Source: Candidatus Peribacteria bacterium | GTDB lineage: Bacteria; Patescibacteriota; Gracilibacteria; Peribacterales; Peribacteraceae | NCBI GenBank assembly: GCA_023245765.1 | Contig: JAHFJP010000007.1 | Location: forward strand, 1 to 43,900 | Reading direction: 5' to 3' | Length of the DNA: 43,900 bases | In this document: piece after piece, positions 1 through 43,900 of the stretch | Layout: every line of letters starts with the position of its first letter | How positions within the stretch are numbered: position 1 is the first letter of the stretch | Notes under the pieces: generated by a model | Seen by the model: the letters and a program-made list of their open reading frames with translations, nothing else | Database searches by the model: none | What the model was told of the DNA's origin: nothing | Translations under genes and position numbers: made by a program

Positions 1-119
1 ACATCTACACATTCGACGCACAGGGAAACATCACGAAGCGGGAAGTGCGACAAATTCCCGGAATCGTCACCAAAGGCGCCTCGCAGACCGAAACGACGGT
101 GGAAAAAGGGAGAGTGTGA
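1..119 (+). CDS. 3' end of an unidentified protein (partial)
   Basis: The reading frame starting at base 3 is open from the window edge to a TGA at 117-119. It encodes about 38 residues ending in TETTVEKGRV. The tail is polar (for example FDAQGNITKREV), like the C-terminus of a secreted or surface protein, but the family cannot be named from this fragment. Only the last codons are visible and the start lies outside the window. A 22-codon ORF begins in the overlapping TGATG at 119 but is too short to call. Confidence 0.5.
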   Translation, partial: IYTFDAQGNITKREVRQIPGIVTKGASQTETTVEKGRV

Positions 120-164
120 TGTCTCACGATGCCTGGGCTGCCGGTTCCGAAGGAAATGACGTGA

Positions 165-518
165 TTAAAAATCTTTTTTCAATGTGACGTCGCCGCGGAA
201 AGCTTCTTCTAGTGTAGCGTTTATTTTTTTGGCGACTGCATCGGTCACATTAACTCTGTGAAGTCCGACCGAGCTCACATCTTTGAATGGAACGAGGGAA
301 GGCTGCAAAAGCCCGTTCATGTCGAGCAGCACCGTGGCACGTCCACGCAGTGCATGAGACTTGTCTACCGTTAATTTGTCCGTGCATCCGTCATGGATAG
401 GATGTGCGGAGATTTCGAGAATCCAAGAATGCGCGTCAGTGGGAATAAGAACCATAAGGTCAGGTATGGTATTCCGCTCTATCAAGCCGTCAATGGGGTT
501 TAGGGCTCGTGTCATCAT
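165..518 (-). CDS. hypothetical protein
   Basis: An ORF of 117 codons from ATG 518 to TAA 165. I prefer ATG 518 (start MMTRALNP) over the longer ATG 566 because GGAG lies about 6 nt upstream, one of few Shine-Dalgarno-like sites in the window. The shorter form also overlaps the divergent epimerase gene by only 10 bp. The protein is soluble, with no signal peptide or membrane segment. Its composition looks like a real protein, but I recognise no family. Confidence 0.5.
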   Translation of the reverse strand: MMTRALNPIDGLIERNTIPDLMVLIPTDAHSWILEISAHPIHDGCTDKLTVDKSHALRGRATVLLDMNGLLQPSLVPFKDVSSVGLHRVNVTDAVAKKINATLEEAFRGDVTLKKDF

Positions 519-1915
519 CACCGCTCCGGTATGCTCAAAAGGTGCAAGAGATCGTGTACCGCTCACCGGCTTTCTTGGACGAGGTTGCGTCCCATAAGGA
601 CAAGCACGTTCACTTGATCCTCATTGCGACCAAGCCCGACATCATCAAGCAGGTTCCTCTCTATAGGGAGCTTCAGAAAAGAGGTCATTGCGTTGTACTC
701 GGGCACACAGGACAACATTATGATGAGAATCTGAGCGGCGGGATGCTCAAGGAGTTTGGCGTGCAGCCGGACTTCAACCTCAACGTCCGTGGCACGATGT
801 ACGAAGTCGTCAGTCAGATCATCGGGCGGCTTGGGTACGTCATCGGTGAGTTGAAGAAGAGGGGAAAGGTCGTCATCCCCTACGTGCATGGCGACACGAC
901 GACGGCGATGGCGGCGAGCAACGCGGGATTCTGTCATCAGTTTGCGTCTGTTCACGTTGAGGCTGGTATACGAACCCTCACGCCAAATTATGCATTGTTT
1001 CCTGCCCTCACCCCGCACCAGTCGCTTCGCTCCGGTGCGGGGCAGGCCCCCAGCTCGAAAGGGGGGCAGTTTGACGTGAAAGCGTGGCATCACTTTCTTC
1101 AAGATCGCAAGAATTGGGAACGCGGATCACTCGAGCCCTACCCGGAACAGTTCAACACGCGGTGCAGTGAGGCTGCAACGGGGATTCATCTGGCTCCGGT
1201 TGAACTTGATCGCGAGTTCATGCTCAGTGAAGGCTTCCCCGATGACCGGATTTTCGTTGTCGGCAATTCCGTTGTCGACGCCACGATGGAGGCGATGGAG
1301 CGGATCGATCAATCAACGGTCTTTGATCGTCATTCGACTCTCAAGGATGGAGATTTTGTCCGTTTTTGCATCCATCGTCGGGAGAACTGTCTGAGCGAGA
1401 AGCGCTTCCGCGCGATCTACGGTGCGATGAAGGGATTGGTCGAAGACGGGAGAAAGGTTCTGCTGATTTCGATGATCCAAACGGAGGCCGCATTCGAGCG
1501 GTTTGGGCTCAAAGACGAAGTCAAAGCTCTCGCGAAGTCGCATCCGAACTTCATCTACTCCCCCGTGTGGGCAGAGTACGTCGACGTTGTCGCTGCGATG
1601 AGTAAAGCCGCCGTCTGCGCGACGGATTCGGGCTCGATGCAGGAGGAAATGAACGCGATGAGCATTCCGTGCGTCACACTGCGGTTCGGATCCGATCGCA
1701 GCGAGTCGATCCTGTGCGGCGGCAACATCATCGCGCCGCCGGTGGATGCAGGCATCATCAAGAAGATCATCGAATTTGCTTGGGATAATAAGCAGATGCG
1801 CAAAGCACCGAAAATTTACGGCAAGGATGTCTCAAAAAAGTGCATTGATGTCATCGAGAAGGTTCTGAAAGAAGGGGATCCGTTCAGGAATGAGGAGGGG
1901 AGGTTGCGGCTCTGA
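509..1915 (+). CDS. wecB: UDP-N-acetylglucosamine 2-epimerase (non-hydrolysing), with inserts
   Basis: Predicted to interconvert UDP-GlcNAc and UDP-ManNAc for surface glycans. Family motifs are visible: VHGDTTTAMAA, HVEAGIRT, the HRREN block, and TDSGSMQEE followed by VTLRFGSDRSES in the UDP-binding C-terminal half. At 468 aa it is longer than the usual ~370. There is an N-terminal extension of about 30 residues before the first Rossmann strand. An insert of about 45 residues lies between HVEAGIRT and EPYPEQFN, where the family normally runs on directly. Part of that insert (1001-1067) is translated hairpin repeat DNA also found intergenically at 34459-34530. The GTG start at 509 has no clear ribosome-binding site, so the exact N-terminus is uncertain. 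It is followed by an O-antigen-ligase-like gene, which fits a glycan cluster. Confidence 0.87.
   Translation: MSSSPLRYAQKVQEIVYRSPAFLDEVASHKDKHVHLILIATKPDIIKQVPLYRELQKRGHCVVLGHTGQHYDENLSGGMLKEFGVQPDFNLNVRGTMYEVVSQIIGRLGYVIGELKKRGKVVIPYVHGDTTTAMAASNAGFCHQFASVHVEAGIRTLTPNYALFPALTPHQSLRSGAGQAPSSKGGQFDVKAWHHFLQDRKNWERGSLEPYPEQFNTRCSEAATGIHLAPVELDREFMLSEGFPDDRIFVVGNSVVDATMEAMERIDQSTVFDRHSTLKDGDFVRFCIHRRENCLSEKRFRAIYGAMKGLVEDGRKVLLISMIQTEAAFERFGLKDEVKALAKSHPNFIYSPVWAEYVDVVAAMSKAAVCATDSGSMQEEMNAMSIPCVTLRFGSDRSESILCGGNIIAPPVDAGIIKKIIEFAWDNKQMRKAPKIYGKDVSKKCIDVIEKVLKEGDPFRNEEGRLRL
1001..1067. repeat. hairpin repeat inside wecB (type B)
   Basis: Starts CCTGCCCTCACCCCGCACC, has a CCGCACC/GGTGCGG stem, and is followed by a second stem CCCCC...GGGGG. 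The opening and stem match the intergenic copy at 34459-34530. It is read through in frame (ALTPHQSLRSGAGQAP) within the epimerase. Confidence 0.75.
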
Positions 1916-1917
1916 AT

Positions 1918-1996
1918 GGAAAATTAAAAGTGAAAAGTGAAAAATGTACTCTATACTCAGGTCCAACGTTCAATTTTTCACTTTTCACTTTTCTCT
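1918..1996. repeat. 7-bp tandem repeat, inverted arms
   Basis: The left arm is heptamers of TAAAAGT/GAAAAGT/GAAAAAT (about 1923-1945). The right arm is the complementary CACTTTT units (about 1970-1992). A spacer containing TATACT separates them. The element fills the wecB to O-antigen-ligase gap and may form a long stem. Confidence 0.7.
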
Positions 1997-3439
1997 GTGC
2001 AACGTTTCCGTGAACAACTGACACTCGTTCTCATCGCCCTCCTCCCGTTCCACGCTCTCCTCGTGACGGTGGGGACGAAATTCCTGCTCGGTCCAGGTCA
2101 CGCACCAATGCCAGCACTCGCGATCTGGAAAGAGATACTCTTAGGCCCAATACTTCTCTTTAGCTCAGGAGAGATCTTCATGAGAGTGAAAAGTGAAAAG
2201 TTAAAAGTGAAAAATATTTTTTTAATAGATTTGATTGATGTTTTTATCCTCATACTCATTGGAATTGGGATCACGCTCTTCTTCTACCGCCCCTGGATGA
2301 CGACGACTGGGTTGGTGCTCGGATTCAAATACGATTTTATTCCTCTCATTGCGTTTCTGGTACTGCGGAGAGTCCAATGGTCTGATCAATTCCGTGCGCG
2401 CGCCGAAGGCGCGCTCCTGTGGGTGGCCGGAATTGTCGCGCTTTATGGCATCCTCACGGTCTTCGCTCCCAAAGGGTACTTCCGCCTTCTCGGCTACAGC
2501 GACGCACATTCGTTGTATCTACCCAATGGTCCGCTCGCGGCGTTCCAGCAAATCAGTGGCAGCGCAATCCGGCGGGTGCAGAGTACGTTCAGCGGACCAA
2601 ATCAATTTGGCATTTGGTTATTGATTCCTCTGAGCATCCTCGCGACACGAATTTTTCAGTCAAAAAAATTCAAGAAGCATGAATCAAGAATTTTGATGAT
2701 GTTCGGTGTCTGTCTCATTGTTGCATTGATGCTTACCTTCTCGCGCTCTGCGTGGATCGGCGCCTTTGTGATCGCTGCTGTTGTCGGTTCGAAACATCTC
2801 CCCCGACGTGTGTTCCGCGATGCACTCATCGGAATCGTCTCGATCCTTGCCATTGCCGGAGTCGCGGCATCCCTCATCGCCCCGTCGGTCTTCCTGCGCG
2901 CGACCTCCACGCGCGAGCACATCGTCCGGCCGCTGAAGGCCATCCACGAGATGATCCGCTATCCGCTGGGCATGGGTCTGGGTGCGGCTGGGCCCGCCGC
3001 CAACCGCACGCATGAGCCATGCGTGTTCCTAGAGCCAGGGAATGATCCTTCGTGGGCGAAGAATGCCCCGACACTTTGCGTCTTTGTGGGGCAAACGCAG
3101 GTACAGCCGGCGAATCATCACTGCGACTGTGCCCTGCTGCCCGAGAGCTGGTATCTCCAAGTCGGCGTCGAAATGGGAGTGCTCGGCTTTCTTTTGTACA
3201 TATGTTTGGTGGGAGTTGTGCTGAGCCGACTTGCAGTGAAAAGTGATCCTTCGTCAGGCTCAGGATTAAAAGTGAAAAATGGCGAAACCCGAACTTTTCA
3301 CTTTTCATTTTTCACTTTTCTCTTCTTCTTGGGCATCAGCATCGCCGCGTTATTCCTCCATGCCTGGGAAGACGCCGCAGTGGCCTATACGGCATGGGTA
3401 TTCGTAGCATCAAATTTCTCCAAATCTTCCTCCGTTTGA
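1997..3439 (+). CDS. O-antigen ligase / polymerase-like membrane protein (Wzy_C family)
   Basis: Polytopic inner-membrane protein of about 480 residues with many hydrophobic segments. The Wzy_C/WaaL-type signature is present: STFSGPNQFGIWL, then LTFSRSAWIG, and after a long extracytoplasmic loop LLPESWYLQVGVEMGVLGF. Such proteins join or polymerise lipid-linked glycans outside the membrane, and the wecB gene upstream agrees. The ORF can be extended to GTG 1937, but those 20 codons are translated repeat, so GTG 1997 is preferred. Two repeat-derived inserts lie in the gene. RVKSEKLKVKN is at about 2187-2220. A complete left-plus-right repeat element with VKSDPSSGSGLKVKN is at 3235-3323. The 3' end overlaps the convergent gene by 55 bp. 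Confidence 0.8.
   Translation: MQRFREQLTLVLIALLPFHALLVTVGTKFLLGPGHAPMPALAIWKEILLGPILLFSSGEIFMRVKSEKLKVKNIFLIDLIDVFILILIGIGITLFFYRPWMTTTGLVLGFKYDFIPLIAFLVLRRVQWSDQFRARAEGALLWVAGIVALYGILTVFAPKGYFRLLGYSDAHSLYLPNGPLAAFQQISGSAIRRVQSTFSGPNQFGIWLLIPLSILATRIFQSKKFKKHESRILMMFGVCLIVALMLTFSRSAWIGAFVIAAVVGSKHLPRRVFRDALIGIVSILAIAGVAASLIAPSVFLRATSTREHIVRPLKAIHEMIRYPLGMGLGAAGPAANRTHEPCVFLEPGNDPSWAKNAPTLCVFVGQTQVQPANHHCDCALLPESWYLQVGVEMGVLGFLLYICLVGVVLSRLAVKSDPSSGSGLKVKNGETRTFHFSFFTFLFFLGISIAALFLHAWEDAAVAYTAWVFVASNFSKSSSV
3235..3323. repeat. heptamer plus TTCGTCAGGCTCAGGAT repeat inside the O-antigen-ligase-like gene
   Basis: GAAAAGT heptamers flank a TCCTTCGTCAGGCTCAGGAT core, and an inverted heptamer arm follows. 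Bases 3235-3278 are identical over 44 bp to 6693-6736 inside guaA. The element is translated in frame in both genes. Confidence 0.85.
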
Positions 3440-3843
3440 GCCAGTTGCAGAGTATGTTTCCAATCAAGTGCATCAATGATTCCCGGATGATTAGGGAATG
3501 TCTCCAGAGCCATTTGCATGAGTCTGTTATTGCACCGAATGTGCAGAATTGTTTTAATGACGGGATCGTGTAGCAAGTCCTGCTTTTTCGGGAGAAGCCG
3601 GCGAAATTCACGCATGTCCGTAAGGATTGTGAGAGTCGTTGCAGCGCCAAGTGCCATCGTTACATTGTTATCCACCACGTCTCGTACATTTTCTATGACG
3701 CGCAGCAGAGCTATTTTGAACTGAACCAGATTGGCAACTTTCACGGCTCCAGGTGCTTCCAGGTCAGCAACGATTCTCTCCGGCTTCGTTGCCTGTTCGA
3801 TCGCCGCACAGAGCGCGCCAGTGCTGAGGATAATGTTGCGCAT
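3385..3843 (-). CDS. hypothetical protein
   Basis: 152 residues, helical and soluble, last gene of a three-gene minus-strand run (5668 to 3385). It may be expressed separately, because TACTCT lies 8 nt before the ATG. I recognise no family. Features are a small-residue-rich helix (NNVTMALGAATTLTI) followed by a charged segment (MREFRRLLPKKQDLL). The 3' end overlaps the O-antigen-ligase-like gene by 55 bp, in antisense. Confidence 0.6.
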   Translation of the reverse strand: MRNIILSTGALCAAIEQATKPERIVADLEAPGAVKVANLVQFKIALLRVIENVRDVVDNNVTMALGAATTLTILTDMREFRRLLPKKQDLLHDPVIKTILHIRCNNRLMQMALETFPNHPGIIDALDWKHTLQLAQTEEDLEKFDATNTHAV

Positions 3844-3866
3844 GAGATCAGAGAGTAAAGAAGCAA

Positions 3867-4733
3867 TTATGAAGATTCCTCTAATTTCTTGGCTAAATCA
3901 CCCAATTCCATTTGGGCATTGGTAAGCAGGAACCGGGCGCGGGAGCCGGGGAACTCGTCGCGGACGGCCACGCGCACGCCTGACCGCGCCTGCCAGGCAG
4001 TGATATAGAGCCGAACAAGCGCCTTCAGCTCGTCTGCACGTTTGACATTATTCTCTTGCGCAGCCGCGAAGCGCCTTTTCGCATGCGTGCGAAACTGCTG
4101 CGGAGGCATTGTTTGTTCGGCCGCACGGTACCTTTTATTTTGCTCATCCGACCACGCGTTCCTCATCAAATGTCGGACAAGGAGATGATATTGTCCGATG
4201 AATTCCTTCACGAATTTCCGTTGTGGCTCGAGGAATACCGATGGCAGACTCTCAATGGCATCGAGATCGGTGTATTCCATCAAAATCTCGGTCAGCCCTT
4301 CCAGATCAGCATGGATGGAGAGGAAAGGATTGTTAATGAAGAGCAGTTTTTGCGCTTTTTCATCCTTCACCAGTGCCGAAATCCGGAAGATTGTTTCCGC
4401 ATCGTGTTTCATCGCTTCGCCGAGCTCTTTCGCTTCGATCGTATCAGGGTCCCACTCATTGACCGTCTCGGACCATTTGTCCAGCCGACGTTCGATATCG
4501 GCATGAGCATTGAGCAGATCTCGATGTCTGCGGATGATTCGCTTGTTTATTTCGAGGTTCATGATCACGTCCAGCGCATTCGATGCGCCGCAGGAAATGC
4601 GATGCAGATCGCGCGCAAGTGCGATCGCTTCCCCTGAATTTTCTACGGCTTGGCTTTTGGACTGTACATATGTTGTGTAGTAATCCGCGAGATCGCAGAC
4701 AGATCGTTCCAGTGGTTGCGCGAAGCCGTTCAT
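3867..4733 (-). CDS. hypothetical helical protein
   Basis: 288 residues, rich in Glu, Lys, Arg and Leu, predicted mainly alpha-helical, with no signal peptide or membrane segment. Its ATG overlaps the stop of the upstream gene by 4 bp (4730-4733), so the two are translationally coupled. No family recognised. It resembles neighbours only in style: long helices and no obvious active-site motif. Confidence 0.65.
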   Translation of the reverse strand: MNGFAQPLERSVCDLADYYTTYVQSKSQAVENSGEAIALARDLHRISCGASNALDVIMNLEINKRIIRRHRDLLNAHADIERRLDKWSETVNEWDPDTIEAKELGEAMKHDAETIFRISALVKDEKAQKLLFINNPFLSIHADLEGLTEILMEYTDLDAIESLPSVFLEPQRKFVKEFIGQYHLLVRHLMRNAWSDEQNKRYRAAEQTMPPQQFRTHAKRRFAAAQENNVKRADELKALVRLYITAWQARSGVRVAVRDEFPGSRARFLLTNAQMELGDLAKKLEESS

Positions 4734-5668
4734 ACATCAGAGGGTGTTACATGATATCCCGATTCAACAACTTCCTGATCAGGAATATCCATCAGCATCA
4801 ACGAAATCCGGAAATCATGGATGATGTTGTCGGGGTCCTTTCTCTCCAGAACATCCAACGCGTTCAGAGTGCGACCAATTTGATTAATTCCCTGAGCGAT
4901 CAGATTGCTGCAGTATCGCCGGTTCACGCTCTGTGACTTTGCCTGAACATTTCCCACAATACTGAATAGTTCATACAACATTTGCGATCGTAATTCTGCT
5001 TGCAGTCGTACGAAATAGGGCTGGTCTCCCTGTATCTGCTCTTGAATCGTCAACATTTCCGCCTGAGAGCAACGGGCAATGATTTCGATGTTCCTCGCGG
5101 CAGCGATTTCCATTGCAGTCGGCTCGCGATCAATGTCTTGTCGATCGGCCTGTTCCCGGCACAGGCACAACAGGCAGTCCATCCATTCGCGCTGCATTCG
5201 CTTTGGAGATTCTGTCAGCGTCGTCTCCTTGTTCGCCTCTGCCTTGGCGTATTGTGAGTATTGCAACACGGGATCCTGCAGGATTTTCTCCAAATCCTGG
5301 AGCTCCATGAATTTATCTGCCAGTGTCCCTTCTTCTCCTTTTGTCAGTGGGATGTTTTCTCGGTCGAGCAATTTGCGGTACATCTCCATGAGCGCCCTTT
5401 TTCGGTCCGATCGTTCTTGTCCATCCTTCTTCCCGTTGCCTTGAAGATATGTTCTGAGAACGTCTACTTCTTTGGAGATTGCAATGGAAAAATCCAACCC
5501 CCGATGCGTGAGCACATGCATTTGTATACTTTGAAACCGATGAATGCGTCCGATGGCTTCATGAGTATCCAACCGTGAAAAATTTGCAGCCAATCCATCG
5601 ATACCAGACATGGCTCTTTGTTCCTGCGCCCATCCGAGGTAATTGTGCGTTATGCACTCACCAGACAT
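4730..5668 (-). CDS. hypothetical helical protein, first gene of a three-gene operon
   Basis: 312 residues, highly charged and helical, with a Cys-rich stretch DCLLCLCREQ in the middle. No signal peptide or membrane segment, and no family recognised. A TTGACT - 16 bp - TTAAAA promoter ends 7 nt before the ATG. The second gene overlaps its stop by 4 bp, which supports a shared function. A later in-frame ATG (MSGIDGLAAN) is possible but would lose the promoter-to-start spacing seen elsewhere in the window. Confidence 0.65.
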   Translation of the reverse strand: MSGECITHNYLGWAQEQRAMSGIDGLAANFSRLDTHEAIGRIHRFQSIQMHVLTHRGLDFSIAISKEVDVLRTYLQGNGKKDGQERSDRKRALMEMYRKLLDRENIPLTKGEEGTLADKFMELQDLEKILQDPVLQYSQYAKAEANKETTLTESPKRMQREWMDCLLCLCREQADRQDIDREPTAMEIAAARNIEIIARCSQAEMLTIQEQIQGDQPYFVRLQAELRSQMLYELFSIVGNVQAKSQSVNRRYCSNLIAQGINQIGRTLNALDVLERKDPDNIIHDFRISLMLMDIPDQEVVESGYHVTPSDV

Positions 5669-5675
5669 GATTACT

Positions 5676-5703
5676 TTTTAACATTTTTAATCAATTTAGT
5701 CAA
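5676..5703 (-). promoter_or_regulatory. sigma-70-type promoter for the 5668-3385 operon
   Basis: On the minus strand: -35 TTGACT (5698-5703), 16-bp spacer, -10 TTAAAA (5676-5681), then 7 nt to the ATG at 5668. The transcript would be essentially leaderless. Confidence 0.6.
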
Positions 5704-5730
5704 ATTCTCCCAAAAATCCTTTCTCTTCAC

Positions 5731-5736
5731 TACAAT
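5731..5736 (+). promoter_or_regulatory. -10 box of guaA, leaderless spacing
   Basis: TACAAT followed by CCCTCC and then ATG 5743. The usual start site 7 nt downstream of a -10 box would fall on the A of the ATG. No good -35 is visible. Confidence 0.5.
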
Positions 5737-5742
5737 CCCTCC

Positions 5743-7581
5743 ATGGTACACAAGGGCTCGATCGTCATCCTGGACTTCGGAGGTCAATACGCACATCTCA
5801 TCGCCAACCGTGTCCGACGTCTTGGGGCGTATTCGGAGATCAGAGTCTCAGAAACTCCAGCAAAAGAACTCAAGGGTGCAGCTGGGATCATCCTGAGTGG
5901 CGGACCACAGAGTGTGTACGAAAAGGGAAGTCCGACTGCAGATCACGGCATCTTCGAGCTCGGTATTCCCATCCTCGGCCTCTGCTACGGACATCAGTGG
6001 CTCGCGCATGCGCTCAATGGCAAGGTGAGTCCCGGGAAAACGAAAGAATACGGTCACACGATGATCGAACGTAGCGGCGAGTCGCCCATCTTCAAAGGTC
6101 TTCCGCAGATCATGACCGTCTGGATGTCGCACGGCGACGAAGTCACTCAGCTTCCGAAGGGATTCGTCGCGATGGCAAAGTCATCCGTCTGTTCGGTCGC
6201 TGCGATGGCCAATGAGAGCCGCAAGATCTACGGCCTGCAGTTCCACATCGAAGTGACGCACACGGAGCATGGCATGGAAATGCTCAAGAAGTTTGTCGCT
6301 CTTTGCAAAACGACGCCGTGGAAAATTGATTCGTTCGTCGATTATGTCGGCGGACAGATCAAAGAAGAGGTCGGCAAGTCCAAGAAAGTCTTCATGCTCG
6401 TCTCCGGCGGCGTCGATTCCACGGTCGCATTCACGCTACTCAACAAAGTTCTCGGCCCATCGCGCGTCCAGGGCATGCTCGTCGATACGGGATTGATGCG
6501 CAAGGACGAAGTTGCGCAGATTCGGGCGGCATTCAAGAAGTTGAAGATCAAGAATTTGCATATCGAAGATGCATCGGATGAGTTCTTCAAAAATTTGAAG
6601 GGCGCGACGGATCCGGAGCAGAAGAGGAAGATCATCGGGAGGACGTTTTTGGATGTTCAGCAGCGGGTGAGTGAGAAGATGGGGCTGACGGGAGTGAAAA
6701 GTGATCCTTCGTCAGGCTCAGGATTAAAAGTGAAAAGTGACGAGTGGTTACTCGGTCAAGGCACCATTTATCCCGATACGATCGAAACCGGCGGGTCGCG
6801 GCATGCTGATCAAATCAAAACGCACCACAACCGCGTTGATGCGGTGCAGAAGATGATCGATGCGGGGCAGGTGATCGAGCCGCTCAAGGAGCTCTATAAG
6901 GATGAAGTCCGGATGCTGGGGGAAGAGCTGGGGCTGCCGAAGGAACTTGTGTGGAGGCATCCTTTCCCTGGGCCGGGGTTGGGAGTGAGGATTCTTTGTA
7001 CGAACGAAGTGAAAAGAGAAAAGAGAAAAGTGAAAAGTGATGGAAGTATTTCAGTGCCTCATGAGATCCTCCCCGTTCGCTCTGTCGGAGTTCAGGGAGA
7101 CGGCAGGACATACCGGCATGCAGTTGCGCTCTTTTCACGGCATCCCTGTCACGTGACGCCGGAACATAAGGCATTGGCGACATCGATTCCGAATACCAAT
7201 AAGGAGATCAACCGTGTACTGCTCTGTACATCGCATGATCGCCCGGTGGAATTCACCGTGACGCCGGGGACGGTCACCCGCGAGCGCGCCGAACTTCTGC
7301 GGGAGGCGGACGCCATCGTCAGTGAGGAGATGCGCGCGGCGGATCTCTACGGCGTCATCTGGCAGTTCCCGGTCGTGCTGCTTCCATTTGGAACCAAGAA
7401 AGGAGGTCAGTCGATCGTCCTCCGTCCGATTGTCAGTGTCGACGCCATGACGGCGAATGCATATCTACTTGAACAGAGTGTTCTCGAAACAATCACCCGC
7501 CGGATTCTCGATCTCAAAGGTATCGATGCGGTGTTCCTGGATCTCACGAATAAGCCGCCGGGAACAATTGAGTGGGAGTGA
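5743..7581 (+). CDS. guaA: GMP synthase (glutamine-hydrolysing), long form
   Basis: Converts XMP to GMP using glutamine and ATP. The N-terminal class I amidotransferase has Cys81 in GLCYGHQ and the His/Glu pair in GLQFHIEVTH (usually FHPE). The ATP pyrophosphatase loop is VSGGVDSTVAF. Then come GQGTIYPDTIE, HPFPGPGLGVRILC and the C-terminal KPPGTIEWE. At 612 aa it exceeds the ~515-525 of most bacterial enzymes. After HPFPGPGLGVRI there is an extra LPVRSVGVQGDGRTY segment before the final dimerisation segment, as in eukaryotic-type GMP synthetase with a duplicated dimerisation domain. Two repeat-derived inserts are also present: VKSDPSSGSGLKVKSD (6693-6741) and EVKREKRKVKSDG (7006-7043). Confidence 0.95.
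   Translation: MVHKGSIVILDFGGQYAHLIANRVRRLGAYSEIRVSETPAKELKGAAGIILSGGPQSVYEKGSPTADHGIFELGIPILGLCYGHQWLAHALNGKVSPGKTKEYGHTMIERSGESPIFKGLPQIMTVWMSHGDEVTQLPKGFVAMAKSSVCSVAAMANESRKIYGLQFHIEVTHTEHGMEMLKKFVALCKTTPWKIDSFVDYVGGQIKEEVGKSKKVFMLVSGGVDSTVAFTLLNKVLGPSRVQGMLVDTGLMRKDEVAQIRAAFKKLKIKNLHIEDASDEFFKNLKGATDPEQKRKIIGRTFLDVQQRVSEKMGLTGVKSDPSSGSGLKVKSDEWLLGQGTIYPDTIETGGSRHADQIKTHHNRVDAVQKMIDAGQVIEPLKELYKDEVRMLGEELGLPKELVWRHPFPGPGLGVRILCTNEVKREKRKVKSDGSISVPHEILPVRSVGVQGDGRTYRHAVALFSRHPCHVTPEHKALATSIPNTNKEINRVLLCTSHDRPVEFTVTPGTVTRERAELLREADAIVSEEMRAADLYGVIWQFPVVLLPFGTKKGGQSIVLRPIVSVDAMTANAYLLEQSVLETITRRILDLKGIDAVFLDLTNKPPGTIEWE
6693..6741. repeat. heptamer plus TTCGTCAGGCTCAGGAT repeat inside guaA
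   Basis: 44 bp (6693-6736) identical to 3235-3278 in the O-antigen-ligase-like gene. It is translated in the same frame in both, giving VKSDPSSGSGLKVK. It lies between the FLDVQQRVSEKM helix and the conserved WLLGQGTIYPD strand. Confidence 0.9.
7006..7043. repeat. GAAAAGA/GAAAAGT heptamer array inside guaA
   Basis: About five heptamers, read in frame as EVKREKRKVKSDG just after the conserved GLGVRILC motif. Confidence 0.8.
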
Positions 7582-7584
7582 CAT

Positions 7585-8427
7585 TCATGCATTTGCCTCG
7601 ACAGCTATCTCCTCGTGAACAGCGGATCCGCCAGCTTTTCCATTCGGGCTATCGGCCGGTCGTCTTTTCGACACTTTGCTTTTGGCTTCCTCCGCGAATG
7701 CAAATTCCGCGATGACCGACCGCCGGTAGAGTTCGGCGCACATCGCACTGAATTTCCCGATGAGCGGTTCCATCGTCGGTTCGTCATCGCGAATTTTGTT
7801 GTATTCCCGTTTCGTGAACTTCGGCACTGAGGAGGTTTTCCGAACACCTTCCGGATTATCTGCCAGACTTTTTCCTTCTTTTTCGACGGCGGCATAATCC
7901 TGGATAATTTCCCGTTGAACCTTTTCCAGCAAGATACTCAGTGCATGCTGTATTTGTTGCAGCTCTCCCGCCAAATCAACCGGATCGTCCGATAATCCAT
8001 TGGGATTTGCCTTCCATTCTTGAGTTCTGCGATCCGCTTCCGATGCGAAGCGGTCCTTGTCTTTTATCGCTTCAGGAAGTGTGGATCGCGTCAGCAGATT
8101 CAGGTGTTCGATCTGGTGATATATATTCAACCGGGCGAGAAAAGATGCTTCTGATGCGCGGAGTTTGTTGTATTCATCCCGTTGTTCGTCATCCATGAAA
8201 AGAGCGGGGTTCTTTTCAAAGTGTTCCAGTAATTGTTCCAGGGTCACCTCGACTGCCGCATGTTGTCGCAATCGCGCGATGCCCCACTTTGCCGCAGGAG
8301 TGTAGATGGGTGTTCCGTAATCCGCCGTTGAATACATATCTTGCCGTGGACCTTCCGGCGTATTCGGATCGAGTCCATCGGTGCTGTACTCCCGTCCTGC
8401 ATGCCCCTCTGTGTTCATGTCGCTCAT
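7585..8427 (-). CDS. hypothetical protein
   Basis: About 280 residues, soluble and strongly charged, with a helical middle (QEIIQDYAAVEKE) and a low-complexity Lys/Ala-rich tail (KSKVSKRRPADSPNGKAGG). The ORF opens at TTG 8457, but ATG 8427 (MSDMNTEGHAG) is the more credible start. It converges on guaA with 3 bp between stops. No family recognised. Confidence 0.6.
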   Translation of the reverse strand: MSDMNTEGHAGREYSTDGLDPNTPEGPRQDMYSTADYGTPIYTPAAKWGIARLRQHAAVEVTLEQLLEHFEKNPALFMDDEQRDEYNKLRASEASFLARLNIYHQIEHLNLLTRSTLPEAIKDKDRFASEADRRTQEWKANPNGLSDDPVDLAGELQQIQHALSILLEKVQREIIQDYAAVEKEGKSLADNPEGVRKTSSVPKFTKREYNKIRDDEPTMEPLIGKFSAMCAELYRRSVIAEFAFAEEAKSKVSKRRPADSPNGKAGGSAVHEEIAVEANA

Positions 8428-8562
8428 AAAGAAATGTGAAAAGAAGATTGGCGGCAACCCTACTGCCTTGGTACGGGGGGGTCAAATACTCTCGTGACAC
8501 CGGCGAGTTTTGCTCATCCAGAGCGAAAGAATCCGCAGATCTCACGGTACTGGCGGTGATCA

Positions 8563-8620
8563 AGGGGCGTAGCAGTGCTGGGCTGGGGAGATCGCGGGCG
8601 TAGCGGTGCTACGCCCCTAC
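8563..8620. repeat. two GTAGGGGC-type hairpin repeats upstream of the sigma factor
   Basis: GGGCGTAGC-GGT-GCTACGCCC (8596-8616) followed by CTAC is a 9-bp stem of the widespread GTAGGGGC...GCCC palindrome class. A decayed copy, GGGGCGTAGCAGTGCT, lies at 8564-8580. The rest of the 8428-8639 interval shows only a possible -10 (TATGCT, 8624-8629). Confidence 0.75.
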
Positions 8621-8639
8621 GGCTATGCTGTGAACTCTC

Positions 8640-9206
8640 ATGCAGCAGCAATTACCGGAGAGCGAACTCCAGCGGCTTGTGGCCAAAGCGCAGGACGGCG
8701 ATACCGATGCGTTCGAGAAGCTGTACCTGCAGTTCTTTCTGCCCATCTACCGCTACACGGCGTTCCGCGTTCCATCGGAAATCGCCGAAGACATCGTCGC
8801 GGATGTGTTCGTGAAGGCGTGGGAAAAGATCCATCAATACAGGACGAAAAAAGGCGTGCCGTTCGGCGCGTGGCTGTTTCGCATCGCGCGACACACGGTG
8901 ATCGATACATACCGCCATGAGCGCAATTTTGAGGAGGTCTCCGAAGACCTCGCCGATCCCGATGTGCTCAACCGCGCCGATGCGCATGTCAAAAACCGCG
9001 ATGTGCTGCGGATTGTTCGGGCTGCACTGGAGAAGCTCCCTCGACGCTACCGGGAAATTCTTGTTCTTTCGTACATTGCCGAGCTCCCCCACAACGAAGT
9101 CGCCCGGGTGCTCAAGATGACCGAGGGGGGAGTGCGAATTCTCAAGTTCCGGGCGCTTAGGAAACTCGAGGCCCTTTTACCCCCTGATATCAACGATCGT
9201 TCATGA
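8640..9206 (+). CDS. ECF-type RNA polymerase sigma factor
   Basis: 188 residues. The N-terminal half is region 2: AFEKLYLQFFLPIYRYTAFR, then EDIVADVFVKAWEKIHQYR and WLFRIARHTVIDTYR. The C-terminal half is region 4, with LPRRYREILVLSYIAELPHNEVARVLKMTEGGV as the helix-turn-helix. Directs RNA polymerase to a small regulon. The next gene encodes a membrane FecR/DUF5667 protein, which suggests a sigma/anti-sigma pair. A TATGCT hexamer ends 10 nt before the ATG, just after a hairpin repeat. Confidence 0.9.
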   Translation: MQQQLPESELQRLVAKAQDGDTDAFEKLYLQFFLPIYRYTAFRVPSEIAEDIVADVFVKAWEKIHQYRTKKGVPFGAWLFRIARHTVIDTYRHERNFEEVSEDLADPDVLNRADAHVKNRDVLRIVRAALEKLPRRYREILVLSYIAELPHNEVARVLKMTEGGVRILKFRALRKLEALLPPDINDRS

Positions 9207-9228
9207 TGATCACCTTTTTAGCTCAATT

Positions 9229-9241
9229 TTGTGTAACACAA
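9229..9241. promoter_or_regulatory. perfect palindrome between sigma factor and FecR-like gene
   Basis: TTGTGTAACACAA, two 6-bp half sites around one base, lies inside a wider AATTTT...AAAATT inverted repeat (9225-9250). It could be an operator for the downstream gene or a weak terminator. No protein can be assigned to it. Confidence 0.35.
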
Positions 9242-9288
9242 GGCAAAATTTCCCGTTTTAACTCATGCATCCGGATAGAAAATCCATT

Positions 9289-11271
9289 ATGAGGTCCAAC
9301 TCTCCATCCCCGGCCAATGGATCTGAGCATCTGCTCCGGCAGGCGGCATCGAATCTCACGCCGAACGCCGGTGCACAAGCGCGTGTGAAGCGCATGATCC
9401 GCGCGCAGCTGCGTGCTCCGCATCTGCTCAATCAGGTTCGCGAGGAGCTGACGCCGTCGTCGGGGCTCATCAGGGATCTGTGGTCGCACGTTCTTTCATC
9501 AATCGATCCAATCAGGCATCTCACGCTGTGGGAGCGTCTTCGTGGAACGCTCAGACCAGCAGCTGGAGCACGTGAACTTCTGTGGAGTAGATTCTCCGTT
9601 CGTCTCGAGCCGTCCTACGCGCGGTACGTGGCATCCCGTCCGGTTAAATGGGTCGCGGCGTTCGCTATCGTTCTCGTCGCCGCCCGTGTGAGCCCGCTGC
9701 TGTTTCTCGCTCCCGCCTCCATCGCGGTATCGCCGGTCACGCTGTTTGCCCCGGAAGGGCAGGTGGAAGTGCTGCTCGGGTCACTATGGCAGCCGATCAC
9801 CGGTGAAGTCACCTTAAATTCTCCCACGCGTTTGCAGACGCAGAAGGGTAGGGCGACGATCGTCACGCACGATGACGCGGTGTTCCGCTTTGCGCCCTCC
9901 ACGCGCGGTCAGCTTGTGGATCTTTCCGACCGTCCCGAATCCTCGGTGCAGGAGACAACGGTGGCGCTCGAAGAAGGAGAGCTGTGGGTGCTCGGGCTTG
10001 TTCCCAAGCACGTGCGCGCGATCACGGTTCTCACGTCACAAGGGCGCGTGTTCATCCACGAAGGCAGCGTTTCCATTAAGCAATCTCCCACGGAGGTGGT
10101 GATTCGCGTGCTTGACCGCAGCGCTCTCGTCTCACGTCACGGACACCAGATATCGCTCGTTGCCGGGGAACAGACCGTTCTCAGTGGCGAGAATGAGCCC
10201 GTTGCAACCAAGATGGACTCCTCCGTTTTCCAGGAAGCCTGGGTGGCCGGCAATCTCAGCCGCGACGCGGCCCATCAGCGCGAGATCGCCCAGCTCCAGC
10301 AGGAGCGGCGCGCGGGGGCAGCCGGCATTCTTCCCGGTTCGCGCCTGTATCCCGTCAAGCGCCTCGCCGAAACGGTCGATGTGCTCTTCTCGCTCAGTGA
10401 AGAAGAGCGCGCGCGCAAACTCATCACGCAGGCCAACACGCGTCTCAACGAAGCTGCCGCGATGATTTCAAGTGGAGGGACGCAGGCCGCGGAAGATGCA
10501 CTGCAGGAGTACAAGAACACGCTCCTCCAGGTGGCCAGCGGTTCCGGAGGGAATGCGGTTGTCCAGTCGTTGCTGCAGACGGAAGTCGTCGATGCCGGTC
10601 CGGCCACGGTGGCCGCAGCGCTGCCGGGCGATCCGAGCTACGCACTCAAACTGGCGGTCGATGACACCATCGCCGCATTGCCGAGTACCGTCACCAAGCC
10701 CGATGTGGAGGGCGAAGCGCTCATTGATCAGCTGATTGTGGCCAAGCGCCAGGCTGAGCAAGGGGATACGGAACATGCGAAGGAGACGCTCTCCGAACTC
10801 AGCGATTCCATCGCGCTGCTGGATTCAACTGGTGCCCTCAACCTCGTGGCGCCGGACGTCCGGCACGAAGCCAAAGCGGTCGTGCAGCAGGTGGCTGCCG
10901 CCGTCGAAGGCCCGGTGCTCGGCATCGGTCTGACACTCGGTGTCCCCGAAAAAGATCTGGTGTTGCCGCAGCATCCCTCGCGGACCGTGCTCATCCGTTC
11001 CCTGACGCCGCAGCAGGTGATCGCCAAAGCCCAGGAAATCCGCGGACGCATCTTCGTCTTCGGCACGAAGAAGGCCCGGTACGACGCTCTCGAAGACCAG
11101 ATGCGACTTCTGCTGAACCATCCCGACCGCGGTCGCATCCTCCGCGAGCTCGGCAAGTCTCTCCCGCGCGATGGACTCGCACAGCGCGTGACCCGCGAGA
11201 TTCGAGCGGTGACGGAGGAGGTGCAGATGCAGGTGACCGCCTCCGGCGGGACTGCACCTGCGGCACAGTGA
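9289..11271 (+). CDS. FecR-like / DUF5667 membrane protein, putative anti-sigma partner
   Basis: About 660 residues. In the numbering of the longer ORF form, the N-terminal cytoplasmic part (about 1-125) holds repeated helical units resembling RxxLxPxxxxR. One membrane segment follows at about 127-150 (WVAAFAIVLVAARVSPLLFL). A FecR-like beta domain (about 155-320) has EEGELWVLG and TSQGRVFIHEGSVS. A DUF5667-type unit has ILPGSRLYPVKRLAETVDV (about 355-400), and a second related unit is LPGDPSYALKLAVDDTI. It follows the ECF sigma gene, as regulatory partners do. The ORF can start at ATG 9265. I prefer ATG 9289 because TAGAAA lies 7 nt before it. The anti-sigma role is inferred from position and topology. 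Confidence 0.75.
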   Translation: MRSNSPSPANGSEHLLRQAASNLTPNAGAQARVKRMIRAQLRAPHLLNQVREELTPSSGLIRDLWSHVLSSIDPIRHLTLWERLRGTLRPAAGARELLWSRFSVRLEPSYARYVASRPVKWVAAFAIVLVAARVSPLLFLAPASIAVSPVTLFAPEGQVEVLLGSLWQPITGEVTLNSPTRLQTQKGRATIVTHDDAVFRFAPSTRGQLVDLSDRPESSVQETTVALEEGELWVLGLVPKHVRAITVLTSQGRVFIHEGSVSIKQSPTEVVIRVLDRSALVSRHGHQISLVAGEQTVLSGENEPVATKMDSSVFQEAWVAGNLSRDAAHQREIAQLQQERRAGAAGILPGSRLYPVKRLAETVDVLFSLSEEERARKLITQANTRLNEAAAMISSGGTQAAEDALQEYKNTLLQVASGSGGNAVVQSLLQTEVVDAGPATVAAALPGDPSYALKLAVDDTIAALPSTVTKPDVEGEALIDQLIVAKRQAEQGDTEHAKETLSELSDSIALLDSTGALNLVAPDVRHEAKAVVQQVAAAVEGPVLGIGLTLGVPEKDLVLPQHPSRTVLIRSLTPQQVIAKAQEIRGRIFVFGTKKARYDALEDQMRLLLNHPDRGRILRELGKSLPRDGLAQRVTREIRAVTEEVQMQVTASGGTAPAAQ

Positions 11272-11273
11272 GG

Positions 11274-11370
11274 TAAAGAGGGCGAGAAACGGTTAAGAGG
11301 GTAAAGAGGAATTTTTTCGTTTCCTCTTTACCTTCTTCACCCTCTTTACCTTCTTCATCCTCTTCGTTAC
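11274..11370. repeat. 9-bp tandem repeat, inverted arms, between FecR-like gene and efp
   Basis: The left arm contains GGGTAAAGAGG and the right arm CCTCTTTACC units with a clear 9-bp period (CCTCTTTAC, CTTCTTCAC, CCTCTTTAC, CTTCTTCAT). The facing arms can pair over about 10 bp around an AATTTTTTCG loop. It may terminate transcription. Confidence 0.7.
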
Positions 11371-11382
11371 CCTTCCCGGGCT

Positions 11383-11946
11383 ATGGCAATGTATTCCATC
11401 ACCGACCTCAAGCCCGGACGCGCCGTCAGTATCGACGGGCAGCCGTACCTGGTGCTTACCTCGCAGTTTGGGCGCAAAAGCCAGAGCAAGGCGAACATGC
11501 AGTGCAAACTCAAGAATCTGCAGACCGGTGTGATCATGGCGCGCAACTTCCAGGGCAGCGAGAAAATCGAGCAGGCGGATGTCGGCTTTAAGCATGTGCA
11601 GTTTCTGTATGGTGACCAGACCTCCTGCACGTTCATGGATCTGGAAACCTACGATCAATTCGCACTGCAGAAGGACGATATTGAAGATCTGGTCGGATTC
11701 CTGACCGACGGTCTCGAAGTCGACGCACTCATGTACGGCGAAAAACCGATCAGCATCAAGTTACCGTCGACCGTCATTCTCACGGTCAAAGAGACGATCC
11801 CGGGTGTGAAAGGAGACACCGCCACCGGGGGAGGGAAGCCGGCGAAGCTGGATACGGGACTGACGGTGACTGTTCCTTTGTTTATCAATGAAGGCGATAA
11901 GATTATCGTGAATACGGAGACCGGGGAATATAAAGAGAGAGCATAA
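11383..11946 (+). CDS. efp: elongation factor P
   Basis: 187 residues with the three-domain EF-P layout: KOW-like N-terminus (ITDLKPGRAVSIDGQPYLV), OB domain (QFALQKDDIEDLVGFL), and C-terminal OB domain ending DKIIVNTETGEYKERA. It relieves ribosome stalling at proline runs. A gap-free alignment to the remembered E. coli sequence puts Gln34 (in GRKSQSKAN) where E. coli has the modified Lys34, and the usual PGKG loop is absent. The gene therefore looks unable to use lysylation or Arg rhamnosylation at that position. No -10 is close to the start. Confidence 0.93.
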   Translation: MAMYSITDLKPGRAVSIDGQPYLVLTSQFGRKSQSKANMQCKLKNLQTGVIMARNFQGSEKIEQADVGFKHVQFLYGDQTSCTFMDLETYDQFALQKDDIEDLVGFLTDGLEVDALMYGEKPISIKLPSTVILTVKETIPGVKGDTATGGGKPAKLDTGLTVTVPLFINEGDKIIVNTETGEYKERA

Positions 11947-11971
11947 TCAGGTGGAAGCAAAGAATCTGATG

Positions 11972-12022
11972 ATCCCCCCCCACCTAACCTCCCCCTGCGG
12001 GGGAGGGAGATGCGGAGGAGGG
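11972..12022. repeat. C-run/G-run hairpin after efp
   Basis: CCTAACCTCCCCCTGCGGGGGAGG type element with stem CTCCCCC-TGC-GGGGGAG, of the same general GC-rich repeat kind as at 34459. It probably ends efp transcription, although no T-tract follows. Confidence 0.55.
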
Positions 12023-12049
12023 AAAAAGGTATATGAGCTCTAGCAATAT

Positions 12050-12913
12050 TCAGGTCATTTTTGCTGATGCCTCGTCGCGCATGATCTCTTCGCGAATTTT
12101 TTCCCGATCGATGCCGAGGTCGTGGAAATAGTTGTCCAAGTCTCTATAGAGTTGCGAATAGCGTTCCTTATCACGTCTATCCAGAGCCAGGAGACCATGA
12201 ATTTCGGAGGCAAATGCCGGCATTTGGCCTGTGTATTGTGTGTAAGTGCTCAACGTGCGTGTCTGTTCATGCTGCCGCAGGCGTTCCTCGTAGGTCATGA
12301 TGCGTGTAGGGTCCGCGCTATCGACCCCACCGCAGATGTCGGCGTACATGATGATTTTTTCGATGGGCTCAAGCTGTTCGAGCGTTTTGAATTTCTTTCC
12401 CAGACGCACCGTATCGACAATCAGATGCGCCATCCCCGCGCGTTTTAAAATCGCGTCGCCCTCGTACTCGGTACGCAGATATCCAAACTGTCCCGCAACT
12501 TTACCGATATCATGAAAGAGACCTTCGATCTCCACCGTTCTGGGATCCAGAGATGCAAATTCTGCTGTGTTGACATTATCACTGTCCTGTAATTTCTCCG
12601 TGACTCTCCGTGCAAATTCCCCGACGCGCCGTATATGGAGATGTAGTAAGCGGCTCTTTTCCGTCACCGGACCCAGAGTTTCAAGATAGCGTAGCGCTTC
12701 CTGTACATCTTCCACCGAGAGTATTGCGCCGGGAATACGTAAACGCGAATTTTCCGGAATCTGTTCCTTGGTAATCTGAACGGCAGCTCTGATTCTGCTT
12801 TTTGAAGCGTGACGCTTTTCCTTCAATGCCTCCGCGCGCGATATGGGTCTTGGATCTCCAGTTTCTTTTGGTCGAATCGCCAGCAAATCATTGTAAACTC
12901 TGTCCAAACCCAT
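12050..12913 (-). CDS. HD-domain metal-dependent phosphohydrolase-like protein
   Basis: 287 residues. The central HD domain is visible: H in LLHLHIRRVGEFARR, the HD pair in EGLFHDIGKVAGQFG, a later His in RAGMAHLIVDTV, and Asp in IIMYADICGG. Such domains hydrolyse phosphomonoesters or nucleotides, and the substrate cannot be told from the sequence. The N-terminal ~90 residues and the charged C-terminus are unassigned. It has its own strong promoter ending 6 nt before the ATG. It lies 39 bp after gatB in the same direction. Confidence 0.75.
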   Translation of the reverse strand: MGLDRVYNDLLAIRPKETGDPRPISRAEALKEKRHASKSRIRAAVQITKEQIPENSRLRIPGAILSVEDVQEALRYLETLGPVTEKSRLLHLHIRRVGEFARRVTEKLQDSDNVNTAEFASLDPRTVEIEGLFHDIGKVAGQFGYLRTEYEGDAILKRAGMAHLIVDTVRLGKKFKTLEQLEPIEKIIMYADICGGVDSADPTRIMTYEERLRQHEQTRTLSTYTQYTGQMPAFASEIHGLLALDRRDKERYSQLYRDLDNYFHDLGIDREKIREEIMRDEASAKMT

Positions 12914-12919
12914 AAAGGT

Positions 12920-12948
12920 ATTTTAATGTATTTTTTCAATAAAGTCAA
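12920..12948 (-). promoter_or_regulatory. promoter of the HD-domain gene, leaderless spacing
   Basis: Minus strand: TTGACT (12943-12948), 17-bp spacer, TAAAAT (12920-12925), 6 nt, ATG 12913. Close to consensus in both boxes. Confidence 0.7.
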
Positions 12949-12952
12949 TAAT

Positions 12953-14377
12953 TTAGAGATGCTTCAGGAGAATTTCGTTCACCTTCCCCGGATTCGCCTG
13001 CCCTTTCGACTGCTTCATCACATAGCCAACGATCGCCCCGAGTGCCGCCTGCTTGCCGCTCTTGTAATCCTCGATGGCTTTCGGATTCTTCGCGATTGCC
13101 TCTTTCACGAATGCCTCGATCTTCGAGTCATCAGAAATCTGGCCCATACCTTCGGCGGCGATGATGTCCTTGGGTGATTTTCCCGTCGTCACCATCTTCT
13201 CCAATACAGTCTTCCCCGCATTGCCGGAGATCGTTCCATCATCAATCGCGATCACCAGGTCGAGCATCGCGTTCACGGAGGGCGCATCGGCGGCGGTCTT
13301 GCCGTGCGCGTTCAAAAAGCCCATCAGCTGGGTGAGGATCAGGCTTGAGGTGCGCTTGGCATCGTCGGTCTTGGCATACACGGCATCAAAGAGTGCCCGC
13401 ATCTCCGGCTGATCGATCAGCGTCGCCGCTTCCGCGTCATTGAGCCCCATCGCGAGGTAGTGCTTCTTGCGCTCACGCGGCAGAACAACGGGCTCCGGTT
13501 GGATCTGTAGCAGCATCTTTTCATCAATCAACAATGGGGGAATATCCGGCTCCGGGAAATAGCGGTAATCGTCGGCGGTTTCTTTCTCGCGCAGCATGCG
13601 TGTTTTGCCATCGTCATCCAGCCATCCGACGGTGATATCTCTTTTGAGCGGCCCACCGGTCTCATCCCACGATTTGCGGAGCCGCGCTTCTTCGTACTGG
13701 AGCGCTCTCTCGAGTGCCTTGAACGAATTCAAGTTCTTGATCTCACTGCGGGGGTTCAACTTCGTCGTTCCCTTCTCACGCAGGCTGATACTCGCATCAA
13801 ATCGCATCATTCCTTTGAACATGTCGGCCTCGGAGGCATTCACCGCGATCAACATCCGCCGGAGCTCTTCGGCGAACGCGACGGCTTCATCGGCGGATCG
13901 CAGATCCGGTTCGGTCACGATCTCCATCAGCGGCGTCCCCGCGCGGTTGTAATCACAAAGAGTCACGGATCCCCTGTGTGTCAGCTTTCCTGCGTCATTC
14001 TCCATATGCAGTCTCGTGATCCCGCACACCATCTCCTTCCCTGCGACGTCGTAGTGGACTTTCCCCTTCGAGGCTAATGGAAAGTCATACTGAGAAATCT
14101 GAAATCCCGACGGCAAGTCCGGATAGAAGTAGTGCTTGCGGTCGAAGTGACTATTTTTATTCACCGTGCACTTGAGCGCGAGCGACATCTTCACCGCCTT
14201 GATGATCGATTCTTTATTCGGCACGGGCAGCGTCCCGGGATGACCCATGCAGATCTCGCACACGGTCGTATTCGGTTCTTTGCCGAACGCGTCGTTGTCG
14301 CACCCACAGAACATCTTCGTCTTCGTGTTCATCTGGGCGTGGACCTCCAGTCCGATGATGGCTTCCAGGGTTGGCAT
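12953..14377 (-). CDS. gatB: Asp-tRNA(Asn)/Glu-tRNA(Gln) amidotransferase subunit B
   Basis: 474 residues. The kinase/transamidation core begins EAIIGLEVHAQMNTKTKMFC. The zinc-type cysteines are in FCGCDND and TTVCEICMGHPG, followed by YFYPDLPSGFQISQYDFPL and YFPEPDIPPL. The helical YqeY-like tail ends GYVMKQSKGQANPGKVNEILLKHL. It works with GatA and GatC to amidate misacylated tRNAs, and neither partner is in this window. AGGGG about 5 nt before the ATG is one of few Shine-Dalgarno-like sites here. Confidence 0.95.
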   Translation of the reverse strand: MPTLEAIIGLEVHAQMNTKTKMFCGCDNDAFGKEPNTTVCEICMGHPGTLPVPNKESIIKAVKMSLALKCTVNKNSHFDRKHYFYPDLPSGFQISQYDFPLASKGKVHYDVAGKEMVCGITRLHMENDAGKLTHRGSVTLCDYNRAGTPLMEIVTEPDLRSADEAVAFAEELRRMLIAVNASEADMFKGMMRFDASISLREKGTTKLNPRSEIKNLNSFKALERALQYEEARLRKSWDETGGPLKRDITVGWLDDDGKTRMLREKETADDYRYFPEPDIPPLLIDEKMLLQIQPEPVVLPRERKKHYLAMGLNDAEAATLIDQPEMRALFDAVYAKTDDAKRTSSLILTQLMGFLNAHGKTAADAPSVNAMLDLVIAIDDGTISGNAGKTVLEKMVTTGKSPKDIIAAEGMGQISDDSKIEAFVKEAIAKNPKAIEDYKSGKQAALGAIVGYVMKQSKGQANPGKVNEILLKHL

Positions 14378-14407
14378 AGGTACCCCTGCAGAGTAATCAA
14401 CTCGCCA

Positions 14408-15448
14408 TCATGCTGCCAGATCATTCTGCCGGATAATTGTGGCTGCCTGGGAAGATACCGACGAATCCGTCGATTTTTTTTCACCCTTTCGGCGCTGTAT
14501 GAAGTTATAGAGCAACCACTGCAATTTCTCCCAATGGACCTCCATCGATGGCACGGTGATATGTTCTTCGGGATCCAGCCCCAGGAGATCTGCGAAGCCG
14601 TTCACGAACCGCACGAAATTGATGTAGTTGATCAGATGTACCAGCATGTCATCGTTCCATGCGTCACCCCCTTTTGAGAAATATTCCAACAACTCCTGGC
14701 CGGTCCTCATCAATTTTTTGTGGTCCAGCAGGAGCTGTGGATCCGACATCTTGAACTGCCACTCATCTGCTTCGGGATACACGAAGAGATTTTTGTATGC
14801 CATGCAATCCACCGGTTGTTTCGTTTTCTGCGCGAAGAAGCTCATTTGGGAAAAGAGTTGCACCAGACGTTCACGCAACAGAGCTTCGATCTTCATCAGC
14901 GTAAATGTTTTTTGCATGTCTTTGTTGCGGAAGATTGCCTTAAAGGCATCGGGATCGAAAGGCCCTCTTTGGAAAATCGCGCGTTCATTGACCGCCGCGT
15001 ATGTTCTGGGGTCATGCATCTGCTCATCTTCGTAGCCAGAAGCGATATTGAGCGTATCGGGATGATTGATAATGCGGGAGATATCCTTCTGGAAATGCAC
15101 GGCCTGTACGATTCCATTCTGTGGCGGATAATGCGAATGCACGACACGTTCATCACCAAAGAAAAACTCGCAGTTTTGCTGATAATGCAGCCGGCTCAAT
15201 CGTTCATGATCATCAGATTGCTGTTTATCTACTTTCCCCACCACGGACGGAGTCACCTGGAACACAAAAGACTGCGCCCCCGTCCCGACCAGTGGAAAGA
15301 TATTGTTATCATGATGTCTTCCAAGGACTTCGTGCAGCCGCACTCTCGCAAGCGTTTCTCCGATGTCCGCTTGGGGCAGTTGATAGTTCCGAACGGACTG
15401 CTTGTGAATCAGCGTCCGGTCCTCGACATCAGGGGTTGTCTGGACCAT
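14408..15448 (-). CDS. divergent protein-kinase-fold-like protein
   Basis: 346 residues. Residues 52-74 read like a glycine-rich loop plus an ATP-binding lysine: PLVGTGAQSFVFQV then VVGKVDK (Lys72). Residues 214-237 read like a catalytic/metal loop: D214 in PVDCMAYKNLFVY, Asn220, and SDP at 235-237 where kinases have DFG. The middle is helical. This matches the aminoglycoside-phosphotransferase/kinase-like pattern in order and spacing but is too divergent to name. It could also be a pseudokinase. Its promoter lies 6 nt before the ATG. Confidence 0.5.
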   Translation of the reverse strand: MVQTTPDVEDRTLIHKQSVRNYQLPQADIGETLARVRLHEVLGRHHDNNIFPLVGTGAQSFVFQVTPSVVGKVDKQQSDDHERLSRLHYQQNCEFFFGDERVVHSHYPPQNGIVQAVHFQKDISRIINHPDTLNIASGYEDEQMHDPRTYAAVNERAIFQRGPFDPDAFKAIFRNKDMQKTFTLMKIEALLRERLVQLFSQMSFFAQKTKQPVDCMAYKNLFVYPEADEWQFKMSDPQLLLDHKKLMRTGQELLEYFSKGGDAWNDDMLVHLINYINFVRFVNGFADLLGLDPEEHITVPSMEVHWEKLQWLLYNFIQRRKGEKKSTDSSVSSQAATIIRQNDLAA

Positions 15449-15454
15449 GGTGCC

Positions 15455-15482
15455 ACTCTAGAGGTGTGTTTTCCGCGAGCAA
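15455..15482 (-). promoter_or_regulatory. promoter of the kinase-fold-like gene, leaderless spacing
   Basis: Minus strand: TTGCTC (15477-15482), 16-bp spacer, TAGAGT (15455-15460), 6 nt, ATG 15448. Confidence 0.6.
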
Positions 15483-15592
15483 CAAAATTGTTCCACGATA
15501 GCCTTCATCGTGGTCCGTTTGGCTATTCAAAGACAAAAAAAGTCCTCAGGCGATCTCGATGTTCGCGCCGCTTGTCCCGGCAATAGACGCTG

Positions 15593-15598
15593 TATAGA
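15593..15598 (+). promoter_or_regulatory. -10 box of the second ECF sigma gene
   Basis: TATAGA ends 9 nt before GTG 15608. A possible -35 (CTTGTC, 15571-15576) lies 16 bp upstream. Confidence 0.45.
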
Positions 15599-15607
15599 TT
15601 CCATGGT

Positions 15608-16240
15608 GTGAATACCCTACAAGTTGCGGCACGTCGTAAAAAATCTCCGGAGTGTGCGACGAAAGATCCTCCGGAATTTCTGGAAGCACTGCGCCGGGGT
15701 GATGAACGCGCGTGGCAGGCATTGATGCGACGTCATGAAGCCCAATTCATTTGTGTCATCCAACCTATCATTTCTGATCCCGAGGGGATTGAAGATGTTT
15801 TACAGGATGGATATTTGAAGGCTCACCGTGGCATTGGAGAATTCGACAATCTTGAAGCGTCCATTGCCACGTGGGTAACGAAAATTATGCGGAGAGCAGC
15901 GATCAACAGGGTTCGCAACACAAACAAAAAGAAGATGCTGCGTATGGGTGTGGACGATGAAGGAAAAAATATCGAATATACAAGCGACGTCCCCGACACG
16001 CTTGATGCAGCCATGCAACGTGAGCAAATTACTCTGATTGAGAGCGCACGTCGGTCACTCATGCCGAAATATCAGGATGTCATCAATGTATGGATGACAC
16101 CCGGTATGACCTACGAAAAGGCGGGGAAACATTTTGGTATTTCGTTTAAAGCATATAAATCACTACTCGACCGAGCGCGCAAATCTCTCTCGATACTTCT
16201 GCAGGAAAACGGCGTGTTGAACGGTCACGACGTTGCGTAA
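15608..16240 (+). CDS. ECF-type RNA polymerase sigma factor (second)
   Basis: 210 residues. Region 2: FLEALRRGDERAWQALMRRH, then GIEDVLQDGYLKAHRGIGEF and ATWVTKIMRRAAINRVRN. Region 4: MTYEKAGKHFGISFKAYKSLLDRARKSL as the helix-turn-helix. It starts with GTG. No obvious anti-sigma gene is next to it. Its last 16 bp overlap the convergent def gene, so the two transcripts collide. Confidence 0.85.
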   Translation: MNTLQVAARRKKSPECATKDPPEFLEALRRGDERAWQALMRRHEAQFICVIQPIISDPEGIEDVLQDGYLKAHRGIGEFDNLEASIATWVTKIMRRAAINRVRNTNKKKMLRMGVDDEGKNIEYTSDVPDTLDAAMQREQITLIESARRSLMPKYQDVINVWMTPGMTYEKAGKHFGISFKAYKSLLDRARKSLSILLQENGVLNGHDVA

Positions 16241-16671
16241 TCCACGATCAACACCCCCTCCAGATGATCCACTTCGTGCTGCACCACGCGCGCGTCGAAG
16301 TTCTTGAGCTTCCGCTGCTGCTTTTTGCCCTTGAGATCCTTGTATGTGACGGTGATCTCCACGGAGCGGGGGATCATCAGCCAGACGTTCGGGAGACTCA
16401 GACATCCTTCCTGATCGAGATCCTTCTCTTTGCTCTTCCCGCTGATCACGGGGTTGATCAGCGGCGTTATTTTGCCGCCGATGACGGCGATGCAGATGCG
16501 CTCGGTGCGCGCCACCTGTGGTGCCGCGAGACCCACACCGCTGGCTTCCTTCATTGTTTCAATCATGTCTTTAATCAATTGCTTCACGTCTTTGGTCACC
16601 GCCGGGACCGGTTTGGTCTTTTTCCGGAGGATCGGATTATCCGGCCCAATAACAATCGGAAGAATAGGCAC
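16225..16671 (-). CDS. def: peptide deformylase
   Basis: 148 residues. The three family motifs are present: GVGLAAPQV, EGCLSLP (metal-ligand Cys) and QHEVDHLEG (HExxH type). It removes the formyl group from new proteins. The GTG start is supported by TATAAT exactly 6 nt upstream (16678-16683). The 3' end overlaps the sigma factor gene by 16 bp. Confidence 0.95.
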   Translation of the reverse strand: MPILPIVIGPDNPILRKKTKPVPAVTKDVKQLIKDMIETMKEASGVGLAAPQVARTERICIAVIGGKITPLINPVISGKSKEKDLDQEGCLSLPNVWLMIPRSVEITVTYKDLKGKKQQRKLKNFDARVVQHEVDHLEGVLIVDYATS

Positions 16672-16677
16672 ACCGAA

Positions 16678-16683
16678 ATTATA
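16678..16683 (-). promoter_or_regulatory. -10 box of def, leaderless spacing
   Basis: Consensus TATAAT on the minus strand, 6 nt before GTG 16671. The -35 region falls inside the 8-bp tandem repeat (TTAGCT). Confidence 0.6.
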
Positions 16684-16684
16684 A

Positions 16685-16722
16685 AGCTAACCAGCTAAAA
16701 AGCTAAACAGCTAAAAAGCTAC
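16685..16722. repeat. 8-bp tandem repeat AGCTAAAN
   Basis: AGCTAACC, AGCTAAAA, AGCTAAAC, AGCTAAAA, AGCTA: about 4.6 units with an exact 8-bp period. The array supplies the stop codon of the exonuclease gene and the upstream region of the def promoter. Confidence 0.85.
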
Positions 16723-17318
16723 TTCACCATCATCTTCACCCCCGCTCTCTTCTTCAGCTCCTCAAAGCTCGGAATCCTCTCGGTCATCTTCTGCAGTGCC
16801 TGCGCGGTCAATATCACGTCGGCCAGCGCGCGATGGCGCTCCACGGGCATGTCGAGGTTGAACTTCTTACACAGCACGTCGAGCGAGTGTCGAAAATCGC
16901 TGGGGTAGAGACTGCGGGAGAGCGTCATCGTGCAGAGACAGTCGGGTAGATCGACAAATCCCCAGCAGTACTGTTTTTCAGCCTCAAGGAAACCCATATC
17001 GAAGCTTGCGTTGTGTGCCACGAGCGTGGAGCCTTTCGCGAATTCCAGAAACTGCGGCAGCACGAAGTCGATTGTCGGTGCGGCTTTGACATCCTCATCG
17101 CTGATCTTATTCACCTGCCGCGCTTCCCAGGGAATGTCGCGTTCCGGATTCACGAGCGTCACAAAGGCGCTGTCCTTCAGAATCACACCGTTTTCCATCC
17201 GCACTCCCGCGATTTCGATGATCCGGTGCCCCCGGAGCGGGTCGAGACCGGTCGTCTCAACATCGAAAATGGTCAGAGGCGGAAGCACCGGGGGACTATA
17301 GTGGAGGACCATGTTCAT
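16719..17318 (-). CDS. DnaQ-like 3'-5' exonuclease (DEDDh)
   Basis: 199 residues of the DNA polymerase III epsilon exonuclease family. Exo I is FDVETTGLDPLRGHRIIEIA, Exo II is LVAHNASFDMGFLEAE and Exo III is HRALADVILTAQAL. All four acidic residues and the His are present. It may proofread DNA or trim RNA/DNA ends, since free-standing members vary. ATG 17312 (second Met) is an alternative start. The stop codon lies inside an 8-bp tandem repeat. Confidence 0.9.
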   Translation of the reverse strand: MNMVLHYSPPVLPPLTIFDVETTGLDPLRGHRIIEIAGVRMENGVILKDSAFVTLVNPERDIPWEARQVNKISDEDVKAAPTIDFVLPQFLEFAKGSTLVAHNASFDMGFLEAEKQYCWGFVDLPDCLCTMTLSRSLYPSDFRHSLDVLCKKFNLDMPVERHRALADVILTAQALQKMTERIPSFEELKKRAGVKMMVK

Positions 17319-17327
17319 GCCTAGTTA

Positions 17328-17356
17328 TTGCGGGGCAATCATTTTGATTCTAGAAT
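17328..17356 (+). promoter_or_regulatory. promoter of the 17366-18249 operon
   Basis: TTGCGG (17328-17333), 17-bp spacer, TAGAAT (17351-17356), 9 nt to ATG 17366. It shares the 47-bp gap with the divergent exonuclease gene. Confidence 0.65.
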
Positions 17357-17365
17357 CCCGCTCCT

Positions 17366-17590
17366 ATGGCGACATTCACTCTTGAGGCAGCGAATGATTC
17401 TGTGAACGCGCAGGACGCGGCAGCAGTTTTGCGGGCATCGTTGCCGTCAACATATATCATCAATGTTCATGCTGCGCAGGTGACGATCAATACGGCGCAT
17501 GGCACGGTGCCGGTTGCAGAAATTCAGGAAAAAATTGTTGCAGCATGTTTGAGAGTCGTTTCCGTGGACGATACAATCACTCTTCCATGA
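17366..17590 (+). CDS. small hypothetical protein
   Basis: 74 residues: MATFTLEAANDSV... with alternating strand and helix character (TYIINVHAAQVTINTAHG, then EIQEKIVAACLRV). The beta-alpha-beta pattern and size recall a ferredoxin-like/HMA fold, but there is no CxxC. Its TGA overlaps the nth ATG (ATGA at 17587-17590) and it has a good promoter, so it is likely co-translated with endonuclease III. Confidence 0.6.
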   Translation: MATFTLEAANDSVNAQDAAAVLRASLPSTYIINVHAAQVTINTAHGTVPVAEIQEKIVAACLRVVSVDDTITLP

Positions 17591-18249
17591 TGAAGGTATC
17601 TTTGACCGGTGGTGCAGTATTGCGGCGCCTCGAAAAACTCCACGCGCCTCCGCGCACGTTCCTCCACTGGCGCACGCCGCTGGATTTGCTCGTCGCAACG
17701 ATCCTTAGCGCCCAGTGCACCGATGTGCGTGTGAATATCGTCACGAAAACGCTCTACAAGAAGTATCAGACACCTCAAGATTACGTCGCTGTTCCCCGGA
17801 AGGAGTTAGAGAAGGACATCCACTCCTGTGGCACATACCGCAACAAGGCGCGGTTCATTCAGGAGATGTGCGCGCGACTGATCAGTCACCATCACGGAAA
17901 AGTTCCGCAGACGATGGGGGAACTCACGGCGCTCCAGGGCGTCGGCCGCAAGACGGCGTCGATCATCCTGTGGGCGTGCTTCGGCAAGAACGAAGGCATC
18001 GCGGTCGATACACATGTGATCCGGGTTTCACAACGGCTGGGACTGACCAAACACAAAGACCCCAAGCGCATCGAACTCGATCTGATGAAGGCGCTGCCGA
18101 ACAAGAAGTGGGGAGAGTTCACCACGCTCATCATCACGCACGGGCGGGCAGTCTGTACCGCGAGGAATCGGCAATGTGAAAAGTGTGTGTTTAAGAAGGA
18201 GTGTCCGTCATCTCTCGTTTTGGGGAGAAAAGACGTGGCGAAGCCGTAA
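17587..18249 (+). CDS. nth: endonuclease III, DNA glycosylase/AP lyase
   Basis: 220 residues. Removes oxidised pyrimidines and cleaves the abasic site. The helix-hairpin-helix LQGVGRKTASIILW contains the catalytic Lys, and the catalytic Asp is in GIAVDTHVIRV. The 4Fe-4S ligands follow exact C-x6-C-x2-C-x5-C spacing: CTARNRQCEKCVFKKEC. I set the start at ATG 17587, which overlaps the upstream stop, rather than the longer ORF from 17545. Confidence 0.95.
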   Translation: MMKVSLTGGAVLRRLEKLHAPPRTFLHWRTPLDLLVATILSAQCTDVRVNIVTKTLYKKYQTPQDYVAVPRKELEKDIHSCGTYRNKARFIQEMCARLISHHHGKVPQTMGELTALQGVGRKTASIILWACFGKNEGIAVDTHVIRVSQRLGLTKHKDPKRIELDLMKALPNKKWGEFTTLIITHGRAVCTARNRQCEKCVFKKECPSSLVLGRKDVAKP

Positions 18250-18256
18250 ATCGTGA

Positions 18257-18285
18257 TTGACAGAAGTTATATATTCCATAATAAT
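18257..18285 (+). promoter_or_regulatory. promoter of the 18309 gene
   Basis: Consensus TTGACA (18257-18262), 17-bp spacer, AATAAT (18280-18285), with alternative TAATAC at 18285-18290. The leader to ATG 18309 is about 17 nt and carries no Shine-Dalgarno. Confidence 0.6.
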
Positions 18286-18308
18286 AATACCTTTATTCCC
18301 AATCGCCT

Positions 18309-19109
18309 ATGGCCTCCCGAGAAGCATCCGACTTGATCAGTGTTCATCACGTTTTGAAGAGTAACGACATCCGGGAACCGAAGCTGGAGCGGGTGATGGC
18401 AGATTTGCGAACGCTTTTCATCGGGCGTGCGGGAACAACATTTGACTGGCAGGAACAGTACGACTCCGCCTGCGAAACATTGGCGGTATCGGGTACTGCC
18501 AAATTTATGCCATCGCTTGAGAACGCGCGTGGTGCGTTTACTCCTGATCAGCAACAAATGATGCTACTACTTCGCAATCCCACTCTCGTATTTGTTCCCG
18601 ATCAAAAATTCAGCGCTATGCTTAAGGCGATCGGAGAAAGTGGCCTTGTGGAAAAAGACCCCGAAATCCACAGGCCCTTTGCGGAAATCATGAAAAAGGA
18701 TGACAGGAAATCTTCAGCGGCAACGACCGTCCAGCCCGTGGTGATGGAAAGTACTCAAGAGATAGAGCCATTTGTGGGTGATGATCCGCAAAAAAATGTT
18801 GCTGAGCGTGTTCAGATTGCTGCCGCGATCCATGAGGTGCTCTCGATGGGGCCAATGACGAAAGAGGGGTACACCATGCTTGCATTGGATCATTTCCGCA
18901 AAGGAACACAGGTTGATGACCAAACGGCGACGATTCTCGATGCTGAATCCACGCACAAAGACGTATTTTGGGGGGGGGTTAAAGTATACAAAGAATTTTC
19001 GAGCTCGCCTCCGCAACGGCAAATGTACTTTGGCTTTTTGCCCAATATTGCAACGAGAACCTTGACCCGGTTCCGTTCCACAATAGCTGGAAGAAAGATA
19101 TCGCAGTGA
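18309..19109 (+). CDS. hypothetical protein
   Basis: 266 residues, soluble, no family recognised. Helical N-terminal half, with an aromatic motif FDWQEQYDSACETL. The C-terminal part is basic and ends with FLPNIATRTLTRFRSTIAGRK. It contains a run of nine G at 18968-18976, a place where frameshifts or sequencing errors are likely. It is followed 22 bp later by the DipZ gene, which has its own -10. Confidence 0.6.
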   Translation: MASREASDLISVHHVLKSNDIREPKLERVMADLRTLFIGRAGTTFDWQEQYDSACETLAVSGTAKFMPSLENARGAFTPDQQQMMLLLRNPTLVFVPDQKFSAMLKAIGESGLVEKDPEIHRPFAEIMKKDDRKSSAATTVQPVVMESTQEIEPFVGDDPQKNVAERVQIAAAIHEVLSMGPMTKEGYTMLALDHFRKGTQVDDQTATILDAESTHKDVFWGGVKVYKEFSSSPPQRQMYFGFLPNIATRTLTRFRSTIAGRKISQ

Positions 19110-19117
19110 GCTTCGGC

Positions 19118-19123
19118 TATACT
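19118..19123 (+). promoter_or_regulatory. -10 box of the DipZ-like gene
   Basis: TATACT ends 8 nt before ATG 19132. No recognisable -35. Confidence 0.5.
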
Positions 19124-19131
19124 CACTGGCG

Positions 19132-20964
19132 ATGACTGTATTGTTGACGCTCTTCCTCGCCGGCCTGATCACCATCCTGCTCCCCTGCATCCTCCCGCTG
19201 ATCCCGGTCGTCTTGGGTGTGAGCATTGCGGGCAAGAGCAGGCTCAGGCCACTCGTCACGATCGGGGGCATGGTGCTGTCGTTCGTCCTCTTCACATTCA
19301 TTCTCCAGACGCTCCTCAGCAGGTTTGTCGCGTTTGCCGACATCATCCAGATTTCGACGTACTACGTGCTGCTACTCTTTGGCATTTGTTTCCTCACCCA
19401 TAACAAGAACATTCAGCTGATTGTTGCGGTGCTCGGCGGGTACTTCTATTACAAATACGGATGGATCACCATCTCGATCGCGGAAGTCGGCGGGTGGCTG
19501 GCAATTGAAATCGGCGGACGGGTCGCAGCGAAGATTCAGCAGATCGGATCGGATGTGCAGCAGGCGGCACGATCCGGCATCGGTTCCGAATCACTCGTCA
19601 CGGCATTCATCGTCGGACTCACGCTCGGTTTGGTCTGGGTACCCTGCGCGGGCCCCGCACTCGGCTTTGCCCTCACGCTTGTCCGCAACGAACCGGGACT
19701 GATGGCGCTCGGCGCTCTCTCCGCCTACGGCATTGGCGCGGCGGTTCCCCTCCTCATTGTCGCCTATGGCGGCCAGTGGGCGGTGCATTCGGTGCGAGCG
19801 CTCAGCCAATACACCGGCCGCATCAAGCAGTTTGCGGGCGCGGTGCTCATTATGACCGCAATCGGATTCCAGTACGGATGGCTCATGACATTTCAAACAT
19901 GGCTAACAGATATCACCGGATTTGGATCGTTTGGATCGAAAATAGAAGAGAATTTGTTTCAGCAGGAAGTATCATCATCGAGTACCTCGGTCCCGTCGGT
20001 CTCCTCGGTTTCTTCGGTTCCCTCTTCTGTGACTCTCCCCACCCTTCCAAAAATCTCACGCGCTCCAGAGCTTACAGGTCTAGGTCCATGGCATAACTCG
20101 CAGCCGTTCACGATGGCGTCGCTCAAAGGCAAAGTTGTCCTCGTCGACTTCTGGACCTACAGCTGCATCAACTGCATCCGGACGCTGCCGTATATGGAGG
20201 GATACTGGAAAAAGTTTAAAGACACTCCGTTTGTTCTGCTCGGCGTGCATACTCCCGAGTTCGTGTTCGAGAAGGATGAGGGAAACGTGAGCGACGCGAT
20301 CAAGCGCCACGGGCTCACGTACCCCATCGCGCAGGACAATGATTTCGGAACGTGGAACGCGTTCGCGAATCGTTACTGGCCGGCGAAGTATTTGATCGAT
20401 GCCGACGGATACATCCGGTACACGCATTTCGGCGAGGGCAATTACGACGAAACGGACCTCGCCATCCAGAGTCTGCTCAAAGAGATCGGCGCAACGGCGA
20501 AAGGTCCGATGATTGGCGCGGATGCGTCCGAGGGGGGAGGCCGCGAAACGTCACCGGAGACCTACGTCGGTTCGCGTAACTGGCCGTCGTTCAGTAACAG
20601 CGCCGGCGACCCCGATACCGCGATCCACACCTACGTCATGCCGGAATCCGTGCCACTCCATCAGTATGCGCTCAGCGGCGACTGGCAGCTGTCGGTCGAC
20701 GAGGAGAGTCAGGTACTGCGGAGCACCGAAGGAGCAATCCGGTATCACGCGATGGGATCCGAAGTGAATCTAGTCTTGGGTATCGAAGAAGGATCAAAAC
20801 CCGTTCCCGTCGATATTTTCATTGATGGAATGAAAACGAAGACGATCACGGTCCGGGCGCACGATCTCTACAATCTCTTCACGGGCACGTACGGCGAGCA
20901 TGACGTTACACTCAACATTCATGGAAAGGGCGTAGCGGCGTATGCGTTCACGTTTGGGTCATAG
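19132..20964 (+). CDS. dipZ: DipZ-like thiol-disulfide protein (CcdA + thioredoxin + C-terminal domain)
   Basis: 610 residues in three parts. The N-terminal CcdA-like membrane domain (about 1-265) has the two conserved membrane cysteines in LLPCILPLIPVVLG and WVPCAGPALG. A Ser/Val/Pro linker is next. The extracytoplasmic thioredoxin/TlpA-like domain has FWTYSCINCIRTLPY with the C345-x2-C348 redox pair. The C-terminal beta domain (about 490-610) matches that of mycobacterial DipZ (DIFIDGMKTKTITV). Carries electrons across the membrane for reduction of exported thiols. The linker contains SVPSVSSVSSVPSS, encoded by a 9-bp tandem repeat (19983-20024) like those found between genes. Confidence 0.88.
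   Translation: MTVLLTLFLAGLITILLPCILPLIPVVLGVSIAGKSRLRPLVTIGGMVLSFVLFTFILQTLLSRFVAFADIIQISTYYVLLLFGICFLTHNKNIQLIVAVLGGYFYYKYGWITISIAEVGGWLAIEIGGRVAAKIQQIGSDVQQAARSGIGSESLVTAFIVGLTLGLVWVPCAGPALGFALTLVRNEPGLMALGALSAYGIGAAVPLLIVAYGGQWAVHSVRALSQYTGRIKQFAGAVLIMTAIGFQYGWLMTFQTWLTDITGFGSFGSKIEENLFQQEVSSSSTSVPSVSSVSSVPSSVTLPTLPKISRAPELTGLGPWHNSQPFTMASLKGKVVLVDFWTYSCINCIRTLPYMEGYWKKFKDTPFVLLGVHTPEFVFEKDEGNVSDAIKRHGLTYPIAQDNDFGTWNAFANRYWPAKYLIDADGYIRYTHFGEGNYDETDLAIQSLLKEIGATAKGPMIGADASEGGGRETSPETYVGSRNWPSFSNSAGDPDTAIHTYVMPESVPLHQYALSGDWQLSVDEESQVLRSTEGAIRYHAMGSEVNLVLGIEEGSKPVPVDIFIDGMKTKTITVRAHDLYNLFTGTYGEHDVTLNIHGKGVAAYAFTFGS
19983..20024. repeat. 9-bp tandem repeat inside dipZ
   Basis: Units such as ACCTCGGTC, CCGTCGGTC, TCCTCGGTT and TCTTCGGTT, with the same TCGGT core as the intergenic arrays at 38762-38862 and 42184-42286. 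One period is exactly three codons, which gives the repeating x-S-V tripeptide. Confidence 0.8.
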
Positions 20965-20991
20965 ACATTTCCGTTGCTCTCGACCTACAAT
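20962..20991 (+). promoter_or_regulatory. promoter of the 21016 gene
   Basis: TAGACA (20962-20967, overlapping the dipZ stop), 18-bp spacer, TACAAT (20986-20991). The leader to ATG 21016 is 24 nt and pyrimidine-rich. Confidence 0.5.
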
Positions 20992-21015
20992 CAACCACTT
21001 TCCACTCATCTCTCT

Positions 21016-21735
21016 ATGTCCGATTCGCTTCTCAAAGGAGTTGCAATCATCTGCGGAGCCACCGTCACGTTGACCTGCATCGCGGTCACGATTTTCCTCG
21101 CGGTGTTCTTTAAGGCGTACATTCGCTCCCTCCCGCCGCCGATCAATTACGGCTCCTATGGCCCCATGGGCATGATGAATGGTATGCCGCCGACCGGACG
21201 TTCCTGGGGTCCCGAACAGGCGACCGGAGAACCCAACACGACGATGGCGGGGGATCAAATTACCGCGTGGGCATCGCTCACGACCGATTTTCAGGATGAG
21301 TGGCTCACACTCACGTACAAGGATCCGGTGACGCCGGTCGCCGTGCTCGTGCACGAGACGTTCAATCCCGGTGCGGTGACCAAAGTCACGTCCGTCGACG
21401 GTGACAAGGAAACGACGCTGTGGGAGGGCAAGGATCCGGTCAAGATTGAGTACGGCAAGGGGGTCGCGGAAATTCCCGTCACGGTACCTTCACCAATCAC
21501 GTCCGTGAAAATCTATCTCAACTCCAAGAATGTTCCCGGCTGGAACGAAATCGATGCCGTTGGGCTCAAGGCCGCGGATGACACGGTGCAGTGGGCAACC
21601 GAAGCAAAAGCAAGCAGCACATTCGCCGAACAACCGCCGATGGGCATGATGCCGGGAGATCCCACGACCGACCGACTCAACGGTATGGACCAGCGGTTGA
21701 AAGCATTGGAAGACGGCTCGAAGGCGAAGAAGTGA
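21016..21735 (+). CDS. membrane-anchored discoidin (F5/8 type C)-like protein
   Basis: 239 residues. One N-terminal membrane anchor (about 8-33, VAIICGATVTLTCIAVTIFLAVF), a Gly/Met/Pro-rich stretch (YGPMGMMNGMPP), then a galactose-binding-like beta domain: EQATGEPNT, AWASLTTDFQDEWLTLTY, HETFNPGAVTKV. The tail is charged (MDQRLKALEDGSKAKK). Such domains bind sugars or surfaces outside the cell. It follows dipZ but has its own promoter. The GPMGMM motif recurs as PPMGMMPGD near the C-terminus. Confidence 0.7.
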   Translation: MSDSLLKGVAIICGATVTLTCIAVTIFLAVFFKAYIRSLPPPINYGSYGPMGMMNGMPPTGRSWGPEQATGEPNTTMAGDQITAWASLTTDFQDEWLTLTYKDPVTPVAVLVHETFNPGAVTKVTSVDGDKETTLWEGKDPVKIEYGKGVAEIPVTVPSPITSVKIYLNSKNVPGWNEIDAVGLKAADDTVQWATEAKASSTFAEQPPMGMMPGDPTTDRLNGMDQRLKALEDGSKAKK

Positions 21736-21867
21736 CAGAATAAGAAGATCATGACCTTTGTTTTGTCTTATCCAGAAGGGAAAAAGTAGGCTTCGTGCGT
21801 CATGTACTTTCTTTTCATAGAAAGCGGGGTAGCATCTGCCTCCGTACTTCTTTCCCCTGTTTTCTCT

Positions 21868-22083
21868 ATGGAATTTACTCTTTCAGAGCCACAGCGCGCT
21901 GTTCTCACCAGGATTGGTGTTAAGGACCTGGACGCTGCACAGAGGGGAATTGAAGCATCTACACAGCAGACGCCCATTCTCGCTGCAATCGATCGTATGA
22001 TAGGCAACGATCAGTCAACCGGCACGCTTCTCAAGACATTGTTGGAGGACGTTCCGGGCGTGGAGTTTGATCAGAAGAAATGA
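21868..22083 (+). CDS. small hypothetical protein
   Basis: 71 residues from ATG 21868 (MEFTLSEPQR). The track's longer form from 21802 adds a hydrophobic stretch that is probably untranslated leader. Soluble and helical, no family recognised. The 133-bp gap upstream holds a short CTTTC...GAAAG inverted repeat and no clear promoter. Confidence 0.5.
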   Translation: MEFTLSEPQRAVLTRIGVKDLDAAQRGIEASTQQTPILAAIDRMIGNDQSTGTLLKTLLEDVPGVEFDQKK

Positions 22084-22129
22084 AATCTTATGAAAAGTCA
22101 TACGCCTCCTGCATTCTTTCTCCACTTCC

Positions 22130-22693
22130 ATGCCGTCATCGTCCTCCAGAATTGATCTCTCACCTGTGAGCATCCACGACCGGCCGGTGGTCGAAGAATA
22201 CAGCGCTGACCACCGGGTCAACGATGCGCGCTGGGTTTCGGCTATGCCTGATGGCAAGCCATGGCAGGATTATGAATTGCATCCGAGCATTCTGCCGCAG
22301 TTGAAAAATCTCCGCGATTTGCCCCGAGGCATGCGGATCCTCAATCCTCTCGAACTGATGCAAGTCTTCGCCGGGCAGCAGGATGAAATTCAGAATGCTC
22401 TTCGGGACGTGTTTGCGCGTGGCATCGTGAAATGCGGCGCAGAGAATTCACATTACTTTTCCGTCATACAGGATGCAGATGGCCATCCGGCGTTCCACCG
22501 GCCGGGGTACGCGGGGGGCACACGCGCAAACATCATGATTGCCCCGATGGGCACGCCGGGCGATGACTACACGGTAAAACTCTGCATCGATGATGGGAGG
22601 ACGGGCGCGCGGGAGGCTGTCTTCCGCTCCATCGGCAATGTCGACGATGAAATTGTCACGCTGCCGGATAGGCGTCCGGTCGTTACATTTTAA
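22130..22693 (+). CDS. hypothetical protein
   Basis: 187 residues, soluble. The C-terminal half is beta-rich, with GGTRANIMIAPMGTPGDDYTV and REAVFRSIGN. No known family recognised. It ends just before a strong bidirectional terminator shared with amt. Confidence 0.6.
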   Translation: MPSSSSRIDLSPVSIHDRPVVEEYSADHRVNDARWVSAMPDGKPWQDYELHPSILPQLKNLRDLPRGMRILNPLELMQVFAGQQDEIQNALRDVFARGIVKCGAENSHYFSVIQDADGHPAFHRPGYAGGTRANIMIAPMGTPGDDYTVKLCIDDGRTGAREAVFRSIGNVDDEIVTLPDRRPVVTF

Positions 22694-22697
22694 CTTA

Positions 22698-22733
22698 CAA
22701 AAAAACCGGCCCCGGAGGAGCCGGTCTTTTTTT
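22698..22733. terminator. bidirectional rho-independent terminator
   Basis: ACCGGC...GCCGGT stem with inner CC/GG, preceded by seven A and followed by seven T. It serves both the plus-strand hypothetical gene and the convergent amt gene. It is the only textbook intrinsic terminator I found in the window. Confidence 0.9.
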
Positions 22734-22740
22734 ACATCTG

Positions 22741-24117
22741 TTACTTGCGACCCAGCGCCGCGGTCTTCTCTGCGATCACTGTCCGCATCGACGGGGTTCC
22801 CGCCAGCGCCATATCCGGAACTTCAATGGCATCCTCGACCATCTCGGTATCGAACACGTAGGCGAAACTGCCATGCTCCCCAATGTCCACGCCATCGACT
22901 TCTGAGATCGGTGACACACGGAGGCTACCGAGAACCGTTTTGACTGCGAACCAGCAGATCGAAGAGCCGATGACGGTATACGCGCCGACCGCGAGGATGC
23001 CGATGACCTGGCTCTGCAGGAGTGCCATTCCTCCGCCGTAGAAGAGGCCATCTAACGTTCCGACGGATCCCAACTTGGTTGCGAACAAGCCGACGGCAAA
23101 CGTTCCCCAGACGCCGTTCACCAAGTGCACCGAGAGCGCGCCGACGGGATCATCCACGTGCAAGCGCTCGAAGATCGGGGCGGAGAAGAAGCAGAATGCC
23201 CCTGCGAGTAGCCCGATCGCAAGCGCTCCGACCATGGAGACGGCGTTGCAGCCGGCGGTGATGGCAACGAGACCTGCCAGACAGCCGTTGAGCATGGCAC
23301 CGAGGTCAGCTTTCCCGAGCTTCCACCATGAAAGCAGCATCGCGCTTCCGAGGGAGGCGGAGGAAGCGAGCATCGTGGTCATCGTGATGTGGGCGATGGG
23401 ACCGGCATCGGCGGCAAGTGTGCTGCCGGGGTTGAAGCCGAACCAGCCCATCCACAGAATGATGGTGCCGAGTGTCGCAAAGGTGAGGTTGTGCGGCTTC
23501 ATCACGCGTGGCTTGCCATTGGCGTCATACTTGCCGATGCGCGCACCGACGAAGAGCGCTCCCGTCAGCGCTGCCCATCCTCCGACGGAGTGGACGATTG
23601 ATGAACCGGCAAAGTCTTGGAATGGCGTCGCAAGCGTGCTCAAAAATCCTCCGCCCCATGCCCAGTGCCCGGTGACGGGGTACAACAGGGCGATGAAGAG
23701 GATGGAGAAGAGCATGTATGCCGAGAATTTCATGCGCTCGGCCACGATGCCCGAAACAATCGTCACCGCGGCGTCAGCGAAGACAAGTTCGAAGAAGAAC
23801 TTTGCGGCGATGGGGACCTTGGACCAGTCGAGCGATGCGAATCCGTCACCGCTCAGAAGCGCTGAAACGAATCCCGTGAGACCGACGAAGGGGTTGCCGT
23901 TGCCGAACATGAATGCAAAGCCGACGGCCCAGAACACGAGTCCCGAAATCGTGACGACGCCGAAGTTCATGGCGAGCACGTTGGTCACATGCCGCACGCG
24001 GCAGAAGCCTGATTCGAGGAAGGCGAACCCGGCGAACATCCAGAAGACGAGGACGCCGGTGTAGAGCACCCAGACGGTATCGATGTTCGTCTTGAGGGTA
24101 TCGAGTGTGAGTTCCAT
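22741..24117 (-). CDS. amt: ammonium transporter
   Basis: 458 residues, about 11 membrane helices. Family motifs: FADAAVTIVSGIVAERMKF, DFAGSSIVHSVGGWAAL (first pore His) and VHLVNGVWGTFAVGLFA (second pore His). The C-terminal cytoplasmic tail reads GVDIGEHGSFAYVF. It imports ammonium for the adjacent glutamine synthetase. glnA lies 72 bp upstream on the same strand, with a hairpin repeat between. No PII (glnB/glnK) gene is beside it, although amt and PII are usually paired. Confidence 0.95.
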   Translation of the reverse strand: MELTLDTLKTNIDTVWVLYTGVLVFWMFAGFAFLESGFCRVRHVTNVLAMNFGVVTISGLVFWAVGFAFMFGNGNPFVGLTGFVSALLSGDGFASLDWSKVPIAAKFFFELVFADAAVTIVSGIVAERMKFSAYMLFSILFIALLYPVTGHWAWGGGFLSTLATPFQDFAGSSIVHSVGGWAALTGALFVGARIGKYDANGKPRVMKPHNLTFATLGTIILWMGWFGFNPGSTLAADAGPIAHITMTTMLASSASLGSAMLLSWWKLGKADLGAMLNGCLAGLVAITAGCNAVSMVGALAIGLLAGAFCFFSAPIFERLHVDDPVGALSVHLVNGVWGTFAVGLFATKLGSVGTLDGLFYGGGMALLQSQVIGILAVGAYTVIGSSICWFAVKTVLGSLRVSPISEVDGVDIGEHGSFAYVFDTEMVEDAIEVPDMALAGTPSMRTVIAEKTAALGRK

Positions 24118-24144
24118 AGATGAGTGAGGGGAAGGGGGGAAGCG

Positions 24145-24173
24145 GTAGAGACGCCCCGACGGGGCGTCTGTAC
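24145..24173. repeat. GTAGAGACGCCCC palindromic repeat between glnA and amt
   Basis: AGACGCCCCG-A-CGGGGCGTCT, a perfect 10-bp stem around one base, flanked by GTAG and GTACA. It belongs to a palindrome class common in environmental bacterial genomes and may attenuate read-through from glnA into amt. Confidence 0.75.
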
Positions 24174-24189
24174 AAGTCCGATAGAGGAT

Positions 24190-25695
24190 TTACACATCGT
24201 AATACCGATAAAATTCCGAGGCGGTGGGCCGTTTAGCCTCGTCCATGACATCGCCGCGCTTCCAGGTGATGAAGTTTTCAATGAACGCTTTGCTGAAGAC
24301 GCCACCCTTGAGCAGGAATTCATGGTCTTGTTCCAAAGAATCCAGTGCCTCGCCCAGGGAGGATGGCGCATGCTTGATCTTCGCGAGCTGATCGGGGGCC
24401 ATGTCATACAGGTTTCCGTCCGTGTGGTCGCCGGGCAGGAGTCCTCTCTCGATGCCGTCCATTCCCGCGAGGAGCAGTGCGGAGAACGCGAGGTACGGGT
24501 TGCAGGCGGGGTCGGGCATGCGGAATTCCACACGCTTTGCCTTGGGGTTGTTGCTGTACATCGGGATGCGGATCGCGGCCGAGCGATTGCGCGCCGAGTA
24601 GATGAGGTTCACCGGAGCCTCAAAACCTGGAACGAGACGCTTGTAGCTGTTGGTCGTGGGGTTGCAGATTGCGCAGAGCGCCTTGGCGTGGTGGAGGAGG
24701 CCCGCGATGTAGTGGAGGGCCATTTTGCTGAGGCCCGCATATTCACTGCCTGCGAACAGCGGCTTGCCCTGCTTCCACAAACTCATGTGGACGTGCATGC
24801 CCGAGCCGTTGTCGCCAAAGAGGGGCTTCGGCATGAACGTCGCGGTCTTGCCGTACCGATAGGCGACGTTGCGGACAATGTACTTGTAGCGCATGAGCTT
24901 ATCGGCCATGGTCAGGAGCTCGTCGCGCTCCATATCGATCTCCGCCTGGCCACCGGTGGCAACTTCGTGGTGGAAAGTTTCGATTTTGACACCCGCGCGT
25001 TCCATCTCGCGCACCATCGTCGAGCGCAGGTCCTGCTGGGTATCCATCGGCGAGACCGGGAAGTAGCCTTCCTTGTGGCGGATCTTGTAGCCCAAGTTGC
25101 CGCTGCTCCCGTCTTCATCCGTACCGGTGTTCCAGATGCCTTCGTTGGAATCCACGGCGAAGGAAGCGTGGTTCGCTCCGTTGTCGTACTTCACGGAATC
25201 GAAGATGAAGAACTCCGCCTCTGGGCCGAAGTACCCGCTGTCGGCCACGTTGCTGTTCTTTAGATACTCCATCGCACGCATCGCGACCGTCCTTGGGCTG
25301 CTGTCATAGAACTCGCCCGTGATCGGATCCTTCACATTGCAGAGGACCGAAATCGTCTGCTCGGTCTTGAACGTATCAAGAATCGCTGTCGCGGGATCGG
25401 GAACGAGCAACATGTCGGACTCCTGAATCTGGCGGAATCCGCGGATCGAGCTTCCATCGAAGCCCGCCGCAGTCTTGAGGACATCCTCCAGTTCATGGAT
25501 CGGCTTGCTCGTGTGCTGGAGCGTGCCGGGGACATCGACGAATGTCAGGTCGAGCACGGTGCAGTCATGCTTCTTGGCAAATGCCATGACATCTTCCGCG
25601 GTCTTCATCTTGGGTGTGAACGAAAGATCCTCACCCATGTGCGGGCGCGGGATCTTCATGAGTTCCTTTTCCATTGTTCCAGCGACCGGATTCAT
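24190..25695 (-). CDS. glnA: glutamine synthetase, type I
   Basis: 501 residues. Makes glutamine from glutamate, ammonia and ATP. Motifs: GFDGSSIRGFRQIQESDM, GPEAEFFIFDSV, HHEVATGGQAEIDM, DNGSGMHVHMSLW, NPTTNSYKRLVPGFEAPV, RSAAIRIP and RVEFRMPDPACNPYLAFSA. NLYDMAP near the C-terminus resembles the adenylylation-site Tyr context of GSI-beta enzymes. About 28 residues precede the usual MKTAEDVMAF start. A start at 25656 with AAGGA upstream is an alternative. The start-proximal 5' region is pyrimidine-rich and carries heptamer repeats. Confidence 0.96.
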   Translation of the reverse strand: MNPVAGTMEKELMKIPRPHMGEDLSFTPKMKTAEDVMAFAKKHDCTVLDLTFVDVPGTLQHTSKPIHELEDVLKTAAGFDGSSIRGFRQIQESDMLLVPDPATAILDTFKTEQTISVLCNVKDPITGEFYDSSPRTVAMRAMEYLKNSNVADSGYFGPEAEFFIFDSVKYDNGANHASFAVDSNEGIWNTGTDEDGSSGNLGYKIRHKEGYFPVSPMDTQQDLRSTMVREMERAGVKIETFHHEVATGGQAEIDMERDELLTMADKLMRYKYIVRNVAYRYGKTATFMPKPLFGDNGSGMHVHMSLWKQGKPLFAGSEYAGLSKMALHYIAGLLHHAKALCAICNPTTNSYKRLVPGFEAPVNLIYSARNRSAAIRIPMYSNNPKAKRVEFRMPDPACNPYLAFSALLLAGMDGIERGLLPGDHTDGNLYDMAPDQLAKIKHAPSSLGEALDSLEQDHEFLLKGGVFSKAFIENFITWKRGDVMDEAKRPTASEFYRYYDV

Positions 25696-25717
25696 AGAAG
25701 GAGGGGGGAAGAAAAGA

Positions 25718-25750
25718 AGTGAAAAATGAAAAATGAAAAGTGAAAAATGC
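25718..25750. repeat. 7-bp tandem repeat upstream of glnA
   Basis: GAAAAAT/GAAAAGT heptamers in about four exact units, one arm only, in the glnA leader. It is the same word as in the wecB/O-antigen-ligase gap, guaA and the O-antigen-ligase-like gene. Confidence 0.8.
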
Positions 25751-25812
25751 CAAGGGTAGTGAACAGGGGACGGGGAGCCGTTCCAACCTGCCCGATGAAC
25801 ACAATGTTTTTT

Positions 25813-25834
25813 CTGTTATTATTTTGAACAACAG
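25813..25834. promoter_or_regulatory. possible operator between glnA and the TrmB-type regulator
   Basis: CTGTT-N12-AACAG inverted repeat in the AT-rich centre of the 238-bp divergent region, the longest gene-free gap in the window. The half sites are short, so this is a weak candidate. The trmB-like gene itself has TACTCT 9 nt before its ATG. Confidence 0.25.
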
Positions 25835-25933
25835 AGCGTTATCATGTATCTTCCCTTCCTCCCCGTTATTCGGGGAGATTTCCCGGTTCCGTGTTCAGCC
25901 AGATTACACATTGCGGTCTACTCTCCTTCCCGT

Positions 25934-26680
25934 ATGGCTAAAGATCTCATTCGCATCCTCTCCTCCGCCGGACTCACCGATGCTCAGGCGCAACTGTACT
26001 ACGCTGGTCTCAAGATGGCGTCGGCTCCAGCCTCTGAATATGCCAAGAAGACCGGATTCAACCGGATTACCGCGTACAACATGCTGGAAGAAATGGTCCG
26101 GCAAGGCCGGTTCACTCTTGTGAAGAAAACCCGTGGCAAGTGGTATTCGCCAATTGCACCCGAATATCTGGCGGTGGATGCACGCAAGAATGCCGACGCA
26201 TTGGAGCGCAGTCTTCCAGAACTCCGTTCCATGCAGGGGCCGAAGGAACGAAAGCCGCGTGTCCGGTTCTTTGAAGGATGGGACGGCGTACGGCGCGTGT
26301 ATGAGGAGACGCTCACTGCGCATGGGGAAATCCTGAACTTCGCCAACTCTGCTGTCGTGCGGGAGTATTGGCCAGCGTACGATACAGAGTACGTGGAGGA
26401 ACGCGTCCGGCGCGGCATCCACCTGCGCGGCATCGCTCCCGACGAGCCGACGGGGAGGAAAGTGCACGGTGAAGACCGCAAGAAGCTGCGGGAAATCCGT
26501 CTGGTCCCCGGCAAGGATTTCGACTTTACCAACGAGATCAACGTCTACGATCATAAAGTCGCCATCTGCTCGTTTGCGTCGCAGCCGCAGATGTTCGGGG
26601 TGATTATCGAAAGCAAAGAGGTCGCCGAAACGCAGCGGCAGATATTTGAGATGGCCTGGCGGTACGCGGGACGAAAGTAA
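25934..26680 (+). CDS. TrmB-family transcriptional regulator
   Basis: 248 residues. N-terminal winged helix-turn-helix typical of TrmB: SSAGLTDAQAQLYYAGL, then PASEYAKKTGFNRITAYNMLEEM and GKWYSPIAPEYL. The C-terminal effector-like part contains RVRFFEGWDGVRRVYEETL and EINVYDHKVAICSF. ATG 25934 is preferred to 25844 because the extension is translated leader. It is transcribed divergently from glnA-amt and may control nitrogen assimilation, which is inference from position. TrmB members elsewhere often sense sugars. Confidence 0.8.
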   Translation: MAKDLIRILSSAGLTDAQAQLYYAGLKMASAPASEYAKKTGFNRITAYNMLEEMVRQGRFTLVKKTRGKWYSPIAPEYLAVDARKNADALERSLPELRSMQGPKERKPRVRFFEGWDGVRRVYEETLTAHGEILNFANSAVVREYWPAYDTEYVEERVRRGIHLRGIAPDEPTGRKVHGEDRKKLREIRLVPGKDFDFTNEINVYDHKVAICSFASQPQMFGVIIESKEVAETQRQIFEMAWRYAGRK

Positions 26681-26690
26681 TTACGACCAA

Positions 26691-28772
26691 TCACGCATCC
26701 TTCACCACATACTTTTGCACGTCCGGTCGCAGCTTCAGAGTGCTGCTCCCCACCGTTCTGACGACTTTGACCGAAATCGAACGCCCCATATCCCATTCAT
26801 CCAGTTCCTTGGCCTGTATCATCGAATCGAACAGCCACTGTTCATCGAATCGGGACAATTGTTTTTCATCGAAGATGGCCTCCGGGTAAATGTTTTCATC
26901 CAATGGAATCCGGGCTGTGAGATTGTCGCCACCCCCGTACGGCGTGATCGTCACGATACGGACCGTGGGCCCCTCATAGACTCCCTCCGGATCTTTGATG
27001 ACGACGGTGGCATGGTGTTCCATGTCTTCGTATTCAATGGTATCGGGATTCGCGCTGCCGTTGACTGCGTACTCCTTCAGTGCGCCGGGCAGCTCCGTGC
27101 GATAGTCGTTTGCCCTTCTCTGGATGAAGGTGCATTCCGTATCCCACGACTTCGCGGGGATCGGGCCCTGCTCCCGGTCGAACATCTGTTCGATTTCTGC
27201 CAACTGCTGGGGAGCGAAAAAATCTCCGCAACACTCTTTGATCTTGGTTCCGATGGGAATGCGGAGTGTGGTTTCTTCGCCCGGAGAAGCGACGATCGTG
27301 ATGTAGCGCACACTTCTCATATCATACAGTCCTATGTTGCCCACAAATACTTTCACGTTCCTCTTTTGTTTCTTTATCTCCGGTGTGGATTGAACGCGGT
27401 CCGTCTCACGCTGAACAGCCTGTCGCTTGCCTTCCATCCGCCCGGAGATTTCCCGGTAATCGATCAGGGAACTGATCTGCTTCAGGTCCAAGACACCATC
27501 GAGCAGTTCCTCCCGCTTCTGTTTATCATCATGAATGTCTCCCGCGTATTCCTGGAGAATTTTGATGATCGCCTGCTCTCCGTCGGAATCCGGTGCCCCC
27601 AGAATGCGAAGCGCCTTTAGAGAATCGGTCACTTCTTCGAACGTGAAAGGATAACTGGTACCTGCCCACGTGACGCCGAAGTCGGCACTTTTTTGTATAG
27701 ACTTGATTTGCTCCGTCGCTTTCTGCTGAAAACTATCAACAATGCTCTCGAGCAGCACTTCGACCGTTTCCTCGTCCGCACCGATTTGCATCGCCTTTAT
27801 CAGGTTCACGGCGACGGTATTCGCATGGTCGGCATTGAGGCTATCGCCGCGGGTGGACGTGATATTTTCGGCTTCGGACAACAGTTGAATCTTGCGGAAT
27901 CCATCGGGCAACTGGATGATCTTCTGCCCCTGCTTTGTCGTCACCTGTTCCAGGCCGACAAACTCCACGTCCACGAGTTGCGTGTGATTCCAATCGGTAT
28001 TCCCAATCAGTCCGGACAAGCCGGCCGAGGATTCGGACGTTTCGTCCGGGCGGAACAAGTGTTCTTTCACCAGAACTATCGGTTTTTTCGTCTTGTCCCC
28101 CTCCTGGAAAAATGTGATCAGTTGCCGTTGCAGGAACGGCGCAACATCGTCGATGGAGACTTTGCGCGAAAACGCTCCCGTCTTATCGGGAAGGTACAGA
28201 GTGAATGAAAGACGTCCGCCGGGACCATATTCCCGTTTTGCGGTGAGCCCCACGCGAGTCGGGTTCACCGTTTTTTTGCCGGCATCCTGATTGATTTCTT
28301 CATTCGGTAGCCTTTTGTACTCGGCTATCTTGCCGAGCAGTCGTTCAATCTGGTCCAACTGTGCTTTCTGTGTTTGCAATTGCACTTTGGCTTGGTCCAA
28401 ACCCACCACGGCATTGTCGGGGCTTGCGAGTGCGTCCTTCGCGTCGGTGGCCTGTTGCGTATATGTGGGGGCAACGCCGACGCTTCCGAGCAGTCTGGTC
28501 ACAAATCTCGGCATGAGTCTCGTGAGAAGACCGTCGACTTTGGCCGTTGCCGGGTTCCTGTTCTGCCATCCGCGAAGGTCACTCAGATTTGTTCTGAGAC
28601 GATTTCGTATCTCGGTTCGATTCGTAAGTACCTGTATTTTCTGTCCCAATTCTTTATTGGATGCCGTCAGCCGCGGGCGATCATTGAGGGCATCGCGGAG
28701 CTCATTGAAACGCCGGTCCGCCAGTTCCGGCTGTTGTGTGATGTTGGTGTTGGCTTGCAGATCTTTTTTCAT
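26691..28772 (-). CDS. large hypothetical protein with a C-terminal duplicated module
   Basis: 693 residues. The N-terminal third is helical/coiled-coil (QVQLQTQKAQLDQIERLLG style). The C-terminal third holds two copies of a module about 115 residues apart. Copy 1 (about 474-590) has NIGLYDMRSVRYITIVASPG and TTLRIPIGTKI. Copy 2 (about 589-665) has DPEGVYEGPTVRIVTITPYG and LTARIPLDENI. Both continue with a QL...F segment and an AK motif. No signal peptide and no known family recognised. It has the strongest promoter in the window and a GAGAG ribosome-binding site. Confidence 0.7.
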   Translation of the reverse strand: MKKDLQANTNITQQPELADRRFNELRDALNDRPRLTASNKELGQKIQVLTNRTEIRNRLRTNLSDLRGWQNRNPATAKVDGLLTRLMPRFVTRLLGSVGVAPTYTQQATDAKDALASPDNAVVGLDQAKVQLQTQKAQLDQIERLLGKIAEYKRLPNEEINQDAGKKTVNPTRVGLTAKREYGPGGRLSFTLYLPDKTGAFSRKVSIDDVAPFLQRQLITFFQEGDKTKKPIVLVKEHLFRPDETSESSAGLSGLIGNTDWNHTQLVDVEFVGLEQVTTKQGQKIIQLPDGFRKIQLLSEAENITSTRGDSLNADHANTVAVNLIKAMQIGADEETVEVLLESIVDSFQQKATEQIKSIQKSADFGVTWAGTSYPFTFEEVTDSLKALRILGAPDSDGEQAIIKILQEYAGDIHDDKQKREELLDGVLDLKQISSLIDYREISGRMEGKRQAVQRETDRVQSTPEIKKQKRNVKVFVGNIGLYDMRSVRYITIVASPGEETTLRIPIGTKIKECCGDFFAPQQLAEIEQMFDREQGPIPAKSWDTECTFIQRRANDYRTELPGALKEYAVNGSANPDTIEYEDMEHHATVVIKDPEGVYEGPTVRIVTITPYGGGDNLTARIPLDENIYPEAIFDEKQLSRFDEQWLFDSMIQAKELDEWDMGRSISVKVVRTVGSSTLKLRPDVQKYVVKDA

Positions 28773-28798
28773 GATTTCTCTCGAAGGGAAACTATGAA

Positions 28799-28828
28799 AT
28801 TATATCACATATTTAGCAATATTGTCAA
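28799..28828 (-). promoter_or_regulatory. consensus promoter of the 693-aa hypothetical gene
   Basis: Minus strand: TTGACA (28823-28828), 18-bp spacer, TATAAT (28799-28804). Both hexamers are perfect. The leader to ATG 28772 is about 26 nt and contains GAGAG about 6 nt before the start, so this gene is not leaderless. Confidence 0.85.
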
Positions 28829-29625
28829 ATATCTTTGGGGACCCATAGTTCGTATTCGGCTACAGCTATCTCACCGAGATCTGTCCGGACGTCCTGAGAG
28901 GCCGCTAACCGGAAAAATTGCGCATTCGGACGAAAATCCCTCGATGTTCCCGGTCCAATCACGATTGCCCGGGGTCGAATACGATCCATTCTCGTGCGAC
29001 ATTCCTCTGCGTAACGATCATTATTACTGTTTGTGGGATCTCCTGGAAAGAGGGGACGTTCCCGCGAGAGTTCAATGCCGCAGAGAAAGAGCACCAGGTC
29101 TTCATTGCTCGGCCGTGCCGTCAGCTTCACGAGCGTTTCGAGGATGTCTCCCGTCATGTATACGCTTTTGCCGTTTTCTTCCACGCGATCCACAAAGCCA
29201 TCGGACTTATCAATCCCGATATACTGATGCGCTCCGAACACATGGGCGATTTCTTTCGGCTGAAAGGACATGTCTCCTCCGCATCCCAGGTCAACGAATG
29301 TCGTTCCAGACACCGCTTCTCGGAGACTGCCTCCAAACACAGTGAGATGCTCCGCGTTGACGTCTGTTGATACCATAGACCGCTGTGCTATCCGGCTCTG
29401 GTCATCCAGATCTACGAAACACGCTCTTCCCAGACTTTGCGAAAATGGAAGACGTCTATCCAGCTCAACGCCCAGACGAACGTCTCGCGACAACATTCCC
29501 TTGAAGACGGCACCGCGAACGACGTCACTCAATCTGGCAACTTCTGAAGATACCTCGCCGTTTTCCGGACCGAAGAGCGCCTGTTTTGCCTGATCGACAG
29601 TATTGATGTGTTTGCCAGCTGCCAT
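28825..29625 (-). CDS. SAM-dependent methyltransferase-like protein
   Basis: 266 residues. TTFVDLGCGGDMSF is a class I methyltransferase motif I, and HQYIGIDKSDGFVDRV follows as motif II with an acidic residue for the SAM ribose. NEDLVLFLCGIEL sits where motif IV is expected. The substrate is unknown. An extended -10 (TGATACAAT) ends 6 nt before the ATG. It is in line with the 693-aa gene but separated by that gene's own promoter. Confidence 0.65.
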   Translation of the reverse strand: MAAGKHINTVDQAKQALFGPENGEVSSEVARLSDVVRGAVFKGMLSRDVRLGVELDRRLPFSQSLGRACFVDLDDQSRIAQRSMVSTDVNAEHLTVFGGSLREAVSGTTFVDLGCGGDMSFQPKEIAHVFGAHQYIGIDKSDGFVDRVEENGKSVYMTGDILETLVKLTARPSNEDLVLFLCGIELSRERPLFPGDPTNSNNDRYAEECRTRMDRIRPRAIVIGPGTSRDFRPNAQFFRLAASQDVRTDLGEIAVAEYELWVPKDI

Positions 29626-29631
29626 CGGTAC

Positions 29632-29640
29632 ATTGTATCA
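29632..29640 (-). promoter_or_regulatory. extended -10 of the methyltransferase-like gene, leaderless spacing
   Basis: TGATACAAT on the minus strand, 6 nt before ATG 29625. The TG dinucleotide compensates for a poor -35. Confidence 0.55.
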
Positions 29641-29696
29641 CAAAAACAGCTTCTTGGCTCGGATGCGGGAAGTGATTGCTGTACACTGCGTCTCCC

Positions 29697-30512
29697 ATGC
29701 AGCAATATCTCGACCTTCTTCGCCATATTCTCGACCACGGTGTCAAAAAAGATGACCGCACGGGCGTAGGGACTCTGAGTACATTCGGCAATCAGATGCG
29801 GTTCAATCTGCAGGAGGGTTTCCCGCTCCTCACCACGAAGAAGCTCCACACGCGGTCGATCTTCCACGAACTCCTCTGGTTCCTGAAGGGTGATACCAAC
29901 ATCAAGTATTTGCACGATAACCAGGTGACGATCTGGGACGAGTGGGCGGATACAGATGGCAACCTCGGGCCGGTCTACGGCAAGCAATGGAGGAGATGGG
30001 AGGGGCCCGATGGCAAGGTCTACGATCAAGTCGCCGAGGTCATCGAGCAAATCAGGAAGAATCCGAATTCGCGTCGCCTGATCGTGAGTGCCTGGAACGT
30101 CGCGGATGTTCCCAAGATGGCGCTGCCGCCGTGCCACCTCCTATTTCAGTTCTACGTGAGTCCAGCAACCAGCGCAGGTCTTCGACCCGCGTTAAGTTGC
30201 ATGTTGTATCAACGGAGCTGCGACGTGTTTCTCGGAGTACCGTTCAATATTGCGAGTTATGCGCTCCTCACGCACATGATCGCGCAGGTCTGTGGCCTCC
30301 AAGTCGGCGAATTCGTTCACACGCTCGGCGATACGCACCTCTATCTGAATCATCTAGACCAGGCGAAGGAACAGCTCAGTCGCGAGCCACGGAACATTCC
30401 GCAGCTCAAACTCAATCCAGCAGTCAAAAATATCGATGACTTCAAATACGAGGACATTGAGATCCTGAATTATGATCCGCATCCATCAATAAAAGCCCCT
30501 ATTGCCATATAA
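29697..30512 (+). CDS. thyA: thymidylate synthase
   Basis: 271 residues. Methylates dUMP with methylene-tetrahydrofolate. Motifs: [38 protein letters not shown], the nucleophile in [34 protein letters not shown] and GDTHLYLNH. The start is ATG 29697 rather than the track's 29676. A seven-residue excess ([11 protein letters not shown] in place of a short loop before LSC) is encoded by a hairpin-like sequence at 30173-30191. TACACT ends 9 nt before the ATG. folA follows in the same direction. Confidence 0.96.
30173..30191. repeat. small hairpin inside thyA
   Basis: CGCAGGTC-TTC-GACCCGCG, read in frame as SAGLRPA at a loop where thyA homologues are shorter. Confidence 0.5.
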
Positions 30513-30514
30513 AC

Positions 30515-30544
30515 GTCGGGACCGGGCTCGGGACCGGGACCGGA
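30515..30544. repeat. 6-bp tandem repeat between thyA and folA
   Basis: GGGACC, GGGCTC, GGGACC, GGGACC: an exact hexamer period filling the 50-bp gap. Confidence 0.75.
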
Positions 30545-30550
30545 ATGAGG

Positions 30551-30556
30551 TATTCT
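30551..30556 (+). promoter_or_regulatory. -10 box of folA, leaderless spacing
   Basis: TATTCT followed by TTGCCT and ATG 30563. This spacing and the family N-terminus both favour 30563 over the ORF start at 30545. Confidence 0.45.
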
Positions 30557-30562
30557 TTGCCT

Positions 30563-31087
30563 ATGATTATCTCTCTGATAGTCGCTGCCAGTGAAAACAA
30601 TGTTATTGGCAAAGATAATAAGCTTCCTTGGAACTTACCAAACGATTTAAAACATTTTAGAGATCTCACAAAAGGGCATGTTGTAATTATGGGCCGTAAA
30701 ACGTTTGAATCTATTGGTAAGCCACTTCCAAATCGCCGTAATGTGATTGTTTCAAGAAATTTAAAGGAAGCTCCTGTTGGGGCTGAAGTCACTGATAATC
30801 TCGGGGAATTCCTAATGAAATTATCGATGTTCGATTTCAAAGATAAACCTTCTGAAGAAATTTTTATTATTGGTGGTGGAGATATTTTTAATAAATTTTT
30901 GTTGGAGGGTTTTATGAAATTCACGGCTGATCGAATATATCTCACCCGAGTCCATGCGAATGTAGAAGGTGATGTTTTTTTCCCGGAAGTTGATTCCTCA
31001 CAATGGAACGGATCTTTACCTGAATATCATCCAGCTGACTCAGAGAATCAATTTCCATACTCCTTCATCACGTACGAACGCTCGTGA
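30563..31087 (+). CDS. folA: dihydrofolate reductase
   Basis: 174 residues. Reduces dihydrofolate, which ThyA produces. Motifs: MIISLIVAASENNVIGKDNK, LPWNLPNDLKHF, VVIMGRKTFESIG, LPNRRNVIVS and IFIIGGGDIF. The gene is strikingly AT-rich (about 37% GC by hand count of 60-bp blocks, some near 22-30%), while thyA and the genes after it are clearly GC-richer. This suggests recent acquisition. It ends 1 bp before the convergent HPr-like gene. Confidence 0.95.
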   Translation: MIISLIVAASENNVIGKDNKLPWNLPNDLKHFRDLTKGHVVIMGRKTFESIGKPLPNRRNVIVSRNLKEAPVGAEVTDNLGEFLMKLSMFDFKDKPSEEIFIIGGGDIFNKFLLEGFMKFTADRIYLTRVHANVEGDVFFPEVDSSQWNGSLPEYHPADSENQFPYSFITYERS

Positions 31088-31088
31088 T

Positions 31089-31391
31089 TCATGACGCTGA
31101 TGAGGGCAAGATGCAGAGCTCCTCCAACATATGCATAAAGGAGGCCTGTATAGCGAGAAGGTCCTGCTGCTTCCCCCTGAGCGTGAATTTGAATCCACAA
31201 TTCGGTCCGATGCCGAGCGTCGCGACTTCCAGCCCCTTCACTGCATCATCCACAACACCCCCCGGTCCCGCAATACTCACGGCGATATTGTAATCGCCGC
31301 GCACAATGCCTCTCAACCTGTTGGCCAGTTGCTGGCAATTGAGCGCAGTGTGCCCAGACATTTTGCATTCGATGGTGACGGTCTCTTCCAT
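31089..31391 (-). CDS. HPr-like small protein
   Basis: 100 residues. The pattern TVTIECKMSGHTALNCQQLA, then YNIAVSIAGPGG, DDAVKGLEVATLGI and GKQQDLLAIQASFMHMLEEL follows the beta-alpha-beta order of HPr phosphocarriers. The His aligns with the active His of GLHARPA, but the neighbouring Arg is missing. If it is an HPr homologue it is divergent and may not take part in sugar transport. No other PTS gene is in the window. Confidence 0.5.
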   Translation of the reverse strand: MEETVTIECKMSGHTALNCQQLANRLRGIVRGDYNIAVSIAGPGGVVDDAVKGLEVATLGIGPNCGFKFTLRGKQQDLLAIQASFMHMLEELCILPSSAS

Positions 31392-31400
31392 GGGTCGCGT

Positions 31401-31429
31401 ACTGTATGCGCAAATGTTTGCGTTGTACA
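31401..31429 (-). promoter_or_regulatory. promoter of the HPr-like gene
   Basis: Minus strand: TGTACA (31424-31429), 17-bp spacer, TACAGT (31401-31406), 9 nt to ATG 31391. Confidence 0.45.
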
Positions 31430-31584
31430 GTTATCGCGCACGTGATAGATGTCGTCCTCACGATCGACAATACCCCAGATCTGCTGGTCTTCGTTTTTGT
31501 CTTCCTGAAGCCAAAAAATGATGTACACAGTCGTTCATCACGTTCATCGAAGGTATCGCGCCGGAGACCTGCGACACTGTGCTC

Positions 31585-32403
31585 ATGGCACCCGAGACAC
31601 TCATGACGGCCGATCAGGAAGTAGAAGCTGCAGTGCAGGACCTTGAGCGGCAGGCGCTCCAGAAAACGAATGTCGTTGGTGACTATGCTGGCGAGCTGGA
31701 AGAGGCCGCGGAGGATCCCGGCGAGCGTGTGGCGACCATGCGGGCGGAGAAAAAAGAGCAAGTTGTGCAGACAGTAAAGAAGAATGCTGCTCAGGCCAGG
31801 AATGCGACCAAGGATAATGCTGACCTGCATGTTGATCATTCACTCGCCGGCACAACCACACAGGGAAATGCCGGAGTTGGGGCGGGCCGTCGATCAATCA
31901 ATATCAATCCGGATGCCGTGGTGCGGGCTGCGCAGGGAAAGCAGGGAGAACAGAGCTTCAAAAATCTCGCGGCGCACGAAAACGCGCACGCGACCAAGCA
32001 GAAGATGATGCGCAATGTTCGGACGGCAAAGAAGGTCGTGGATGCATGGAGCCTTCATGAGTGGCATTCCGAGAAAGAAGGTGCAAAAGCAGAAGGAAAG
32101 GACACGAAGTCGTTCAACCGGGAGGGGCAGCCCAAGGACTATGCGAAAGCACAGGAACAGGGAAACGCACTGCAGGATCTGGGGATTCGCGAAGATGAAC
32201 TCGATACGTTCATTGCCGCCGGGGACAGTGAAGGACTCCAGCAGCGCGTGATCGAAGTCGAGGTGCAAAAGAGAGTCATCACACCGGAGGAGATGAAGAA
32301 GAATATCAATGAAGATCGCGGTTTGTATGCAAAGGCTGCACACGATGCACTGACGAAGCTTTTGCCACACGAAGCTGAAGTTCCGGCACATAGTGCGCCG
32401 TAA
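31585..32403 (+). CDS. zincin-like protein with an HExxH motif
   Basis: 272 residues. After a helical charged N-terminus, ININPDAVVRAA is followed by FKNLAAHENAHATKQKMM. HENAH fits HExxH, and the preceding strand resembles the arrangement in DUF4157-type peptidase-like domains. No signal peptide. The rest is helical and charged. ATG 31585 is preferred to GTG 31579. The 193-bp gap upstream holds only the HPr promoter and a doubtful minus-strand ORF. The family assignment is tentative. Confidence 0.55.
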   Translation: MAPETLMTADQEVEAAVQDLERQALQKTNVVGDYAGELEEAAEDPGERVATMRAEKKEQVVQTVKKNAAQARNATKDNADLHVDHSLAGTTTQGNAGVGAGRRSININPDAVVRAAQGKQGEQSFKNLAAHENAHATKQKMMRNVRTAKKVVDAWSLHEWHSEKEGAKAEGKDTKSFNREGQPKDYAKAQEQGNALQDLGIREDELDTFIAAGDSEGLQQRVIEVEVQKRVITPEEMKKNINEDRGLYAKAAHDALTKLLPHEAEVPAHSAP

Positions 32404-32407
32404 AGCT

Positions 32408-32950
32408 TCAGCCCCGAATCAATTCCAAAAATTCCTGACGTGTCTTTTGGTTCTCTTTAAAAAGCCCCTTCACGCAGCTCGTCACTGCCGTCGAGTGCTG
32501 CTTCTGGACGCCGCGCATCATCATGCAGAGGTGGCTGCACTCGATCACGACGCCGATGCCTTTGGGTTTGAGGATTTTTTCGAGTGCATCGCAGATCTGC
32601 TGGCCCATGCGTTCCTGCACCTGGAGCCTGCGCGCGTACATGTCGACAATGCGGGGGATTTTGCTGAGGCCGATCACATGCTTGCGGGGGATGTAGCCCA
32701 CATGCACTTTGCCGAAGAAGGGGAGCAGGTGGTGCTCACAGAGCGAATACACCTCGATGTCCTTCACGATGACCATTCCCTCGGTATCCACCGGCATCAA
32801 TGCGTTGTTCACGATCGTTGCGAGATCCTGATCGTAGCCGGACGTCAGGAATTTGTAGGCCTCGCTCACCCGGCGGGGGGTGCCCTTCAATCCCGGGCGC
32901 TTGGGGTCTTCGCCGAGGGCTGCGATGAGTTTGTGGATGAGGGCGTCCAT
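32408..32950 (-). CDS. folE: GTP cyclohydrolase I
   Basis: 180 residues from ATG 32950. First step of pterin synthesis for folate. Zinc and catalytic residues: [40 protein letters not shown] and [17 protein letters not shown]. The track's start at 33007 is replaced because CATACT lies 9 nt before ATG 32950 with TTCGCG 17 bp further up. Last of the minus-strand fol genes; it converges on the zincin-like gene 5 bp away. Confidence 0.95.
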
Positions 32951-32959
32951 GGGACGAGC

Positions 32960-32988
32960 AGTATGCCTTGTTTCCCGGCATACGCGAA
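32960..32988 (-). promoter_or_regulatory. promoter of folE
   Basis: Minus strand: TTCGCG (32983-32988), 17-bp spacer, CATACT (32960-32965), 9 nt to ATG 32950. The match to consensus is modest. Confidence 0.4.
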
Positions 32989-32993
32989 GACCA

Positions 32994-33488
32994 TTAGAGA
33001 CGAACAATCAGTTTGTTTGCCTTTTGGTCGAGCGTTTTGTCCAATAATTCTTCCCAGGTCTTCCCGATGACCGGGTGGGTAGCGGTCGGATCGAGAAGCT
33101 CGATCAGCGGTTCTAGGACGAACCGTCGCTCGTGCATGCGCGGATGCGGCAGAATCAGTGGCGGATCGGGTCGGATCAGGTTTCCGTGGAGCAGCAGATC
33201 CAGATCAATCGTCCGGGGACCGAATTTGAACGGAGGAGCCTTTTTTAAGTGTCGTTCGACATTGGTCAAAAATTCATAGACGTCATCCGGAGCGAGATCG
33301 GCATCGAAACCTGCAACCGCGTTGAGGAAATCGTCCTGCTGTTCGTGGTGCAGGGGGGCGCTGCGGTAGACCGACGAGAAGCGGATGCCCGGAAGGCGCT
33401 CGCGCAGCATCGTCGCCGCTGCTTTGAGGTTATCTTCGGGGTCGATGTTACTGCCGAGGGCGATGTAGATGGAGGTCATGGCAGGCAT
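32994..33488 (-). CDS. folK: HPPK, 6-hydroxymethyl-7,8-dihydropterin pyrophosphokinase
   Basis: 164 residues from ATG 33488. Transfers pyrophosphate from ATP to the pterin. Motifs: [41 protein letters not shown] and [16 protein letters not shown]. The start is chosen because TATCGT is 6 nt and TTGCAC a further 16 bp upstream. The next Met (33479, [11 protein letters not shown]) is equally good for the protein. It lies 5 bp after the hypothetical gene that separates it from folB. Confidence 0.94.
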
Positions 33489-33492
33489 GTCG

Positions 33493-34083
33493 CTACGATA
33501 GACATGGGAATATCGAGTGCAATGCATTTTGCACTTCTTCCAAATTTTTGCGCAGCAGCTCCTGATCAGGGCGCTGTCGGTGGCTTTCCATTACCCTCCA
33601 GGTGGTGGCTTTTGTGACCGCAAGTGTCATCAACATGGCCTTCTTCAGTGTAATCAGTATGTCCGAAAATTTTTCCGCACTCTGCATAATGGGGATGCCG
33701 GTCGCCGCCTGCACGAACAAACCGGACAGGAAATCTTCCAGCTTGTCCTCAGCGCTTACTGCGAGGAGCGTTGCCTGGCCTATGGCGAGGTTTTCGTATG
33801 ACCCTTCTCGTACGCGCTGTACGTCCAGGCCATACACTTTCTTGAGAAACCCATGTTCTTTCATGAGTCGATCGATCCAGGTGAGCGTCTGTACTCCATT
33901 CGGGTCTTGCACCGCTATCTGTTCCATGACCAGGTGGGGCAATGCAGGGACCTGTTCCAATGGATCCATTGCTTTGATGTGCTCGCGAGCCTCATCGAAC
34001 AGTCGCGTTCCGGCGCCCGCGACCGCCAGTTGCGGAGCGAGTTCCAGGAATTCAGCGTCGTTGTTTGGTTCCAGAGGTGTCAC
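33493..34083 (-). CDS. hypothetical protein between folB and folK
   Basis: 196 residues, soluble and helical, starting with GTG and overlapping the folB 3' end by 32 bp. The middle has an Ala/Leu-rich helix pair (ENLAIGQATLLAVSAEDKLEDF, KKAMLMTLAVTKATT). No family recognised. Its place inside the fol run may be incidental, since nothing in it resembles FolP or FolC. Confidence 0.55.
   Translation of the reverse strand: MTPLEPNNDAEFLELAPQLAVAGAGTRLFDEAREHIKAMDPLEQVPALPHLVMEQIAVQDPNGVQTLTWIDRLMKEHGFLKKVYGLDVQRVREGSYENLAIGQATLLAVSAEDKLEDFLSGLFVQAATGIPIMQSAEKFSDILITLKKAMLMTLAVTKATTWRVMESHRQRPDQELLRKNLEEVQNALHSIFPCLS
33495..33522 (-). promoter_or_regulatory. promoter of folK, leaderless spacing
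   Basis: Minus strand: TTGCAC (33517-33522), 16-bp spacer, TATCGT (33495-33500), 6 nt, ATG 33488. It lies inside the end of the upstream coding region. Confidence 0.45.
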
Positions 34084-34426
34084 GGTATCGCGTGATGGTG
34101 AGGGAGACGCCGGATGCGGGCAAAAGGGGGAATTTTCGCACGGTCACGGTCGCTGAGCAAGGCTTGTATTTGCGGAGAATCAGCCTTGCGGCATCCTCCG
34201 CAAATCGTTCAATGGTCTTTCGTTCGGTCTGCGCGAGTGCCTTCAAATCCTCCGTCACATCGACGTAGTTGATCGACTTCTTTACATCATCACTCTTCGC
34301 GGCGGCCACGGTATCGAGAGTCATCTCCACGGTCACGAGTAAACGTTGCTCAGCGTCACGCTCTGCTTTCGGGACGCCGATGTGGGTCCAGAGTTCGAGG
34401 TCGGTGATGGTGAGGAGGTCGCTCAT
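34052..34426 (-). CDS. folB: dihydroneopterin aldolase family protein
   Basis: 124 residues. Motifs: ELWTHIGVPKAERDAEQRLLV near the N-terminus, INYVDVTEDL, and TVTVRKFPLLPASGVSLTITR with the catalytic Lys. Acts between FolE and FolK in pterin synthesis. Dihydroneopterin-triphosphate epimerase shares the fold. TAAAAT is exactly 6 nt before the ATG (34433-34438). No folP or folC is in the window. Confidence 0.9.
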   Translation of the reverse strand: MSDLLTITDLELWTHIGVPKAERDAEQRLLVTVEMTLDTVAAAKSDDVKKSINYVDVTEDLKALAQTERKTIERFAEDAARLILRKYKPCSATVTVRKFPLLPASGVSLTITRYRDTSGTKQRR

Positions 34427-34432
34427 GTTAAC

Positions 34433-34438
34433 ATTTTA
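34433..34438 (-). promoter_or_regulatory. -10 box of folB, leaderless spacing
   Basis: TAAAAT on the minus strand, GTTAAC, then ATG 34426. No clear -35. Confidence 0.5.
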
Positions 34439-34458
34439 CTGTAGTTGATGCATTTTTT

Positions 34459-34530
34459 CCTGCCCTCACCCGCCCCGCACCTTGTTGCGCAAGGGTGCGG
34501 GGCACCCTCTCCCGCTGCGGCAGGAGAGGG
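34459..34530. repeat. GC-rich hairpin repeat between secD and folB (type B)
   Basis: CCTGCCCTCACCC opening, CCCCGCACC...GGTGCGGGG stem and a GGCAGG close. The opening and stem are shared with the copy inside wecB (1001-1067). It fills the gap after secD. Confidence 0.75.
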
Positions 34531-34562
34531 AATGAAACAGGGGTCCATTCATTTCGAATAAT

Positions 34563-36989
34563 TTAAGAATTGTGAATGTGTTTCACTCCGAAGAGTTCCG
34601 GTCGTTCCGCGAATGAAGTCTCTGCCAGCCTCCTGAGCAGCCACCGCGTCACCGTCACCGCCGTGAAGAGCGAGAGCAGCACACCCATGCCGAGCGTCAC
34701 CGCGAAGCCGCGGACGATGGAGGAGCCTGCCATGAAGAGAATCGTGCAGGTGATGAGTGTCGCAATGTTGCCGTCCCGGATGGCCGGCCATGCATGCTTG
34801 AAGCTGGTTTCGATTGCGGTCTTCACGAGTTTGCCTTTGCGAAGCTCTTCCTTCATCCGTTCGAATACGAGCACGTTGGCGTCCACCGCCATACCGATGC
34901 TCAGTATGATGCCGGCCATGCCCGCGAGGGTGAGAACGATGTAGTTGCTGGTGACGAGGAGCAGCGGGAGCTTGAGAATCGCAAAGAGCAGGACCGCGTA
35001 GAAGCCAAGAGCGAGATCGGCCATCACGCCCAGGATGCGGTACATGACGATCATGTACACCATGAGGATCAGCGTTCCGAGGAGGGCGGCGAGGAGCGAG
35101 GTATGGAGAGCTGCGGCGCCGAGCGTCGCTTCCACCGTGTACTGACCGACCAGGTAAATGGGCGCCGGGATGGCTCCGGTATTGAGGTCCTGGGCGAGCA
35201 TGCGCGCTTCGTCGAAGTCGCCGCTCCCCGTGATCACCGCAATCCCTCCGGCGATCTCCTGCTGCACGCGGGGGGCCGAGATCATCTCGCCGCCGACGAA
35301 GATCGCAATCTGCTTGCCGATGTTGCGCTTGGTGAGCTCTTGGAAGAGCTTGCCGCCTTCGGCATCGAAGATGATCTGCACCACGGGGATATTCGTGACC
35401 GAATCCGCGGTAACGTTCGCCGCGCGGAAGTGCTTGCCATCGAGCGCGGTATCCTTCCAGCCCGTTGGCTCCAGAGAGAAGAAGAGCAGGCGCAGTGTCA
35501 CGGCGGGCTCACTCGTCGTCACCTGTCCGCCTTGCAGGCGTGCGGCGATCTCCGTAGCGCGCTTTTCGCTGTCTGCACCGGAAATAATCAGCTCGTCGTA
35601 CGTGGCGGTGTCGGGAGTCACGGTCACGGCTTTATCAAGACGGATAATGTGGTAGCCGAACTGTGTTTCGACGATGCCGGTGATCTCGCCGGGCTTTTTG
35701 AGAGCGAAGACGGCTTCTTCAAACGCGGGAGCCATCACGCCGCGGCCGAAGGATCCCAGGCTGCCGCCGTCACTCTTCGACGGACCGTCGGACTGCGCGC
35801 GCGCGAGCTGCGCAAAATTTGCGCCATGGTCGAGTTCGGCCTTGAGGCTCGTAGCCTTCTGCAACGCCTGCTCCTTTGTTCTGGTGATGGAGGACTCCGC
35901 ACCCGATGCCCCCGCGTAACTGACCAGAATATGACTTGCGGCAAGCTGCTCGCCACCGTGTATGAAAGAATTCAAGAAAACAATGCGCGAGACAGCATCG
36001 GTCTGGACCTGCTTGAGTGATCCCGGCTGAATGCTGCGGAGGACCGCTGCAACGCGCGTGTCGACGCCGGCATCGATCTGTGCCTTCTCGTGATGGGCGG
36101 TTGTGGTTGCTGCTTCCGTCTTCGCGAGGAGTGCGAATGCCCGGGTCGCTTCGCTCACGATACGACCGGTCTCCGTGGGTCCGCGAAGAACTTCAGCCAG
36201 AAAAATCCCCGGAACCTGCTTCTCGGTCATGCTGCCATCGGCGTTCTGTTTGGGTTGCGCGATGCTGCCGTCGTGGAGCACCACTTTGCCCGGCTGCATG
36301 GTCCAGAGGTCCTCAAGACCTTTGGGAACCTGGTCACGGAACAGTGTCTTGCTCGGCTGGAACGCCACGCCGAGCTCACTGCCCATATCCTGGCCTTCCT
36401 TCACCAGCGTCGAACCGCTCTCGGTGATCCGCCGCAGCGTCGTCTGCGCCTTGAGTCGTACTCCTTTGGTGTACTCGGCGGTGACTTCGGTGAACGGCTC
36501 TTTGAATTCCAGTTGGATGGTTTTGCCGACGACTTTGATGCACTCCTGCACATCGACGACGCCGGGACATTCCACGAGCAGGTGGCGCTCATTACCGACG
36601 TATGACGGCGTGATCGTCGCTTCACTGACGCCCAGCGAGTTGATGCGGCGTTCGAGAACGGTGCGGATGGCCTCGACGAGATTGGTCTGCTGTTCGGTGA
36701 TGCTCTGCTTCTGCGCGCGCGCGAGGTTCACGTCCTGCGCCGACGCGCCGCTCTTTTCCAGTCGTGCGATTTCGGCGTTGATATCGTCGAGCTGTTTATA
36801 GATTTCTTCCTCCGAAATACGGAAATCGAGCTGCGTTCCTCCGGCCAGGTCCAGTCCCAGGTGGAGCGCGGGGCTGCGGAGGAATCCCGGCGCCCAGGAT
36901 TTCCACTGCTGCGGCGCGACGATGAACATCGCCAGCACGCCGACGGCGGCAACGACGAGGGGCCAGGTGAGGGAACGCTTTTGGGCCAT
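34563..36989 (-). CDS. secD: SecD with an embedded parvulin-type PPIase domain
   Basis: 808 residues, versus roughly 500-620 for ordinary SecD. N-terminal membrane segment (about 9-25), then LGLDLAGGTQLDF (45-57) and P1-base strands RTVLERRINSLGVSEATI (109-126) and HLLVECPGV. About residues 350-455 form a parvulin/rotamase domain: ASHILVSYAG, FAQLARAQSDGPSKSDGG, LGSFGRGVMAPAFEEAVFAL and ETQFGYHIIRLDK. The P1 head returns at 536-606 (IIFDAEGGKLFQELTKRNIG, FVGGEMISAPRV). The C-terminal membrane block is SecD-like, with GIILSIGMAVDANVLVFERMKEE. Uses the proton gradient to pull exported proteins through SecYEG. No secF is adjacent. A SecD-like lipoprotein gene lies upstream. Confidence 0.93.
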   Translation of the reverse strand: MAQKRSLTWPLVVAAVGVLAMFIVAPQQWKSWAPGFLRSPALHLGLDLAGGTQLDFRISEEEIYKQLDDINAEIARLEKSGASAQDVNLARAQKQSITEQQTNLVEAIRTVLERRINSLGVSEATITPSYVGNERHLLVECPGVVDVQECIKVVGKTIQLEFKEPFTEVTAEYTKGVRLKAQTTLRRITESGSTLVKEGQDMGSELGVAFQPSKTLFRDQVPKGLEDLWTMQPGKVVLHDGSIAQPKQNADGSMTEKQVPGIFLAEVLRGPTETGRIVSEATRAFALLAKTEAATTTAHHEKAQIDAGVDTRVAAVLRSIQPGSLKQVQTDAVSRIVFLNSFIHGGEQLAASHILVSYAGASGAESSITRTKEQALQKATSLKAELDHGANFAQLARAQSDGPSKSDGGSLGSFGRGVMAPAFEEAVFALKKPGEITGIVETQFGYHIIRLDKAVTVTPDTATYDELIISGADSEKRATEIAARLQGGQVTTSEPAVTLRLLFFSLEPTGWKDTALDGKHFRAANVTADSVTNIPVVQIIFDAEGGKLFQELTKRNIGKQIAIFVGGEMISAPRVQQEIAGGIAVITGSGDFDEARMLAQDLNTGAIPAPIYLVGQYTVEATLGAAALHTSLLAALLGTLILMVYMIVMYRILGVMADLALGFYAVLLFAILKLPLLLVTSNYIVLTLAGMAGIILSIGMAVDANVLVFERMKEELRKGKLVKTAIETSFKHAWPAIRDGNIATLITCTILFMAGSSIVRGFAVTLGMGVLLSLFTAVTVTRWLLRRLAETSFAERPELFGVKHIHNS

Positions 36990-37116
36990 AGGGGATCACA
37001 AGATCCGGGGAAGGATAGCAACACGAAGTCACAATTCATAGACTGAAAGGAACAGGGAAAAATGTACTATCTGTCGATTTGAGCCAATCTTCGCTCTCGC
37101 GCGTCGAAGACGCACA

Positions 37117-37782
37117 TTAGGGTGCCGGCGTGAACTTCACGTGCAATCCCACATTGACGTCATCCGCGAACGCGGCGGCCAGGGCGCCATTCGGGATGCC
37201 TTCAATCGAAATCGAGGTTTGCTTGTCGGTGGCATCAATCGTTTTTTTACTCATCAGCTGACCCCGGACGAAGATACCGATCACGCTGCCGCGGTTTTTG
37301 GCGAACATGTCCTTGAGGAGCGCCTCACCCTCCTTGGTGAACTGAATGACGACGGCGCCCTGCTCGGCACCCGTCACCTTCGTTATGCCGGCCGTGATCC
37401 AGTCGACGTGCTTCGTGACGATGCCCGTCTCCTTGAATTCGCCATACTTTTCGCTGATGAGATCGCCCTGTCCGGAATCCACCTGCTTCATGATCGCCAT
37501 GGTGAATGGGACGGCGAGGGAGTCCTGCAGAAGCTTTGCCATTTCCTCGTCCCCGACCGTCACGTCCAACATTGTCGCATCGCCGTCTTTGCGAACGCTT
37601 TGGGCAATGAGCTTCTTCTCCTTTGCCAGCACTCGCCCTTCGATGGTGCGCTGAACGGCTTCCGTGAGCTTGGTCACCCGCTCAGCATCTTTCGTATCGA
37701 ATGTCAGCGAAAAGCGAACAGTTTTCCCTCCGCAGGCGGTGAGGAGGAGCGTGAGGGCGAGGGCGGAGAGGAGTTTCTTCAT
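37117..37782 (-). CDS. lipoprotein resembling the SecD periplasmic (P1) domain
   Basis: 221 residues. Signal peptide with lipobox MKKLLSALALTLLLTACGG (Cys17). The N-terminal part, RVTKLTEAVQRTIEGRVLAK followed by GDATMLDVTVGD, parallels the P1 base of SecD. The C-terminal part, VVIQFTKEGEALLKDMFAKN, IGIFVRGQLMSKKT and SISIEG, parallels SecD residues 536-590 of the neighbouring gene (FDAEGGKLFQELTKRN, IAIFVGGEMISAP). No further membrane segment. It lies 127 bp upstream of secD on the same strand, so the two may be functionally linked. The homology is judged by eye from residue pattern. Confidence 0.65.
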   Translation of the reverse strand: MKKLLSALALTLLLTACGGKTVRFSLTFDTKDAERVTKLTEAVQRTIEGRVLAKEKKLIAQSVRKDGDATMLDVTVGDEEMAKLLQDSLAVPFTMAIMKQVDSGQGDLISEKYGEFKETGIVTKHVDWITAGITKVTGAEQGAVVIQFTKEGEALLKDMFAKNRGSVIGIFVRGQLMSKKTIDATDKQTSISIEGIPNGALAAAFADDVNVGLHVKFTPAP

Positions 37783-37809
37783 ACGTTGCCGCCGAGTATG
37801 CCCCTGTTG

Positions 37810-38763
37810 TCATCCGTCGACAATCAATTTCGTCCCGGTCCGGAGCATTTGTTTCCGCAAATCAATTCCCTGAAGTATGCAACCATCGTCGATCACGCAG
37901 TCGCGCAGCGTGCAGTCGCGGATCGTCACATTGTCGAAGATCATGCAGTCGGTCAGTTCGCTCCGCTCAATCATGCAATTGCGCCCGACCGTGACACTCC
38001 CGCGTACGGTTGTCTCCTTTATTGTCGCGTCCGGATCGACCAGCGCCTGTTCCCCAATCAATTCCCTGTGCGCGTGCAGGTAACTTCCGAATGAACCGAT
38101 GTCCATCCATGGCTCCGAAAAGATGAAGCAGTCGACGGTCATGTTTCTGTGCAAAAATTCCTCAAAAATTCCCCCGAGGTTGTCGGGCTTCACTTTCGCG
38201 AATTCCATCAGGACCGGGAGGGCGGACTTGGGGATGATCACGCAGCCGGTGCTGACCAAGGTGGAGCTTGGAGACTTGGGTTTCTCTTCAAATCCCGTGA
38301 CCCGTGTTCCTTCTCCTTTTATGACGACGCCAAATGCCTTCGCTCTCTCCAGATCTCCCACGTCATGGGCAGCCAGCAGGGGATTTCCGCTGAAGGCTTT
38401 CAGAAATGTCTCCATCGAGAATCCCAGGTAGTTATCTCCCGTCAGGATCAGCAGATCATCATCAATGCTCTCCGCCCTCACCCACTCGGCGATCGAGCCG
38501 AGCGCGCCGAGTTTGTGGTCGTCACGACTGGTGCCTTCAACCACGAGTTCCATTCCTGAACGCTGCAGACCGTCGAGCCACTGTTTAAATCCATCCGCAA
38601 ATGCGGCATTGGTACTCACAGTGATCGGCATGCCGGACGGAATCTTCTCGATCAAATGCGTGATGATGGGTTTGCCGGCCAAGGGGAGCAGCGGTTTGGC
38701 CCGCTTTTCCGTCAACGGCCACAAACGAGTGGCGAAACCGCCGGCGAGGATAAAAGCATGCAT
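37810..38763 (-). CDS. sugar-1-phosphate nucleotidyltransferase
   Basis: 317 residues. GT-A nucleotidyltransferase domain: FILAGGFATRLWPLTEKRAK and PLLPLAGKPIITHLIEKI, LLILTGDNYLGF (metal Asp), VTGFEEKPKSP and EPWMDIGSFGSYLHAH. The C-terminal left-handed beta-helix hexapeptides include IKETTVRGSVTVGRNCMIE. It makes an NDP-sugar for surface glycan. Whether it is glucose-1-P thymidylyl-, mannose-1-P guanylyl- or another type is not decided. The start lies in the left arm of a 9-bp repeat. Confidence 0.85.
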   Translation of the reverse strand: MHAFILAGGFATRLWPLTEKRAKPLLPLAGKPIITHLIEKIPSGMPITVSTNAAFADGFKQWLDGLQRSGMELVVEGTSRDDHKLGALGSIAEWVRAESIDDDLLILTGDNYLGFSMETFLKAFSGNPLLAAHDVGDLERAKAFGVVIKGEGTRVTGFEEKPKSPSSTLVSTGCVIIPKSALPVLMEFAKVKPDNLGGIFEEFLHRNMTVDCFIFSEPWMDIGSFGSYLHAHRELIGEQALVDPDATIKETTVRGSVTVGRNCMIERSELTDCMIFDNVTIRDCTLRDCVIDDGCILQGIDLRKQMLRTGTKLIVDG

Positions 38764-38862
38764 GAGGAAACCGAGGAAACCGAGGCAACCGACGAAACCG
38801 AGGATGCCTCGTTGAAAGTATACTCTTCGGTTTCCTCGGATTCATCGGTTGCGTCGGTTGCG
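38762..38862. repeat. 9-bp tandem repeat, inverted arms
   Basis: Left arm units GAGGAAACC, GAGGAAACC, GAGGCAACC, GACGAAACC. Right arm units TCTTCGGTT, TCCTCGGAT, TCATCGGTT, GCGTCGGTT. The spacer contains TATACT. It fills the whole gap between the two glycan genes and touches the start of one. Confidence 0.85.
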
Positions 38863-38863
38863 T

Positions 38864-39667
38864 TCACCTGAAGAACCAATTCCACCACCCGCTCTCCGGA
38901 CTCACCACCGTCACCGCCTTCCCCTCCAGACTCTCTACGCGCTCATCGCGCTCGACGATCCCCATGACCGAGGGCAGCAGCATGTACGTGATGCCCCGCG
39001 CGCGGCAGGCACTCAATAAATTGATCGATTGTTCCAGGTCGCTGCACTGGATGATGTGCGTGATTCGGAATTCCCGGAGAATCTCCTCAAGCTTGTCGAG
39101 CTTGCCTTTGACCGGGACACCGGCGATCTCCCTCTCTTTGATCCCTGACGCGTCGAGGATCGCGACGGGCTTGAGGACGCTTTGGCGCTTCTGGAGGAGG
39201 TCGATGAGGTGCCGTGACTCGCGCGTGACCCCAACGATCAGCGTTGGAAAACTCGGCAACCCGCTTCGCAACGTCATGCGCATCAGCAGTCCAAAGACCA
39301 TGTGCCAGGCCCACGTCGCGAATGCGCTCAGCACGAATGCCGTGAGCAGAAGTTCACGACTGAAGACCCGCTGGAAGAGGAAGAAGTACACGGTCGTCAC
39401 AAGCGCGACACCGAGGATTGCGGCACATCCGATGTAGGCCGCATTGCGCGGTGTTCTCTGCCGTCGCGTGAGGCTGAACGTTCGTGTGATCACGAGTCCC
39501 GCGAGCCACGGAACGCCGCTCAGTGCCACCGCGGTCATGAAGTTACGGAAGGGGAGATCACTGCTGAGGATCCACCCGACCCGTTGGAAATAGGCAAATG
39601 CATACACGCCCAGAAAGAGGAGGTAGTCGGTTGCGAGCCAGAGAAAGAGGAGGAGGGGGCGGCGCAT
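38864..39667 (-). CDS. polyprenyl glycosylphosphotransferase N-terminal half (no catalytic domain)
   Basis: 267 residues. Four membrane helices (about residues 1-125, for example LLLFLWLATDYLLFLGVYAF), then a Rossmann-like CoA-binding-type domain (FPTLIVGVTRESRHLIDLL, ILDASGIKEREIAGVPVKG, ITHIIQCSD). This is the N-terminal architecture of WbaP/undecaprenyl-phosphate sugar phosphotransferases. The ORF stops after SGWWNWFFR, just where the catalytic sugar-transferase domain should begin. No such domain lies downstream in any frame. TACTCT, part of an 8-bp repeat, is 6 nt before the ATG. Confidence 0.75.
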   Translation of the reverse strand: MRRPLLLFLWLATDYLLFLGVYAFAYFQRVGWILSSDLPFRNFMTAVALSGVPWLAGLVITRTFSLTRRQRTPRNAAYIGCAAILGVALVTTVYFFLFQRVFSRELLLTAFVLSAFATWAWHMVFGLLMRMTLRSGLPSFPTLIVGVTRESRHLIDLLQKRQSVLKPVAILDASGIKEREIAGVPVKGKLDKLEEILREFRITHIIQCSDLEQSINLLSACRARGITYMLLPSVMGIVERDERVESLEGKAVTVVSPESGWWNWFFR

Positions 39668-39670
39668 GGG

Positions 39671-39762
39671 ATTAGAGTATTAGAATATTAGAATATTAGG
39701 AATAACGGGTGGAGGCTGCACAAAATCGTAGTCCTAGTATTCTATTACTCTAGTATTCTTTC
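39671..39762. repeat. 8-bp tandem repeat, inverted arms
   Basis: Left arm ATTAGAGT, ATTAGAAT, ATTAGAAT, ATTAGGAA (39671-39702). Right arm TAGTATTC, TATTACTC, TAGTATTC (about 39735-39758). The left arm also supplies the -10-like TACTCT (39674-39679) of the minus-strand gene starting at 39667. Confidence 0.85.
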
Positions 39763-39779
39763 TTATCATCTCAACAAAC

Positions 39780-40724
39780 TCATTGTGCTATCCACTGGAA
39801 TCCCAGCTTGGTGGCATCCCACGCGATCTTGCCATCCCAGGGTGTGCCCTCGGCGACCGCGTCTTTCTTCGGCATGTACTTCTCGAGCCACGCGAGCTTC
39901 TTGGCGAGGATGGAGCTCTTCTCGGCTCGCACGCGGAACGCGTGCTCCTGGGTCATGTAGTAGGTGACGCTCTCGGCGAGGTCTTCGAAGTTATCGGCCT
40001 GGTAGGCGTAGCCCGTGACAAACTGGCGGCGGACAGCGGTGGATTTTCGCGTCTTGTCGTTCTCCCACGAAATTTTGTAGAACTCCACGCTCGGATCGTC
40101 GTTGTAGATCACATCCTCTCCGTCGCGGAAGGCGCTTGCTCCGCTCTTTTCATCACCTGTGAGGCACGTGATATCCCGGAAGTGGCCGAGACCTTCGTGC
40201 ATCAGGAGGCCGATGAATTCCTGATCCGGCACTGTTCCCGAGACGAGGATAACACCACGGCCGGCGAGGCCGCGGTGCTTGGGGTTATCGTAGAGAACGC
40301 TGAATGTCTGAAGTTTTTCCAGGCATGCCGGATCGAGCAGACTCAAGACTGCCTCGGCGAGCGGGCGCTGTGCCTCGTGAATGCCGGACTGATCGAGGAT
40401 CGTCTGCAGACGGGTTTTCGTCGCGGGAATTTCCATCAGTAGGGGTTGTTCGTCCCTCGGCACGGCTCGAGACAGGCCGTCATTCACAGGTGTCGCCATC
40501 ACCGTCTCCTTGACCGGCCGCACGCGCACCTGGTGGCGACGAGGGCCGTAGATCACACGAGCGGCCAAATCTGTCCGTGGGAAGGGCAGAGCATGCTCTG
40601 CCCCTACAGTACCGTTGCTTGCAGCCGAACGAAGTTGTGCTACACTGGTAGGCAGACACAGTGCAACAGAGAAGATTGTCACGAAGAGGATCAAAGCCAA
40701 TGGTTGGAGAGCGTTCTTCTGCAC
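39780..40724 (-). CDS. secreted metallopeptidase-like protein
   Basis: 314 residues from GTG 40724. Signal peptide: QKNALQPLALILFVTIFSVALC before TSVAQ. The mature part contains LLMHEGLGHFRD, and downstream NFEDLAESVTYYM recalls the third-ligand Glu helix of gluzincins. The His spacing is HExxxH, not HExxH, so activity is uncertain. The track's start at TTG 40772 is rejected because that TTG is the first part of the -35 box. A 20-bp palindrome (40584-40603) is translated in frame just after the signal peptide (TVGAEHALPFPR). Confidence 0.65.
   Translation of the reverse strand: MQKNALQPLALILFVTIFSVALCLPTSVAQLRSAASNGTVGAEHALPFPRTDLAARVIYGPRRHQVRVRPVKETVMATPVNDGLSRAVPRDEQPLLMEIPATKTRLQTILDQSGIHEAQRPLAEAVLSLLDPACLEKLQTFSVLYDNPKHRGLAGRGVILVSGTVPDQEFIGLLMHEGLGHFRDITCLTGDEKSGASAFRDGEDVIYNDDPSVEFYKISWENDKTRKSTAVRRQFVTGYAYQADNFEDLAESVTYYMTQEHAFRVRAEKSSILAKKLAWLEKYMPKKDAVAEGTPWDGKIAWDATKLGFQWIAQ
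40584..40610. repeat. GTAGGGGC-type palindrome inside a secreted-protein gene
   Basis: GGGCAGAGCATGCTCTGCCC is a perfect 20-bp palindrome followed by CTAC. It is the same class as 8596-8620, but here it lies in the coding sequence, in frame. Confidence 0.85.
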
Positions 40725-40743
40725 GTGTTTCCCGAAGTGGTAC

Positions 40744-40772
40744 TTTATATCATATTTATCTTTAGATGTCAA
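40744..40772 (-). promoter_or_regulatory. promoter of the secreted metallopeptidase-like gene
   Basis: Minus strand: consensus TTGACA (40767-40772), 17-bp spacer, TATAAA (40744-40749), leader about 19 nt to GTG 40724. The -35 box overlaps the start codon of the divergent rlmD gene. Confidence 0.7.
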
Positions 40773-42184
40773 TCCCCGTCACTATAGAGAAACTCACCTT
40801 CGGAGGTGCAGGTTTGACCCATGTCGATGGTTTAACCGTGTTCGTCCCGGACACGATTCCGGGCCAGCAGGTGGAGATCGAAATTACCAAAAAGAAGGAC
40901 ACGTTTGCGGAAGCGAAGGTCGTCAAGGTTCTGCGCCGCGCCAAGGACGAAATTCCCGCGCGCTGCACGCACTTTCACGACTGCGGCGGATGCATCTGGC
41001 AGAATCTCCCGTACGACAAGCAGATCAGTTATAAGGAGGACATCGTCCGCGAGACACTCACGCACCTTACACCGGTGGACGAAGAGCAACGCAAACAACT
41101 CGCCGGCCGCGTGATCAACATCGTTCCGAGTCCGCAGATCTACCACTATCGCAACAAACTCGAGTTCAGCTTTGGATACCAGTCGATGCGCACCGAGGAA
41201 AAAGCCGGCCGGCGTCTCTACTTCGACGAAGGACCGAGCATCGGGTTCCATCAGCCGGGTCAATGGTCCACGATTCTGCCGATCACCGAGTGTCACCTCT
41301 ACGACGAGCAGGTGGGGGTGCTCCTCGCCGACGTCAAACGCTTCATGGAGCAGACGCGGCTCCCGGTGTTCAATCCCAAAACAAACAAAGGAATGCTTCG
41401 CAATCTCCTCCTGCGCCGCGGCGTCCACACCGGCGAGCAGATGATCTGCTTTTTGCTCCACGCGCGGAAAAAAGAACTCGAGCCGCTCTTCCAACAGTTC
41501 CTCCGTGCGTTCGGCGGGCGCCCGCACCTCGCGTCGCTCCTCATCGTCGAACATATGGGCCTCCACGAGAAGCCGGAGTTCCCCAAAGTCCACACGCTCA
41601 TCGGCAAGCCCACCATCACCGAGCGGCTCTTTGATCTCAGCTTCGAAATCTCGCCGTTTTCGTTCTTTCAGACCAACACGCTCGCAGCCGAAAAACTCTA
41701 CACCGCGATCGCGCAGGCTGCAGCACTGACAAGCCGCGATACCGTGCTCGATGCCTACTGCGGCATGGGCACGATCGGGCAATATCTGGCGCGGTTTTGT
41801 CAGAGAGTCGTCGGCGTCGAGAGCCATCCTTCCGCGGTTGATGATGCGCTCAAGAGCGCGGGCCGCAATCGCATCGGCAACATCAGTTTCTATAAAGGAC
41901 GAGCCGAGCAGGTGCTCCTCGATCAGCTCAAACCCGGGGGCAAATACAAATTCGATGTCGTCGTGCTCGATCCCCCCCGCGCGGGGCTCCATCCCAAAGC
42001 CCGCGATGCGGTTCTCGCGCATCAACCGGAGAAGATCGTCTACGTCTCGTGCAACACCGCGACGTTCGCACGCGATCTCGGGGAGTTCTTAAAGGGAGGG
42101 TATGACCTCAGGACAATCCAGCCCGTCGATCTGTTCCCGCATACAGCACATATTGAGACGGTGGCGTTGTTACAGAAAAAGTAA
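40766..42184 (+). CDS. rlmD: 23S rRNA (uracil-C5)-methyltransferase, RlmD/RumA family
   Basis: 472 residues. N-terminal TRAM domain (VTIEKLTFGGAGLTHVDGLT, VFVPDTIPGQQVEIEI). Iron-sulfur cysteines in CTHFHDCGGCIWQNL. SAM motif DAYCGMGTIGQYLA. VVVLDPPRAGLHPKA, and the nucleophile Cys429 in VYVSCNTATFARDL. The end is LFPHTAHIETVALL. Methylates a uridine of 23S rRNA (U1939 for RlmD). The paralogues RlmC and TrmA share the core, so the exact target is not certain. It is divergent from the secreted-protein gene, with 41 bp between starts. Confidence 0.93.
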   Translation: MSIPVTIEKLTFGGAGLTHVDGLTVFVPDTIPGQQVEIEITKKKDTFAEAKVVKVLRRAKDEIPARCTHFHDCGGCIWQNLPYDKQISYKEDIVRETLTHLTPVDEEQRKQLAGRVINIVPSPQIYHYRNKLEFSFGYQSMRTEEKAGRRLYFDEGPSIGFHQPGQWSTILPITECHLYDEQVGVLLADVKRFMEQTRLPVFNPKTNKGMLRNLLLRRGVHTGEQMICFLLHARKKELEPLFQQFLRAFGGRPHLASLLIVEHMGLHEKPEFPKVHTLIGKPTITERLFDLSFEISPFSFFQTNTLAAEKLYTAIAQAAALTSRDTVLDAYCGMGTIGQYLARFCQRVVGVESHPSAVDDALKSAGRNRIGNISFYKGRAEQVLLDQLKPGGKYKFDVVVLDPPRAGLHPKARDAVLAHQPEKIVYVSCNTATFARDLGEFLKGGYDLRTIQPVDLFPHTAHIETVALLQKK

Positions 42185-42286
42185 CCGAAGAATCCGACGG
42201 AACCGAGGGAACCGAGGATTCTTTACTTTTCCAAAAACCAATCCTCGGTTGCTTCGGTTTCTTCGGTTACGTCGGTTTCCTTCCGC
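42184..42286. repeat. 9-bp tandem repeat, inverted arms, between rlmD and rlmH
   Basis: Left arm around CCGACGGAACCGAGGGAACC. Right arm units TCCTCGGTT, GCTTCGGTT, TCTTCGGTT, ACGTCGGTT. Same TCGGT core as 38762-38862 and the dipZ linker. Confidence 0.85.
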
Positions 42287-42292
42287 TAGGAT
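42287..42292 (+). promoter_or_regulatory. -10 box of rlmH, leaderless spacing
   Basis: TAGGAT, then TCTTCC, then GTG 42299. It sits immediately after the tandem repeat. Confidence 0.4.
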
Positions 42293-42298
42293 TCTTCC

Positions 42299-42763
42299 GT
42301 GCAAAAGATCACTCTCCTGACCGTCGGCCGCATCAAGTCTTCGTGGATCGCGAACGGATGTTCTGAATTCACCGAACGTCTCCGTCCGGCCGTCAAACTG
42401 ACCATCACCGAAATCCCTCCCAGCCGCCAAAAAGATCCTGAGAAGCAGCGGCAAGAAGAGAGTGAACAGATTCTCCATGCATTGGAGAAGGAACGCGGGG
42501 ATATTTTTCTGCTGGATGAGAACGGCGGGCACATGACGTCCAAACAGTTCAGCGTGTTCCTCAGCAAAGCTGAAGATATGGGTATTCCCCTCACGTTCAT
42601 CCTCGGTGGCGCGTATGGCGTCAGTGAGCAGGTGAAGAGTGTCGCGCGTGGAAGCATCCAGCTCAGCGATATGACGCTGACCCATGAGATGGCGAGGCTG
42701 TTCCTTCTGGAGCAGCTGTACCGGGCAGTCGAAATCAAAAAGGGAAGCGGGTATCACCATTGA
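42299..42763 (+). CDS. rlmH: 23S rRNA pseudouridine-1915 N3-methyltransferase (RlmH)
   Basis: 154 residues, SPOUT fold. Opens QKITLLTVGRIKSSWIANGC. SAM-binding knot motifs are IFLLDENGGHMTSKQFS and FILGGAYGVSEQV. The end LSDMTLTHEMARLFLLEQLY, then YRAVEIKKGSGYHH, is diagnostic. GTG start. Acts on assembled ribosomes. Not overlapping rlmD, and separated from it by a repeat. Confidence 0.95.
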   Translation: MQKITLLTVGRIKSSWIANGCSEFTERLRPAVKLTITEIPPSRQKDPEKQRQEESEQILHALEKERGDIFLLDENGGHMTSKQFSVFLSKAEDMGIPLTFILGGAYGVSEQVKSVARGSIQLSDMTLTHEMARLFLLEQLYRAVEIKKGSGYHH

Positions 42764-42779
42764 AGATCGGCCCTGAACA

Positions 42780-42807
42780 TTGCCGAATGCAGGAAAAAGT
42801 GTATAAA
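42780..42807 (+). promoter_or_regulatory. promoter of the GGDEF-like gene
   Basis: TTGCCG (42780-42785), 16-bp spacer, TATAAA (42802-42807), 8 nt to ATG 42816. Confidence 0.6.
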
Positions 42808-42815
42808 TATCTGCT

Positions 42816-43900
42816 ATGTCTCAAAAGACGATCGTCACCGGGGGGCAGGTGGGAGCAGCTGCCGGCGAAACAGTGACCGGTCTCACGCTGACCGGTTCGA
42901 TGGAAGGCTCACTCGCAGCACACTTGCTGCAGGAAAAAGCCATCCTCCTGCGCAGTCGCGTGCGCGATGCCCTCTTTCGTAACGAAGAACCTCAGCCTCT
43001 TCCCCGGGACAGTGATGAACCGGGAGTCATTGATGCCGCCATCGCGTTGGAGCAGGCCCTTGGCGATCGAAAGAATACCGTTCTGATTGCAGCACTTGAA
43101 AAAATGCTGCATTTGGACGAGAAAAATGAAGGAACCGGGCAGCCCAGCTTGGCTGAGAAAATTTTTCACAGTCTGGAACTCCATCCTGAGCGAACAGAGT
43201 TTCGCGGAGATATCGATGACGATACCGTCCTGGAACTGCTTTCACTTGCTGAGACACGTCCGAAGATGGCAGGCCTGATACGGCGAATGGTTCACGCGCG
43301 TAAACAAATGAAGCAATTACTCGAAGCAAAAGACAGGGAGATTGCGGAGCAGCATCGTCAATTAACGCATGATCGCAAATTTCCCGCGTTGCTCACGAAC
43401 AGCGCATTACAGGATGCGCTCGATACCGACCCTCTCAACAATTCCGGACTCTTTGTCTTCGGAGATGTGAGCGATTTTAAGAGCGTGAACGATACGTACG
43501 GAATGGCATTCGTGGATAAGACACTGCTATTTGCGATTGCCAACGCGTTCTCGCCATCGGCCTTTGGCAGGAGAACGGTATGCGACGTTCTGAGTTCCCG
43601 TGTGGATGGGGACGAAATCGTCGTGTTTTTCCGCGGAGCGGTCGACGAGCTCGCGGCAGCAAGGCTGTATGCCGCGGCGTTCCGGCATGCGGTTCAGGGC
43701 ATTTCGTATCATTTTCTCGATGACCGGTGGTCTGACCTCAGCCCGCGGGTGCGAAAGCCGGTGGATGACATCGATGATGCGCGGCAGCGCGAAGGGACGA
43801 GGAAGCAGGTGCTCGAAATGATTCAGAGCAGATTCGCTTCGATGCAGTGCAAAATGGGGGTGGTGCCCCGTGCCGGTACGGCTGCACAAACGCAATCGGG
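42816..43900 (+). CDS. GGDEF-like protein, C-terminus outside the window (partial)
   Basis: Open from ATG 42816 to the window end (361 codons, no stop), so it is absent from the ORF track. The N-terminal ~190 residues are helical and unassigned. Then FVFGDVSDFKSVNDTYGMAF and LLFAIANAFS match the first half of a GGDEF domain. SSRVDGDEIVVFFRG sits at the signature (DGDEI in place of GGDEF). The metal-binding Asp of the DVSDFK block is kept, but the second Asp position is Ser. It may be a degenerate diguanylate cyclase or a c-di-GMP/nucleotide sensor. No signal peptide or membrane segment. Confidence 0.75.
   Translation, partial: MSQKTIVTGGQVGAAAGETVTGLTLTGSMEGSLAAHLLQEKAILLRSRVRDALFRNEEPQPLPRDSDEPGVIDAAIALEQALGDRKNTVLIAALEKMLHLDEKNEGTGQPSLAEKIFHSLELHPERTEFRGDIDDDTVLELLSLAETRPKMAGLIRRMVHARKQMKQLLEAKDREIAEQHRQLTHDRKFPALLTNSALQDALDTDPLNNSGLFVFGDVSDFKSVNDTYGMAFVDKTLLFAIANAFSPSAFGRRTVCDVLSSRVDGDEIVVFFRGAVDELAAARLYAAAFRHAVQGISYHFLDDRWSDLSPRVRKPVDDIDDARQREGTRKQVLEMIQSRFASMQCKMGVVPRAGTAAQTQS

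Follow-up and report, generated by a model that had tools for sequence, protein, structure and literature searches.

How did a dispersed hairpin repeat come to lie, in frame, within a gene encoding a conserved enzyme, and is this a single event? The question is raised by a UDP-GlcNAc 2-epimerase gene in the window, by which we mean the whole analysed stretch of 43,900 nucleotides from Candidatus Peribacteria. The genome to which it belongs (G000) comprises 1.45 Mb in 71 contigs and is 95% complete.

The host gene and the layout of the loop

The gene and the part of it that concerns us are as follows.

509..1915, + strand: UDP-GlcNAc 2-epimerase (non-hydrolysing, WecB/MnaA type), host of the repeat; assigned by Pfam PF02350, TIGR00236 and Foldseek
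986..1072, + strand: recurrent capture loop (residues 160-188), preceded by HVEAGIRTLTP and followed by the family-wide helix WxxFLxDRxNWxRGSxEP; from aligned epimerases and counts of arrays across 58 genomes
1073..1126, + strand: family-wide insert (helix 190-197 and onward), missing from solved epimerases and not derived from a repeat

The open reading frame matches Epimerase_2 (PF02350) with 169.5 bits and has the fold and conserved motifs of this family. The invariant residues are retained, and the top Foldseek match is 4nes (E 1.6e-24, TM 0.90 by target). The TIGR00236 score, 185.1 bits, is below the equivalog cut-off of 210.15; the protein represents a divergent subfamily. A separate assembly record, JAHFJN010000002.1, is 99.98% identical to the window over 4912 bp, the repeat insert included. 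Outside the loop, comparison with the epimerase of the sister species G002 yields dN 0.079 and dS 1.48 (435 codons), which shows strong purifying selection on the gene; within the loop, pN amounts to 0.35. The protein is probably made and active, and the loop peptide is probably without function.

The preliminary description placed an unusual insert of about 45 residues after HVEAGIRT. Indeed, 46 residues separate TLTP from GSxEPYPEQF in the window epimerase. However, the repeat supplies only about 20 of them, whereas the other 26 or so are family-wide, and the shortest relatives already have 25-27. Solved epimerases have merely a short linker at this site; thus the helix-containing part is a feature of the subfamily, and the repeat lies on its N-terminal side. 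The AlphaFold2 model has pLDDT 89.3, with values below 50 only at residues 1-9 and 169-185. The second of these segments corresponds to the central part of the repeat-derived peptide, and so the insert is predicted to be disordered. By its adjacency in sequence to HVEAGIRT, the loop is presumably close to the active-site strand of the known fold.

The record JAHFJN010000002.1 is a 7.6-kb contig (G031:C7; loci L043, L014, L237) 99.97-100% identical to the window, though binned in another genus. Transfer between genera was considered for the 100% identical protein of G031 and rejected, as G031 has its own GuaA (66%) elsewhere and an identical one on the 7.6-kb contig. Most likely, this contig is a mis-binned piece of the window's species.

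The two-hairpin element

The epimerase copy of the element and its intergenic relative in the window have the following parts.

990..1067, + strand: in-frame copy of the dispersed repeat with two hairpins, encoding roughly ALFPALTPHQSLRSGAGQAPSSKGG; from 12 places in the own genome and comparison of the left end with 34448-34471
1011..1042, + strand: first hairpin, CCCCGCACC-(14 nt)-GGTGCGGGG, with the core CCAGTCGCTTCGCTCCGG common to many copies; from copy comparison and folding
1046..1067, + strand: second, diverged hairpin GCCCCC...GGGGGC, at the place of CCCTCTCCC...GGGAGAGGG in other copies
34448..34531, + strand: copy of this composite element between genes, comprising the left end, the hairpin and ACCCTCTCCC...GGAGAGGG

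The CCGCACC/GGTGCGG stem described earlier is present, being formed by CCCCGCACC (1011-1019) and GGTGCGGGG (1034-1042), and it was correctly stated that the element contains no stop in the epimerase frame. The exact sequence CCTGCCCTCACCC occurs in the window only at 1001-1013 and 34459-34471. The block shared by the two copies is longer than claimed, starting at 990 and 34448: positions 990-1013 and 34448-34471 are identical in 23 of 24 bases (repeat family D20). The sharing with 34459-34530 is limited to the left end and the arms of the stem and does not extend to the hairpin loop or the 3' part; this copy matches that of the epimerase at 77% over query positions 1-53.

The isolated first hairpin folds with -20.4 kcal/mol (z -3.75), and one of 200 shuffled sequences was equally good. 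The stability of the whole epimerase copy is not unusual compared to shuffles (z -1.2). The intergenic copy 34448-34531 is unusually stable (-48.1 kcal/mol, z -4.8).

A search of the own genome found the element at 12 places, the epimerase included (E <= 3.3e-4). The best non-self matches of the epimerase copy have E-values 2.6e-15, 2.1e-13 and 1.3e-12, and contigs C64 and C57 hold copies closer to it than the one at 34459. The copies are modular: GCCCTCACCC is followed by a variable hairpin and then by CCCTCTCCC...GGGAGAGGG. The middle hairpin may be CCCCGCACC...GGTGCGGGG, GGCGCGCGACGCGCC or GGCGCCGCGACGGCGCC, or there may be none. The element is thus a short GC-rich imperfect palindrome present in many copies, both intergenic and within genes (those of the epimerase, an FNR-like protein and SufU). 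No target-site duplication was found for the element; Rfam gave no match in the window at gathering thresholds.

In the epimerase gene of G002, an element CCCCCACCCCCGG...GGGAGAGGGG occupies the same place as the G000 copy, with a different left end. The G000 element may have arisen via insertion into an older element common with G002.

Recurrent filling of the epimerase loop in Peribacteraceae

In the alignment of 29 relatives, the conserved HVEAGIRTLTP is followed by a stretch almost wholly different between genera and then by the conserved helix ending with RGSxEPYPEQFNTR. Among 58 Peribacteraceae epimerases, the loop is filled with different repeats, mostly tandem 7-base units, but also 8-base units and palindromes. 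The 7-base units are GGAAAGT (G003), CGCAACT (G005), GGGCGTA (G009), GGAAAAT (G034), GCTACAA (G024), GGGATTC (G021) and GAAAAGT (G028). The arrays of GTATTCC in G019 and of TTGAATG in G006 are followed by their own reverse complements. The insert of the window epimerase is not a heptamer array. Apart from G000, palindromes fill the loop in G002 (CCCTCTCCC...GGGAGAGGG type) and in G033 (GCCTTCGCC...GGCGGGC, flanked by AAGTGCG units). The G033 palindrome has no second match within G033 at the threshold used, its matches being in other genomes only. In G079, AAAATTG units are interrupted by TCCTTCGTCAGGCTCAG, the palindrome by which arrays in the guaA and O-antigen-ligase-like genes of the window are broken up as well. 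The epimerase loop also carries a palindrome, GTAGGGGCGTATTGCAATACGCCCCTAC, in G058, which belongs to another family of the class. Even sister species have different fillings, as seen in G000/G002/G003, G019/G009 and G007/G028.

The arrays are concentrated in the loop. In the epimerase genes of 25 Peribacteraceae genomes, 12 of the 13 lag-7 arrays fall in the loop, which makes up 4.6% of the gene; all other lags from 4 to 13 yielded one array in total. The epimerases of 34 further Peribacteraceae, fetched once the pattern had been fixed, served as a held-out set, and 33 of them have both motifs. In these, nine lag-7 arrays are in the loop (3.2% of the length) and one is elsewhere, and all six lag-8 arrays are in the loop. 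A simple binomial estimate for nine of the ten lag-7 arrays at 3.2% is about 3e-13; it ignores relatedness, and one array, common to G009, G082 and G084, may be inherited. The 7-base period is well above other periods in the relatives' epimerases, in GuaA and in other genes of the window. In many of the 58 loops no repeat can be recognised; such loops may hold decayed repeats or may never have been filled.

The preliminary description proposed capture of a repeat inside the epimerase gene, to be checked against sister genomes, with the same residues in unrelated codons counting against it. Capture is supported: the repeat belongs to a dispersed family, and the residues found here in the homologues are entirely different and come from other repeats. 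However, a single capture proved too narrow a description, as the above comparisons show that this loop has captured repeats many times over, and loops of other enzymes are filled as well.

In Peribacteraceae STB_147 (L045), a second, different epimerase insert (EPTSAKAFPFAKASPSASASGDRSGDKSVG) was observed upstream of KRGKIVIPY, outside the loop.

Captured repeats in other genes

In-frame repeat inserts are present in two more genes of the window, encoding the GMP synthase GuaA (5743-7581; two inserts) and an O-antigen-ligase-like protein (PF04932; 1937-3439; at least two inserts).

6693..6743, + strand: GuaA site 1, in-frame 7-base array AGTGAAAAGTGA interrupted by the palindrome TCCTTCGTCAGGCTCAGGA
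7004..7043, + strand: GuaA site 2, in-frame 7-base array, with other units in other species
2183..2215, + strand: in-frame 7-base array in the O-antigen-ligase-like gene
3235..3330, + strand: second insert in the O-antigen-ligase-like gene, 7-base arrays and the palindrome TCCTTCGTCAGGCTCAGGA as in GuaA

Twelve of the 13 lag-7 arrays in guaA genes are at these two sites (five and seven, respectively), with units differing by species; the same sites in other Peribacteraceae contain different 7-base units or palindromes. Elsewhere in the own genome, a ferredoxin-reductase-like (FNR-like) gene (L002, G000:C64:5757-6596) has three inserts. One of them is the composite element of the epimerase, read in the same frame (LTLHQSLRSGAGQAPGPSPVATGEGG in the FNR-like protein, LTPHQSLRSGAGQAPSSKGG in the epimerase). 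The NifU_N protein SufU (L004, G000:C57:4341-4769) has one insert, the same composite element on the other strand, and a SufBD protein (L194, G000:C16) has one insert of the GGGAGAGGG type. The FNR and SufU relatives either lack these inserts or have other repeats at the same sites. The density of 7-base arrays is estimated at 3-7 per 100 kb from sampled stretches of eight genomes, the own-genome contigs having been picked partly for holding copies of the element; many arrays are within long open reading frames.

Origin of the fillings

The explanation we prefer, with a probability of about 0.8, is that selfish or slippage-made repeats became fixed in frame at permissive loops, many unrelated kinds of repeats converging on the same sites. 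The chromosomes of Peribacteria are loaded with short dispersed repeats, namely small palindromes and tandem arrays of 7-base, sometimes 8-base, units, one frequently nested in another; their copies would land or grow at many places. Copies within genes would survive only if they add a multiple of three bases, contain no stop, and encode a peptide in a loop tolerating any sequence. The loop after HVEAGIRTLTP would be permissive in this sense, and so would be filled, replaced or expanded by successive lineages with different repeats. The filling in the window's species is a copy of the two-hairpin element CCCTCACCC-hairpin-CCCTCTCCC...GGGAGAGGG. Arrays may enter by replication slippage and template switching, and palindromes by some mobilisation or recombination route.

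One could dispense with mobility altogether. Each lineage's array would then have grown in place by replication slippage in a freely varying loop, and the likeness to sequences elsewhere would reflect a shared 7-base mutational bias. Repeats with a 7-base unit are the commonest among 5-11 base repeats in most prokaryotic genomes and arise via polymerase slippage (PMC4679880). Sharing of 12-mers between the loop and its own genome is only weakly above that with other genomes (p 0.07), which fits this reading, but several units occur throughout the family, and this weakens the signal. However, units match between different sites of one genome: their mean cyclic distance is 1.44 within a genome and 2.86 between genomes (p 0.001, permutation within sites), with units read from the arrays by hand and sites partly linked, epimerase and guaA being about 4 kb apart. 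Further, the palindromes in the window, G002, G033 and G079 are copies of dispersed families, and the arrays of G019 and G006 continue as their own reverse complement; slippage alone does not account for these. We thus consider purely local growth rather unlikely; both processes, local expansion and the copying of dispersed repeats, probably contribute. Mobilisation of the palindromic part by a RAYT/Y1 (HUH) transposase, in the manner of REP sequences, would agree with the nested hairpins, similar to REP/BIME mosaics, and with the PF01797 genes, which were found in 26 of the 40 Peribacteraceae sampled and many of which have palindromes of their own on either side (L149-L176). However, the sole PF01797 gene found in the own genome (on C12; the genome being 95% complete) is flanked by other palindromes. 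No element of the CCCTCACCC/GGGAGAGGG type was present beside any of the 16 PF01797 genes read, no cognate transposase was found, and this route seems improbable.

The variation itself might be useful, the loop having been diversified for new substrate or partner specificity or for phase variation. The loop directly follows the catalytic motif, and envelope-sugar enzymes are typical targets of phase variation. On the other hand, the same pattern is seen in the cytosolic GuaA, SufU, SufBD and FNR-like enzyme, the loop peptide is predicted to be disordered, and the observed lengths keep the frame, all of which makes this explanation very unlikely. Finally, the named records are metagenome-assembled, and an assembly artefact or a pseudogene might be suspected. 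This can hardly be the case, as a second assembly has the same insert, the 435 codons outside the loop are under strong purifying selection, and the invariant residues are retained.

In-frame fixation at permissive loops could be one aspect of an active general process in Peribacteria that seeds 7-base arrays and palindromes chromosome-wide, with fixed enzyme loops as recurrent landing sites. This extension is tentative. If true, a measurable share of the housekeeping proteome would have species-specific, disordered, repeat-encoded segments turning over between sister species.

Comparison with known repeats

The best-known conserved enzymes with repeats captured in frame are those of Rickettsia and Wolbachia. 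The Peribacteria add cases from another phylum, the Patescibacteria (CPR), with several unrelated kinds of repeats on the same loops. A text search of a literature collection for intragenic repeats in Peregrinibacteria gave no report, and a broader one on CPR gave no match among the papers listed, which is weak evidence of novelty.

Rickettsia palindromic elements (RPEs) are dispersed and occur in frame in many unrelated conserved genes, with an open frame and without destroying the gene; Gmk, one of the carriers, is translated into an active product (PMC2229807; PMC10969869). They are 100-150 bp long and insert at the same locus in orthologues (PMC3767692). The Peribacteria element resembles RPEs and the Wolbachia palindromic elements in outcome, being in frame, stop-free, tolerated in conserved enzymes and missing from orthologues. 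However, it is only about 80 bp long, the orthologues hold unrelated repeats at the same locus, most fillings are 7-base arrays, and the phylum is different. By length it would not be an RPE family, and the likeness is drawn from described features. With REP/BIME sequences it shares short GC-rich hairpins, nested mosaics, genome-wide copies and the presence of RAYT-like genes in the family; unlike them, it has copies inside genes and no cognate transposase was seen.

The Peribacteria arrays are comparable to the cyanobacterial STRRs, which are tandem 7-base repeats. Heptanucleotide repeats of the TAACTGA type in Beggiatoaceae and cyanobacteria form many sets per genome, have lineage-specific units and are mostly intergenic, although 25 proteins of the Maribeggiatoa genome contain or overlap such sets (PMC4679880). 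The arrays considered here are likewise tandem, lineage-specific and present in many sets per genome, but they repeatedly fill the same loops of conserved enzymes, with units differing by species. Hairpins are also present inside functional coding genes of Nematomorpha mitochondria (PMC6649704). Those are perfect, maintained palindromes, whereas in Peribacteria we see dispersed copies at a recurrent loop.

The loops amount to an experiment replicated by nature, from which one may learn where proteins accept random peptides and how disordered segments originate. For annotation, the residues of such loops should be considered uninformative on phylogeny and function, and a profile search breaks such a protein into two.

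Three further regions of the window, 19978-20024, 38762-38863 and 42178-42282, contain 9-base repeats (TCGGTTTCC / GAAACCGAG type), which in the last region form a 43-base inverted pair.

Follow-up and report, generated by a model that had tools for sequence, protein, structure and literature searches.

SecDF is thought to pull proteins from the Sec channel through a proton-driven swing of the head of the SecD P1 domain, and the shares of substrate capture and power stroke in this pulling are still argued. PrsA, a Gram-positive lipoprotein and parvulin foldase, is tethered to the membrane and assists folding outside the cytoplasm, where proteins leave Sec. The head of SecD P1 contains a substrate-binding pocket (PMC11470409), the movement of P1 is linked to the flow of protons through the membrane part (PMC11470409; PMC8669966), and the parvulin PpiD of E. 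coli contacts the P1 head (PMC11470409). Duplicated SecD material in one genome is described for Streptomyces coelicolor, which has secDF plus secD-secF (PMC4139356), and SecD2F2 of Vibrio is a second SecD/SecF copy (PMC11470409).

The locus described here lies in a stretch of 43,900 nucleotides (the window), from contig C68 of a 1.45-Mb draft genome that is 95% complete. Record titles and taxonomy place its relatives in Ca. Peribacteria/Peribacterales, within the Peregrinibacteria; Ca. Peribacterales is an order of very small, uncultured bacteria. A gene next to secD encodes a small exported protein that had been predicted to mimic part of SecD P1.

The lipoprotein and its relation to SecD P1

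The product of the gene starts MKKLLSALALTLLLTACGGK, and its signal peptide is MKKLLSALALTLLLTAC (table 1). The lipobox of the original prediction is there as LTAC, and its cysteine, C17, is invariant in the alignment of 27 relatives. LspA and two Lgt are encoded in the same genome. With the conserved cysteine and these enzymes, the 221-aa protein is predicted to be a lipoprotein with a mature part of ~205 residues. Neither the sequence nor the AlphaFold model has a membrane segment beyond the signal peptide, in agreement with the earlier claim that the mature protein contains no membrane block.

Compared directly with the adjacent SecD, the lipoprotein is 28% identical over 106 residues (two-sequence BLASTP, E 4e-5). 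When family profiles were compared with hhalign, residues 113-213 aligned to SecD 508-606 (probability 98.3, E 2.4e-14), so the resemblance of the segments first quoted is real; a second, collinear match places residues 33-75 on SecD 98-140. The original prediction had limited the match to SecD residues 536-573, and this limit does not stand, since the whole of P1 matches: against SecD P1 from which the parvulin insert had been cut in silico, the alignment covers 178 columns (hhalign probability 99.2, E 8.3e-20), and the top probability among 30 column-shuffled control profiles is 0.7. The lipoprotein HMM also matches insert-free SecD proteins (430-530 aa) that belong to other Patescibacteria families; the alignments run unbroken over residues 21-194, extending to 211 in some genomes, with E values as low as 7e-21. 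Judged by these profile alignments, the mature part of the lipoprotein is homologous to the entire SecD P1, base and head.

Pfam PF22599 (SecDF_P1_head) matches the window lipoprotein with 21.2 bits (E 2.7e-4), under its gathering score of 27, and matches 32 of the 41 lipoprotein orthologs at E<=0.01 (best 4.2e-9). The SecD model TIGR01129 gives 17.9 bits (E 0.0013) and does not reach its curated cut-off of 244.4 bits. Because the lipoproteins fall below the Pfam and NCBIfam cut-offs, routine annotation would leave them as 'hypothetical lipoprotein'. The six TM helices and the proton-relay Asp motif of SecD were not found in the mature lipoprotein, the GLDLxGG motif is absent and the lipobox occupies its place, and no Pfam match to a rotamase (parvulin) domain was obtained at E up to 1. 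A sequence-only search of the PDB gave a single weak match, to PrsA (E 0.036), which was judged to be due to chance and was not borne out by the fold search.

The AlphaFold2 model of the lipoprotein, calculated with 41 orthologs as input, has a pLDDT of 93.0 and a pTM of 0.86. In a Foldseek search of the PDB, SecD/SecDF entries take the first nine ranks (best E 1.2e-9; 3aqo_C, the isolated P1, E 1.3e-8). The anticipated structural similarity to SecD P1 was found in VIA-align as well, with Z values of 14.1, 13.6, 13.4 and 13.2 for SecDF chains and 8.0 for the next fold, the first non-SecDF row. The rmsd to SecDF is 7.6-9.6 (7.8 over 186 aligned residues of 3aqo_C), a large value that is probably due to a rotation of the head against the base; SecDF forms that differ by a turn of ~100 degrees are described (PMC8669966).

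The secondary-structure elements (E, strand; H, helix) of the lipoprotein before the insert point are E20-28, H33-53, E58-66, E69-76, H79-90 and E95-101, followed after it by E114-122, E126-136, E139-148, H150-162, E167-172, E175-181, E190-196, H199-214 and E215-219. They pair 1:1, in order, with those of SecD before its insert (E51-58, H104-118, E125-131, E134-142, H147-154, E160-165) and after it (E511-517, E521-528, E535-541, H543-555, E562-565, E568-571, E583-587, H592-605, E611-617), the insert falling between 165 and 511; the pairing does not include a short strand of the lipoprotein (108-110) or two additional helices of SecD (61-102). The full-length SecD model is only moderate (pLDDT 77.5, pTM 0.43) and was therefore used for element order alone. 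On the basis of the models, the lipoprotein is predicted to have the P1 base-plus-head fold.

Table 1. Positions in the window of the lipoprotein gene, the neighbouring secD and their parts
Feature	Position	Strand	Basis
secD, 808 aa, parvulin domain inserted in P1	34563..36989	(-)	Pfam, model
SecD TM2-6 block, proton-relay motif GMAVDANVLIFER	34623..35129	(-)	Pfam, alignment, model
SecD P1 head and C-terminal base, aa 508-617	35139..35468	(-)	SecDF_P1_head (512-609), E 2e-26
Parvulin PPIase domain in SecD P1, aa 347-452	35634..35951	(-)	Pfam Rotamase_3
SecD P1 base, N-terminal half, aa 51-165	36495..36839	(-)	Pfam SecD_1st aa 106-164; model
Lipoprotein-secD gap, 127 nt	36990..37116	(-)	sequence
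Predicted stand-alone SecD P1 lipoprotein gene, 221 aa	37117..37782	(-)	sequence, profile matches, model
P1 base C-terminal helix and strand, residues 199-219, invariant FADD-N; counterpart SecD 592-617	37126..37188	(-)	alignment, models
P1 head, residues 114-196; counterpart SecD 511-587	37195..37443	(-)	PF22599, hhalign
P1 base, N-terminal half, residues 20-101; counterpart SecD elements 51-165	37480..37725	(-)	profile matches, models
Predicted lipidated cysteine C17	37732..37734	(-)	invariant in alignment
Lipoprotein signal peptide, residues 1-16; lipobox LTAC with next residue	37735..37782	(-)	sequence, alignment

In the adjacent SecD, the Pfam SecD/SecF membrane block covers aa 617-785. 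GLDLAGG and D703 of GMAVDANVLIFER are kept, invariant in 33 orthologs, and we take the role of this Asp to be that of D519 in SecD. The parvulin of SecD is the sole Rotamase_3 match in the genome. The whole insert spans aa ~171-495, about 325 residues, with aa 171-345 lacking a Pfam match, and the parvulin insertion in P1 is present in the whole family (Ca. Peribacterales) and in some sister families.

It had been noted that no secF is nearby and suggested that the lipoprotein may compensate. The first part is correct for the window but not for the genome, where an intact secF (299 aa) lies on a different contig, upstream of trigger factor (G000:C50:39522-40421). This gene rules out compensation for SecF, and SecD retains its full P1 and the invariant D703. 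In the broader form of the idea, the lipoprotein would replace a missing or defective SecF, SecD P1 or YajC, and YajC is indeed below cut-off throughout Ca. Peribacterales. However, SecF and the P1 and TM motifs of SecD are intact, and YajC gives no match above cut-off in the sister families either, which are themselves without the lipoprotein; an exchange of the two is therefore not supported, and we attach next to no credence to replacement. As a side observation, secF overlaps an upstream 461-aa gene by 4 nt and is followed by trigger factor (L073:3141-5422, in G000:C50); the 461-aa protein is probably membrane-anchored and has no Pfam match.

Distribution and gene neighbourhood

In a profile search of a class-wide sample, the lipoprotein was found in 55 of the 57 sampled genomes of the family (Ca. 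Peribacterales), in open frames of 210-326 aa. Outside the family, every match among those listed for this sample looks like SecD, and the sole frame below 480 aa among them (G182, 335 aa) is TGA-interrupted. In 379 genomes of the phylum, the listed matches outside the family lie in frames of at least 391 aa, and no stand-alone lipoprotein was found among them. When 84,980 species genomes were scanned with a pattern, 41 loci were obtained, almost all of which carry the label Peribacteria or Peregrinibacteria. One locus titled Kiritimatiellales (L098, JAIPIN010000005.1) has the Peribacterales gene order and the lipoprotein, and is probably mislabelled or misbinned. Three genomes (G026, G004, G018) gave no match to either the lipoprotein or secD and are therefore uninformative on its absence. 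The near-complete genome G195 (100%) encodes SecD with parvulin, and no lipoprotein was found in it; hence the lipoprotein is not indispensable.

The gene pair is conserved, as the original prediction implied: in 53 of 55 genomes the lipoprotein gene immediately precedes secD, in the same orientation on one contig, and in the remaining two both genes are near contig ends. Contigs C26 and C19 of genome G029 (L059, L154) have overlapping ends (124 bp, 99%), which suggests an insertion of ~1.5 kb between lipoprotein and secD; the putative insertion holds a 199-aa HD-like gene, a 166-aa ORF and a 180-bp repeat (95.6%). The gap between the two genes is usually 2-33 nt (22 of the 24 gaps measured in the relatives and the window are at most 33 nt), and such short gaps fit co-expression. 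No promoter-like or terminator-like site was found in the 127-nt gap of the window. The surrounding order is also kept family-wide (metalloprotease-like, CoA_binding, NTP transferase, lipoprotein, secD, folB, folK, folE), which makes the adjacency, taken by itself, a weaker argument for a functional link than it may seem.

An exported product encoded just upstream of secD could be a secretion monitor of the VemP, SecM or ApdA type, in which translation arrest senses Sec capacity and controls the translation of secD; known arrest peptides are located upstream of secDF (PMC10987492; PMC11470409). However, conservation in the lipoproteins tracks the folded P1 and not a C-terminal arrest motif. 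Their last residues vary freely (11 of 27 end in Pro) and RAPP occurs in none of them, and RNA folding at the start of secD is not unusual (z averages -0.24 across 24 loci, two of which lie below -2). The lack of both a conserved C-terminal motif and RNA structure at the lipoprotein-secD junction argues against an arrest peptide, and we regard this role as very improbable.

Three further features of the neighbourhood are recorded here. A 330-aa protein with HEGLGH (HExxxH-like) and no Pfam match above cut-off is encoded at 39780-40772 (-); its gene is kept upstream of the lipoprotein across the family, and it is possibly a new metalloprotease. Folate and thymidylate genes (thyA-like, dfrA-like, folE, folK, folB) occupy 29676-34426 beside secD, and the folate genes are retained in most relatives. 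Between dfrA and folE, a 274-aa ORF at 31579-32403 (+) has only a weak FlgO match (E 0.005).

Origin, constraint and proposed function

A tree calculated from P1 columns groups the lipoproteins in a single clade with a support of 1.0 and a long stem of 1.6. Their sister among the SecDs has a support of 0.598, and duplication of the group's own SecD is therefore not proven. The SecD of G195 branches first within the family. The lipoprotein has a single origin, which probably postdates the entry of the parvulin into SecD; in the simplest order of events the parvulin was inserted before the family radiated, and the lipoprotein was gained once G195 had split off. Its loss in G195 is possible.

The lipoproteins are ~5x more divergent than SecD P1 (mean pairwise distance 2.19 versus 0.46 substitutions per site). 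W128, R173, P197, F205 and D207 (window numbering) are near-fixed in them and not in SecD, and the head residues I/L-G-I/L-F-V-R-G and the base FADD-N are equally conserved. The SAP and GG motifs, each ~100% in family SecD, have been lost. To judge from the alignments, this pattern of constraint is that of a protein kept for its own job, not of a decaying copy, and given the divergence and the loss of SAP and GG the substrate pocket may work differently.

High divergence, with a stem branch of 1.6 and the group-specific W128, R173 and P197, would also fit a P1 repurposed for an envelope role unrelated to Sec, such as a chaperone for particular lipoproteins or for large cysteine-rich surface proteins, adjacency to secD being merely the place of origin. 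Among the proteins that Peribacteria encode, many are large, Cys-rich and predicted to be exported (PMC4736985). However, despite its divergence the gene has stayed beside secD, nearly overlapping it, in 53 of 55 genomes, although this counterpoint is weakened because the order of the neighbouring genes is well kept too; on balance we find repurposing rather improbable.

The conservation of the C-terminal base leads to a further alternative. FADD-N is among the best-conserved parts of the lipoprotein, as expected of a docking face, and the base could dock on SecF P4 or on SecD, making the protein a regulatory or structural partner (brake, adaptor or decoy) that binds no substrate but controls how the parvulin-loaded P1 of SecD itself is placed or how active it is. 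Co-encoding with secD and the loss of SecD-specific motifs would agree with this, as would the interaction of the periplasmic domains P1 and P4 in SecDF (PMC8669966). On the other hand, the base residues may owe their conservation to folding alone, and the head residues are conserved equally with them. We consider a purely regulatory or structural partner unlikely, although after the tethered holdase or ratchet described below it is the leading reading, while noting that the accessory-subunit or decoy/regulator roles first read from the sequence are possible.

The reading that we prefer, and to which we give about an even prospect of being correct, is that a stand-alone P1, base and head, has turned into a membrane lipoprotein that serves as a passive substrate holdase or ratchet beside SecD-parvulin and SecF. 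After export and lipidation, the protein would sit on the outer face of the membrane beside SecYEG-SecDF, its base likely docked on SecD or SecF. Its head would bind unfolded stretches of emerging proteins, and the lipid anchor would hold P1 in place, so that it could act as a passive holdase or as a ratchet limiting back-sliding and could hand chains to the parvulin built into SecD. Since it has no membrane helices, the lipoprotein is not itself proton-driven; the power stroke, if any, would stay with SecD-SecF. A more specific proposal, which we offer tentatively and with somewhat less than even confidence, is a Sec translocon with two P1 domains at the same exit: that of SecD, parvulin-loaded and proton-driven, and a second one, lipid-tethered and undriven, acting in trans.

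If the two-P1 proposal is true, P1 is separable from the SecDF motor, and substrate capture becomes testable apart from pulling; a P1 freed from the motor and tied to lipid throughout an order would be a ready reagent for separating capture from power stroke. The arrangement in Ca. Peribacterales, with parvulin inside SecD and P1 outside, suggests a translocon whose outer side has been remodelled and a protein-export machine with an undescribed extra arm. The SecD P1 domain is known, and what is new is its free-standing, lipid-anchored, order-wide form; in the open-access papers searched, neither a stand-alone SecD P1 nor a SecD-parvulin was found to be described, which does not prove that no description exists.

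Comparison with known systems

The closest counterpart is P1 of SecDF (Thermus thermophilus 3AQO/3AQP, Deinococcus radiodurans 5XAN), with which the lipoprotein shares profile homology and the predicted base-plus-head fold. It differs in being a separate protein in which a lipid anchor replaces TM1 and TM2-6, so that there is no proton path, and in lacking the SAP and GG motifs while having invariant residues of its own. By analogy, the lipoprotein may work like PrsA as a tethered folding helper at the Sec exit; in contrast to PrsA it has no parvulin domain, which is here found inside SecD. PpiD and YfgM, the ancillary pair of the E. coli translocon, have single TM anchors and other folds than the lipoprotein, and we know of no homology between them and SecD. 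Near the exit of SecY, their ancillary domains make contact with the head of SecD P1 (PMC11470409). VemP, ApdA and ApdP share gene position and an export signal with the lipoprotein, but they are conserved at C-terminal arrest sequences, whereas the lipoprotein corresponds to a whole folded P1 domain. Finally, the second SecD/SecF copies of other bacteria are full membrane proteins, whereas the extra gene of the Peribacterales encodes P1 only.
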